Shown: one piece after another, positions 1 through 37,883 of the stretch | Position numbering within the stretch: position 1 is the stretch's first letter | How the letters are laid out: each line of letters begins with the position of its first letter | DNA from: Eisenbergiella porci | GTDB lineage: Bacteria > Bacillota > Clostridia > Lachnospirales > Lachnospiraceae | Assembly (NCBI RefSeq): GCF_009696275.1 | Contig: NZ_VUMI01000053.1 | Location: 1-37,883, forward strand | DNA length: 37,883 nt | Direction: 5' to 3' | Position numbers and translations under genes: made by a program | The notes under the pieces: model-generated | The model's input: the letters and a program-made list of their open reading frames with translations, nothing else | What the model was told of the DNA's origin: nothing | The model's database searches: none

Positions 1-132
1 ATCGGGCGGTTGACGGAAACCGTATTGGCAGTAACCGGCACAAGCTATTACCACAATAATAAGGATATAAGAACGGCTGGGATATTGACTATATAACCTT
101 ACCAACACATTTACGGACTAACACCAATGAAA
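1..132. other. Window edge, no gene assigned
   Basis: This stretch lies downstream of the first minus-strand gene. Plus-strand frame 1 is open from the window edge to a TAA near position 96 (about 31 codons), but the peptide matches no family I recognise and so short an open frame can arise by chance. No clear terminator hairpin was seen. Confidence 0.3.
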
Positions 133-1296
133 TTAATAAAATACGTGTCCGCCGATATTAATTCCCTCCAGGCCCGGTATGGGCGTCCTGAAGTATACAC
201 AGTTCCCCACGTTTGTCACGCCGCTCATAGCTTCATCGGCTGCGCGGTAGCAGCTGGCCGTAGCACGGTTCTCCGCCAGCGCCAGTGCAAGACGCCCGGT
301 GGATACCGGTTCAAACTGGCGGTTCTGATATATAACCCCGGAAAGCGTGCTGGGATACACGGAGCTGAGCACACGGTTGATTACCACGGCCCCCACAGCC
401 ACCTGTCCGTCATAAGGTTCGCCGCCCGCCTCACAGTAAATCAGGTTGGCAAGCAGATAACGGTCATCCTCCGTAAAGGACACCTCCGAGATATCACGCC
501 AGCTGGAGTTTGCAGCCAGACGGGATTTGGCGATTTCCTCGGCCAGCTGCTTCTGCAATGCCGAAATATTTTTATTCTGCTCCTCTATCTGAGCCTCCAG
601 AGCCTCCACCTCAGCTTCCGCGCTGGCGATCTGACTGGAATAAGCGGATATATTCCCCTGGGTCCTGTTAATCAGGCCCGAGAACTTTTCATGCTCCGCT
701 TCTGCAGAAGCCTTCATTTCATCCAGCTCAGCCTTCTCCGCTTCAAGCTCAGCCTCTTTCTCTTCTATCTGCTTTCTTGTTTCCTTATACTTAGCCAGCA
801 TTTTCTGATCATAAGCCGCTATCTGTTCAAAGTATTCCGATTTATTCAGGAACTCCGCAAAGGAGGATGACGTAAACAGCGCTTCCAGATACATCTGGCT
901 GCTCTGCTCATACATAAACTGTATCCTTTTTTTCATACAGGTATACTGCCATGCCTCAGATTCCTTCGCCTTCTCCAGTTCCTCCTGAGTCGCGGCGATT
1001 TCATCATTTTTAGCCATAATATTGTTTTCTATGGTTTCCAGGTTGTTGCTCACCTCGGTCAGCTGGGCCGTCAGATTATTCAGCTCACCCTTCAGCCCGG
1101 TCTGCACCTCTTCCATATTATCAATATTCGTTTCCGCGGCATTTTTCTGGTTTTCCGTCGCCTGCTTTTCCTGTTTTGCCTTTTCCAGCTTTTCCCTTGT
1201 GTCCGAGGTGGCGTTCGCGCCGACGGCGGGAACCGTCAGCATCAGCACTGCTGCCAGAAATCCCGCTGCCAGCCTCCGTCTCCCTGCTGCCTTCAT
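133..1296 (-). CDS. Secreted coiled-coil cell-wall hydrolase (SleB/CwlJ-type catalytic domain)
   Basis: This 387-residue protein starts with a signal peptide (about residues 1-29, basic start, Leu/Ala/Val core, then an ANA-type cleavage region). Residues ~35-255 form a long Lys/Glu/Ala-rich coiled coil of the kind seen in PcsB/CwlO-like proteins. The C-terminal ~110 residues match the SleB/CwlJ hydrolase family (motif LIYCEAGGEPYDGQ, then GAVVINR). That family cleaves spore cortex or vegetative peptidoglycan. The ATG at 1296 has an AAAGGAG site upstream, part of which lies inside a dispersed repeat. The coiled coil suggests control by a membrane partner, as for other hydrolases of this layout, but that is inference. 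Whether it acts in germination or in growth cannot be told from the sequence. Confidence 0.85.
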   Translation of the reverse strand: MKAAGRRRLAAGFLAAVLMLTVPAVGANATSDTREKLEKAKQEKQATENQKNAAETNIDNMEEVQTGLKGELNNLTAQLTEVSNNLETIENNIMAKNDEIAATQEELEKAKESEAWQYTCMKKRIQFMYEQSSQMYLEALFTSSSFAEFLNKSEYFEQIAAYDQKMLAKYKETRKQIEEKEAELEAEKAELDEMKASAEAEHEKFSGLINRTQGNISAYSSQIASAEAEVEALEAQIEEQNKNISALQKQLAEEIAKSRLAANSSWRDISEVSFTEDDRYLLANLIYCEAGGEPYDGQVAVGAVVINRVLSSVYPSTLSGVIYQNRQFEPVSTGRLALALAENRATASCYRAADEAMSGVTNVGNCVYFRTPIPGLEGINIGGHVFY

Positions 1297-1308
1297 CCAA
1301 TATCTCCT

Positions 1309-1468
1309 TTATTCCCATGAACAACGAGCCAAAAGGACACGTCTGCAGAGAACCTCCGGTTCCCCTGTCCATATTGGCGACTGCCGCGAGGGTCAATTCC
1401 CCACGGACTTTGGTACGCCGCGCCTGCTGCATTTCATGCTTATCCTTCAGCCTGCGGCGGGGTATCTG
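1309..1468 (+). repeat. Dispersed intergenic repeat, copy A (diverged)
   Basis: The whole gap between the hydrolase gene and the dCMP deaminase gene is filled by a diverged copy of a repeat also found at 3171-3270 and 28474-28604. Shared blocks are TTATTCCC at the start, CAACGAGCCAA, then TTGGCGACTGCCGCGAGGGT, and a final CGGCGGGGTATCTG that parallels GCAGCGGGGTATTTG in copy C. The hairpin between the shared blocks differs in sequence from copies B and C but is again palindromic (GAACC..GGTTC). Confidence 0.75.
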
Positions 1469-1469
1469 C

Positions 1470-1949
1470 CTATAAATCTATGGTTACACTGCGGCCAGCG
1501 GACTCGTATTTCCGATAAGTCACGCCCGCCGCATCCAGCATCCGCTTGGAAGCCCTCACAGCCGGGGTGTCCGCATATTTATCGCATTCGTAAATAATTT
1601 CCCGGATACCGCTCTGAATGATTGCCTTGGCACATTCGTTGCATGGAAAAAGAGAAACATAAAGCTTGGCCCCGGCAAGGCTGCCCCCGCGGTAATTGAG
1701 TATTGCATTCAATTCACTGTGGGTCACATAAGGGTACTTCGTATCCTCTTCCCCGCCGTTTTTATCCCAGGGGAATTCATCATCGGAACATCCTATCGGA
1801 AAGCCGTTATAGCCCATGGACAGGATTTTATTATCCTGGCTCACTATACATGCTCCCACCTGCGTGCTGGGGTCCTTTGACCGCATGCCCGAGAGCTTGG
1901 CCACCCCCATAAAATATTCATCCCAGGTAATATAGTCCGTTCTTTTCAT
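1470..1949 (-). CDS. comEB: dCMP deaminase (ComEB-like)
   Basis: This is a 159-residue zinc-dependent cytidine/deoxycytidylate deaminase that would convert dCMP to dUMP for thymidylate synthesis. The signatures are the zinc His-Ala/Glu region THSELNAIL and the paired cysteines in SLFPCNECAK, with GACIVSQDNKILSMGYNG in the core. The ATG at 1949 (protein start MKRTDYITWDEYF) was chosen because GAGGGAG lies just upstream and because it matches the family start. A longer open frame reaching 2099 overlaps upp and has a non-conserved leader. The gene follows upp by 19 nt on the same strand, so the two form a pyrimidine salvage pair. The symbol comEB is the Bacillus name; no competence role is implied. 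Confidence 0.92.
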   Translation of the reverse strand: MKRTDYITWDEYFMGVAKLSGMRSKDPSTQVGACIVSQDNKILSMGYNGFPIGCSDDEFPWDKNGGEEDTKYPYVTHSELNAILNYRGGSLAGAKLYVSLFPCNECAKAIIQSGIREIIYECDKYADTPAVRASKRMLDAAGVTYRKYESAGRSVTIDL

Positions 1950-1968
1950 GTAACTCCCTCTTTTTCTC

Positions 1969-2598
1969 TTATTTTGTTCCGAAAATCCTGTCTCCCGCAT
2001 CGCCCAGCCCGGGGACAATGTAACCGTGATCATTAAGCTTCTCATCCAGCGCACCCACATACAAATCCACATCCGGATGCTCCGCCTGCATCTTCGCAAT
2101 TCCTTCCGGAGCGGCGATGATGCACATGAAATGGATTTTTTTACAGCCCTTATCCTTCAGCATCTGGATAGCCGCCACAGAGGAACCTCCTGTAGCCAGC
2201 ATGGGATCCACTACAAAGACCTCTCTCTCCGCGCAGTCCGCAGGCAGCTTGCAGTAATACTCCACCGGCTGCAGGGTTTCCGGATCGCGATACAGGCCGA
2301 TGTGCCCGATTTTGGCCGCCGGAATCAGGTTCAGGACACCGTCCACCATTCCCAGCCCCGCACGCAGAATAGGCACGATTGCCATCTTCTTACCCTTCAG
2401 CTCCTTCACTGTGGTATCGCAGATAGGCGTCGTAATTTCCACATCGGCAAGAGGCAGGCTTCTTGTGGCTTCATAACAGATGAGCATGGCAATCTCACTG
2501 ATAGTCTGCCTGAAATCCTTGGTGCCTGTCTCAACTCTTCTGATGTATCCGATCTTGTGCTGAATCAGCGGGTGGTCCATAATCACTACTTTTGACAT
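1969..2598 (-). CDS. upp: Uracil phosphoribosyltransferase
   Basis: This 209-residue protein makes UMP from uracil and PRPP and is the standard length for the family. It contains the PRPP-binding segment [12 protein letters not shown] and the uracil-binding C-terminal [11 protein letters not shown], both diagnostic. AGGAGG lies 9 nt before the ATG at 2598. It is immediately upstream of the dCMP deaminase gene and downstream of rpiB on the same strand, an order that is common in Clostridia. Apart from a ~110-nt gap to rpiB, nothing unusual is seen. Confidence 0.96.
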
Positions 2599-2708
2599 AA
2601 TATTTGTCCTCCTGTGTATTTTTATGCAAAATATAACTTCTCAGTATCTGCACAGACGCGGCTGTTACATATTATCTCATTTACAGCGCCTGTCATACGG
2701 CCCGGCCG

Positions 2709-3137
2709 TCACTCTATTGCCTTTACCCTGCGTACATGCTTCTGTTCACCGGAAAAAGGCGTATTAAGAAATGTATCCACGATTCCCAGCGCCAGATTAG
2801 CGCCCACAATGCCTGCCCCCATTGCCAGCATGTTCGCATCGTTATGTTCCCTGGTCAGTCTTGCGGAAACCGTATCCGAACAGAGCGCGCACCGGATTCC
2901 CTTTACCTTGTTCGCAACGATGGAAATGCCGATCCCTGTGGTACAGATCACAATTCCAAAATCACATTCTCCCTTCGCCACAGCCTCAGCCGCCGCTCTT
3001 CCGTACTCAGGATAATCGCAGGATTCCCTGCTTTCACAGCCAAAATCCCTGTATTCGATTTCCTTTTCCTTCAGATAGCCGATAACCTCCTGTTTCAAAT
3101 CATATCCGCCGTGGTCACTGCCTAATGCTACTATCAT
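2709..3137 (-). CDS. rpiB: Ribose-5-phosphate isomerase B
   Basis: This is a RpiB/LacAB-family sugar phosphate isomerase that interconverts ribose 5-phosphate and ribulose 5-phosphate. Recognisable parts are IVALGSDHGGYDLK at the start, the catalytic cysteine segment GIVICTTGIGISI and the ARLTREHNDANMLAMG phosphate-binding region. I choose the ATG at 3137 (142 residues), because the family starts at this point. A GTG four codons upstream at 3149 is possible. An AAAGGTG stretch about 11 nt before the ATG is a modest ribosome binding site. It lies between the Sua5-type gene and upp, separated from the first by dispersed repeat copy B. Confidence 0.93.
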   Translation of the reverse strand: MIVALGSDHGGYDLKQEVIGYLKEKEIEYRDFGCESRESCDYPEYGRAAAEAVAKGECDFGIVICTTGIGISIVANKVKGIRCALCSDTVSARLTREHNDANMLAMGAGIVGANLALGIVDTFLNTPFSGEQKHVRRVKAIE

Positions 3138-3170
3138 ATGTCCTTGCACACCTTTCCGCCTCTCTGGCTT

Positions 3171-3270
3171 TTATTCCCGCGAGCAACGAGCCAAGTATCC
3201 ATGCTTGCATGGATATTTGGCGACTGCCGCGAGGGTCAAAGACCCCATTGCTTGCAGCGGGGTCTTTGAT
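3171..3270 (+). repeat. Dispersed intergenic repeat, copy B
   Basis: This copy of the repeat shares about 70 nearly identical bases with copy C: CGCGAGCAACGAGCCAAG, then the hairpin CCATGCTTGCATGG, then TTGGCGACTGCCGCGAGGGT. It ends in a second hairpin with arms CAAAGACCCC and GGGGTCTTTG. It lies in reverse orientation to the flanking minus-strand genes, between the start of rpiB and the stop of the Sua5-type gene. Confidence 0.85.
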
Positions 3271-3297
3271 TTCATCTGCGCGTTGCATTCCGCGCGC

Positions 3298-4347
3298 TTA
3301 TACCGTAATAACCCTGTGCCCCGCCGCCTTCAGCAGGCGGTTCATAATTGCCTGTCCCATCCCATAAGTGGAAAAGGATTCGGAATACATTACCTCTACC
3401 TCTTCATCATCAAACTCTCTCAGAATCCGGTACAGACTGCGGGCAATCGCCTCTTCGTCCCCGCGGCTTCCCACCGTCTTCACACTGTCGGCCGCATAGG
3501 AAGAAAAGGTCTCATCGGTACCGATAACTCCTGTCTTCTTCCCTGCTGCCGCCGCCTCGGCGCACAGCCTGTTGATATATTCCGTCACAGCCTCCGGTTC
3601 TCCCTCCACAATGGCGAGATCTCCCTTCGGCGCATAATGCCTGTATTTCATTCCGGGCGCCTTCGGCCGTTCCGCCGTTGTCCCGTCCAGAATGGTACGA
3701 TCCACAGCCACATCTCCCAGCACTTTTTCCAGCATTTCCTGCGTCACATAACCCGGCCGCAAAACCGTAGGCTCTCCGCCGGTGAGATCCACGATCGTAG
3801 ATTCCAGTCCGATCCCCACGGCACCACCGTCCAGAATCATCTCTATTCTGCCGTTCATGTCCTCCGCCACATATTCCGCCATCGTAGGACTGGGTTTCCC
3901 TGACGCATTGGCGCTGGGTGCCGCCACGAAACCGCCGGCGGCATCGATCAGCCGCTGCGCCACCGGATGTGACGGGAACCTCACCGCCACCGTATCCAGC
4001 CCGCCCGTCGTCTCATCCGGCACCGTATCCTTTTTGGGAAGAATCATGGTAAGCGGCCCCGGCCAAAATGCCTCGCACAGCCGCTGCGTCGCCTCAGGCA
4101 CAGGGTCCGCAATCCGGTAAATATCCTCCCATCTGCAGATATGCACAATAAGAGGATTATCCGAAGGCCGTCCTTTGGCCGCATATATTTTTCTTGAGGA
4201 ATCCGGATTGAGGGCGTCACCGCCAAGCCCGTAAACCGTTTCGGTAGGGAACGCCACCAGCCCGCCTGCCTTCAGGATTTCTCCCGCCTGCCGTATTTTC
4301 TCCCCATCCGTATCATCCCCATTGATTACCGCATAAATTGTTTCCAT
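3298..4347 (-). CDS. L-threonylcarbamoyladenylate synthase (Sua5/YwlC type)
   Basis: This protein makes threonylcarbamoyl-AMP from threonine, bicarbonate and ATP, the first step of the t6A37 modification of ANN-decoding tRNAs. The N-terminal YrdC/Sua5 domain is shown by AFPTETVYGLGGDA, the AKGRPSDNPL nucleotide-binding motif and APSANASGKPSPT. The C-terminal third is the Sua5-specific domain after the linker APGMKYRHYAPKG. The total of 349 residues is typical of the long Sua5/YwlC form rather than the short TsaC form. I prefer the ATG at 4347 (METIYAV); a GTG at 4377 would add 10 residues of low similarity. Repeat copy B lies just downstream of its stop codon. Confidence 0.93.
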   Translation of the reverse strand: METIYAVINGDDTDGEKIRQAGEILKAGGLVAFPTETVYGLGGDALNPDSSRKIYAAKGRPSDNPLIVHICRWEDIYRIADPVPEATQRLCEAFWPGPLTMILPKKDTVPDETTGGLDTVAVRFPSHPVAQRLIDAAGGFVAAPSANASGKPSPTMAEYVAEDMNGRIEMILDGGAVGIGLESTIVDLTGGEPTVLRPGYVTQEMLEKVLGDVAVDRTILDGTTAERPKAPGMKYRHYAPKGDLAIVEGEPEAVTEYINRLCAEAAAAGKKTGVIGTDETFSSYAADSVKTVGSRGDEEAIARSLYRILREFDDEEVEVMYSESFSTYGMGQAIMNRLLKAAGHRVITV

Positions 4348-4469
4348 AATAACTGCTCTTTCTGCCCTTCCTTCCACGGTCCGGCCCGCTTCATCCTGTG
4401 TCCGCCCGCACTCCGCAGGCCCGCTCTTTGCACATTATATCACATTCATTACTGATGTAAAAGTCCAAA

Positions 4470-4591
4470 AGCCCTGTCCCGGATATGAAAACGCCGTCTC
4501 TGGACAGACTGGCGCAGGAGGGCATCCGTTTTGAAAAGGCGTACACCACCCAGCCCGTCTGTCAGCCTGCCCGCTCCGCCATATTCACAGG
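4470..4591 (+). pseudogene. Sulfatase gene fragment (5' part)
   Basis: The reading frame starting at the ATG at 4485 gives a short stretch typical of the N-terminal part of type I sulfatases. It has KTPSLDRLAQEGIRFEKAY followed by the Cys-x-Pro-x-Arg sulfatase signature QPVCQPARSAIFTG, whose cysteine would become formylglycine. The similarity stops at about 4590, where the sequence changes frame and becomes an ABC transporter ATPase. The 5' end of the gene is also missing, since a stop codon lies about 20 nt upstream of the ATG. It cannot encode an active sulfatase. Confidence 0.7.
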
Positions 4592-4770
4592 AAGCGCTGG
4601 ATTCCAAATCCTCACTGATGCTTATGGAAACCTTCCACAAGCTGAATACGGAAATGGATTCCACCATCCTGATGGTCACGCATGACGCCTTTTCCGCCAG
4701 CTGGTGCAAAAGGATCCTCTTTTTAAAGGACGGGCATATATTTCACGAGCTGGTACGCGCCGGGCTCCTG
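4592..4770 (+). pseudogene. ABC transporter ATPase fragment (3' part)
   Basis: From about 4592 the frame that begins at 4531 encodes the C-terminal end of a BceA-like ATPase: EALDSKSSLMLMETF, the H-loop ILMVTHD and the strand FLKDGHIFHELVRAG. The Walker A, Q-loop, signature motif and Walker B aspartate are missing, as is the last part of the protein. At about 4768 the sequence runs in frame straight into a permease. This is a remnant left by two deletions. Confidence 0.7.
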
Positions 4771-6400
4771 GGCATGAAACGCAGACAGATTACCCATATC
4801 TTCTGGGGAGAAAGCCTGACCCTTGGGGCAATGGCTTTTCTGCTTGGTACGATCATCGGACTCTTTCTGCGCCAGTTCCTCTTTGCCTGTTTTTATACCC
4901 TTATCGGGAAAAGCTACCGTCTGGATTTTTCCTGGAACACCCCTTCTTTTCTGATGACTCTGCTCTGCTTTTTCTCCTGCTACCTTCTGGCCCTCCTTTT
5001 TCACCAGAAGAAATTCCGGAGGATGAACATTGCCGGGCTCATCCGGGCAGGCAGGGAAAATGAATGCATCCGGGAAGGGAACCTGATAACGGGCGCCGCG
5101 GCAAGCCTGGCCGGAATCGCTTACTTCGTGATTTTCGGAACGGTTCTTTATTTCAAAGGCGGAAGTCTGGATAATGATGATATCATACGCATGATAGTAC
5201 TTCTGATTCTCTCCATTTATCTTCTCTACTGGGGGCTCGCCTCCCTTTTCAGGCTCTATCTGAAAAAAAGAGGAAAACGGATCTATCATGGGACGAATCT
5301 GTTCCTCATCCGGCAGCTGTCCTCCAAAATACGGACCATGCGCTTTACCTTCGGCACGCTCACAGTGCTGTTCACCCTATCCCTGCTTGGCTGCAGCCTT
5401 GCATTAATGCTGAACCAGTACCAGAATACACAGCTTATTTACAAATATCCTTTTTCCGTCAGCATTCTGGGAAACGCGTCATGTACGATGGAATCGGAAC
5501 AGGCGGCAATAAACGGGCTTTCTCCTGACGCAGTCACTCATGTTTACAAAGTATATCACAATGGTGGGGAACAGATGCGCACATATTATCTTACCCACCT
5601 GCGCGCCTTTGCCAAATATGGAGGAAATCCGGTCAACGGGCCGGGCGGCGGGGCTTCTGCCAGCGTAGACAGCCTTATTTCCATGCCGGACGGTATTTGG
5701 GCGCAGTATTACAACCACGATCCTTTCATGCGGCTGAGTGATTACAATGCGCTGCGACGCATGCTGGGCAGACGGACACAATGTCTCTGACTACATTCTG
5801 GTGGCGGCCGATGATGTGGTGGAACAGATGGAAGTCTATTATACCGAACTGGCCTCCATGATTCCGGGCACGCTGAGCGATGAACAGATCGGTGCGATTT
5901 ACACCTCACACAAGGATTACAGCGATATCATCGCCAGCGGCACGGACACCATGACACTTACAATTACCGATACACTCATCTCCCAGGAGCTGCTGGCGGA
6001 AGGGAAATGGGGCTATACCTCCATCTCACTTCCCATGGTTTACATCGGCCTTGTTTACCTGTGCGTGGCTCTCACCATTCTGTCCGTACAGCAGCTGAGC
6101 GATTCCGGCAAGTACCGCTATCACTGCCAGCTTCTCTCCTCCCTGGGACTGCGGAGAAAACAGATAAACCGCACGCTCCTCAAACAGATGTCCTGGTTTT
6201 ATCTGTGCCCGATCCTCCCTGCGGTACTTATAAGCGGCATGGCCGTTATCATCATAAGCGGGAAATTCGTGAATGCCACAGGTGTGAGCGGCTCGGCGTT
6301 CACTTACTTCGGCACCTCCTTCCTTATCTTTGTGGGGATATATCTGCTTTATTTTATTGCGGCTTATGTGGGGTTTGTGAGGGATGTATGGAAGGAGTAA
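4770..6400 (+). pseudogene. BceB/FtsX-like ABC permease, truncated and frameshifted
   Basis: The sequence from LLGMKRRQITHIFWGE onward is the permease of a bacitracin-export type (BceAB-like) transporter. Predicted membrane segments lie in the first part (five hydrophobic stretches up to about 5420), followed by an extracellular domain, then three more membrane segments near the end. The first ~60-70 residues, including the first two membrane helices, are missing. The frame that reaches 5790 must shift at about 5765-5785 to the frame ending at 6400 (HNVSDYILVAADDV onward) to continue the protein. The gene is thus inactive as read. A strong hairpin follows the stop. BceAB systems usually confer resistance to peptide antibiotics and sit next to a two-component system, which is absent here. 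Confidence 0.75.
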
Positions 6401-6403
6401 GAC

Positions 6404-6456
6404 TATATAATACACGGCGGGAAAGCAAATCTGACTTTCCCGCCGTGTATTATATA
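6404..6456. terminator. Bidirectional terminator hairpin
   Basis: A perfect 22-bp stem (arms 6404-6425 and 6435-6456, GC-rich core GGCGGGAAAG, AT-rich base) with a 9-nt loop lies between the convergent permease remnant and cwlD. The AT-rich base provides a T-rich tract in both directions. Confidence 0.85.
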
Positions 6457-6482
6457 TACGTCTCTTCCGCTGATACTCCTGC

Positions 6483-7190
6483 TCAATAATGCTTATTCAA
6501 ATACTGCATAATCGCCATATGTATATTCCACGCCACCTTCTCCTGGTAATAATCATCGCACAGCTTCTCCGCCTCGGCGCCATTAGATAGGAAGCCGCAT
6601 TCCACGATTACAATCGGTTTTCCCGTCTTTTTCAGAAGATAATAGCTGTCGTTGGCCTTCGCCACCCGGTGGTTTTCCGGATCCAGATATTGTACCATCC
6701 GGTTCTGTATCGTTTCCGCCAGTTCCTTTCCCTGAACGCTGCTGTTATAGTAAAAAACCTGCGCCCCGTCCACATACTCTTCCTCATAGCTGTTCTGATG
6801 AATGCTTACCGCGAGCTGCGGCTGGGCTTCCTCAATAATCTGGATACGCTGCTTCATATCCTGCACTTTTTTATTGGAAGCGTTTTCGTCGTATAACCCG
6901 CCGTCGGTCGTCCGGGTCATGACTACCTTTACATCCGACGCTTCAAGAAATGCCTTCAGCTTCTCAGCAACCTGAAGATTAATTTCTTTTTCCAGTGCGC
7001 CGTTGATTCCGATTTTTCCCGGATCGTCTCCCCCGTGTCCCGCATCTATAACCACGCAGAACCGTTCCTCCGTCTCTGCCTCACCTTCATTTACCAGAAC
7101 CGCCGCCTGCCTTGCAGCAAAAAAAACGGACGTGAAAAGAAGAATCGTAACTACGCCCTTTAGAATCTGTTCCTTCAGTTCCTGACTCAT
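6483..7190 (-). CDS. cwlD: N-acetylmuramoyl-L-alanine amidase CwlD-like
   Basis: This 235-residue protein has one N-terminal membrane segment (about residues 12-30) and an Amidase_3 domain. The zinc site is visible as the His of IDAGHGGDDPGK, the Glu of LEKEINLQ and the His of SIHQNSY; the catalytic Glu is in IVECGFLSN. In sporulating Firmicutes, CwlD with PdaA makes the muramic delta-lactam of spore cortex, the mark recognised by germination hydrolases. Length and layout fit CwlD rather than larger autolysins. GGGAGG lies just before the ATG at 7190. It is transcribed toward the terminator at 6404-6456. Confidence 0.88.
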   Translation of the reverse strand: MSQELKEQILKGVVTILLFTSVFFAARQAAVLVNEGEAETEERFCVVIDAGHGGDDPGKIGINGALEKEINLQVAEKLKAFLEASDVKVVMTRTTDGGLYDENASNKKVQDMKQRIQIIEEAQPQLAVSIHQNSYEEEYVDGAQVFYYNSSVQGKELAETIQNRMVQYLDPENHRVAKANDSYYLLKKTGKPIVIVECGFLSNGAEAEKLCDDYYQEKVAWNIHMAIMQYLNKHY

Positions 7191-7308
7191 TGGAACCTCC
7201 CGCCCTTCGCTTATTCCATTTTATGTGCTGTCCTACAAAATAGAACCGGCGGACGCAACTTCCTCCTTACCTTCTGTCCTGCGAATTAAAAACTGCCTGA
7301 TCTGTGAA

Positions 7309-7339
7309 CGAAAAAGGGAACCTCCTGCTGACGGTTCCC
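7309..7339 (-). terminator. Rho-independent terminator of the GH18 gene
   Basis: On the minus strand a GGGAACC/GGTTCCC stem (7316-7322 and 7333-7339) is followed by a run of T residues (complement of 7311-7315). It lies 36 nt beyond the stop codon of the GH18 gene. Confidence 0.8.
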
Positions 7340-7374
7340 CCATTGAAAGCGATATAACTATCATCACCCATCTA

Positions 7375-9045
7375 TCATCCATTCACAAATGAAGTCAGCA
7401 CATCCCACACTTCAGGGTGCCCCTTTTCATAACCCAGCTTCCATGCCGCAACACCGCCCAGGTTATAATTCTTCATAATATTTATCTTAACCTCCAGAGA
7501 CTGTGCATCCTCCATCCATACCTGATAGAAGGAATCACCGTCCTGCACCTCCGCATAATTCTGGCAGGCCTCCTCGTCCCAGATGGTTTCCGCGCCTTTA
7601 TCGGAAACAAACTTCTGTACCGCAGATATTCCCACAGCCTGGCTCTGTACCTGGCCGCCCTTTGTTTCCCAGATCCGTGTGTAAAAGGGAACCGCATTAA
7701 TCACCTTCTCCGCCGGTACTGACTGCACCATAGTGCTTATGCCTTCCTCCACAAATCCGATAGAGGCTACGCTGCCGGGCTCCTGGGAGCCGCCGTAATG
7801 CTCGTCATATCCCATAATTATGACATAATCGGCCACAATCCCCTGTTCCTTCCAATTATAATGGGCATTATAATTCTTCGGCACATAATTATCCACGGAA
7901 AGCACCAGGTTGTTGGCGCGGCAGGAAATAGAAAGCTCACGCAGGAATTCCACATAATCCTCACCGGCCTCCGTACTCACCTGCTCCAGATCCACATTAA
8001 TGCCATCCACGCCAAGCGCCAGGGCCTCGTTCACCAACCCGGAAATCAGCTTGGCCCGCTTGCTCGTATAGGAAAGGATTTCCTTCGTATTCACGTCATA
8101 AGTAAAATTATCTAACAGCGCCCATACCTCAAGCCCCCTGCTGTGCGCCTGCTCCACATAGTCTTTGCTGCCTATGCTGACAAAATTCCCCTCATTATCG
8201 CTGAGGAAAAACCAGGTGGGAGAAATAACATTCATGCCGCTCACGCCGTCCAATACCGTTGACAGCGTGGAATTAGCAGCTTCGCTTGTAACCTGGTGCC
8301 ATCCCAGGCAGATCTTATGATCCCTACGGATGCTGGTATATTCAGGCTCCTGATAATCAGTCACCGGAATCAGCGTTTCGCTTCGGAGATTCTCAAGCCT
8401 TTTATTTTCCACATAGCCAAGGAAGCCGTCCGATGTGGCAACCTTGCTCCAGTTTTCCATTTCCTCCAGGATGACCACCTTGTCCCCTGCCTTCACATCG
8501 GTTAAAATATCACTTTTCACGCCGCCCTGGTATCGCACGGCCGTATCCTTTTTAATATCGGCAGCCTGATGCTCGCCCCAGCTGGTAGTCAGCACCGCCC
8601 TGTTAGGATCCTGAAACAGTTCAAAGGAAAAATTAGTATATTTTTTCACATAGTCCAGCGCAACGTACATTACGCCGTTATCCATAAACGCAGGAACATA
8701 GCCTTCCTCACCTGCACTGCCGCCCTCCGCCCGGATTATTTCATCCGGCGTCGTATAAAGGAGCAGATTCTCATTATAGTCTGCATAGAATCTGTCATTC
8801 AGATAGGCATGCACCGTATCCAGGGGCAGATAGCATCTTCCTTCAGACAGCCTGCCTTTTTCTTCTTTTATTTCATTATTTAAAACGAGGGCCACATCCT
8901 CCCCCGATTCTATTCCATAATAAGATCCAAGATCCATCCTTTCCTTTGAATAGGAGAATCTTTCAAGGACTTTAACACCCATTGTAATGGCAATAATCAC
9001 AATAATAAGGACGACAGCGATTATTACCGGAAGCTTTTTTTTCAT
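7375..9045 (-). CDS. Membrane-anchored GH18 glycosidase with SH3-like domain
   Basis: This 556-residue protein has an N-terminal membrane anchor (residues ~5-23). A stalk with copper-amine-oxidase-N-like character follows (~35-155), then a bacterial SH3-like segment (~160-215) and a glycoside hydrolase 18 barrel (~245-553). The catalytic motif is DGINVDLE at 347-354, with Glu354 as the expected acid. The tetrad has Asn where chitinases have Asp, as in the cortex-lytic SleL/YaaH group. Such enzymes cut the glycan of peptidoglycan or chitin-like polymers. Position next to cwlD supports a role in spore cortex or cell-wall turnover, although LysM repeats typical of SleL are absent. The ATG at 9045 follows AGGAGG, and a TATAAT-like box lies at 9072-9077 on the minus strand. 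Confidence 0.87.
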   Translation of the reverse strand: MKKKLPVIIAVVLIIVIIAITMGVKVLERFSYSKERMDLGSYYGIESGEDVALVLNNEIKEEKGRLSEGRCYLPLDTVHAYLNDRFYADYNENLLLYTTPDEIIRAEGGSAGEEGYVPAFMDNGVMYVALDYVKKYTNFSFELFQDPNRAVLTTSWGEHQAADIKKDTAVRYQGGVKSDILTDVKAGDKVVILEEMENWSKVATSDGFLGYVENKRLENLRSETLIPVTDYQEPEYTSIRRDHKICLGWHQVTSEAANSTLSTVLDGVSGMNVISPTWFFLSDNEGNFVSIGSKDYVEQAHSRGLEVWALLDNFTYDVNTKEILSYTSKRAKLISGLVNEALALGVDGINVDLEQVSTEAGEDYVEFLRELSISCRANNLVLSVDNYVPKNYNAHYNWKEQGIVADYVIIMGYDEHYGGSQEPGSVASIGFVEEGISTMVQSVPAEKVINAVPFYTRIWETKGGQVQSQAVGISAVQKFVSDKGAETIWDEEACQNYAEVQDGDSFYQVWMEDAQSLEVKINIMKNYNLGGVAAWKLGYEKGHPEVWDVLTSFVNG

Positions 9046-9342
9046 TTTCCGTATTCCTCCTGACCGTCCTTATTATATCAGACTATTTAAACATCGTCAT
9101 TACCTATTTTTACATAAATCGTCAGAATCTGACTAATTGCCGCCGCGCGCGGCTGTCTCAGGCGCGCACGGCAGCTGTCTTTTTCTTCCATCCGCAGCGT
9201 CGGTACGGGGGACCGTTTATACGGATGTCAGAACCGGATACTTCCTGTAGCTGTTACGAAGCCGCCCCGCAGCTTCACAGCTGTTTTCATTTTACAATTA
9301 TTTTCAGATAGGAAACTTAATAATATATGGCCGCAGCGGACA
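9046..9342. other. Intergenic region, no gene seen
   Basis: About 300 nt separate the GH18 gene from the small gene upstream of it. The part near 9072 is AT-rich and probably holds the GH18 promoter. The part at 9140-9250 is GC-rich with small self-complementary stretches such as GCCGCGCGCGGC but no clear terminator or coding frame. Confidence 0.4.
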
Positions 9343-9558
9343 TCAGCGGTATTCAACCCTGTCATACCTTACTTCCCGCAGCGTGCCGTCTTCGTCGGTC
9401 ACGAAGTCCGGCATATAAACAGTATCTTCATTGACGAAAAATTTTCTGGCGATTTCTTCCGGGGAAGCGGGTTCTCCTTCCAGATACAAATCAACCCCCT
9501 TGCTGTAAATCTCCCTCAGATGCCTTTCCATCTTTTTCTCGTCCTTCTCTAAATGCAT
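9343..9558 (-). CDS. Small acidic protein of unknown function
   Basis: This encodes a 71-residue protein (MHLEKDEKKMERHL to YDRVEYR). I choose the ATG at 9558 because GGAGGGG lies 9 nt upstream; the longer open frame to 9756 adds a leader without a site. The protein is charged, has no membrane segment and no metal motif, and probably folds as a helix followed by a strand-rich end (residues GEPASPEEIARKFF then MPDFVTDEDG). I do not recognise the family. It is alone on this strand between the GH18 gene and the long mecA upstream region, so context gives no role. Confidence 0.6.
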   Translation of the reverse strand: MHLEKDEKKMERHLREIYSKGVDLYLEGEPASPEEIARKFFVNEDTVYMPDFVTDEDGTLREVRYDRVEYR

Positions 9559-10224
9559 GGTACACACCCCTCCGTATTTTCTATACGGAAAAAGCACCCG
9601 GACAGACGGCGCGGAAAAATCGCCCCAGTCCTTCCCCAAAAGGATCGTGATATATAAATGTGCCCTTCCGTATGACTTTACGGCAGCGACGATATTTAAA
9701 CAGAAAAAAACAAGATGCTCCAGGACATGTATCGCGGAATAAGATAAAAAAACCAATTACAACATGAATTTTGCGAATTAAACGAAACTTAGTGGTAATT
9801 TTGGAAATGATTTTTGTTCCGACAAGCACATAAGCCTGTAAGACATCCTCATACTATTAGATGAGGAGAAGATATAGAGCACACAGGAAAGATCTGGTGT
9901 GTCTATAATATTTGCTTAAAATATGATATAATAGAATCATAAATAAATGAGTGATACAAACTCATTCCGGCTGAGAAACCGCCCTCCTTCTGACACTGAT
10001 TGTCCAGAAGCATCTCTAAAACGAATTATATCCGATAAATGGAAAAATAGCAAGACTAAAATCTTAAAAAAGTTTAAACAGTTTCAAAGGATGCTTGACT
10101 TATTTCTTCCTTAAGTATAATATATTTGATAATCACAGATACTACACAGATATGTTCATTTTACAGGTATTTTCAGTCACACAAGACAACAATTTCAATA
10201 TCTTTATATTAAGGATGTGAGAAC
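9559..10224. other. Long intergenic region upstream of mecA
   Basis: About 670 nt without a convincing gene lie between two divergent genes. It is AT-rich, with TATAAT-like boxes at 9927-9932 and 10116-10121, and a small hairpin CCTCAT/ATGAGG near 9846-9867. No known riboswitch consensus was recognised. The size suggests a long leader or more than one promoter for mecA. Confidence 0.4.
10095..10123 (+). promoter_or_regulatory. Probable sigma-A promoter of mecA
   Basis: TTGACT at 10095-10100 is followed by TATAAT at 10116-10121 with a 15-nt gap, or by TAATAT at 10118-10123 with the ideal 17-nt gap. It lies about 100 nt upstream of the mecA start codon. Confidence 0.5.
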
Positions 10225-10983
10225 ATGAAAATTGAAAAAGTAAATGATCATCAGATTCGTTGTACCCTGACAAAAGCCGACCTGGCAGATCGTGAATTGA
10301 AAATCAGCGAGCTTGCCTATGGCACCGAAAAGGCCAAAAGCCTCTTCCGGGATATGATGCAGCAGGCTTCCCTGAAATTCGGTTTTGAAGCAGAAGACAT
10401 TCCGCTTATGATAGAAGCAATTCCCCTGAACTCCGATTGTATTGTTTTAATCATTACCAAAGTGGAGGATCCGGAGGAACTGGACACACGTTTTTCCAAA
10501 TTTGCCCCCAGTGTTCATGACGACGACAGCCTGGATGATATGATTCAGGATCTGAATGAAGGCGCAGACGATGTTCTCGATTTATTCAAGCGCATTCATG
10601 AAGGCCGCGTGAACGGCGGACAGAACGGACAGAAAACGCTCCGCCAGGAGGAAAAAACTGAAGAAGCCGGAACAGCGGAAGGTTCTGTCAGCCTGACAAG
10701 GATATATTCCTTTGATTCCCTGAATCATCTGACCAGGCTGGCCCACGTACTGAAGGGTTTTTATCACGGCTCCAACTCACTGTATAAGGACAGCAGCACA
10801 GGACGCTATTTCCTGATTGTTACAAGTTCTTCCCATACACCGGAGGAATTCAACAAGCTTTGCAACTGTCTGTCAGAATACGGACGGCAGGAAAAGTCAG
10901 TTCCTGCAGGAGAAGCCTATTTTGAGGAACATCACGAACTGATAATCAGCGAAAACGCTTTACAGAACTTAAGCAAAATCTAA
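10225..10983 (+). CDS. mecA: Adaptor protein MecA
   Basis: This 252-residue protein matches MecA, the adaptor that delivers substrates to the ClpC-ClpP protease in Firmicutes. It has the typical three-part layout: an N-terminal substrate-binding domain (MKIEKVNDHQIRCTLTKADL, residues 1-80), a variable acidic and Glu/Gln-rich linker (~95-150), and a C-terminal ClpC-binding domain (YSFDSLNHLTRLAHVL onward). The start ATG has AAGGATG upstream. In Clostridia its targets are not well known; ComK and Spx control is the Bacillus role. It is a single-gene unit with its own promoter and terminator. Confidence 0.9.
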   Translation: MKIEKVNDHQIRCTLTKADLADRELKISELAYGTEKAKSLFRDMMQQASLKFGFEAEDIPLMIEAIPLNSDCIVLIITKVEDPEELDTRFSKFAPSVHDDDSLDDMIQDLNEGADDVLDLFKRIHEGRVNGGQNGQKTLRQEEKTEEAGTAEGSVSLTRIYSFDSLNHLTRLAHVLKGFYHGSNSLYKDSSTGRYFLIVTSSSHTPEEFNKLCNCLSEYGRQEKSVPAGEAYFEEHHELIISENALQNLSKI

Positions 10984-11029
10984 GAAACAGACGGGCACGC
11001 GCCTTATTGGCAGCGTGCCCGTCTGTTTC
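10984..11029. terminator. Terminator of mecA
   Basis: A perfect 17-bp stem (10984-11000 with 11013-11029, core CAGACGGGCACGC) starts right after the mecA stop codon and ends in TTTC TTCCC. The stem base is A/T-rich on both sides. Confidence 0.85.
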
Positions 11030-11165
11030 TTCCCGTATTCAAAGGCTCCATCCCCGCTAACAGCCCTTATATGCCGCACGCACATGCCAGGCCAAAGCAG
11101 CCTGCCATCCCGTCACCCGCGCCGCATAAATGTCGGTACACAGCATGTCCGCCCCTGAAAATTGA

Positions 11166-11357
11166 TTATAATGCAGCAATCTTGCTCATTAAATCTTCAA
11201 TATCCATTCCATGAACCATAGCCGCTTCTTCCAGGCTTTCACCCTGAGCAGAAGGACATCCCAGGCAATGCATGCCTGCTTCCATAAGAATGGGAGCAAC
11301 CTCGGGATTGGCTCTTAAGATTTCACCAATTGTCATTTCCTTAGTAATCTGCGCCAT
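11166..11357 (-). CDS. DUF1858 domain protein (ScdA/hybrid-cluster-like small domain)
   Basis: This is a 63-residue protein made of one DUF1858 domain. It has the family pattern [39 protein letters not shown], in which the CxxC-like pair (Cys31 and Cys34) is the hallmark. This domain occurs alone or fused to iron-sulfur repair and hybrid cluster proteins and is thought to be redox-related, but its reaction is unknown. The ATG at 11357 is preceded by GGAGG; the longer open frame to 11444 adds a leader outside the family. It is divergent from the pyruvate formate-lyase cluster, a fitting neighbour for an oxygen-sensitive enzyme, though this link is inference. Confidence 0.85.
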
Positions 11358-11605
11358 TTCGCTTACCTCCTTTTCCTTAGAAACTATCAGCAGGCCCCTG
11401 CCGGCTGATTTTCTTAGTATAATACTTTTCCCCAAATTACGCAAGATATGCGAGTGTATAAGGAAAAAGGAAAAAGCCAGACAACATAATCCAAATAGAA
11501 ATCAATAATATATGAAATACTAAATCAAATATACTTTTTCATCATACAAAATATGGCAGAACAACAACAACAACATTCCTCACACAAAACCTACCGCTGC
11601 CACCA

Positions 11606-11983
11606 GGGGCAAAACGCATCCGCCCCAGTTCCTTCCGTCTTTTACGGGGGCGCCGGAGCCGGGCTTCTCCTTCTTCAGGGGGGCTGCGGTGGGGGTGTTT
11701 TCCGTGCCATATGAAAAAACGACGCTGTTTCTTACTGCTTCGGATGGCCAGGATCCGGCCGCCCCTAGCGGCCTGTCTGACGAACGCAGCCGACGCCAGT
11801 CGCTGCGTGAGGAGTTTTGGCCGCGTTGGCCGAATCCTGGCCAACCGAAACAGTTAGAAACAGCCCGTTTTTGAAACTGGCACAGAAAATACCCCCACCG
11901 CAGCCCCCCCTGAAGAAGGAGAAGCCCGGCTCCGGCGCCCCCCGTAAAAAGCGGAAGGAACTGGGGCGGATGCGTTTTGCCCC
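11606..11983. repeat. Long inverted repeat (~380 nt hairpin)
   Basis: The left arm (11606 to about 11774) is the reverse complement of the right arm (about 11819 to 11983) with few mismatches. Paired blocks include GCATCCGCCCCAGTTCCTTC with its complement near 11953-11974, the GCCGGAGCCGGGCTTCTCC region, GGGGGGCTGCGGTGGGGGT, and GGCCAGGATCCGGCC against GGCCGAATCCTGGCC. The centre is a smaller hairpin with arms ACGCAG and CTGCGT. Small open frames on both strands are by-products of the repeat. It lies upstream of the pflB promoter, so it is probably not in that transcript. A MITE-like element or a structured RNA are both possible. Confidence 0.85.
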
Positions 11984-12060
11984 GTTCCCCCGCTTATTGA
12001 TAAATTTTATTAAAAAAGTATAAAACCGGGGTTTGTTTACAAAAAAGAACAGTCCGCGCC
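11984..12060. other. Spacer between inverted repeat and pflB promoter
   Basis: This short AT-rich segment separates the right arm of the inverted repeat from the pflB promoter. No binding site was recognised. Confidence 0.3.
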
Positions 12061-12089
12061 TTGACGCGGCTTTCCGGGAAACATATAAT
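12061..12089 (+). promoter_or_regulatory. Sigma-A promoter of the pyruvate formate-lyase cluster
   Basis: TTGACG at 12061-12066 and TATAAT at 12084-12089 are separated by exactly 17 nt, close to the ideal promoter. It leaves an untranslated leader of about 115 nt before the TTG start of pflB. Confidence 0.8.
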
Positions 12090-12212
12090 ACAGGTGCGGG
12101 TGAGACCTGATGGTGTTCTATCCGCAGTTTTTTACGGTTCGCATTTGGGGACCGTCTGCCCGTTTAACATCTACATTTGATACTGCCCCGGCAGTAGAAG
12201 AGGAGGAAAATC

Positions 12213-14264
12213 TTGAGAACAGAATGGAATGGTTTTATAGGCGGTGACTGGGAGCACGAAATCAATGTGCGCGATTTTATCCAGAAGAATTACCACCCTT
12301 ATGACGGAGATGAAGCTTTTCTTGCCGGACCTACACAGAATACCCTGGAGCTTTGGGATGAGGTTCTGGATCTGAGCCGTAAGGAAAGAGAAGCCGGCGG
12401 TGTCCTGGATATGGATACCAAAGTCATTTCCACCATTACGTCCCATGGTCCCGGATATCTTGATAAATCCAAAGAAACTATTGTAGGCCTTCAGACCGAT
12501 GCCCCTTTTAAGCGTTCCCTGCAGCCCTACGGCGGCATCCGTATGGCACAGAAGGCATGTGCTGACAACGGCTATACTTTGGATGCGGATGTGGAGGAAT
12601 TCTTCTCCACCCACAGAAAGACTCATAATGCAGGCGTTTTTGATGCCTATACCCCTGAGATGCGCGCATGCCGCAGCGCCCACATCATTACCGGCCTTCC
12701 GGATGCCTACGGCCGCGGAAGAATTATCGGAGACTACAGAAGAATCGCCCTTTACGGCATCGACCGTCTGATCGAGGACAAGCTGGCACAGAAGGAATCC
12801 ACCGGAAGCACGATGACCGATGATGTAATCCGCCTTCGTGAAGAAATTTCCGAGCAGATCGTTGCCCTGAAAATGATGAAGCAGATGGCGGCATCCTATG
12901 GCTGTGACATTTCAAAACCGGCTGCCAATGTTCAGGAAGCCATTCAGGCAACCTACTTCGGTTATCTTTCCGCAGTAAAGGAACAGAACGGAGCCGCCAT
13001 GTCCCTGGGCCGCACCTCCACCTTCCTTGATATTTATTCAGAACGAGATCTTGCCCTGGGAACCTTTACGGAAGAGCAGATTCAGGAATTTATTGATCAC
13101 TTCATCATGAAGCTGAGAATCATCAAATTTGCACGTACACCGGAATATAACGAGCTGTTCTCCGGCGACCCCGTATGGATTACGGAATCCCTGGCAGGCG
13201 TAGGCGTTGACGGACGCCACATGGCAACAAAGATGTCCTTCCGTTACCTGAATACACTGACCAACCTGGGACCTTCCCCGGAACCCAACCTGACCGTACT
13301 CTGGTCAACCAGGCTGCCTGTTAACTTCAAACGTTACTGCGCGAAGATGTCCATCCAGACTTCTTCCATCCAGTATGAAAATGATGATTTAATGCGCGTT
13401 ATCCACGGCGATGACTACGGCATTGCCTGCTGTGTATCCTCCATGAGAATCGGTAAGGAAATGCAGTTCTTCGGCGCCCGTGCCAATCTGGCAAAATGTC
13501 TGCTTTACGCTCTCAACGGCGGTATCGACGAGAAGACAAGAAAGCAGGTAGGTCCCAAATACCGTAAGTATGAAGGAGATGTACTGGAATACGATAAGGT
13601 AATGGATGCATTCCATGACATGATGGAATGGCTTGCCGGCGTTTATGTTAACACCCTGAACGTTATCCATTATATGCATGACAAATACTGCTATGAAAGA
13701 GCGCAGATGGCTCTTCACGACAGAGACGTACGCCGTTATTTTGCAACCGGCATCGCCGGGCTTTCCGTTGTGGCGGATTCCCTTTCCGCGATTAAATATG
13801 CAAAGGTTGAGCCCATCCGCGACGAGGACGGCATTATTGTAGATTTCAAAACCACCGGTGACTTCCCGAAATACGGAAATGATGATGACCGTGTGGATAC
13901 CATTGCCAGGGAGCTGGTGTCCAGCTTCATGACCATGGTAAGGAGACATCACACCTACAGGGACGGCTTCCCCACCACCTCCGTACTGACCATTACCTCC
14001 AACGTGGTTTACGGAAAGGCAACCGGGGCCACACCTGACGGCCGTAAGGCCGGAGAGCCTTTTGCTCCCGGCGCCAACCCGATGCATGGACGCGACACCC
14101 ATGGCGCGGTAGCTTCCATGTCCTCCGTATCCAAGCTGCCTTTTAAGGATGCACAGGATGGTATTTCCAATACCTTTACCATCATCCCCGGCGCACTTGG
14201 GAAAGAGGATGAGATATTTGCAGGAGACATTGAAATCGACCTTGATACACTGCCTCAGGAGTAA
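12213..14264 (+). CDS. pflB: Pyruvate formate-lyase core protein lacking the glycyl radical domain
   Basis: This 683-residue protein is the catalytic core of formate C-acetyltransferase, which splits pyruvate with CoA into acetyl-CoA and formate. It matches the family from the first residues ([20 protein letters not shown]) through the active-site pair Cys406-Cys407 in [10 protein letters not shown] and the segment [17 protein letters not shown]. It then ends at LDTLPQE, where classical enzymes continue for about 75 residues with the glycyl radical loop. That domain is encoded separately at 14555-14797. The start is a TTG with AGGAGG at ideal distance. The stop codon is followed 14 nt later by the next gene. 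Either the radical subunit acts in trans, as GrcA/YfiD does for damaged PFL, or the gene was split by an event now stabilised. Confidence 0.93.
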
Positions 14265-14278
14265 AAGGAGCTGATTTT

Positions 14279-14485
14279 ATGGATCAACAGGCTATGATAG
14301 ACGATCTGGTCAGGATGCTGGATGCCGGTGCGCAGGAAGGCGTGGGCCATATTAACGTGGCTATTGACGCTTCCCGCCCCGGCGGCAGGAAGGTACAGAC
14401 CGGATGCCCGGAATGCTCGGCCGCACCGCTGGCCTGCAGCGTTCCCACCCTCCACGAGGGTCTTGACAGAACTGAAAACGAATGA
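14279..14485 (+). CDS. Small Cys-containing protein, glycyl-radical-domain-like N-terminus
   Basis: This 68-residue protein lies between the PFL core and the separate glycyl radical protein. Residues 5-30 (MIDDLVRMLDAGAQEGVGHI) resemble the start of the glycyl radical domain, where the neighbour has [20 protein letters not shown]. The rest is different: it contains CPECSAAPLACSVPTLHEG and lacks the radical Gly motif RVSGYAV. AAAAGGAG lies at good distance from its ATG, so it is probably translated. The Cys-rich tail could bind metal or act in redox control, but the function is unknown. A partial duplication of the radical domain that gained a new tail is the simplest origin. Confidence 0.7.
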   Translation: MDQQAMIDDLVRMLDAGAQEGVGHINVAIDASRPGGRKVQTGCPECSAAPLACSVPTLHEGLDRTENE

Positions 14486-14554
14486 TTTATGCTGCTGTTC
14501 CTGCAGGAACGGCTGCTGATTCTTCTCTCCCGAGAAAAGAAAGGAAGGCAAACT

Positions 14555-14797
14555 ATGGAAGCTAACAACGCACAGATTGACAATCTTGTTTCTTTACTGG
14601 ACGGCTATGCTGAAAAAGGCGGCCATCATCTCAACGTCAACGTACTGAACCGTGAAACTCTTCTGGATGCCCAGAAGCACCCGGAAAAATATCCTCAGCT
14701 GACGATCCGTGTATCAGGCTATGCCGTAAACTTCATTAAGCTTACACCGGAACAGCAGGCAGATGTTATTTCCCGTACGTTCCATGAAGCGCTGTAA
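14555..14797 (+). CDS. Separate glycyl radical domain protein (PFL subunit / GrcA-like)
   Basis: This 80-residue protein is the missing C-terminal domain of pyruvate formate-lyase. It holds [21 protein letters not shown], then [18 protein letters not shown], in which the Gly of SGY is the site of the stable radical, then the family end [19 protein letters not shown] precedes the ATG at 14555; an upstream in-frame start at 14489 has no good site. It closely resembles GrcA (YfiD), which in enteric bacteria replaces an oxygen-damaged radical domain. Here, however, it is the only such domain next to a core that lacks one, so it is likely an essential subunit. Its activator is encoded just downstream. 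Confidence 0.9.
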
Positions 14798-14817
14798 TTA
14801 TAATTGTAAGTAAAACG

Positions 14818-14871
14818 GACAGGCCCTGCACGGAAAACCCGCCAAACCACCGGTTTCCCGCAGGGCCTGTC
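14818..14871. terminator. Hairpin between the PFL operon and pflA
   Basis: A 12-bp perfect stem GACAGGCCCTGC/GCAGGGCCTGTC encloses a second stem (CGGAAAACC/GGTTTCCCG, one mismatch). No T tract follows; instead a TATAAT box (14876-14881) follows. It may partly terminate or stabilise the upstream mRNA so that pflA is made in smaller amount. Confidence 0.65.
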
Positions 14872-14925
14872 GTGCTATAATAGGATTAGGAGCAAATGAC
14901 AGCTTTGATAAGCAGGAGGATAATT

Positions 14926-15717
14926 ATGCCAACATCTACGCAGGAAAGCACACCTTCACCGGGAAGAATACATTCCATAGAAAGCTTCGGTACAGTAGAC
15001 GGTCCGGGCGTCAGATTTGTCGTATTTTTGCAGGGATGCCCCATGCGCTGCGCCTACTGCCACAATCCTGATACCTGGGAAATAAATGCGGGGTCTTACA
15101 TTTCTGCAGAACAGATTATGGAAAGCTATGAGCGTAACAAAAGCTTCTACAAGGACGGCGGCATCACGGTAACCGGCGGAGAGCCTCTGCTCCAGCTGGA
15201 TTTTCTGACAGAATTATTCACGCTGGCCAAAAAGGATAATATCCACACCTGTATCGACACCTCCGGAATTCCATTCGCACCTTCCAACAGGGAATGGATG
15301 AAAAAGCTGGATATTCTTCTGGGAATGACCGATTTGGTCATGCTGGACATTAAACATATTGATCCCAAATGCCATAAGGATCTGACCGGCTGCCCGAATG
15401 ACAACATCCTCCGTTTTGCCTGGTATCTGGATAAGAAAAAAGTACCCGTATGGATCCGCCATGTGGTGGTTCCCACCTTAACCGATGATGAAAGCTTCCT
15501 GTACAGACTGGGATGGTTTATAGGAGGGTTGGGTAACCTCAAAGCCCTGGACGTCCTGCCTTACCATACAATGGGAAAAGCAAAGTATGAAAAGCTGGGA
15601 ATTCCCTACCGGCTGAAGGGCATCCCCCCCATGGACAGACCCACTCTTTTGCTCAAAAAGCAGTCGATTCTTAAGGGTATCAAGGACCGGAGGAATCAGA
15701 AGCCGGCTTCATCATAA
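14926..15717 (+). CDS. pflA: Pyruvate formate-lyase activating enzyme (radical SAM)
   Basis: This 263-residue radical SAM enzyme removes a hydrogen from the PFL glycine to generate the radical. It has the CxxxCxxC cluster site as Cys38, Cys42 and Cys45 (GCPMRCAYC), the TVTGGEPLLQ SAM segment (ITVTGGEPLL) and the VLPYHTMGKAKYEKLG C-terminal end typical of PflA. AGGAGG stands before the ATG at 14926; an in-frame ATG at 14896 has no such site. It follows the radical domain gene by 128 nt, with a hairpin in between. Because the radical acceptor is here a free small protein, the activase would dock on that protein rather than on a full-length PFL, which is inference. Confidence 0.95.
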   Translation: MPTSTQESTPSPGRIHSIESFGTVDGPGVRFVVFLQGCPMRCAYCHNPDTWEINAGSYISAEQIMESYERNKSFYKDGGITVTGGEPLLQLDFLTELFTLAKKDNIHTCIDTSGIPFAPSNREWMKKLDILLGMTDLVMLDIKHIDPKCHKDLTGCPNDNILRFAWYLDKKKVPVWIRHVVVPTLTDDESFLYRLGWFIGGLGNLKALDVLPYHTMGKAKYEKLGIPYRLKGIPPMDRPTLLLKKQSILKGIKDRRNQKPASS

Positions 15718-15987
15718 GCTGTAACGGACTTTCGGATTAATCTGATTTTATTTTTATTAAAATATGTAAAATACGGCATATTTTCGCACGGAACCCATAT
15801 ATTGTATATATTGCAATAATATTGTTTCTGTGGAATCAAAACAGTTACTGCATCTGTATATTTGTTCCTCAAAAAGTACAAAAAATCGCCGATAATTCAC
15901 AAAAAATAGCTTGTATTAAATGATTTTCTATATTAGAATAAGTAATGATAATCAACAAAGTCTATAAGAATAAAGGAGGATATCATT
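15718..15987. promoter_or_regulatory. Spacer with promoter of the ferredoxin gene
   Basis: This AT-rich gap contains TTGTAT at 15911-15916 and TAGAAT at 15934-15939 separated by 17 nt, a reasonable promoter about 50 nt before the ferredoxin start. No strong terminator for pflA was seen in the first half. Confidence 0.55.
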
Positions 15988-16158
15988 ATGGCATATGTAA
16001 TTAGTGACGCTTGTGTAAGCTGCGGAACATGTGAAGGACAGTGTCCTGTTGGCGCTATCTCTGCAGGAGATGGACAGTATGTAATCGACGCCAATACCTG
16101 TATCGAATGTGGTTCCTGTGCAGGAGCTTGCCCTACAGGCGCTATTTCCCAGGAATAA
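15988..16158 (+). CDS. 2[4Fe-4S] ferredoxin
   Basis: This encodes a 56-residue clostridial-type ferredoxin (MAYVISDACVSCG...). It has two CxxCxxCxxxC cluster motifs: Cys9, 12, 15, 19 and Cys38, 41, 44, 48, each followed by Pro as usual. It carries low-potential electrons between enzymes such as pyruvate:ferredoxin oxidoreductase and hydrogenase. AAAGGAGGA lies 9 nt upstream of the ATG. It could supply the reductant for pflA, which needs a reduced cluster, but proximity is the only evidence. Confidence 0.96.
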   Translation: MAYVISDACVSCGTCEGQCPVGAISAGDGQYVIDANTCIECGSCAGACPTGAISQE

Positions 16159-16235
16159 GTAATAATATTCAGGTATCTGCGCTTTTTGCGCTGATAACGC
16201 ATTCCTGCGTGAAACAACATAAGGACTTCAGGAAG

Positions 16236-16272
16236 GAAGCATTCAAAATAATGAATGCTTCTTTCTTTTTTC
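16236..16272 (+). terminator. Terminator of the ferredoxin gene
   Basis: The stem GAAGCATTCA/TGAATGCTTC (16236-16245 and 16252-16261) is followed by TTTCTTTTTTC on the plus strand. It overlaps the last codons of the convergent regulator gene, whose stop lies at 16243-16245. Confidence 0.8.
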
Positions 16273-17310
16273 TTCACTTTTCTGAGCCTTGCGTTCCTTC
16301 ACAGCCTGTCTTTTCCTCTCCCTGCGTTCTTTTCCGGTCAGGCCTCTGCCGCTGTACTGCTTTATCAGCTCGTCCAGCTTTTTATAATGCTCCTCTTCCC
16401 TTTCCGTTCTCTGCCTGTCTCTTTTTTCGCTTTCCTCCTCCTGGATACGGAACTGATAATCCATCTCCTTCATGATCGTCTCTTTGATCTCCCGCGTAAG
16501 ATCCTGGTTGTTTTCCCTGACAGCCTGCGCCACCAGATTATGTAAAAGAAGCTGCAAACGGGCGCTCTTATCCTGAAGCTGCCTGTCATCCCGTTCGTTA
16601 AGCTCTGCCTGTGTGCTGCGCACCGGCTGTATGTGTTCCCTGATGGGCACCATGACCTGAAGTGTGCTGTCTGTGAGCACCGTACGGATTGCCTTCAGCT
16701 GCAAACCCTGTTGCTTCAGCTTCTTAATTTCCCTGAACTGTTCCACATCCTCTCTTGTATAGTATCTGTGCCCCAGCTCATTCCTCCTGATAGGGAGCTT
16801 CAGTTCTTCCTCCCAGTATCTGAGCACATGGCTCTCCACTCCTACCAGTTTTGCCGTTTCCGAAATGAGATACATGTCCTTTTCCAAATCGGGCTGCTCC
16901 TGCCCTGCTGTCTCCGGCTGTCCCGCTGCCCCTAACTGTCCTGTTGCCCCTGTTTGTCCTGTTGTCCCTGACTCTCCCGCCATCCCTGGCTGACCCGCTG
17001 TCCCTGACTGTCTCGCTGTCCCGGCAAGACCCGACGGCTGAATTTGTCCGGCTGCACCTGTCAGGTCTGCTGCCTGTACTTGTCCTGCCGCACCTCCCTG
17101 TTCTGCCGGATTTGTTTGCCCCGCCTTTTCTTTTCTCCCCGGCTGCTCTCTCTGTTTCTTCTCTGTGTTCTTAGCCTTCTGTGTTTTCTGCGCCTGCCTG
17201 TTTTGTGTTTGTTCCACATACTTCGTATTCATTTCCTCACCCTCTCTTTCCACCGGTTTTTCATCTCTTTCAATCACTGCCGCCCTGCTGGCTGATTTTT
17301 TACTGCTCAT
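16243..17310 (-). CDS. MerR-type regulator with collagen-like N-terminal tract
   Basis: This 355-residue protein has a MerR-type winged helix domain at about 146-212 (LISETAKLVGVESHVLRYWE, then YYTREDVEQFREIKKLKQQG). A coiled C-terminal region rich in Arg/Lys/Glu follows. Before the DNA-binding domain stands a low-complexity tract (~62-137). Within it residues 103-132 form ten uninterrupted Gly-X-Y triplets (GTAGQPGMAGESGTTGQTGA onward), as in collagen-like proteins. AGGAGG precedes the ATG at 17310. No ligand-binding domain is visible, so the signal it senses is unknown. It lies downstream of dnaB but is separated from it by a terminator, so it is probably its own unit. The Gly tract is encoded at 16915-17004. 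Confidence 0.85.
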   Translation of the reverse strand: MSSKKSASRAAVIERDEKPVEREGEEMNTKYVEQTQNRQAQKTQKAKNTEKKQREQPGRKEKAGQTNPAEQGGAAGQVQAADLTGAAGQIQPSGLAGTARQSGTAGQPGMAGESGTTGQTGATGQLGAAGQPETAGQEQPDLEKDMYLISETAKLVGVESHVLRYWEEELKLPIRRNELGHRYYTREDVEQFREIKKLKQQGLQLKAIRTVLTDSTLQVMVPIREHIQPVRSTQAELNERDDRQLQDKSARLQLLLHNLVAQAVRENNQDLTREIKETIMKEMDYQFRIQEEESEKRDRQRTEREEEHYKKLDELIKQYSGRGLTGKERRERKRQAVKERKAQKSEEKRKKHSLF

Positions 17311-17361
17311 TTTTCCTCCTGTCTGCCGCCGACTGCGGCATATCTGTTTTATTTTTATAAA

Positions 17362-17397
17362 AAAAGAGAACGCCAGCCTCAGGTTGGGTTCTCTTTT
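17362..17397 (-). terminator. Terminator after dnaB
   Basis: A stem with arms AAAAGAGAAC (17362-17371) and GTTCTCTTTT (17388-17397), plus an inner CCAGCCT/AGGTTGG stem, is followed on the minus strand by a long T tract (complement of A residues at 17359-17366). It would end the gdpP-rplI-dnaB transcript. Confidence 0.8.
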
Positions 17398-17479
17398 GTA
17401 TTGTATTCTTTATTCTGTTTTTATAGCTGCCGCTTCTCCGTCCGGTTATCAGATTCCCGAAATCCGCCGCTAAAAATAA

Positions 17480-18820
17480 CTATTTCTGAAGATTGGCAAA
17501 CTTTGTAAATTCCGGCAGCCATACCAAATCAATGGTGCCGATAGGGCCGTTTCTCTGCTTCGCTATGTTAATTTCCGCAATCCCCTTCTTCTCCGTATCC
17601 GGATTGTAGTAGTCGTCACGGTAAATAAACATAACAACGTCGGCATCCTGCTCAATAGCTCCTGATTCACGCAGATCCGAAAGCATGGGCCTGTGGTCCG
17701 GCCGCTGCTCCACGGCACGGCTCAGCTGGGAAAGCGCCAGCACCGGCACGCTCAGTTCTCTTGCCAGAGCCTTCAGGGAACGGGATATATCTGAAATCTC
17801 CTGTTGCCTGGAATCCGTGCCTCTGCCGCTTCCCGACATTAGCTGGAGGTAATCGATGATTATCATCTTCAAATCCATTTCCAGCTTGAATTTACGGCAT
17901 TTGGAACGCATTTCCGCGATGCTGATACCCGGCGTGTCATCTATGATCAGCTTGGACTGTCCAATCATACCCGCGCTTTCTATCAGCTTCTCCCATTCCA
18001 GATCGGAAAGGTTCCCGGTACGCAGATGCTGGGAATCCACCTTGGACTCCATGGCGAAGAGACGGTTAACAAGCTGTTCCTTACTCATTTCCAGACTGAA
18101 TATAGCCACGCAGTCCCCGGAATGGAACGCCACATACTGGGCAATATTCAGGACAAAAGCAGTCTTTCCCATGGAAGGCCTGGCGGCAATCAGCACCAAA
18201 TCAGAGGGCTGCATGCCTGCGGTCCGATAATCCAGATCAATGAATCCGGTGGCAATTCCGGTTACGCCTCCGCTGTTATGGGACGACTTTTCTATTTTAT
18301 CCATGGCGTTCATGACAACCTCACGGATCGGAACGAAATCTCCGGTATTCCGGCGCTGGACCAAATCAAATACCTTTTTCTCCGTTTCCTCCATGATAAC
18401 TTCCACGCTGTCTTTTCCGGCATAGCAGTTATTGGCTATCTCTTCCATAAGCCGGATCAATCTGCGCAGCACTGACTTTTCCGCCACGATATTGGCATAA
18501 TACTTGATATTGGCCGAGGTGGGAACCGCCGTAATCAGATCCCTGATGAATTCCAGGCTGCTGATTTCCGGCGGCACATCCTTTTCCTTCAGCCGGTTCT
18601 GAAGGGTAACCAGATCCACCGGCTGCCCCTGATCATTGAGTTCCACCATGGAATCGAACAATACACCATAGGACTTGTTGTAAAAATCCTCCCCGCATAT
18701 CATTTCGGATGCGACCACAATCGCTTCTCTGTCCATAATCATGGAACCGATTACGGATTGCTCTGCTTCCATGCTGTGGGGCAATACCCGTTTTAATATA
18801 GCCTCATCCATCGATGCCAT
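17480..18820 (-). CDS. dnaB: Replicative DNA helicase DnaB
   Basis: This 446-residue hexameric helicase unwinds DNA at the fork. The N-terminal domain (LPHSMEAEQSVIGSMIMD onward) binds primase. The RecA-like motor has Walker A at about 213-221 (ARPSMGKTAF), Walker B (MIIIDYLQLM), the LSQLSRAVEQR segment and the C-terminal RNGPIGTI. The ATG at 18820 has AAGGAA at good distance; a TTG two codons upstream at 18826 is unlikely. No intein is present, although DnaB genes often carry one. It follows rplI by about a dozen nucleotides, the usual Firmicutes order. Confidence 0.96.
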   Translation of the reverse strand: MASMDEAILKRVLPHSMEAEQSVIGSMIMDREAIVVASEMICGEDFYNKSYGVLFDSMVELNDQGQPVDLVTLQNRLKEKDVPPEISSLEFIRDLITAVPTSANIKYYANIVAEKSVLRRLIRLMEEIANNCYAGKDSVEVIMEETEKKVFDLVQRRNTGDFVPIREVVMNAMDKIEKSSHNSGGVTGIATGFIDLDYRTAGMQPSDLVLIAARPSMGKTAFVLNIAQYVAFHSGDCVAIFSLEMSKEQLVNRLFAMESKVDSQHLRTGNLSDLEWEKLIESAGMIGQSKLIIDDTPGISIAEMRSKCRKFKLEMDLKMIIIDYLQLMSGSGRGTDSRQQEISDISRSLKALARELSVPVLALSQLSRAVEQRPDHRPMLSDLRESGAIEQDADVVMFIYRDDYYNPDTEKKGIAEINIAKQRNGPIGTIDLVWLPEFTKFANLQK

Positions 18821-18833
18821 TGTCAATTCCTTC

Positions 18834-19277
18834 TTATTCTTCCACTTTTACCTTCAGTTTCCCGGTCACCTGCTGATGCAGTCTCACAGGCACCTCATAA
18901 GTTCCGAAGGCCTTAATTGCATCCGTCAGCTGAATCTTTTTCTTATCGATGTCAACATCGCACTGCTCCTTAAATGCAGTTGCGATTTCCTTGGAAGATA
19001 CGGATCCGAATACTTTTCCGCCCTCTCCCGCTTTCATCTTAATCACAACGGATTTGCTTTCCAAATCTTTGGCAAATGCCTGTGCCGCCTCCAGAATTTC
19101 CTTTGCCTTTCTTTCTTCATTGGCATTCTGGAGCTTCAGATCGTTCAGGTTCTTGGATGTGGCTTCCAGCCCCAGCTTCTTGGGCAGGATAAAGTTTCTG
19201 GCATAGCCGTCGTTTACATTCACAATCTCCCCTTTTTTACCAAGGGCTTTTACATCCTCCAATAATATCACTTTCAT
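18834..19277 (-). CDS. rplI: 50S ribosomal protein L9
   Basis: This 147-residue protein is ribosomal protein L9. The N-terminal rRNA-binding lobe with [20 protein letters not shown] and [13 protein letters not shown] is unmistakable; a long helix and the C-terminal lobe ([17 protein letters not shown]) follow. Its ATG overlaps the TAA stop of gdpP by one base (TAATG), so the two are translationally coupled. The Shine-Dalgarno-like GGAAGG lies inside the end of gdpP. Confidence 0.97.
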
Positions 19278-21328
19278 TATTTCAGTTCACCTTCCTCTAT
19301 CATTTTATCCAATGTTCCTTTGATTGTACCGATTACGGACGCTGGCTCCGAACCATCTACCTGGCAGCCTGCCACGTTCATATGGCCGCCGCCGCCCATT
19401 CTTTCCATAATGACCTGTACATTGACCTCGTCTATGGAACGGGCGCTGATATAAATCCGGCCCTGATACTCCGTCAGTACAAAGCTTGCCTTAATCCCCT
19501 TAATATTCAGGAGCTCGTTGGCAGCCTGTGCGCCCACAATCGTGGGGCTCTGAATCCCGTCGCTGCGGCAGATGGAAATCGCATAATCATTTCTGTAAAT
19601 TTCCGCCTGTCCCACGGCATCCGCCTTGGCCTTATACTCAGCCGCATTTTCACGGAACAGCTTCCGGACACGGGTGACATCCGCGCCGTTGCGTCTTAAG
19701 AATGCTGCCGCCTCAAAGGTACGCACGCCGGTCTTCGTCATAAAATTATTGGTATCTATCATGATGCCGGAATACATACAATCGGCTTCCTCGCCTTTGA
19801 TGCGTACCCCGTCATTGATATACTGCAATATTTCGGAAACCATTTCACAGGTAGAAGAAGCATAGGCCTCCACATAGGAAAGCGTTGCGTTCTCGATGGT
19901 TTCCGTTCCCTGCCTGTGATGATCCAGAACCACAATGGACTTACATACCTTCAGCAGCTCAGGACATTCCGTAATACTGGGTTTATTCACATCCACCACC
20001 ACAAGCACCGTGTTATTTCCCGCCGTTTCCAGCGCCTGCTGGCTCTTGAGGAACATATCCGGTTCATACTCCTGGCTGTTCTGGAACATGTCAATCAGCG
20101 GCTGTACGGAGGTGGTGATTTCGTTGATAACGATCTGCGCCTTGCGATCCAGCGTCCTTGCAATCCGGTAAATACCAATAGCCGCGCCGAAGCTGTCCAC
20201 ATCCCCGATCTGATGGCCCATGATAAGGACCCTGTCCTTGCTTGTGATAATTTCCCGCAGCGCATGCGCCTTGACTCGGGCCTTGACTCTGGTGTTCTTC
20301 TCCACCTGCTGGCTCTTCCCGCCATAGTAGCTGATTTGCTCCGGCGTCTTGACAACGGCCTGATCGCCGCCTCTGCCCAGCGCCAGGTCAATGGCTGTCC
20401 TGGAAAATTCATAGTTCTGGGAATAGCTCAGGCCGTCCAGGCCCACGCCGATACTGATGGTAACCGCCATCTCGTTGCCGATATTTACGGTCTTCACATC
20501 CTCCAGAAGTTCGAAACGCTTATCGCTCATCTGAGTGACCGCGCTTTTACGGAGGATAGTCAGATACTTGTCCTTTTCAATCTTTTTGCAGATTCCGTCA
20601 AAACCGGAAATGTACTTATTCACCTTTCTGTCAATCAGGGCGATAAGCAACGATCTCCTCACTTCCTCCACGCTTTCCAGCGCTTCGTCATAATTGTCCA
20701 GATATATCATCCCCACTGCCAGGGACTGATCATCATTCTCCTTCAGGGCGATTTTCAGCGCCGTTTCATCAAACAGATACATGGCATACAGACAGCCCTG
20801 GTACTCCTCCTCGCCGATGATATCACTGTCATCAGCCATTTCCCGGAGTGATATTCTGGTAAACTTGGCAATATACTCGCTCTCCTCATAGGAGATTTCA
20901 AATTCTGCCACGCCTTCCTCCGCTGAAGGGAGCCTGTCCCTTGTTACCGAGGAAAAAAAGGAGGTAACCGAACGCCGCTGGGCTTTTTCATTATGTATTG
21001 CCCTTGCGAATGCATGATTGTACCAGATTATTTTTCCATCCTCATCCAGCAGTGAATACGGCACGGAAAGCTCTCTTAAAAGCTCCTTCTGTATCTGTCC
21101 GTACTGCGTCGCAAAGCTGACCAGCTCATTGATGATAATGGGTCTGTTATACAGCATAAGATACAGGATCATTGCAAAATAAAATACAAGGAAGCAGGTG
21201 AGAAGGAACCCCGCCCGCGTATCCAGAAAATAAATTCCAATGTCCACCAATAAAAGCAAAAGGCCGAGATACATGGATATCTGCATATATATCTTCAGCC
21301 TTCCTTTTAATTTGACTCTTTTCTTCAT
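19277..21328 (-). CDS. gdpP: Cyclic-di-AMP phosphodiesterase GdpP
   Basis: This 683-residue membrane protein degrades the second messenger c-di-AMP. It has two N-terminal membrane helices (about 15-35 and 39-59), a PAS-like domain (~85-170), a degenerate GGDEF domain (~200-325) and a DHH-DHHA1 phosphodiesterase. The catalytic motifs are [11 protein letters not shown] at ~371-381, LDHHR at ~468-472 and [10 protein letters not shown] near the end. The GGDEF signature is replaced by GRGGDQAVV, as usual for GdpP. I choose the ATG at 21328, with GAGG six nt upstream. Longer starts to 21391 lack a site. It is followed by rplI and dnaB, an order kept in many Firmicutes. c-di-AMP controls potassium and osmolyte uptake and cell-wall balance. 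Confidence 0.95.
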
Positions 21329-21683
21329 TCCTATCCTCATCCGTAGTCTGGAGTGTGTCTGAAAATTGATTCCTGTGGATGTAACTGTCAAGTATCCCTG
21401 AAGTTACCAGTAAATACAATATGCAGCTTAAGAAAATGAATCCTCAAACAGGCTCTGAGACAGACCCGGCTGTAAATTCTTCCCGCCGGCGTCAATAAAT
21501 TTCTTCATGTAAAACCGGGGGCCTGGGCCTCCGACACACATATCTTTGATATTATACCATTTTTTAATGCAGAATGCCATACTTTTCGCTTTGTTGGCCT
21601 GCGACGTAAAAGACAATTATTTCCATTTTTTCAACAAAAAACAGCTGCCGGATGAATTTCCGACAGCCGCTTTGCTTTTAATA
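21329..21683. other. Spacer upstream of gdpP
   Basis: This gap of about 355 nt holds the rpsR terminator near its right end and otherwise no convincing gene. An open frame at 21428-21616 (minus) has no ribosome site and looks random. Confidence 0.4.
21636..21669 (-). terminator. Terminator after rpsR
   Basis: On the minus strand the stem pairs CGGCTGTCGGA with TCCGGCAGCTG (two G-U pairs), with TTTTTT after it (complement of 21636-21641). It closes the rpsF-ssb-rpsR transcript. Confidence 0.8.
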
Positions 21684-21947
21684 TTAGTCTGCTACGTAAG
21701 GCATAAGTGCAAGATGTCTTGCGCGCTTGATAGCAACAGTAAGTGCTCTCTGATGCTTTGCACAGTTTCCGGTGATTCTTCTGGGAAGGATTTTTCCTCT
21801 TTCGGAAACGTATCTTTTTAATTTATTTACATCTTTGTAATCAATTGTATTATCTTTACCGCAGAATACGCAAACTTTTTTTCTTCTGCGCATGCCGCCT
21901 CTTCTCTTCATTGGAGAATCAGATCTCTCTGCTTTATTATAAGCCAT
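21684..21947 (-). CDS. rpsR: 30S ribosomal protein S18
   Basis: This 87-residue protein is ribosomal protein S18. It carries the zinc-type pattern [15 protein letters not shown] with a second Cys-His pair in [10 protein letters not shown], so this is likely a zinc-binding form of S18. AGGAGG precedes the ATG at 21947; the longer open frame to 22049 has an unrelated leader. It is the last gene of the rpsF-ssb-rpsR operon and partners S6 in the small subunit platform. Confidence 0.97.
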
Positions 21948-22056
21948 AGTATTGCCTCCTATCTGAATCATATAAATCTGTCCGGCCAGTCCGCCCGCAA
22001 GTTCCCTTCCACGGCACCGGTCCTCTGGAAACCGGGGCCGGACAGTCACAATTGCA

Positions 22057-22512
22057 TTAGTTAAACGGCAGTTCCTCGTCGATTCCGTCCGGAATGTTCA
22101 TGAAACCATCGCCCGGTGCGCTCGGTTCAGGTCTGGATACCTGTGCGGTATAACCGCCGGAATAACCCCCGTCGTTATTCGCCGCAGCATTCTTGCTCTC
22201 TGCAAACTCCTGATCTTCCACAACCACGTCGGTAGTGTAAACCTTAACGCCATCCTTATTCGTATAGCTGCCAGTCTGGATACGGCCTGTTACAACGACC
22301 TTCGTACCTTTACGGAGATACTTCTCTGCGAATTCCGCGCTTCTGCCGAATGCAACGCATCCGATAAAATCTGCTGAATTCTCATCGTTGTTGCGGTTGA
22401 ATCTTCTGTCAACCGCCAGTGTATACCTGGCAATTGCCGTTGCGCTCTCTCCCTGGGAATATCTCACTTCAGGATCCCTGGTTAAACGTCCCATAAGAAT
22501 TACTTTATTCAT
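22057..22512 (-). CDS. ssb: Single-stranded DNA-binding protein
   Basis: This 151-residue SSB has the OB-fold start [18 protein letters not shown], the [18 protein letters not shown] core strand and [17 protein letters not shown]. The linker is Gly/Asn/Ser-rich, and the end is the acidic tail DEELPFN that recruits repair and replication partners. It lies between rpsF and rpsR, the order conserved across Firmicutes and many other bacteria. AGGAGG lies 5 nt before the ATG. Confidence 0.97.
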
Positions 22513-22607
22513 ATTACCTCCTGTACTGCGAATGCATCCTCAGTACAAATCAAGAAAGCACACCGCATTCGAAAGAAAGCATCTGCCTTCTTTACAAAAT
22601 CCACTGA

Positions 22608-22898
22608 TTATGCTTCTTCGCGCTTAACAACTAAATATCTCATAACGTTGTCCATAATGCGAATACGGCTTTCGATTTCTGCCGGTGCAGAAGTCGGAGC
22701 GTCGAACTGAACTACGTAATAGAAGCCTTCTTTCATTTTCTGGATTTCGTAAGCAAGTCTTCTCTTACCCCATTCATCAACGTTTGTAATTGTGCCGCCG
22801 AATCTTTCGATCAGAGCCTTGCACTTGTCCACAACTGCAGCTCTTTCGTCGTCTTCGATTTTCGCATTCACAACAAATGTTAATTCATATTTGCTCAT
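22608..22898 (-). CDS. rpsF: 30S ribosomal protein S6
   Basis: This 96-residue protein is ribosomal protein S6 with the ferredoxin-like fold: MSKYELTFVVNAKIED, then GKRRLAYEIQKMKEGFYYVV. AAAGGAGG stands 8 nt before the ATG. It starts the operon rpsF-ssb-rpsR. In many bacteria an S6:S18 binding hairpin in the leader controls this operon; the leader here has a GC-rich region near 22915-22945 but I could not match that motif with confidence. Confidence 0.97.
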   Translation of the reverse strand: MSKYELTFVVNAKIEDDERAAVVDKCKALIERFGGTITNVDEWGKRRLAYEIQKMKEGFYYVVQFDAPTSAPAEIESRIRIMDNVMRYLVVKREEA

Positions 22899-22967
22899 GC
22901 TAGTTACCTCCTTTTGGTCTCTGGCCCCCTGCCCGGGAGCAAGGAAATTTATATATCACAAGATAAT

Positions 22968-22996
22968 ATCATATCATAGAAATCCAGCGATTTCAA
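22968..22996 (-). promoter_or_regulatory. Promoter of the rpsF-ssb-rpsR operon
   Basis: On the minus strand TTGAAA (complement of 22991-22996) and TATGAT (complement of 22968-22973) are spaced by 17 nt. It overlaps the end of the DUF951 gene. Confidence 0.65.
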
Positions 22997-23175
22997 GCCT
23001 TTTCCCGGATTTCCCGGACATTTTTTTCCACAAGCTTCCTGGGAACCATGATCTGATGGCCGCAGCCCAGACACTTGAGCCTGAAGTCGGCGCCCACCCG
23101 CAGGACCTCCCATTCCCTGCTACCGCAGGGGTGCTGTTTTTTCAGTTTTACAATATTCCCTACCTGGATATCCAT
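22993..23175 (-). CDS. DUF951 domain protein
   Basis: This 60-residue protein matches the DUF951 family. It has the pattern DIQVGNIVKLKKQHPCGSREWEV and LKCLGCGHQIMVPRKLVE, with Cys residues in HPCG and CLGCG that probably hold zinc. The function is unknown; in Firmicutes the gene usually lies close to rpsF or to ychF, which agrees with this position. A GGTGGG stretch lies upstream of the ATG. Confidence 0.9.
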   Translation of the reverse strand: MDIQVGNIVKLKKQHPCGSREWEVLRVGADFRLKCLGCGHQIMVPRKLVEKNVREIREKA

Positions 23176-23190
23176 ATTGTCATCCCACCT

Positions 23191-23302
23191 CTATTCCCGC
23201 AGACAGCAGACCGGCCCTCAATGCTCCCATCACCCTCAGGCAGCCCTCCGTCGCCCGATGTCCCTGTATGCATTGTACCGATGCTGTCCTGCGGGGTATT
23301 TC
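23191..23302 (+). repeat. Possible degenerate copy of the dispersed repeat
   Basis: This gap between the sirtuin and DUF951 genes begins with CTATTCCCGC and ends with GCGGGGTATTT, the same boundary motifs as copies A and C of the dispersed repeat. The inside is GC-rich and palindromic in part but lacks the CAACGAGCCAA and GACTGCCGCGAGGG cores. It may be a decayed copy or chance. Confidence 0.35.
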
Positions 23303-23305
23303 ACT

Positions 23306-24022
23306 CTACAGTCGGGAGAAAATCTCCCCGATACTGCCCTGCACCACCAAATCCGCCTGTGCATCCCTGGACGTTGGCGTTTTGTTCACAAGTACCAGCT
23401 TATTTCCTTCATAATAGTCAATCAGTCCTGCCGCCGGGTACACCGCAAGGGAGGTTCCTCCTATGATAAGCACATCCGCCCTGCTGATATATTCCACGGC
23501 CCGGGTCAGCGTCCTGTTATCAAGTCCTTCCTCATAAAGCACCACATCCGGCTTAATCGTGCCGCCGCAGCTGCACTTCGGAACGCCTTCCGTATGCAGC
23601 ATATATTCCGCATCATAAAATCTATGACAGCGCTCACAGTAATTCCTGTGCACGCTTCCGTGCAGCTCCAGCACATTTCTGCTTCCTGCCAGCTGATGCA
23701 GGCCGTCTATGTTCTGGGTGATAACCGCCTTCAGCTTTCCCTTTGCTTCCCATTCGGCCAGCTTTCTGTGTGCGGCATTGGGCTTTGCGTCAAGGCACAG
23801 CATCTTATCTCTGTAAAAACGGAAAAACTCTTCCGGCATCCTCCGGTAAAAGGTATGGCTGAGAATTGTTTCCGGAGGATAATCATAATTCTGGTTATAC
23901 AGCCCGTCCACACTTCTGAAATCCGGTATTCCGCTTTCTGTTGAGACTCCCGCCCCTCCGAAAAAAACGATATTATCCGTCTCGTCAATAATTTTTTTCA
24001 GTTTTTCCCAAGCTTCTTCCAT
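23306..24022 (-). CDS. NAD-dependent protein deacylase (sirtuin)
   Basis: This 238-residue Sir2-family enzyme removes acyl groups from lysines using NAD. It has GAGVSTESGIPDFRS for NAD binding, the catalytic TQNIDGLHQLAG region and the active His in LELHGSV. A four-Cys zinc site (CERCHRFYDAE and PKCSCGG) and IIGGTSLAVYPA follow. The start at 24022 (MEEAWEKLKK) fits the family; a longer open frame to 24235 overlaps the hemerythrin gene. In bacteria such enzymes, often named CobB, activate acetyl-CoA synthetase. Class III-type Tyr/Arg residues that mark desuccinylases were not checked. Confidence 0.93.
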   Translation of the reverse strand: MEEAWEKLKKIIDETDNIVFFGGAGVSTESGIPDFRSVDGLYNQNYDYPPETILSHTFYRRMPEEFFRFYRDKMLCLDAKPNAAHRKLAEWEAKGKLKAVITQNIDGLHQLAGSRNVLELHGSVHRNYCERCHRFYDAEYMLHTEGVPKCSCGGTIKPDVVLYEEGLDNRTLTRAVEYISRADVLIIGGTSLAVYPAAGLIDYYEGNKLVLVNKTPTSRDAQADLVVQGSIGEIFSRL

Positions 24023-24156
24023 TCCCTCTTCCTTTCCGCATTCCGTCCGGAATGCCCTGCTGTCTCCCGCATGTACAGCCGGCCGCCGCCATAACGGACC
24101 ATCCTCTCCCGCACACCCTTCTGCGCCGCAACAGAACGGCAGCGCCGTCCTGCTGC

Positions 24157-24591
24157 CTACGGTGCTGCCGTCTGATGCGTCTTCGCAAATTCCACGTACT
24201 TCATGTCTTCCTGGGTGATATGCACCTTCCACCATTCCTGCAGGTACTCAAATACCTCTCCCAGCATCTCGTCCTGCGTATCCAGGGAAAGCTGCGGCAC
24301 ACGTTCTGTAAATTCCTGTATTTTCCTGCTGAAGTCCTCATGGTGCCTGATATGTTCCTCCAGCCTGTCATAGCCAATCTCCCGCATGTACTCTTCCTCG
24401 TAGGCAAAATGCTCTGCGGTATGGAAACTCAGGTCTTCCAGAATCCTGTTGATATCGGCACATTTAAACAGCATGTTCTCGTCCGTGAAAAGCTGGTAAG
24501 CTCTCTGCGTATGGTCCAGCATTCTCGCATGCTGCTGATCAATTGTTTCGTTTCCTGTACGGTATTCATCGCTGACTTCATAATGCTTCAT
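24157..24591 (-). CDS. Bacteriohemerythrin
   Basis: This 144-residue protein is a single hemerythrin domain with a non-heme di-iron site. Ligand residues are seen in DQQHARML (His21), HTAEHFAYEEEYM (His61 and Glu65), EHIRHHEDF (His80 and His84) and HITQEDMKY (His then Asp five residues later). It would bind or sense oxygen or store iron. In an anaerobe it may help protect oxygen-labile enzymes. CGGAG precedes the ATG. It ends about 135 nt before the sirtuin on the same strand. Confidence 0.92.
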   Translation of the reverse strand: MKHYEVSDEYRTGNETIDQQHARMLDHTQRAYQLFTDENMLFKCADINRILEDLSFHTAEHFAYEEEYMREIGYDRLEEHIRHHEDFSRKIQEFTERVPQLSLDTQDEMLGEVFEYLQEWWKVHITQEDMKYVEFAKTHQTAAP

Positions 24592-24927
24592 TCTCCGGTA
24601 ACCCCACTTCCTTTTTCATTTTCCGTTCTGAATCCTGCCGCAGCGCCGCGCGTCTTCCCCCTCTGAAGGACTGCGGCACTTACGAATGTGAGATTAGTAT
24701 AGCACAACTTTTTTTCTTTGAATACCGTATTATATCAAACGAAAAAAGTTAATTTTTTATCAAAGTCGCGGGGAGGGGCCGTTCCGCCTTACATGTTCCG
24801 AAGCGGGCGGCTGCAGAGGGAAGTCGTATTTTCCTTTTGGTCCAAAGTGCATATAATGGATTACGGGCTATTTTGTCTGAATAACAGGGTGCCGGCAGAT
24901 GGTATGGCGGCGCCGGAAGAAGGGTTT

Positions 24928-25575
24928 ATGAAAAAAATTGTGATTGCCGGGAATTCCGGCAGTACGGAGAATTATGCGGAGGCGCTCACAAGGCTTGGCG
25001 CTTCGTGCACTGTTACGACAGACTGCCGGTTTGCCGGGGATTTTGACGCATTGCTTCTTCCCGGGGGCGGCGATATCGATCCTGTTCTGTTTGGAGAGAG
25101 CGACCATGGATCCCGGAAAATTGAACCTAGGCTTGACAGGAAGCAGCTTGCCATGCTGGATGCTTTTGTTCGCCTTTCCAGGCCGGTCCTGGGGATTTGT
25201 AAGGGCATGCAGATTATCAATGTTTATTTTGGCGGCGGCGTAATACAGGATCTGCCCACTAATTATGCACATCAGTATGACGGCAGGGATCAGGTCCATC
25301 CCAGCCATGCGGTTCCCGGATCCATATTTCATCAGCTGTACGGCGCAGATTTTAATGTGAACAGCGCGCATCATCAGGGCATTGGTTCCCCGGGGCGGGG
25401 CCTGTCTGTGGTTCAATATGCGCCTGATGGCGTGGCCGAAGGCATTGTGCATGAAAATCTGCCTGTTATCGGTGTGCAATGGCATCCTGAACGTATGTGT
25501 TTTGCCCGCAGGCGTGAAGACACTCCTGACGGAAGTCTTCTCCTGTCACATTTTCTTTCGCTTACCGTTTCGTGA
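24928..25575 (+). CDS. Class I glutamine amidotransferase-like hydrolase (PuuD-like)
   Basis: This 215-residue protein is a gamma-glutamyl-gamma-aminobutyrate hydrolase-like peptidase C26. The nucleophile is Cys91 in VLGICKGMQIINVYFGG, with His and Glu in GVQWHPER and the early segment ALLLPGGGDIDPVLFGE. Such enzymes hydrolyse gamma-glutamyl amides in polyamine breakdown or other pathways. The true substrate is unknown, since no other polyamine genes are near. The ATG at 24928 with AGAAGGG upstream fits the family start; the open frame to 24718 has no such leader in relatives. Its last 14 nt overlap the convergent DUF5722 gene. Confidence 0.88.
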   Translation: MKKIVIAGNSGSTENYAEALTRLGASCTVTTDCRFAGDFDALLLPGGGDIDPVLFGESDHGSRKIEPRLDRKQLAMLDAFVRLSRPVLGICKGMQIINVYFGGGVIQDLPTNYAHQYDGRDQVHPSHAVPGSIFHQLYGADFNVNSAHHQGIGSPGRGLSVVQYAPDGVAEGIVHENLPVIGVQWHPERMCFARRREDTPDGSLLLSHFLSLTVS

Positions 25576-27382
25576 TTACCTGGTCCCAGCTCTGGATTCC
25601 AAGATAATTTCTTGCAAATTCCGTGTAAGCATCCGCCTCCCCGGTATCAATATATTTAAAAGTATCATATATGTATTTCCTGCGCCCGTTCTGGTAGGAA
25701 AGTCCCAGGGCAAGCCCCTGGGCCACCTCCTCGGCCGCATCTGTTTCTCTGGATAAAATCATGGCATCAATATACTGATTGTTTTCCGCAATATAGTAGG
25801 CATAGGCAAAGGCCGCCGCCTGCACATCCTCCCCGTAGGTGGAGGTGAAGCCCATTTCACTCAGCAGGACCGGGCGTACCTCTCCGTCAGGCATCAGGAA
25901 CTCCTGCTTCTGCAGATAGCTGGTAATGACGTCAATATTGTAAATGGTTACCATGGAGGTGTCCTCGGTTTCCAGCACCAGTTCCCCTGCCTCTCCCGAC
26001 AGATCCCAGAATTTCGGCCAGGTCATGGGGACGGAATAAGGATGGTGGGCAAGCCCCCAGTCGAAGTTTCCCTCCGCCTTCACGCATTCATTAAAAACAT
26101 CCAGCAGATCCTTGGAATCATAGCTGCTGTTGGAGCTGAGATTCCTGTTCCATTGCTGATCCAGGGAAATATAAATTTTGGCGTTGGCATTATGGCTTTT
26201 AATTCCATTATAAAACAGTCTTACCGCCTGCGCGTACTCCCTGGCATAAGGCACAATGTCAATATACTTCATATAATTCCAGGTAGAGCGCACATTCACT
26301 TCATTTCCGATAATCCAGTTCATCACTATGCCATGGGTGTTGTCCCGGTATCTTTCCGCCAGGAACGCCGCTATTGCCTCCAGATAGTCCGTCCCCTCTT
26401 TTTCCGCCGCATTAAATGCATAATAGTAAGCGCTGCCGCCCCGGGAAAGCGGATGGATCAGCTGCGGGTAGGCATCCGACTTATTGTTCAGGAGAATTGC
26501 CGTAATGATAATACCTTTTTCCGTCAGGGTACGGAATACATAATCATACTCCGACACCACATGGCCATTCAATGTGTAATCCTTTCCGTTATAGGTATAT
26601 GTAATCGTCGGATAATCACTGTGCGTACTGGGACCCAGCAGCCTGGAAATAGGGATATTATAGGCCGCATGCTTCACCCCCAGATCATCCAGCTCCGAAG
26701 TGCCCAGCTTCTGCGGATCCACAAGCAGTCCCTTGATGGATTCAGCTTCCGGAAACGGCTCCGAATAATCGGCCAGGGCCTCCGGATTCGTAATATAGCG
26801 GGGACTGCTCACAATTTCATATTTCCCGTCCTTCTTCACCGCCACAACAAACTTGGAATACAGCCGGGATTTTTCCGTGTTTTCATATAATTTGGCCGAC
26901 AGCTGAAAGTTTTCCTTCATTCCTGACCAGGCGATATATTTTTTATTTTCCCCTATGGCATCCTCATAGGTTTCCAGTTCAAACAGATAAAAATTGTGAT
27001 CATCGCTTTCCGGCAGCTCCTTCACCACGCCGCTCACCGTAAACTGCCCGCCGCCTGAAAGGATTTCACAGGCCTGGATTTGCACCGGGAAATCCCTGGG
27101 CTCCTCCTGATTATCTGAAAAGACATCTCCCTCTGCTGCTTCCATGCCTTCAGCGTTTTCCGCCGTCCTTCTCTCTGCCTCCGGGATGACAGAAACCTGC
27201 ATCCTGCTTTTGCCTTTAAATAGGAATACCCCGGCAATTCCCAGCACGGAAAAAATGAGAAACAGTGCTGCCGCATACATAAAACCTGCCCTGTTCCCCA
27301 TTTTTTTCTTCCGCTTATTCCGCCCGTCCGTCTGCGCCCGGGGCTCGCCGTCCTTATTCTGATCCTGATTCATCTTTGCCAT
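25562..27382 (-). CDS. DUF5722 membrane-anchored glycosidase-like protein
   Basis: This 606-residue protein has a basic N-terminus, a membrane anchor at about 33-55, a linker rich in Glu and Ala, a beta-rich domain (~95-200) and a TIM-barrel-like domain that resembles DUF5722 and GH-A clan glycosidases. The candidate acid/base is the Glu in NWIIGNEVNVRS and the nucleophile the Glu in VLLSEMGFTS, spaced as in that clan. The substrate is unknown. Such proteins occur in gut Clostridia that break down host or plant glycans. AGGAACAGG lies before the ATG. The stop overlaps the convergent amidotransferase gene. Confidence 0.82.
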   Translation of the reverse strand: MAKMNQDQNKDGEPRAQTDGRNKRKKKMGNRAGFMYAAALFLIFSVLGIAGVFLFKGKSRMQVSVIPEAERRTAENAEGMEAAEGDVFSDNQEEPRDFPVQIQACEILSGGGQFTVSGVVKELPESDDHNFYLFELETYEDAIGENKKYIAWSGMKENFQLSAKLYENTEKSRLYSKFVVAVKKDGKYEIVSSPRYITNPEALADYSEPFPEAESIKGLLVDPQKLGTSELDDLGVKHAAYNIPISRLLGPSTHSDYPTITYTYNGKDYTLNGHVVSEYDYVFRTLTEKGIIITAILLNNKSDAYPQLIHPLSRGGSAYYYAFNAAEKEGTDYLEAIAAFLAERYRDNTHGIVMNWIIGNEVNVRSTWNYMKYIDIVPYAREYAQAVRLFYNGIKSHNANAKIYISLDQQWNRNLSSNSSYDSKDLLDVFNECVKAEGNFDWGLAHHPYSVPMTWPKFWDLSGEAGELVLETEDTSMVTIYNIDVITSYLQKQEFLMPDGEVRPVLLSEMGFTSTYGEDVQAAAFAYAYYIAENNQYIDAMILSRETDAAEEVAQGLALGLSYQNGRRKYIYDTFKYIDTGEADAYTEFARNYLGIQSWDQVITKR

Positions 27383-27557
27383 AATTCCTGTTCCTATATA
27401 TCTCTACGCCAATTTGCCGTCTTTTTAACTTACCCGTTACTATCCAGTAAACCGGATAATTACGTTTACTTTCTATTGTAACATAAGCTTTGTCCATGTA
27501 ACAGTATGAATCCTGTCAATTTTTTATGACAAAAAATATCAAATGTGCCTAAAATGC

Positions 27558-28457
27558 TTATCCCTGCCTGTCTCCCTGCTCCAGATAAGCCCGGTAGCTG
27601 GTGGGCGACATCCCATATTCTTTTCTGAAATTCCTCAGGAAAGAGGAATAATCCATAAAACCGCACACTCCCCACACCTCTCCTACGGGCACTCCCTTCT
27701 TCAGCTCCTCACAGGCCCGGATCAACCGCTTGTTATTCAGATAGCTGTGTACCGTCAGTCCCGTCAGCTCCTTAAACCGCCGCAGAAAATAGTATTTGCT
27801 CATATGCACATATTCCGCCAGCTCCTCCAGAAGGATTGCCTCGGACATATGCGCTTCAATATACTCATTCACCTTCTGCACCAGCTCATGATGCACTGAT
27901 TCCTCCTTTGCAAAATAAAAGGAATCCCCCGCACACAGCGCATTCAGATACAGAAAAAACAGCATCAGCTGCGCTTTGTCAAAAATACGCTTTCCCTCCG
28001 CCCCATTCAGATCCGGCACTTCCGTCATAACCGCCTTCACCAGCAGGTTCCGCAGGATTTCTTCATAATGCAGCGGAAAATGGTAGGCACAGTCCCCGCC
28101 CTCCGGAAAACATCCCTCCAAATCCATCTCCCCGTCCCCAAGGCGTTCCAACATCCCCTTGCTTATCCACAACACAATCCGGCGTGACCGCTCATGCTTC
28201 CCCTCCACATAATGATAATTATGCATCACATTCCTTGGAATCAGCAGAAAGTCCCCTTTTTTCAAATGATACGTCCTGTTATCCACAAGGCTGGAAAACT
28301 CCCCCTCCATCACATAGATCACCTCATAAAAGTCGTGATGGTGAATCCGCGTCGCTCCGGTAGGCGCTCCCCGCTTTTCATATATCTCATAGTCCTCCCC
28401 AATCATATACTGCCGCTCATCTTCCCCGCTCATGTACCGTGTCCGTATCGTCCCCAT
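27558..28457 (-). CDS. AraC-family transcriptional regulator
   Basis: This 299-residue protein has an N-terminal cupin sensor (TRIHHHDFYEVIYVMEG and LKKGDFLLIPRNVMHN) and a C-terminal pair of helix-turn-helix domains. In these, ILLEELAEYVHMSKYYFLRR and GFMDYSSFLRNFRKEYG MSP are the two recognition units. Such regulators activate sugar genes when the cupin binds a sugar or sugar acid. It is divergent from uxuA, with repeat copy C and paired direct repeats between, so glucuronate or a related uronate metabolite is the likely signal. AGGAG precedes the ATG at 28457. Confidence 0.9.
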   Translation of the reverse strand: MGTIRTRYMSGEDERQYMIGEDYEIYEKRGAPTGATRIHHHDFYEVIYVMEGEFSSLVDNRTYHLKKGDFLLIPRNVMHNYHYVEGKHERSRRIVLWISKGMLERLGDGEMDLEGCFPEGGDCAYHFPLHYEEILRNLLVKAVMTEVPDLNGAEGKRIFDKAQLMLFFLYLNALCAGDSFYFAKEESVHHELVQKVNEYIEAHMSEAILLEELAEYVHMSKYYFLRRFKELTGLTVHSYLNNKRLIRACEELKKGVPVGEVWGVCGFMDYSSFLRNFRKEYGMSPTSYRAYLEQGDRQG

Positions 28458-28473
28458 ATACAGTCTCCTTCAA

Positions 28474-28604
28474 TCAAATACCCCGCTGCAAGCAACGGGG
28501 TATCAAACTTGCAACGCTGCAGAGCAGCGGGGTATTTGACCCTCGCGGCAGTCGCCAAATATCCATGCAAGCATGGCTACTTGGCTCGTTGCTCGCGGGA
28601 ATAA
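28474..28604 (-). repeat. Dispersed intergenic repeat, copy C
   Basis: On the minus strand this reads CGCGAGCAACGAGCCAAG, hairpin CCATGCTTGCATGG, TTGGCGACTGCCGCGAGGGT, then a longer second hairpin whose arms carry GGGGTATTTG and CAAATACCCC. It is nearly identical to copy B for the first 70 bases. It lies just before the AraC gene, in the same direction as that gene, unlike copies A and B, which oppose their neighbours. Confidence 0.85.
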
Positions 28605-28644
28605 ATCCATATATAACCAAATATTAAAGCAATTTATGCATGAA

Positions 28645-28691
28645 TTCAAGCAATAAATAAAGTTTTCAAGCATTTTTATATAACCTATAAT
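28645..28691 (+). promoter_or_regulatory. uxuA promoter with direct repeats
   Basis: TATAAT lies at 28686-28691 with TTTTCA at 28663-28668 (17 nt apart). Two copies of TTCAAGCA lie at 28645-28652 and 28665-28672, exactly 20 nt apart, the second overlapping the -35 region. This spacing and position is typical for activators of the AraC family. Confidence 0.5.
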
Positions 28692-28751
28692 AGCCTTATT
28701 ATAAACGTTCATATACAACGAAAACTCCTGATGAAAGAGAGGACTCCCACT

Positions 28752-29825
28752 ATGCAGATGACTTTAAGATGGTACGGCAGCAAATTCGACACCGTAACCC
28801 TGAAACAGATCCGCCAGATTCCCGGTGTAACCGGCGTTATATCCACCCTTTATGATTCCGCCCCCGGAGAAGTCTGGTCCCTGGAAGACATACTTTCTTT
28901 AAAAAAAGAAATTGAGGACGCAGGCCTGCAGCTTGCCGGCATCGAAAGCGTCAATATCCACGACGCCATCAAAACCGGCGCGCCGGAACGGGACATGTAT
29001 ATCGATAACTACATTACCACGCTGGAAAATCTGGGTAAGGCGGATATCCATATGGTATGCTACAATTTCATGCCTGTTTTTGACTGGACAAGAACCGAAC
29101 TTGCCAGAGTGCGCCCGGATGGTTCCACCGTTCTTGCATATACCCAGGAAGCAGTGGACAAACTGAATCCAGAGGATATGTTTGCCTCCATCAGCACAGA
29201 CACCAACGGCAGCATCATGCCCGGCTGGGAACCGGAGCGTATGGAAAAAATCAAAGACCTCTTCGCCATGTATGAAAACATTGACGATGAAAAGCTCTTT
29301 GCCAATCTGAAATATTTCCTGGAACGCATCATGCCCACCTGTGATAAATACGACATCAACATGGCCATTCATCCTGATGACCCCGCCTGGAGCGTATTCG
29401 GCCTCCCCCGAATCATCATTAATAAGGAAAACATCCTCCGCATGATGAAAATGGTAGATAACCCGCACAACGGTGTTACCTTCTGCTCCGGATCCTACGG
29501 CACCAACCTGAACAATGACCTGCCCGATATGATCCGTTCCCTGAAAGGCAGAATCCATTTTGCCCACGTACGCAACCTGAAATTCAACAGTCCCACCGAT
29601 TTTGAAGAATCCGCCCATCTTTCCTCCGACGGCACCTTCGATATGTATGAAATCATGCTGGCCCTTTACGATATCGGCTTTGAAGGCCCCCTCCGCCCCG
29701 ACCACGGCCGCATGATCTGGGATGAGATCGCCATGCCCGGCTACGGACTGTATGACAGGGCCCTTGGCGCAACGTACCTCAACGGCCTGTGGGAAGCTAT
29801 CGTAAAATCCCACAGCCGGAAATAA
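28752..29825 (+). CDS. uxuA: Mannonate dehydratase
   Basis: This 357-residue enzyme dehydrates D-mannonate to 2-keto-3-deoxygluconate. It matches UxuA through MTLRWYGSKFDTVTLKQIRQ, the AIHPDDPAW metal region, CSGSYGTNLNNDLPDMI and HFAHVRNL. The length fits Gram-positive UxuA (~360) rather than the longer enteric form. The ATG at 28752 has GAGAGGA nine nt upstream; the ATG at 28731 has none. The next gene, uxuB, follows after 95 nt with a hairpin in the gap. Confidence 0.95.
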   Translation: MQMTLRWYGSKFDTVTLKQIRQIPGVTGVISTLYDSAPGEVWSLEDILSLKKEIEDAGLQLAGIESVNIHDAIKTGAPERDMYIDNYITTLENLGKADIHMVCYNFMPVFDWTRTELARVRPDGSTVLAYTQEAVDKLNPEDMFASISTDTNGSIMPGWEPERMEKIKDLFAMYENIDDEKLFANLKYFLERIMPTCDKYDINMAIHPDDPAWSVFGLPRIIINKENILRMMKMVDNPHNGVTFCSGSYGTNLNNDLPDMIRSLKGRIHFAHVRNLKFNSPTDFEESAHLSSDGTFDMYEIMLALYDIGFEGPLRPDHGRMIWDEIAMPGYGLYDRALGATYLNGLWEAIVKSHSRK

Positions 29826-29840
29826 GAAATAAAAAAAACT

Positions 29841-29901
29841 GTAACAGTCCAGATAAATGAACTGTTACGGACACCGACCAACCGCTTTCTTATCAAGAAA
29901 G
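29841..29901. promoter_or_regulatory. Two intercistronic hairpins between uxuA and uxuB
   Basis: The first hairpin pairs GTAACAGTCCA with TGAACTGTTAC (one mismatch, 29841-29851 and 29858-29868). The second pairs CTTTCTT with AAGAAAG (29885-29901) just before the uxuB ribosome binding site AAGGAAAC. Neither has a T tract. They may tune mRNA stability. Confidence 0.55.
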
Positions 29902-29920
29902 GCCAAGAAAGGAAACAATC

Positions 29921-31534
29921 ATGGAATTAACACAAAAAGGACTCCTTCAAAAGGAAAGCTGGCAGGCTGCCGGCTACGATCTTCCGCAGTTTGATATTCC
30001 CGCTGTTACACAGCGCACCCTGGAAGCCCCTGAATGGGTTCACTTCGGCGCGGGCAATATTTTCCGTGCCTTCCAGGCAAACGTTGCCCAGCGCCTCCTG
30101 AATCAGGGCATTATGAGCACCGGCCTGATCGCCGCAGAAGGCTATGACTATGAAATCATTGAAAAAATGTACCGTCCCCACGACAATCTTGGTATCCTCG
30201 TCACCCTGAAGGCCGACGGAACCATGGAAAAAACGGTAGTGGGCAGTATTGTGGAATCCCTGACCCTGGACAGCACCAACGCCCGGGAATACGGACGCCT
30301 GAAGGAAATTTTCCGCGCCTCCTCCCTGAAACTGGCCAGCTTCACCATTACAGAAAAGGGCTACAGCCTGGTATACGGCAAAGGCGAACAGCTGCCTGAT
30401 ATTGCATCCGATTTTAAGGAAGGACCGGCCGCACCCAAAAGCTACCTGGGAAAGGTGGTTTCCCTCGTATACGAACGCTTCTGCAGCAACGCTCTTCCCA
30501 TCGCCCTCGTAAGCATGGACAACTGCTCCCACAACGGTGACAAGCTCTATGCCGCAGTCAGCGCCTTTGCGGAAAAATGGGCAGAAAACGGCCTTGTATC
30601 CAGAGATTTTGTCAGCTATATCAATGATAAGGACAGCGTCTCCTTCCCCTGGACCATGATCGATAAGATCACTCCCCGCCCCGATCCTGCGGTTAAGGCC
30701 ATGCTGGAAAAAGACAGCATCGCTGACCTGGATCCCGTCATCACCACAAAAAACACCTACGTTGCTCCCTTTGTCAACGCAGAGGAATGCCAGTATCTCA
30801 TCATTGAAGACGCCTTCCCCAACGGAAAGCTACCTCTGGATCAGTGCGGCATCATCTATACCACCAGGGAAACCGTGGATAAGGTGGAAAAAATGAAGGT
30901 ATGTACCTGCTTAAATCCTCTCCACACCTCCCTCGCCATTTACGGCTGCCTGCTGGGCTACACCCTGATTGCGGAAGAAATGAAAAACCCTCTTCTGAAA
31001 AAAATGGTGGAGGTTATCGGCTACCAGGAGGGACTTCCCGTGGTGGTTAATCCCGGCATCCTCGATCCGAAGCAGTTCATTGACGAGGTGGTAAATAAAC
31101 GTATTCCCAATCCCTTCATGCCGGATACACCGCAGAGAATCGCTACGGACACCTCCCAGAAGCTGCCCATCCGCTTCGGCGAAACCATCAAGGCTTATCT
31201 GCAGAATCCTGACTTAAAGGTGGAAAGCCTGAAAATCATCCCTCTTGTATTTGCAGGCTGGCTCCGCTATCTGATGGCTGTGGATGATCAGGGCAATGTT
31301 TTTGCTCCAAGCGCCGATCCGCTGCTTGATACCGTCCGCCCTTTTGTAGCAGAGTTCCGTCTTGGCGGGCTTCCTCAGGATCTGTCTTCCCTGGATTCCC
31401 TGCTCTCCGATTCCAAAATCTGGGGCGTGGATCTGTTTGAAGCAGGGCTGGCCGATCTTGTTAAGGATTATTTCAGACAGCTGTGCGCCGGTACAGGCGC
31501 CGTAGAACGCACCCTGGAAAAGGCTCTAGGCTGA
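29921..31534 (+). CDS. uxuB: Fructuronate reductase / mannitol dehydrogenase family
   Basis: This 537-residue NAD-dependent long-chain dehydrogenase reduces D-fructuronate to D-mannonate. The N-terminal Rossmann start is HFGAGNIFRAFQA (residues 41-53), and the C-terminal domain includes the Lys/Asn-His catalytic region KMKVCTCLNPLHTSLA. Family members also act on mannitol, tagaturonate or altronate, but the position between uxuA and uxaC fixes the role as fructuronate reductase. AAAGGAAAC precedes the ATG. It is about 50 residues longer than the E. coli enzyme. Confidence 0.93.
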   Translation: MELTQKGLLQKESWQAAGYDLPQFDIPAVTQRTLEAPEWVHFGAGNIFRAFQANVAQRLLNQGIMSTGLIAAEGYDYEIIEKMYRPHDNLGILVTLKADGTMEKTVVGSIVESLTLDSTNAREYGRLKEIFRASSLKLASFTITEKGYSLVYGKGEQLPDIASDFKEGPAAPKSYLGKVVSLVYERFCSNALPIALVSMDNCSHNGDKLYAAVSAFAEKWAENGLVSRDFVSYINDKDSVSFPWTMIDKITPRPDPAVKAMLEKDSIADLDPVITTKNTYVAPFVNAEECQYLIIEDAFPNGKLPLDQCGIIYTTRETVDKVEKMKVCTCLNPLHTSLAIYGCLLGYTLIAEEMKNPLLKKMVEVIGYQEGLPVVVNPGILDPKQFIDEVVNKRIPNPFMPDTPQRIATDTSQKLPIRFGETIKAYLQNPDLKVESLKIIPLVFAGWLRYLMAVDDQGNVFAPSADPLLDTVRPFVAEFRLGGLPQDLSSLDSLLSDSKIWGVDLFEAGLADLVKDYFRQLCAGTGAVERTLEKALG

Positions 31535-31567
31535 TTTTCCGTAAGGAACCGGAAAAGGAGAAAATAC

Positions 31568-33046
31568 ATGAAAGAATTCATGAATGAAGATTTCCTGCTG
31601 ACAACGGAAACGGCACGCCGTCTCTATCACGACTATGCGGAAACGATGCCGATATTTGACTTCCATAACCACCTCAGCGCACAGGAAATATATGAGGATA
31701 TTAATTTTTCCAACATTACACAGGCATGGCTCTACGGCGACCATTATAAATGGCGCGCCATGCGTACCTATGGATTCCCGGAAGAGCTGGTAACAGGCCC
31801 CAAAGGAGACTCCCGCACACCGGAAACCCCAGGTGCAAACCAATCCGGCTGCAACCACGCAGATGCCGGAAGCATGGATTACCGCCGCTTTAGCGCCTGG
31901 GCGGAAACCATTGAAAATTCCATCGGCAATCCTCTCTATCACTGGACACACCTGGAGCTGCAGCGTTATTTCGGCATTACCGAACCGCTTTCCTCTAAAA
32001 CCTGTGATAAGCTTTGGGAGGCCTGCAGCGAAAAGCTCTCCCGGCCGGAATTTTCCGTTCGTAATCTTCTGAAAATGCAGAATGTCAAAGCGCTCTGCAC
32101 CACCAATGACCCCTGCGAGGATCTGGAATATCACCGTAAGCTGCGTGAAGAAGGCTCTTCTGTCCGGGTTCTGCCCACCTTCCGCCCCGACAAAGCCTAT
32201 CTTATCGGGAAAGAAGATTATCCGGCTTACCTAGCCGCACTGGGAAAAGCCTGGGGATATCCCATCAACAGCCTGTCCGATTTAAAGGAGGCCCTCGTTT
32301 CCCGCCTGGATTATTTTATCCGGGAAGGCGGCTGCCTGCTTTCCGACCACAGCCTGGAGGGCGCGCTCTTCGCCCCTTCCACTGATGAGGAAGCACAGGA
32401 AATTTTTGTAAGGCGGATGGCGGGTGCGGCGCTCACCGCAGATGACCGCCGCCGTTTCCAGGGAAATATCCTCACCTTCCTGGGAAAACAGTATGCCGCC
32501 AGAAATATGGCCATGCAGCTTCACATCGGCGCCCTGCGCAGCAATTCCAGCCGGATGCTCCAGAATCTCGGGCCGGATACGGGCTTTGACAGCGTGGATG
32601 ACTTCTGCTATGCGGGCGAACTTTCCGCCCTGCTTGATTCCATGGACCGCACCGACGAGCTACCCAAGACCATCCTCTACTGCCTGAACCAGAGAGATTA
32701 TGAAATGCTTGCCTCCATGTGCGGTAATTTCCAGTCCGCTCCCCACCGTGGAAAAATACAGTTCGGCACTGCCTGGTGGTTCTGTGACAATAAAAGAGGC
32801 ATGGAGGCCCAGCTCGACGTTCTGGCCAACCTGAGCCTGCTGCCAGTGTCAATCGGTATGCTCACCGATTCCCGCAGCTTCCTTTCCTTCCCCCGGCATG
32901 AATATTACCGGCGGATCCTCTGCAATAAAATTGGCAGCTGGGTGGAAGACGGCGAATATCCCTGCCATATGGAATTTCTGGGAAAAATGGTGCAGAATAT
33001 CTGTTATCACAATGCCCTTAAATATTTAACAGGAGCGGATGCCTAG
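31568..33046 (+). CDS. uxaC: Glucuronate isomerase
   Basis: This 492-residue enzyme isomerises D-glucuronate to D-fructuronate (and galacturonate to tagaturonate) and belongs to the amidohydrolase superfamily. The metal-site His pair is in FDFHNHLSAQEIYED (His33 and His35). Other family segments are CTTNDPCEDL, AMQLHIGALRS, TILYCLN and the C-terminal ILCNKIGSWVEDGE. About 25 extra residues (around 79-103, rich in Gly, Pro, Ser and Asn) interrupt the region before RFSAWAETIENSIGNPLYHW, compared with the ~470-residue norm. AAAAGGAG precedes the ATG. It closes the uxuA-uxuB-uxaC operon. Confidence 0.95.
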   Translation: MKEFMNEDFLLTTETARRLYHDYAETMPIFDFHNHLSAQEIYEDINFSNITQAWLYGDHYKWRAMRTYGFPEELVTGPKGDSRTPETPGANQSGCNHADAGSMDYRRFSAWAETIENSIGNPLYHWTHLELQRYFGITEPLSSKTCDKLWEACSEKLSRPEFSVRNLLKMQNVKALCTTNDPCEDLEYHRKLREEGSSVRVLPTFRPDKAYLIGKEDYPAYLAALGKAWGYPINSLSDLKEALVSRLDYFIREGGCLLSDHSLEGALFAPSTDEEAQEIFVRRMAGAALTADDRRRFQGNILTFLGKQYAARNMAMQLHIGALRSNSSRMLQNLGPDTGFDSVDDFCYAGELSALLDSMDRTDELPKTILYCLNQRDYEMLASMCGNFQSAPHRGKIQFGTAWWFCDNKRGMEAQLDVLANLSLLPVSIGMLTDSRSFLSFPRHEYYRRILCNKIGSWVEDGEYPCHMEFLGKMVQNICYHNALKYLTGADA

Positions 33047-33062
33047 GCACCCGCTCCCTTTC
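33032..33062 (+). terminator. Terminator of the uxu operon
   Basis: The stem GGAGCGG/CCGCTCC (33032-33038 and 33051-33057) with an inner TGCC/GGCA pair precedes CTTTCTTATT. The uxaC stop codon lies within the hairpin loop side, so the terminator starts in the coding end. Confidence 0.7.
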
Positions 33063-33074
33063 TTATTCCATTTT

Positions 33075-34232
33075 CTACAAGACTCCATATACTATATTTC
33101 TGATTCTCGGATGAATATACGCCTCCCTGTTTGGAAAAAGATTATGCATATACACCAGAGACAGCTTTTCCGCCGGATCAATCGATACATAGGTTCCCAG
33201 CATGCCTGTCCAGCCGAATTCCCCCACAGAGCTGTTCACGCCTGCTGAAGGATCCATAAGCGTTCTCACACCGCAGCCATAGCCGTAGCCTTCCAAATAG
33301 GGATTCCTGAATTCCTTCAGCTGCTGTTCATTCAGCTGATTGCAGCGCATCAGATCTATGGTTTTCCTGCCCATGATTTTTCTGCCCTGATATTCGCCCC
33401 CACAGGCCAGCATCTGAGTGAGTGCAAGGTAATCCCTCACTGTGGAAAACAGCCCTGCGCCGCCGCCTTCATACTTCGCTTCAGGCTCAAACAACTCATC
33501 CCTCTGAAAATAAGGGCTGGCCTCCCTGCTGCCGTCCTCCTTCAGCAGATACGTTGTCACCATACGTTCCCTGATATCTCCAAAATAATGATACCCCGTA
33601 TTCTTCATATCCAGAGGCTCAAACAGTTCCTCCTTCAGGAACTGTCCCACACCCTTTCCTGATACCACCTCAATCAGCCCGGCCACCAGCTCATGCCCGA
33701 AGCCGTACAGCCAGTGCGTGCCCGGATCAAAGGCAACCGGAACCTCTGCCATGGCATTGATTTCCTGCTGCAACGTATATTCTCCCACGTTTGCCCTCAG
33801 CTGCGCCCGCACCTTTTCCGCGGCCTGATGCGTATAGTCGGTCCCGCCATAACCGATACCCATGGCCATGGAAAAACAGTCCCTGATCAGAATCGGCCGT
33901 TTTGCCGGACGCACCCGGTAACTCCCGTCCTCCTCAGGCTGTGCCACCATCGTATCCTTCCATTCCGGAAAATACTCATAAATCGGATCATTAAGAAGGA
34001 ATTTTCCCCTCTCCAACAGCATCATGGCTCCCGTACAGACAGCCACCTTTGTCGTGGAATACTGCCGGTATACACTGTCCGCGGTAATTGGCTCCCCGCT
34101 TTCCAGATCCTTTACTCCATGATACTCCTCAAAAAGAATTTCACCGTTTCTTGCCACCGCGCAGCCGCAGCCTGCAGGCCCCTGTTCCAGGATCTCCTCC
34201 AGCAGCCTGCTCAGTTCTTTAAAATCCGCCAT
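33075..34232 (-). CDS. Serine hydrolase of the beta-lactamase class C family
   Basis: This 385-residue protein is a beta-lactamase-like (PF00144) serine hydrolase. The nucleophile Ser59 and Lys62 are in QYSTTKVAVC (SxxK), the second motif has the Tyr of HWLYGFGHE instead of Tyr-x-Asn, and the third is near FGWTGMLGTY. It has no signal peptide, so it is cytoplasmic and more likely an esterase or peptidase than an antibiotic-resistance enzyme. The substrate is unknown. AGGAGG precedes the ATG. It is convergent with uxaC. Confidence 0.88.
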   Translation of the reverse strand: MADFKELSRLLEEILEQGPAGCGCAVARNGEILFEEYHGVKDLESGEPITADSVYRQYSTTKVAVCTGAMMLLERGKFLLNDPIYEYFPEWKDTMVAQPEEDGSYRVRPAKRPILIRDCFSMAMGIGYGGTDYTHQAAEKVRAQLRANVGEYTLQQEINAMAEVPVAFDPGTHWLYGFGHELVAGLIEVVSGKGVGQFLKEELFEPLDMKNTGYHYFGDIRERMVTTYLLKEDGSREASPYFQRDELFEPEAKYEGGGAGLFSTVRDYLALTQMLACGGEYQGRKIMGRKTIDLMRCNQLNEQQLKEFRNPYLEGYGYGCGVRTLMDPSAGVNSSVGEFGWTGMLGTYVSIDPAEKLSLVYMHNLFPNREAYIHPRIRNIVYGVL

Positions 34233-34319
34233 AATACCCCTCCTGTTAAATTTTTATTACAAGCATTATTTTACCACAGGAATCCGGGAAAGTGTATGTG
34301 AAAAGAAATTCAGGACGAA

Positions 34320-34348
34320 TGGACTTCCCGGGCCTGAAAGAGTATAAT
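34320..34348 (+). promoter_or_regulatory. Promoter of the cardiolipin synthase gene
   Basis: TGGACT at 34320-34325 and TATAAT at 34343-34348 are 17 nt apart. A second TATAAT follows at 34353-34358. Confidence 0.5.
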
Positions 34349-34410
34349 CTCCTATAATAAGTCTTACCTGCCTGCATTTTTACTTCAGAGAAATATAAAG
34401 GGGGATGTAT

Positions 34411-35943
34411 ATGAGAAATATTCTTAAGGTTATTTTCGGACGTGTTTTATTTACCGTACTCTGTCTGCTCATACAGCTGGTATGGCTCATCGGGCTTGTA
34501 TGGAAGCTGAACCAGTACTATGTATGGTTTTCCGCGGTGTTTGATATCATCGCGCTGATCGTAGTGCTTCGCATAAATGCAAAAAGCGATTTCTCCGCCG
34601 CCAGGCTTGTATGGACCATCGTTATACTGGCGCTCCCTGTTTTCGGAATCTGCCTGTATCTGATGTTCGGCAGGACCGGCCTCACCAAACGTACCCGCGC
34701 CATATATGAAAAGGTGCAGAAACGCTTTGCCTGTGAGCTTTCACAGGATGAGAACGTGCTGGGCGCCCTGAAGGAGAATAATATCTATATCCACAATCAG
34801 GAATACTATATCCAGTCCTCCAGCGGCTACCCCGTTTACCAAAATACCGATGTCTCTTACTATCCTCTGGCGGAAACCGCCCTGGAAGCCCTTCTGGAGG
34901 ATTTGGGAAACGCCCGGGAATTTATTTTTATGGAATATTTTGCCGTGGAGGATACCCAGGCCTTTCACCGCATTGAAGAAGTACTCCTTCGGAAGATTTC
35001 GGAAGGCGTTGAAGTACGCTTTATCTATGACGATTTCGGAAGCATCGGCTACGTGAAGCCTGAATTCATGCGCCGCCTGAACCGGCAGGGAATCCAGTGC
35101 CGTATTTTCAACCCGCTGGTGCCCTTCCTCTATATTTTCATGAACCACCGGGACCACCGGAAGATTACGGTAATCGACAACCGGATCAGCTATTCCGGAG
35201 GCTTTAACCTGGCCGATGAATATTTTAACATCACCCATCCCTACGGACACTGGAAGGACACCGGAATCCGCCTGGAAGGCGACGCCGTAAGAAGCCATAC
35301 CATAATGTTTTTGGAAATGTGGAATTTTATCCGCGACACGGATACCGCCTGGGATAAATATCTTACCTCCTGCGCCCCCTTCCAAAATCGGCAGGGAGGC
35401 TACGTACAGCCCTACTCCGACACGCCCCTGGACAATGTCACCCTGGGTGAAAATGTATATATGAACATCCTCAAAAATGCCGCCGATTATGTATACATCT
35501 CCACCCCCTACCTGATTATCGACAATGAAATGCAGAAGGAGCTGTGCATGGCGGCTGAAAGAGGCATCGATGTGCGTATCATCACTCCCGGCATCCCTGA
35601 TAAAAAACTGGTATTCCTTCTCACCCAGTCCTATTACACCGCACTCATCCGCTCCGGTGTCCGCATCTATCAATATACGCCCGGCTTCATCCATGCCAAA
35701 GGCTATGTTTCAGATGACCAGACCGCTGTGGTGGGTACAATTAACATGGATTACCGCTCCCTTTACCTGCATTTTGAATGCGGCGTATATCTCTACGGCT
35801 GCGATGCCGTAATGGATATCAAAAAGGATTTCTGCGATATCTTTCCGTTATGCACGGAAATCGGCATTGATTACTGCCAAAAGCGCTCCGTATTCGTCCG
35901 CTGCTTCCAGTGCATCCTCCGCCTGTTCGCACCTCTGCTGTGA
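34411..35943 (+). CDS. cls: Cardiolipin synthase (phospholipase D family)
   Basis: This 510-residue membrane enzyme joins two phosphatidylglycerol molecules to make cardiolipin. It has N-terminal membrane segments (ILKVIFGRVLFTVLCLLIQL onward), the PLD nuclease-like start, and two HKD motifs: HRKITVID in the first half and HAKGYVSD in the second. The length is typical. I choose the ATG at 34411, which has AAAGGGGG at good distance, over the ATG two codons upstream. It stands alone, with its own promoter and terminator. Confidence 0.94.
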   Translation: MRNILKVIFGRVLFTVLCLLIQLVWLIGLVWKLNQYYVWFSAVFDIIALIVVLRINAKSDFSAARLVWTIVILALPVFGICLYLMFGRTGLTKRTRAIYEKVQKRFACELSQDENVLGALKENNIYIHNQEYYIQSSSGYPVYQNTDVSYYPLAETALEALLEDLGNAREFIFMEYFAVEDTQAFHRIEEVLLRKISEGVEVRFIYDDFGSIGYVKPEFMRRLNRQGIQCRIFNPLVPFLYIFMNHRDHRKITVIDNRISYSGGFNLADEYFNITHPYGHWKDTGIRLEGDAVRSHTIMFLEMWNFIRDTDTAWDKYLTSCAPFQNRQGGYVQPYSDTPLDNVTLGENVYMNILKNAADYVYISTPYLIIDNEMQKELCMAAERGIDVRIITPGIPDKKLVFLLTQSYYTALIRSGVRIYQYTPGFIHAKGYVSDDQTAVVGTINMDYRSLYLHFECGVYLYGCDAVMDIKKDFCDIFPLCTEIGIDYCQKRSVFVRCFQCILRLFAPLL

Positions 35944-35973
35944 AATATATCATATTTATCTTTTTGTAACTAA

Positions 35974-36020
35974 AATCGGGAAAGCCGCCTATTCCCCGCA
36001 GGCGGCCTCCCCGATTTTTT
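35974..36020. terminator. Bidirectional terminator after cls
   Basis: AATCGGG/CCCGATT and the inner GCCGCCT/AGGCGGC form a two-part stem followed by TTTTTTCTTTT on the plus strand. The 3' end of the nfo remnant on the other strand lies within it. Confidence 0.85.
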
Positions 36021-36502
36021 CTTTTATCATTCTTATTTCCGCTTTATGGCCCTCATCGTCCAAAGGCGTTTCCGTATAAAAAGGAAGCTCCCTTACCGCC
36101 GGATGCTTCATAAAACTGATGAGCGCATCCAGTCCTATCATACCCGCTCCAATCGGGGAATGCCGATCCTTATGAGAACCAAACGGCATACTGCTGTCAT
36201 TAAAATGAACCGCACGCAGCAGTTCAAGCCCCAGCACCCTGTCAAATTCCCCCAGCACCCCTTCCAAATCATTCACAATATCATATCCCGCCGAAAAGAC
36301 GTGACAGGTATCCAGGCAGATCCCTACCCGTTCGGGAGATGCTCTGGAATTTATCTATTTCCGCCGGCTCCGGAACCCTGAAATTGGATCCCCTGGGATT
36401 TCGGCTGAATATCTGCATGGTATTCGCTTCCATTTCCACTACGTTTTCCGCCGTTTTTGCCAGTCCTCCGGCAATCGACATATGCGTTCCTATTATCAGC
36501 AT
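35989..36502 (-). pseudogene. nfo: Endonuclease IV gene with internal deletion and frameshift
   Basis: The start is intact: GGAGGG precedes the ATG at 36502 and the first ~53 residues (MLIIGTHMSIAGGLAKTAEN and TMQIFSRNPRG) match endonuclease IV, an AP-endonuclease of base excision repair. At about 36335-36346 the sequence jumps to another frame that continues as [20 protein letters not shown] and then [17 protein letters not shown] and the C-terminal end. Roughly 110 central residues are missing, including metal ligands, so the product cannot be active. The predicted protein stops early after LSRLFGGI. Confidence 0.85.
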
Positions 36503-36602
36503 GGTTTCCCTCCTTATCCGTTATATAGCCGCTGGGTTTTTATTTTGTTTTATCATATCTCTTAACCATCTCCCGCTGCAACCGACAGAAGCTGTTCAAT
36601 AA

Positions 36603-37066
36603 TTATAAAATTACTGCCGCCCCTTGTGCAACAAGATAAAATCCGCAGCTTTTACGAAGATTACATGTATGAAATACCCTCTCCTCCGGCTCTTTTCTGC
36701 GAAAATAGGAGACATGGAACGCATTGATATCACCGCTGTGATACTGCGGATACTCCCCTGTTCTTTCAGCAAGAGACGGATCGAACAAATCCCGGTTTCC
36801 TTTTCCCGCTGCTGCAAAAAACAAAATACAAAGGCCAACATCACTTAACGGCCTGAATTCCCATTCCACCCGGATATCCTTTGGGAATTCCTTCGGACAC
36901 CAAAGCACAAAATTTGCCATCTGTCCCAAACCTGCCTCCAGCACATTTTTCATACGCATACACCCATTCCCAAAGGTAATATCCTCTTACCTTCCAGGAC
37001 GAAGTCCTCAATATCCTCCTTTTTTGCGAATAGATTCTCATAAATTAAATATTCAGTTTCTGCCAT
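36603..37066 (-). pseudogene. DUF1961 family gene, frameshifted and 3'-truncated
   Basis: A start ATG at 37066 with GGAG upstream gives MAETEYLIYENLFAKKEDIE DFVLEG; a frameshift near 36990 is then needed to reach MRMKNVLEAGLGQMANFVLW and FRPLSDVGLCILFFAAAGKG. These segments, with ERTGEYPQYHSGDINAFHVS, are typical of DUF1961, a concanavalin-like fold often near polysaccharide-degrading enzymes. The sequence stops after VAQGAAVIL at 36603, about 70 residues before the normal end. Both changes mark it as a pseudogene. Confidence 0.75.
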
Positions 37067-37336
37067 ATCGTTTCTCCTTCTTTTCCCACACCATCTTTTC
37101 CTATGCAACCTTTTCTACTACCTGATGCTATTAATCAAATTTTCTTACAATATTTAACTCATCAAAGTGTCTTTACTCAATTTAATTATAAATACCGTCA
37201 GTCTTTCTGTATATGTTGAAAGTATTGCATATCCTTGAATTTTTTGACGTTTACTCCTTGAAATAAAAAAGTCAGCAGCATGAAACTGCCAACTCTATAT
37301 TTATCTGTTCCTGGCAAAGTTGATTCTTAAATCACA
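37067..37336. other. Intergenic region, no gene seen
   Basis: This AT-rich segment of about 270 nt separates the DUF1961 remnant from the tRNA cluster terminator. No promoter, repeat or coding frame could be supported. Confidence 0.4.
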
Positions 37337-37368
37337 ACAAAAAAAGAACCAGATTTCTCTGATTCTTT
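37337..37368 (-). terminator. Terminator of the rRNA-tRNA operon
   Basis: On the minus strand AAAGAATCAGA pairs with TCTGGTTCTTT (one G-U pair), followed by a run of T (complement of 37337-37342). It stands right after tRNA-Cys. Confidence 0.8.
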
Positions 37369-37372
37369 GAAG

Positions 37373-37444
37373 AGGCGTAGACCGGATTTGAACCGGTGGA
37401 TACTGGTGTTGCAGACCATTGCCTTACCACTTGGCTACTACGCC
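37373..37444 (-). tRNA. tRNA-Cys (GCA)
   Basis: On the minus strand the cloverleaf has acceptor arms GGCGTAG/CTACGCC, the D-loop AGCCAAGTGGTAAGGC, anticodon loop CTGCAAC (anticodon GCA) and T-arm CCGGTTCAAATCCGG. No CCA is encoded. Confidence 0.95.
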
Positions 37445-37482
37445 TTACTTAATTTTATTATATGCTGAACAACTTCAAAAAA

Positions 37483-37554
37483 TGACTCCGACGGGAATCG
37501 AACCCGTGTTACCGCCGTGAAAGGGCGATGTCTTAACCGCTTGACCACGGAGCC
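37483..37554 (-). tRNA. tRNA-Glu (UUC)
   Basis: On the minus strand the acceptor is GGCTCCG/CGGAGTC (one G-U), the anticodon loop CTTTCAC (anticodon UUC) and the T-arm ACGGGTTCGATTCCCGT. No CCA is encoded. Confidence 0.95.
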
Positions 37555-37641
37555 TCTTTTCCTTTTTGGATTCCCTTACCAGGTCTCCTCTGTGGAGATT
37601 CCTCTCCTTCTTTCGCTCCTCCGGACTAGCCTTCACAGCAC

Positions 37642-37713
37642 CTCCCCGAGTAGGGCTCGAACCTACAACAACTCGGTTAACAGCCGAGTGCTCTACCATT
37701 GAGCTATCGAGGA
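37642..37713 (-). tRNA. tRNA-Asn (GUU)
   Basis: On the minus strand the acceptor is TCCTCGA/TCGGGGA, the anticodon arm CTCGG/CCGAG with loop CTGTTAA (anticodon GUU), and the T-arm GTAGGTTCGAGCCCTAC. No CCA is encoded. Confidence 0.95.
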
Positions 37714-37819
37714 CTATCTCTTTCCTCTACATCTCTCTATAACCAGATGTATGAACCCATACCCTCAAAACCGAACATTGAATCTAATCTCTTTTCTCTC
37801 CAAAACCTGCTTCTTTCAG

Positions 37820-37883
37820 GATAAGCCCTCGACCGATTAGTACTGGTCAGCTGCATACATTGCTGCACTTCCACTTCCAGCCT
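37820..37883 (-). rRNA. 23S ribosomal RNA, 3' end (partial)
   Basis: The minus-strand sequence reads GTGGAAGTGCAGCAATGTAT, then GACCAGTACTAATCGGTCGA and GGGCTTATCC, the conserved 3' end of bacterial 23S rRNA. The rest of the gene lies outside the window. The exact mature end is approximate. Confidence 0.9.

Follow-up and report, generated by a model that had tools for sequence, protein, structure and literature searches.

The window, a stretch of 37,883 nucleotides from Eisenbergiella porci (NCBI RefSeq assembly GCF_009696275.1, contig NZ_VUMI01000053.1, forward strand), contains five + strand genes in a row that encode a pyruvate formate-lyase (PFL) core, a small cysteine-bearing protein that we call mid, the stand-alone glycyl-radical subunit GrcA3, a PFL activase and a ferredoxin. 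These genes and the features that surround them are as follows:

12061 to 12089, + strand: promoter-like site (TTGACG-17-TATAAT) upstream of the core gene, 11/12 matches; weak, in a region no richer in such sites than shuffles
12213 to 14264, + strand: PFL core gene, 683 aa, TTG start; TIGR01255 match, no glycyl-radical domain
14279 to 14485, + strand: mid gene, 68 aa, own AAAGGAG ribosome site; previously unannotated, between the core and GrcA3 genes
14555 to 14797, + strand: gene for the stand-alone glycyl-radical subunit GrcA3, 80 aa, own ribosome site; RVSGYAV with Gly55
14815 to 14872, + strand: strong hairpin between the GrcA3 and activase genes
14926 to 15717, + strand: gene for the PFL-activating radical SAM enzyme, 263 aa; TIGR02493 match (289 bits, cut-off 232)
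15988 to 16158, + strand: gene for a 2[4Fe-4S] ferredoxin, 56 aa, downstream of the activase gene

The TTG start of the core gene is preceded by AGAGGAGGAAAATC, and the product scores 1101.3 bits against TIGR01255 (cut-off 994.2), aligning with model positions 2-665 of 744. It shares the adjacent catalytic cysteine pair (Cys406-Cys407) with full-length PFL (TIGR01255, E. coli PflB) and with all split and fused rows of our 100-row core alignment, but the radical glycine is missing from the core chain and the radical domain resides on another chain, the 80-aa protein. The core end ALGKED (commonly ALGKED or ALGKDD) aligns with residue 678 of E. coli PflB and is followed by a C-terminal tail of 17 residues. 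An AlphaFold model of the core reached a pLDDT of 41, probably because the 25 aligned cores were too alike.

The initial annotation had recognized in the 80-aa protein an independent ribosome site and the RVSGYAV loop, and both are borne out: the protein passes the NCBIfam model NF038360, 'autonomous glycyl radical cofactor GrcA3' (165.2 bits, cut-off 158), it falls below the cut-off of TIGR04365 for the GrcA/YfiD spare part (102.6 bits, cut-off 170), and it aligns with about residues 685-759 of E. coli PflB. The stand-alone radical protein is already known at the annotation level, as NCBIfam GrcA3, under a family name that, judged from name and scores, implies a spare cofactor. The 290-nt distance given earlier between the core and GrcA3 genes is correct, and the stretch holds the mid gene, which had not been reported. 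In the window, mid and GrcA3 lie in the same frame with one stop between them, which is not the case in locus L011. The GrcA3 gene is flanked by the strong downstream hairpin (z -2.8 for the 128-nt stretch 14798-14925) and by a possible hairpin on its other side (14486-14554, z -1.5), and these structures could be a means of setting its separate mRNA level. The ferredoxin gene starts at most 600 bp past the activase in 57 of 73 relatives (L040-L119), a pattern found among L124-L159 in L129 only, and the ferredoxin may be an electron donor to the activase.

The mid protein is not covered by a dedicated Pfam or NCBIfam model. Its N-terminal half shares homology with the opening helix and strand of the glycyl-radical domain (hhalign probability 91, E 1e-6, 31 columns); 26 of 30 mids match GrcA3 weakly (E 0.1), and the mid profile also matches the first part of GrcA3 and of fused PFLs (E 1e-2 to 3e-6). 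The RVSGYAV glycine loop is absent from the 30 aligned mids, in which a cysteine segment stands in the loop's place; in the window this C-terminal half carries GCPECSAAPLACSVPTLHEGLD / TGCPECSAAPLACSVPTLHEGLD. Seven residues are invariant in the alignment (D15, G23, H24, C46, A52, C53 and P56), and a third cysteine accompanies the two invariant ones in most of these diverse proteins, with a spacing that varies from DC-x4-AC to CACC. The last cysteine lies 26 residues past the NV of the strand, and the radical glycine 27 residues past NV. Both TGC and TGT are used as cysteine codons across 79 loci. AlphaFold predicts mid alone as a single helix plus disorder at low confidence (pLDDT 59).

Next, we determined how the split is distributed; the class, family, genus and locus (mid or tail) counts given here and below were made by eye. 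The initial annotation had seen no complete PFL in the window and had concluded that the small protein would be an obligate subunit, a conclusion that would have fallen with a full-length pflB elsewhere in the genome. Profile searches of the contigs of this genome (6.1 Mb in 149 contigs, listed as 100% complete and 4.9% contaminated) revealed no full-length PFL, and GrcA3 is very probably an obligatory subunit. Besides the window, PF02901 matched only C76 (842 aa) and C117 (742 aa), which score 166 and 84 bits against TIGR01255 (cut-off 994) and have GCVE/GCGE at the site of PFL's CC, a difference that we take as a marker telling PFL from other enzymes of the superfamily; contig C73 gave a weak PF01228 match (27.7 bits). 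Within the genus, a split core accompanied by a stand-alone GrcA3 is present in 11 of 13 genomes and a full-length PFL in none; the two genomes without a split core are G444, with a distant relative only, and G107, without any PFL-family match (97% complete). Among 150 Lachnospiraceae genomes, 54 encode an intact split core, 59 a full-length PFL and 3 both, and several more have fragments; together with the broken cores of G042 and G061, these counts account for the 112 genomes that the program placed over the cut-off. In a class-wide sample of 291 genomes, the GrcA3 cut-off is exceeded in 16, and a further 2 contain a small open frame that scores below it; among the matches listed for these 18, a full-length PFL is missing from 17 and present in one, G403. 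Contig ends truncate the cores of G022 and G303.

The best 80 of 543 confirmed GTDB loci repeat the order core-mid-GrcA3, with the core upstream in 79 (the other lies at a contig end), GrcA3 downstream in all 80 and the activase in 76; the GTDB relatives of the window are mostly titled Lachnospiraceae, and the cultured Kineothrix alysoides (L073) is one carrier of this locus. Full matches to the mid profile occur in 39 of the 150 family genomes, 38 of which have a split core, whole or fragmentary (in G128 the core end is not visible), and the 39th, G006, has no PFL found in a genome that is 67% complete. Such matches also occur in 9 of the 291 class genomes, all of them among the 18 with a stand-alone radical protein, and in a phylum sample of 249 genomes (E 1e-8) solely in the window's genome and G236, both Lachnospiraceae. 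We conclude that the split PFL occurs in many gut Lachnospiraceae and in some related Clostridia, and that the cysteine piece usually accompanies it. Two split cores, those of L133 and L059, are themselves broken by a stop, which may reflect decay, an error or a further split.

To reconstruct the history of the split, a FastTree phylogeny was built from 100 cores (672 columns), including 6 of the 80 GTDB loci and omitting cores shorter than 560 aa (e.g. L128 and L133). One clade of 63 rows (support 100) unites 60 split cores and three fused ones. The latter, L206, L207 and L209, group together inside the split clade (99), with a tailed core as their neighbour (98), and lack both mid and a cysteine tail; because they are nested in this way, we read them as re-fusions, a single event seen in three genomes. 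The split core of L139, likewise with neither mid nor tail, lies outside the main clade, so that the shortest reading comprises three changes: one split, one re-fusion and one independent split. Mid and tail each change 10 times on the best tree, with at least 6 of the changes on well-supported branches. The split into a core and a separate radical protein, as first reported for the window, is thus real and is kept in relatives: it is old and conserved in the lineage, and is neither recent nor an assembly error. Stop-codon readthrough joining the core to GrcA3 was considered and rejected: the relative frames differ between loci, and an in-frame stop is taken as chance.

The cysteine element comes in two forms, a protein of its own, mid, or a tail at the C-terminus of the core (for example, DCLDSACRIPNLEEGLD). 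Among the 54 family genomes whose split core is intact, mid occurs in 32 (in G002 it lies on another contig); 21 lack mid but have a core tail with at least two cysteines, and one, G130, has neither. We fetched 56 split loci, 16 from the class and 40 from the family, and found mid in the locus in 24, a tail in 27, both in none and neither in 5; the family set comprises all 22 mid-less and 18 mid genomes, so the ratio of 24 to 27 is no frequency. None of 85 mid-type cores has a cysteine at the tail position; among 39 fused cores, 38 have none there and one has a single cysteine. Fisher's test of mid against tail (0/24 vs 27/32) gives 3e-11, a value that ignores kinship and the selective choice of loci, and on independent tree pairs an equal trend falls short of significance, the two forms changing the same way in 0, oppositely in 3.8 and without difference in 2.2 (median p 0.125). 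The loci with neither form are L128, L135, L139, L192 and L196; the genome of L196 has mid on another contig and that of L135 also encodes a full-length PFL. With 5 of the 56 split loci showing neither form, the cysteine element is not an absolute requirement.

The conversion of one form into the other can be followed within the window's own genus, where mid is present in 7 of the 11 split loci and a tail in 4 (the window included in the count). In three of the tailed loci (L239, L240 and L242), DNA alignment shows that about 200 nt were lost, including the core stop and the N-terminal half of mid, and the last codons of mid (SCCAPTLHEGLDREE) remain on the core; the fourth, L244, ends in DCSTAQSACSVPTLHEGLDREE with a different junction. 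A deletion within this genus turned mid into a core tail. Because the tails produced by this deletion lack the N-terminal half of mid, a tethered motif can do without this radical-domain-like half, suggesting that the role of the half is to deliver the cysteine motif to the core. Some core tails are much reduced (DCACCEPN, GCCEDNID). From these comparisons we conclude that the cysteine element belongs to PFLs whose radical domain is supplied in trans.

Three other accounts of these genes can be set against the evidence above. That GrcA3 is only a spare part for another, complete PFL that acts as the main enzyme would agree with the role of GrcA/YfiD in E. coli and with the occurrence of both forms in 3 of 150 family genomes and in G403, but a full-length PFL was found neither in the window's genome nor in any of the 13 genus genomes, which contradicts this account here unless a PFL lies in an unassembled gap, and we consider it extremely improbable. 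Still less credible, to the point of being negligible, is a recent frameshift, sequencing error or misassembly: the core and GrcA3 do lie in one frame with a single stop between them in some loci (L131), but this is contradicted by the recurrence of the split in 79 of the best 80 of 543 GTDB loci, in 11 of the 13 genomes of the genus and throughout one deep clade. An F-x-G-D-like extension (a loose pattern) closes 83 of 85 mid-type and 18 of 26 tail-type cores, and F-[AST]-G-[DE] occurs in 0 of 39 fused cores. Finally, mid might be a decaying, functionless duplicate of GrcA3, as the homology of its N-terminal half and its absence from 32 of the 56 fetched loci would allow; the conservation of the C-terminal half across 30 family genomes with both cysteine codons in use, the cysteine tail on the core in 27 of those 32 mid-less loci, and the origin of the genus tail as a remnant of mid all speak against decay and leave it very improbable.

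The nearest known systems are E. coli GrcA/YfiD and phage T4 Y06I, in which a small stand-alone glycyl-radical protein likewise completes a PFL without its own radical domain. GrcA3 shares with GrcA/YfiD the RVSGYAV loop and the type of activase, but the E. coli protein repairs an oxygen-damaged complete enzyme, and searches of the window's genome revealed no complete PFL. Andorfer et al. (2021; PMC8683613) report that truncated E. coli PFL (tPFL, residues 1-695) binds YfiD too weakly to measure and acquires 32-fold less radical than oxygen-cleaved PFL, although it is fully active once activated, and propose residues 696-733 of PFL as a recognition element with YfiD. Because tPFL binds YfiD so weakly, some additional means of recognition should be needed by a split core. 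The window's core is made near tPFL length, a length that E. coli YfiD binds poorly, and GrcA3, at 80 aa, is missing the disordered 60-residue N-terminal half of YfiD (PMC8683613); with a natural core cut near the tPFL site and a radical subunit lacking that half, one would expect a substitute recognition element. By analogy with E. coli, the candidates are mid, which is similar to the beginning of the 696-733 element, and the core tail. The suggestion that GrcA3 offers the activase a free small substrate is doubtful in this light, since free E. coli YfiD showed no detectable activation in the absence of cleaved PFL (PMC8683613).

We propose, with a probability of roughly 0.62, that this PFL is obligatorily split into the core, GrcA3 and a third, cysteine-bearing element that acts at the radical slot. 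The direct basis of this reading is the gene parts, their conservation, the finding of no full-length PFL, the alternation of mid and tail and the loss of the element in the re-fused lineage. Assembly would occur in trans: the core would provide substrate binding and the cysteine pair, the activase would install the glycyl radical on Gly55 of the 80-aa subunit, and GrcA3 would occupy the core's vacant radical-domain slot (E. coli 685-759) and pass the radical to the cysteine pair. The N-terminal half of mid mimics the helix and strand of the radical domain and so probably docks in or beside the same slot; as a C-terminal core tail the element would be tethered, making the targeting half unnecessary. 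We infer that the cysteine element is active at the slot when the radical subunit is missing or is being taken up, and that it might recognize or hand over the radical subunit, the role proposed for E. coli 696-733 with YfiD, and might keep thiols at the position meant for the glycyl loop. The conservation of the cysteines hints at a role beyond docking. A bolder version, which we offer tentatively and regard as rather less likely than its opposite, is a two-part PFL whose radical subunit is exchanged on and off the core under a dedicated cysteine gate occupying the empty slot, a gate that would have evolved with the split, moved between mid and tail, and been discarded on re-fusion.

What the cysteines do is the point on which other explanations compete most closely with the obligatorily split, three-component PFL. 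They could act as a radical-safety or redox gate, either with thiols that quench an orphan glycyl radical or with a disulfide, formed with Cys406/407 or with each other, that closes the empty site under oxygen and reopens it on reduction. Such a role fits the two cysteines invariant in 30 diverse mids and the third present in most, the finding of the element only in PFLs with a separate radical subunit and its absence from the three re-fused cores, the lack of cysteine at this place in 38 of 39 fused cores (a single one in the other), and the near coincidence of the last cysteine, 26 residues past NV, with the radical glycine at 27. Against it stand the variable cysteine spacing, from DC-x4-AC to CACC, and the strictly anaerobic life of most hosts. 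We consider a thiol gate or quencher somewhat unlikely, yet it competes seriously with a docking role. The cysteines might instead bind a metal or an iron-sulfur cluster, with mid as the counterpart of the small subunits of HPAD, benzylsuccinate synthase (BSS) and MASS, systems in which a glycyl radical enzyme is likewise accompanied by a small accessory protein that carries cysteines. In these enzymes the radical domain stays on the large subunit. Their small subunits bind [4Fe-4S], or a single Fe in MASS-delta, and hold the clusters in a HiPIP-like fold (PMC12358834). Mid has a radical-domain-like N-terminal half and only 2-3 conserved cysteines per chain, and none of the 30 mids matched a Pfam or NCBIfam model for iron-sulfur subunits at E 0.1; we judge metal or cluster binding to be improbable.

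The closest solved chains to the core are PDB 38la and 38lb, both named 'Formate acetyltransferase' and of 687 and 739 residues. Neither was among the 34 PDB sequences found with the radical subunit, so they have no detectable radical domain, be they natural or truncated, and neither was found with the mid protein or the mid profile; matches of the tail and mid profiles did not reach the unmatched end of 38lb. Given these two entries, the split itself may be known to structural workers. A natural split PFL is not described in the listed titles and abstract openings from the open-licence full-text literature, although it may be in print elsewhere, and 'GrcA3' is absent as a term from that literature; the mid protein and its alternation with the core tail were not met there or in comparisons with Pfam, NCBIfam and the PDB.

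PFL is a main source of formate in anaerobic fermentation, and the split form is present in about a third of the sampled Lachnospiraceae (54/150). A natural pair of core and radical subunit would allow radical installation, radical transfer and oxygen damage to be studied on separate chains, a task that E. coli tPFL and YfiD perform poorly, and the alternation of one short cysteine motif between cis and trans points to an unrecognized accessory function of glycyl radical enzymes.

Several related small proteins were encountered away from PFL loci. Some split-PFL genomes (L224, L226, L229, L230, L231, L232 and L235) have a further GrcA3-like stand-alone gene elsewhere, as if it were a spare radical subunit. 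Mid genes located away from PFL occur at L033/L234 and L032, beside what are presumably a MoxR-like ATPase gene in one case and a FliY-like gene in the other. Another group of PFL-distant small proteins from Lachnospiraceae (L220, L222, L223, L227, L228, L233 and L236) combines a mid-like N-terminal half, IDDMIAFLDG..GVSRLKV, with a YHHGRCDVGSPWA-like end, and a third kind (L221 and L225), unlinked to PFL, has a similar N-terminal half and ends in CCNMYGRP..LLDMYTDMNAG; the proteins of L220 and L221 have no NCBIfam match. Elsewhere in the window, positions 28731-33046 contain three genes that we take to belong to a hexuronate-like pathway (mannonate dehydratase, fructuronate reductase and glucuronate isomerase).
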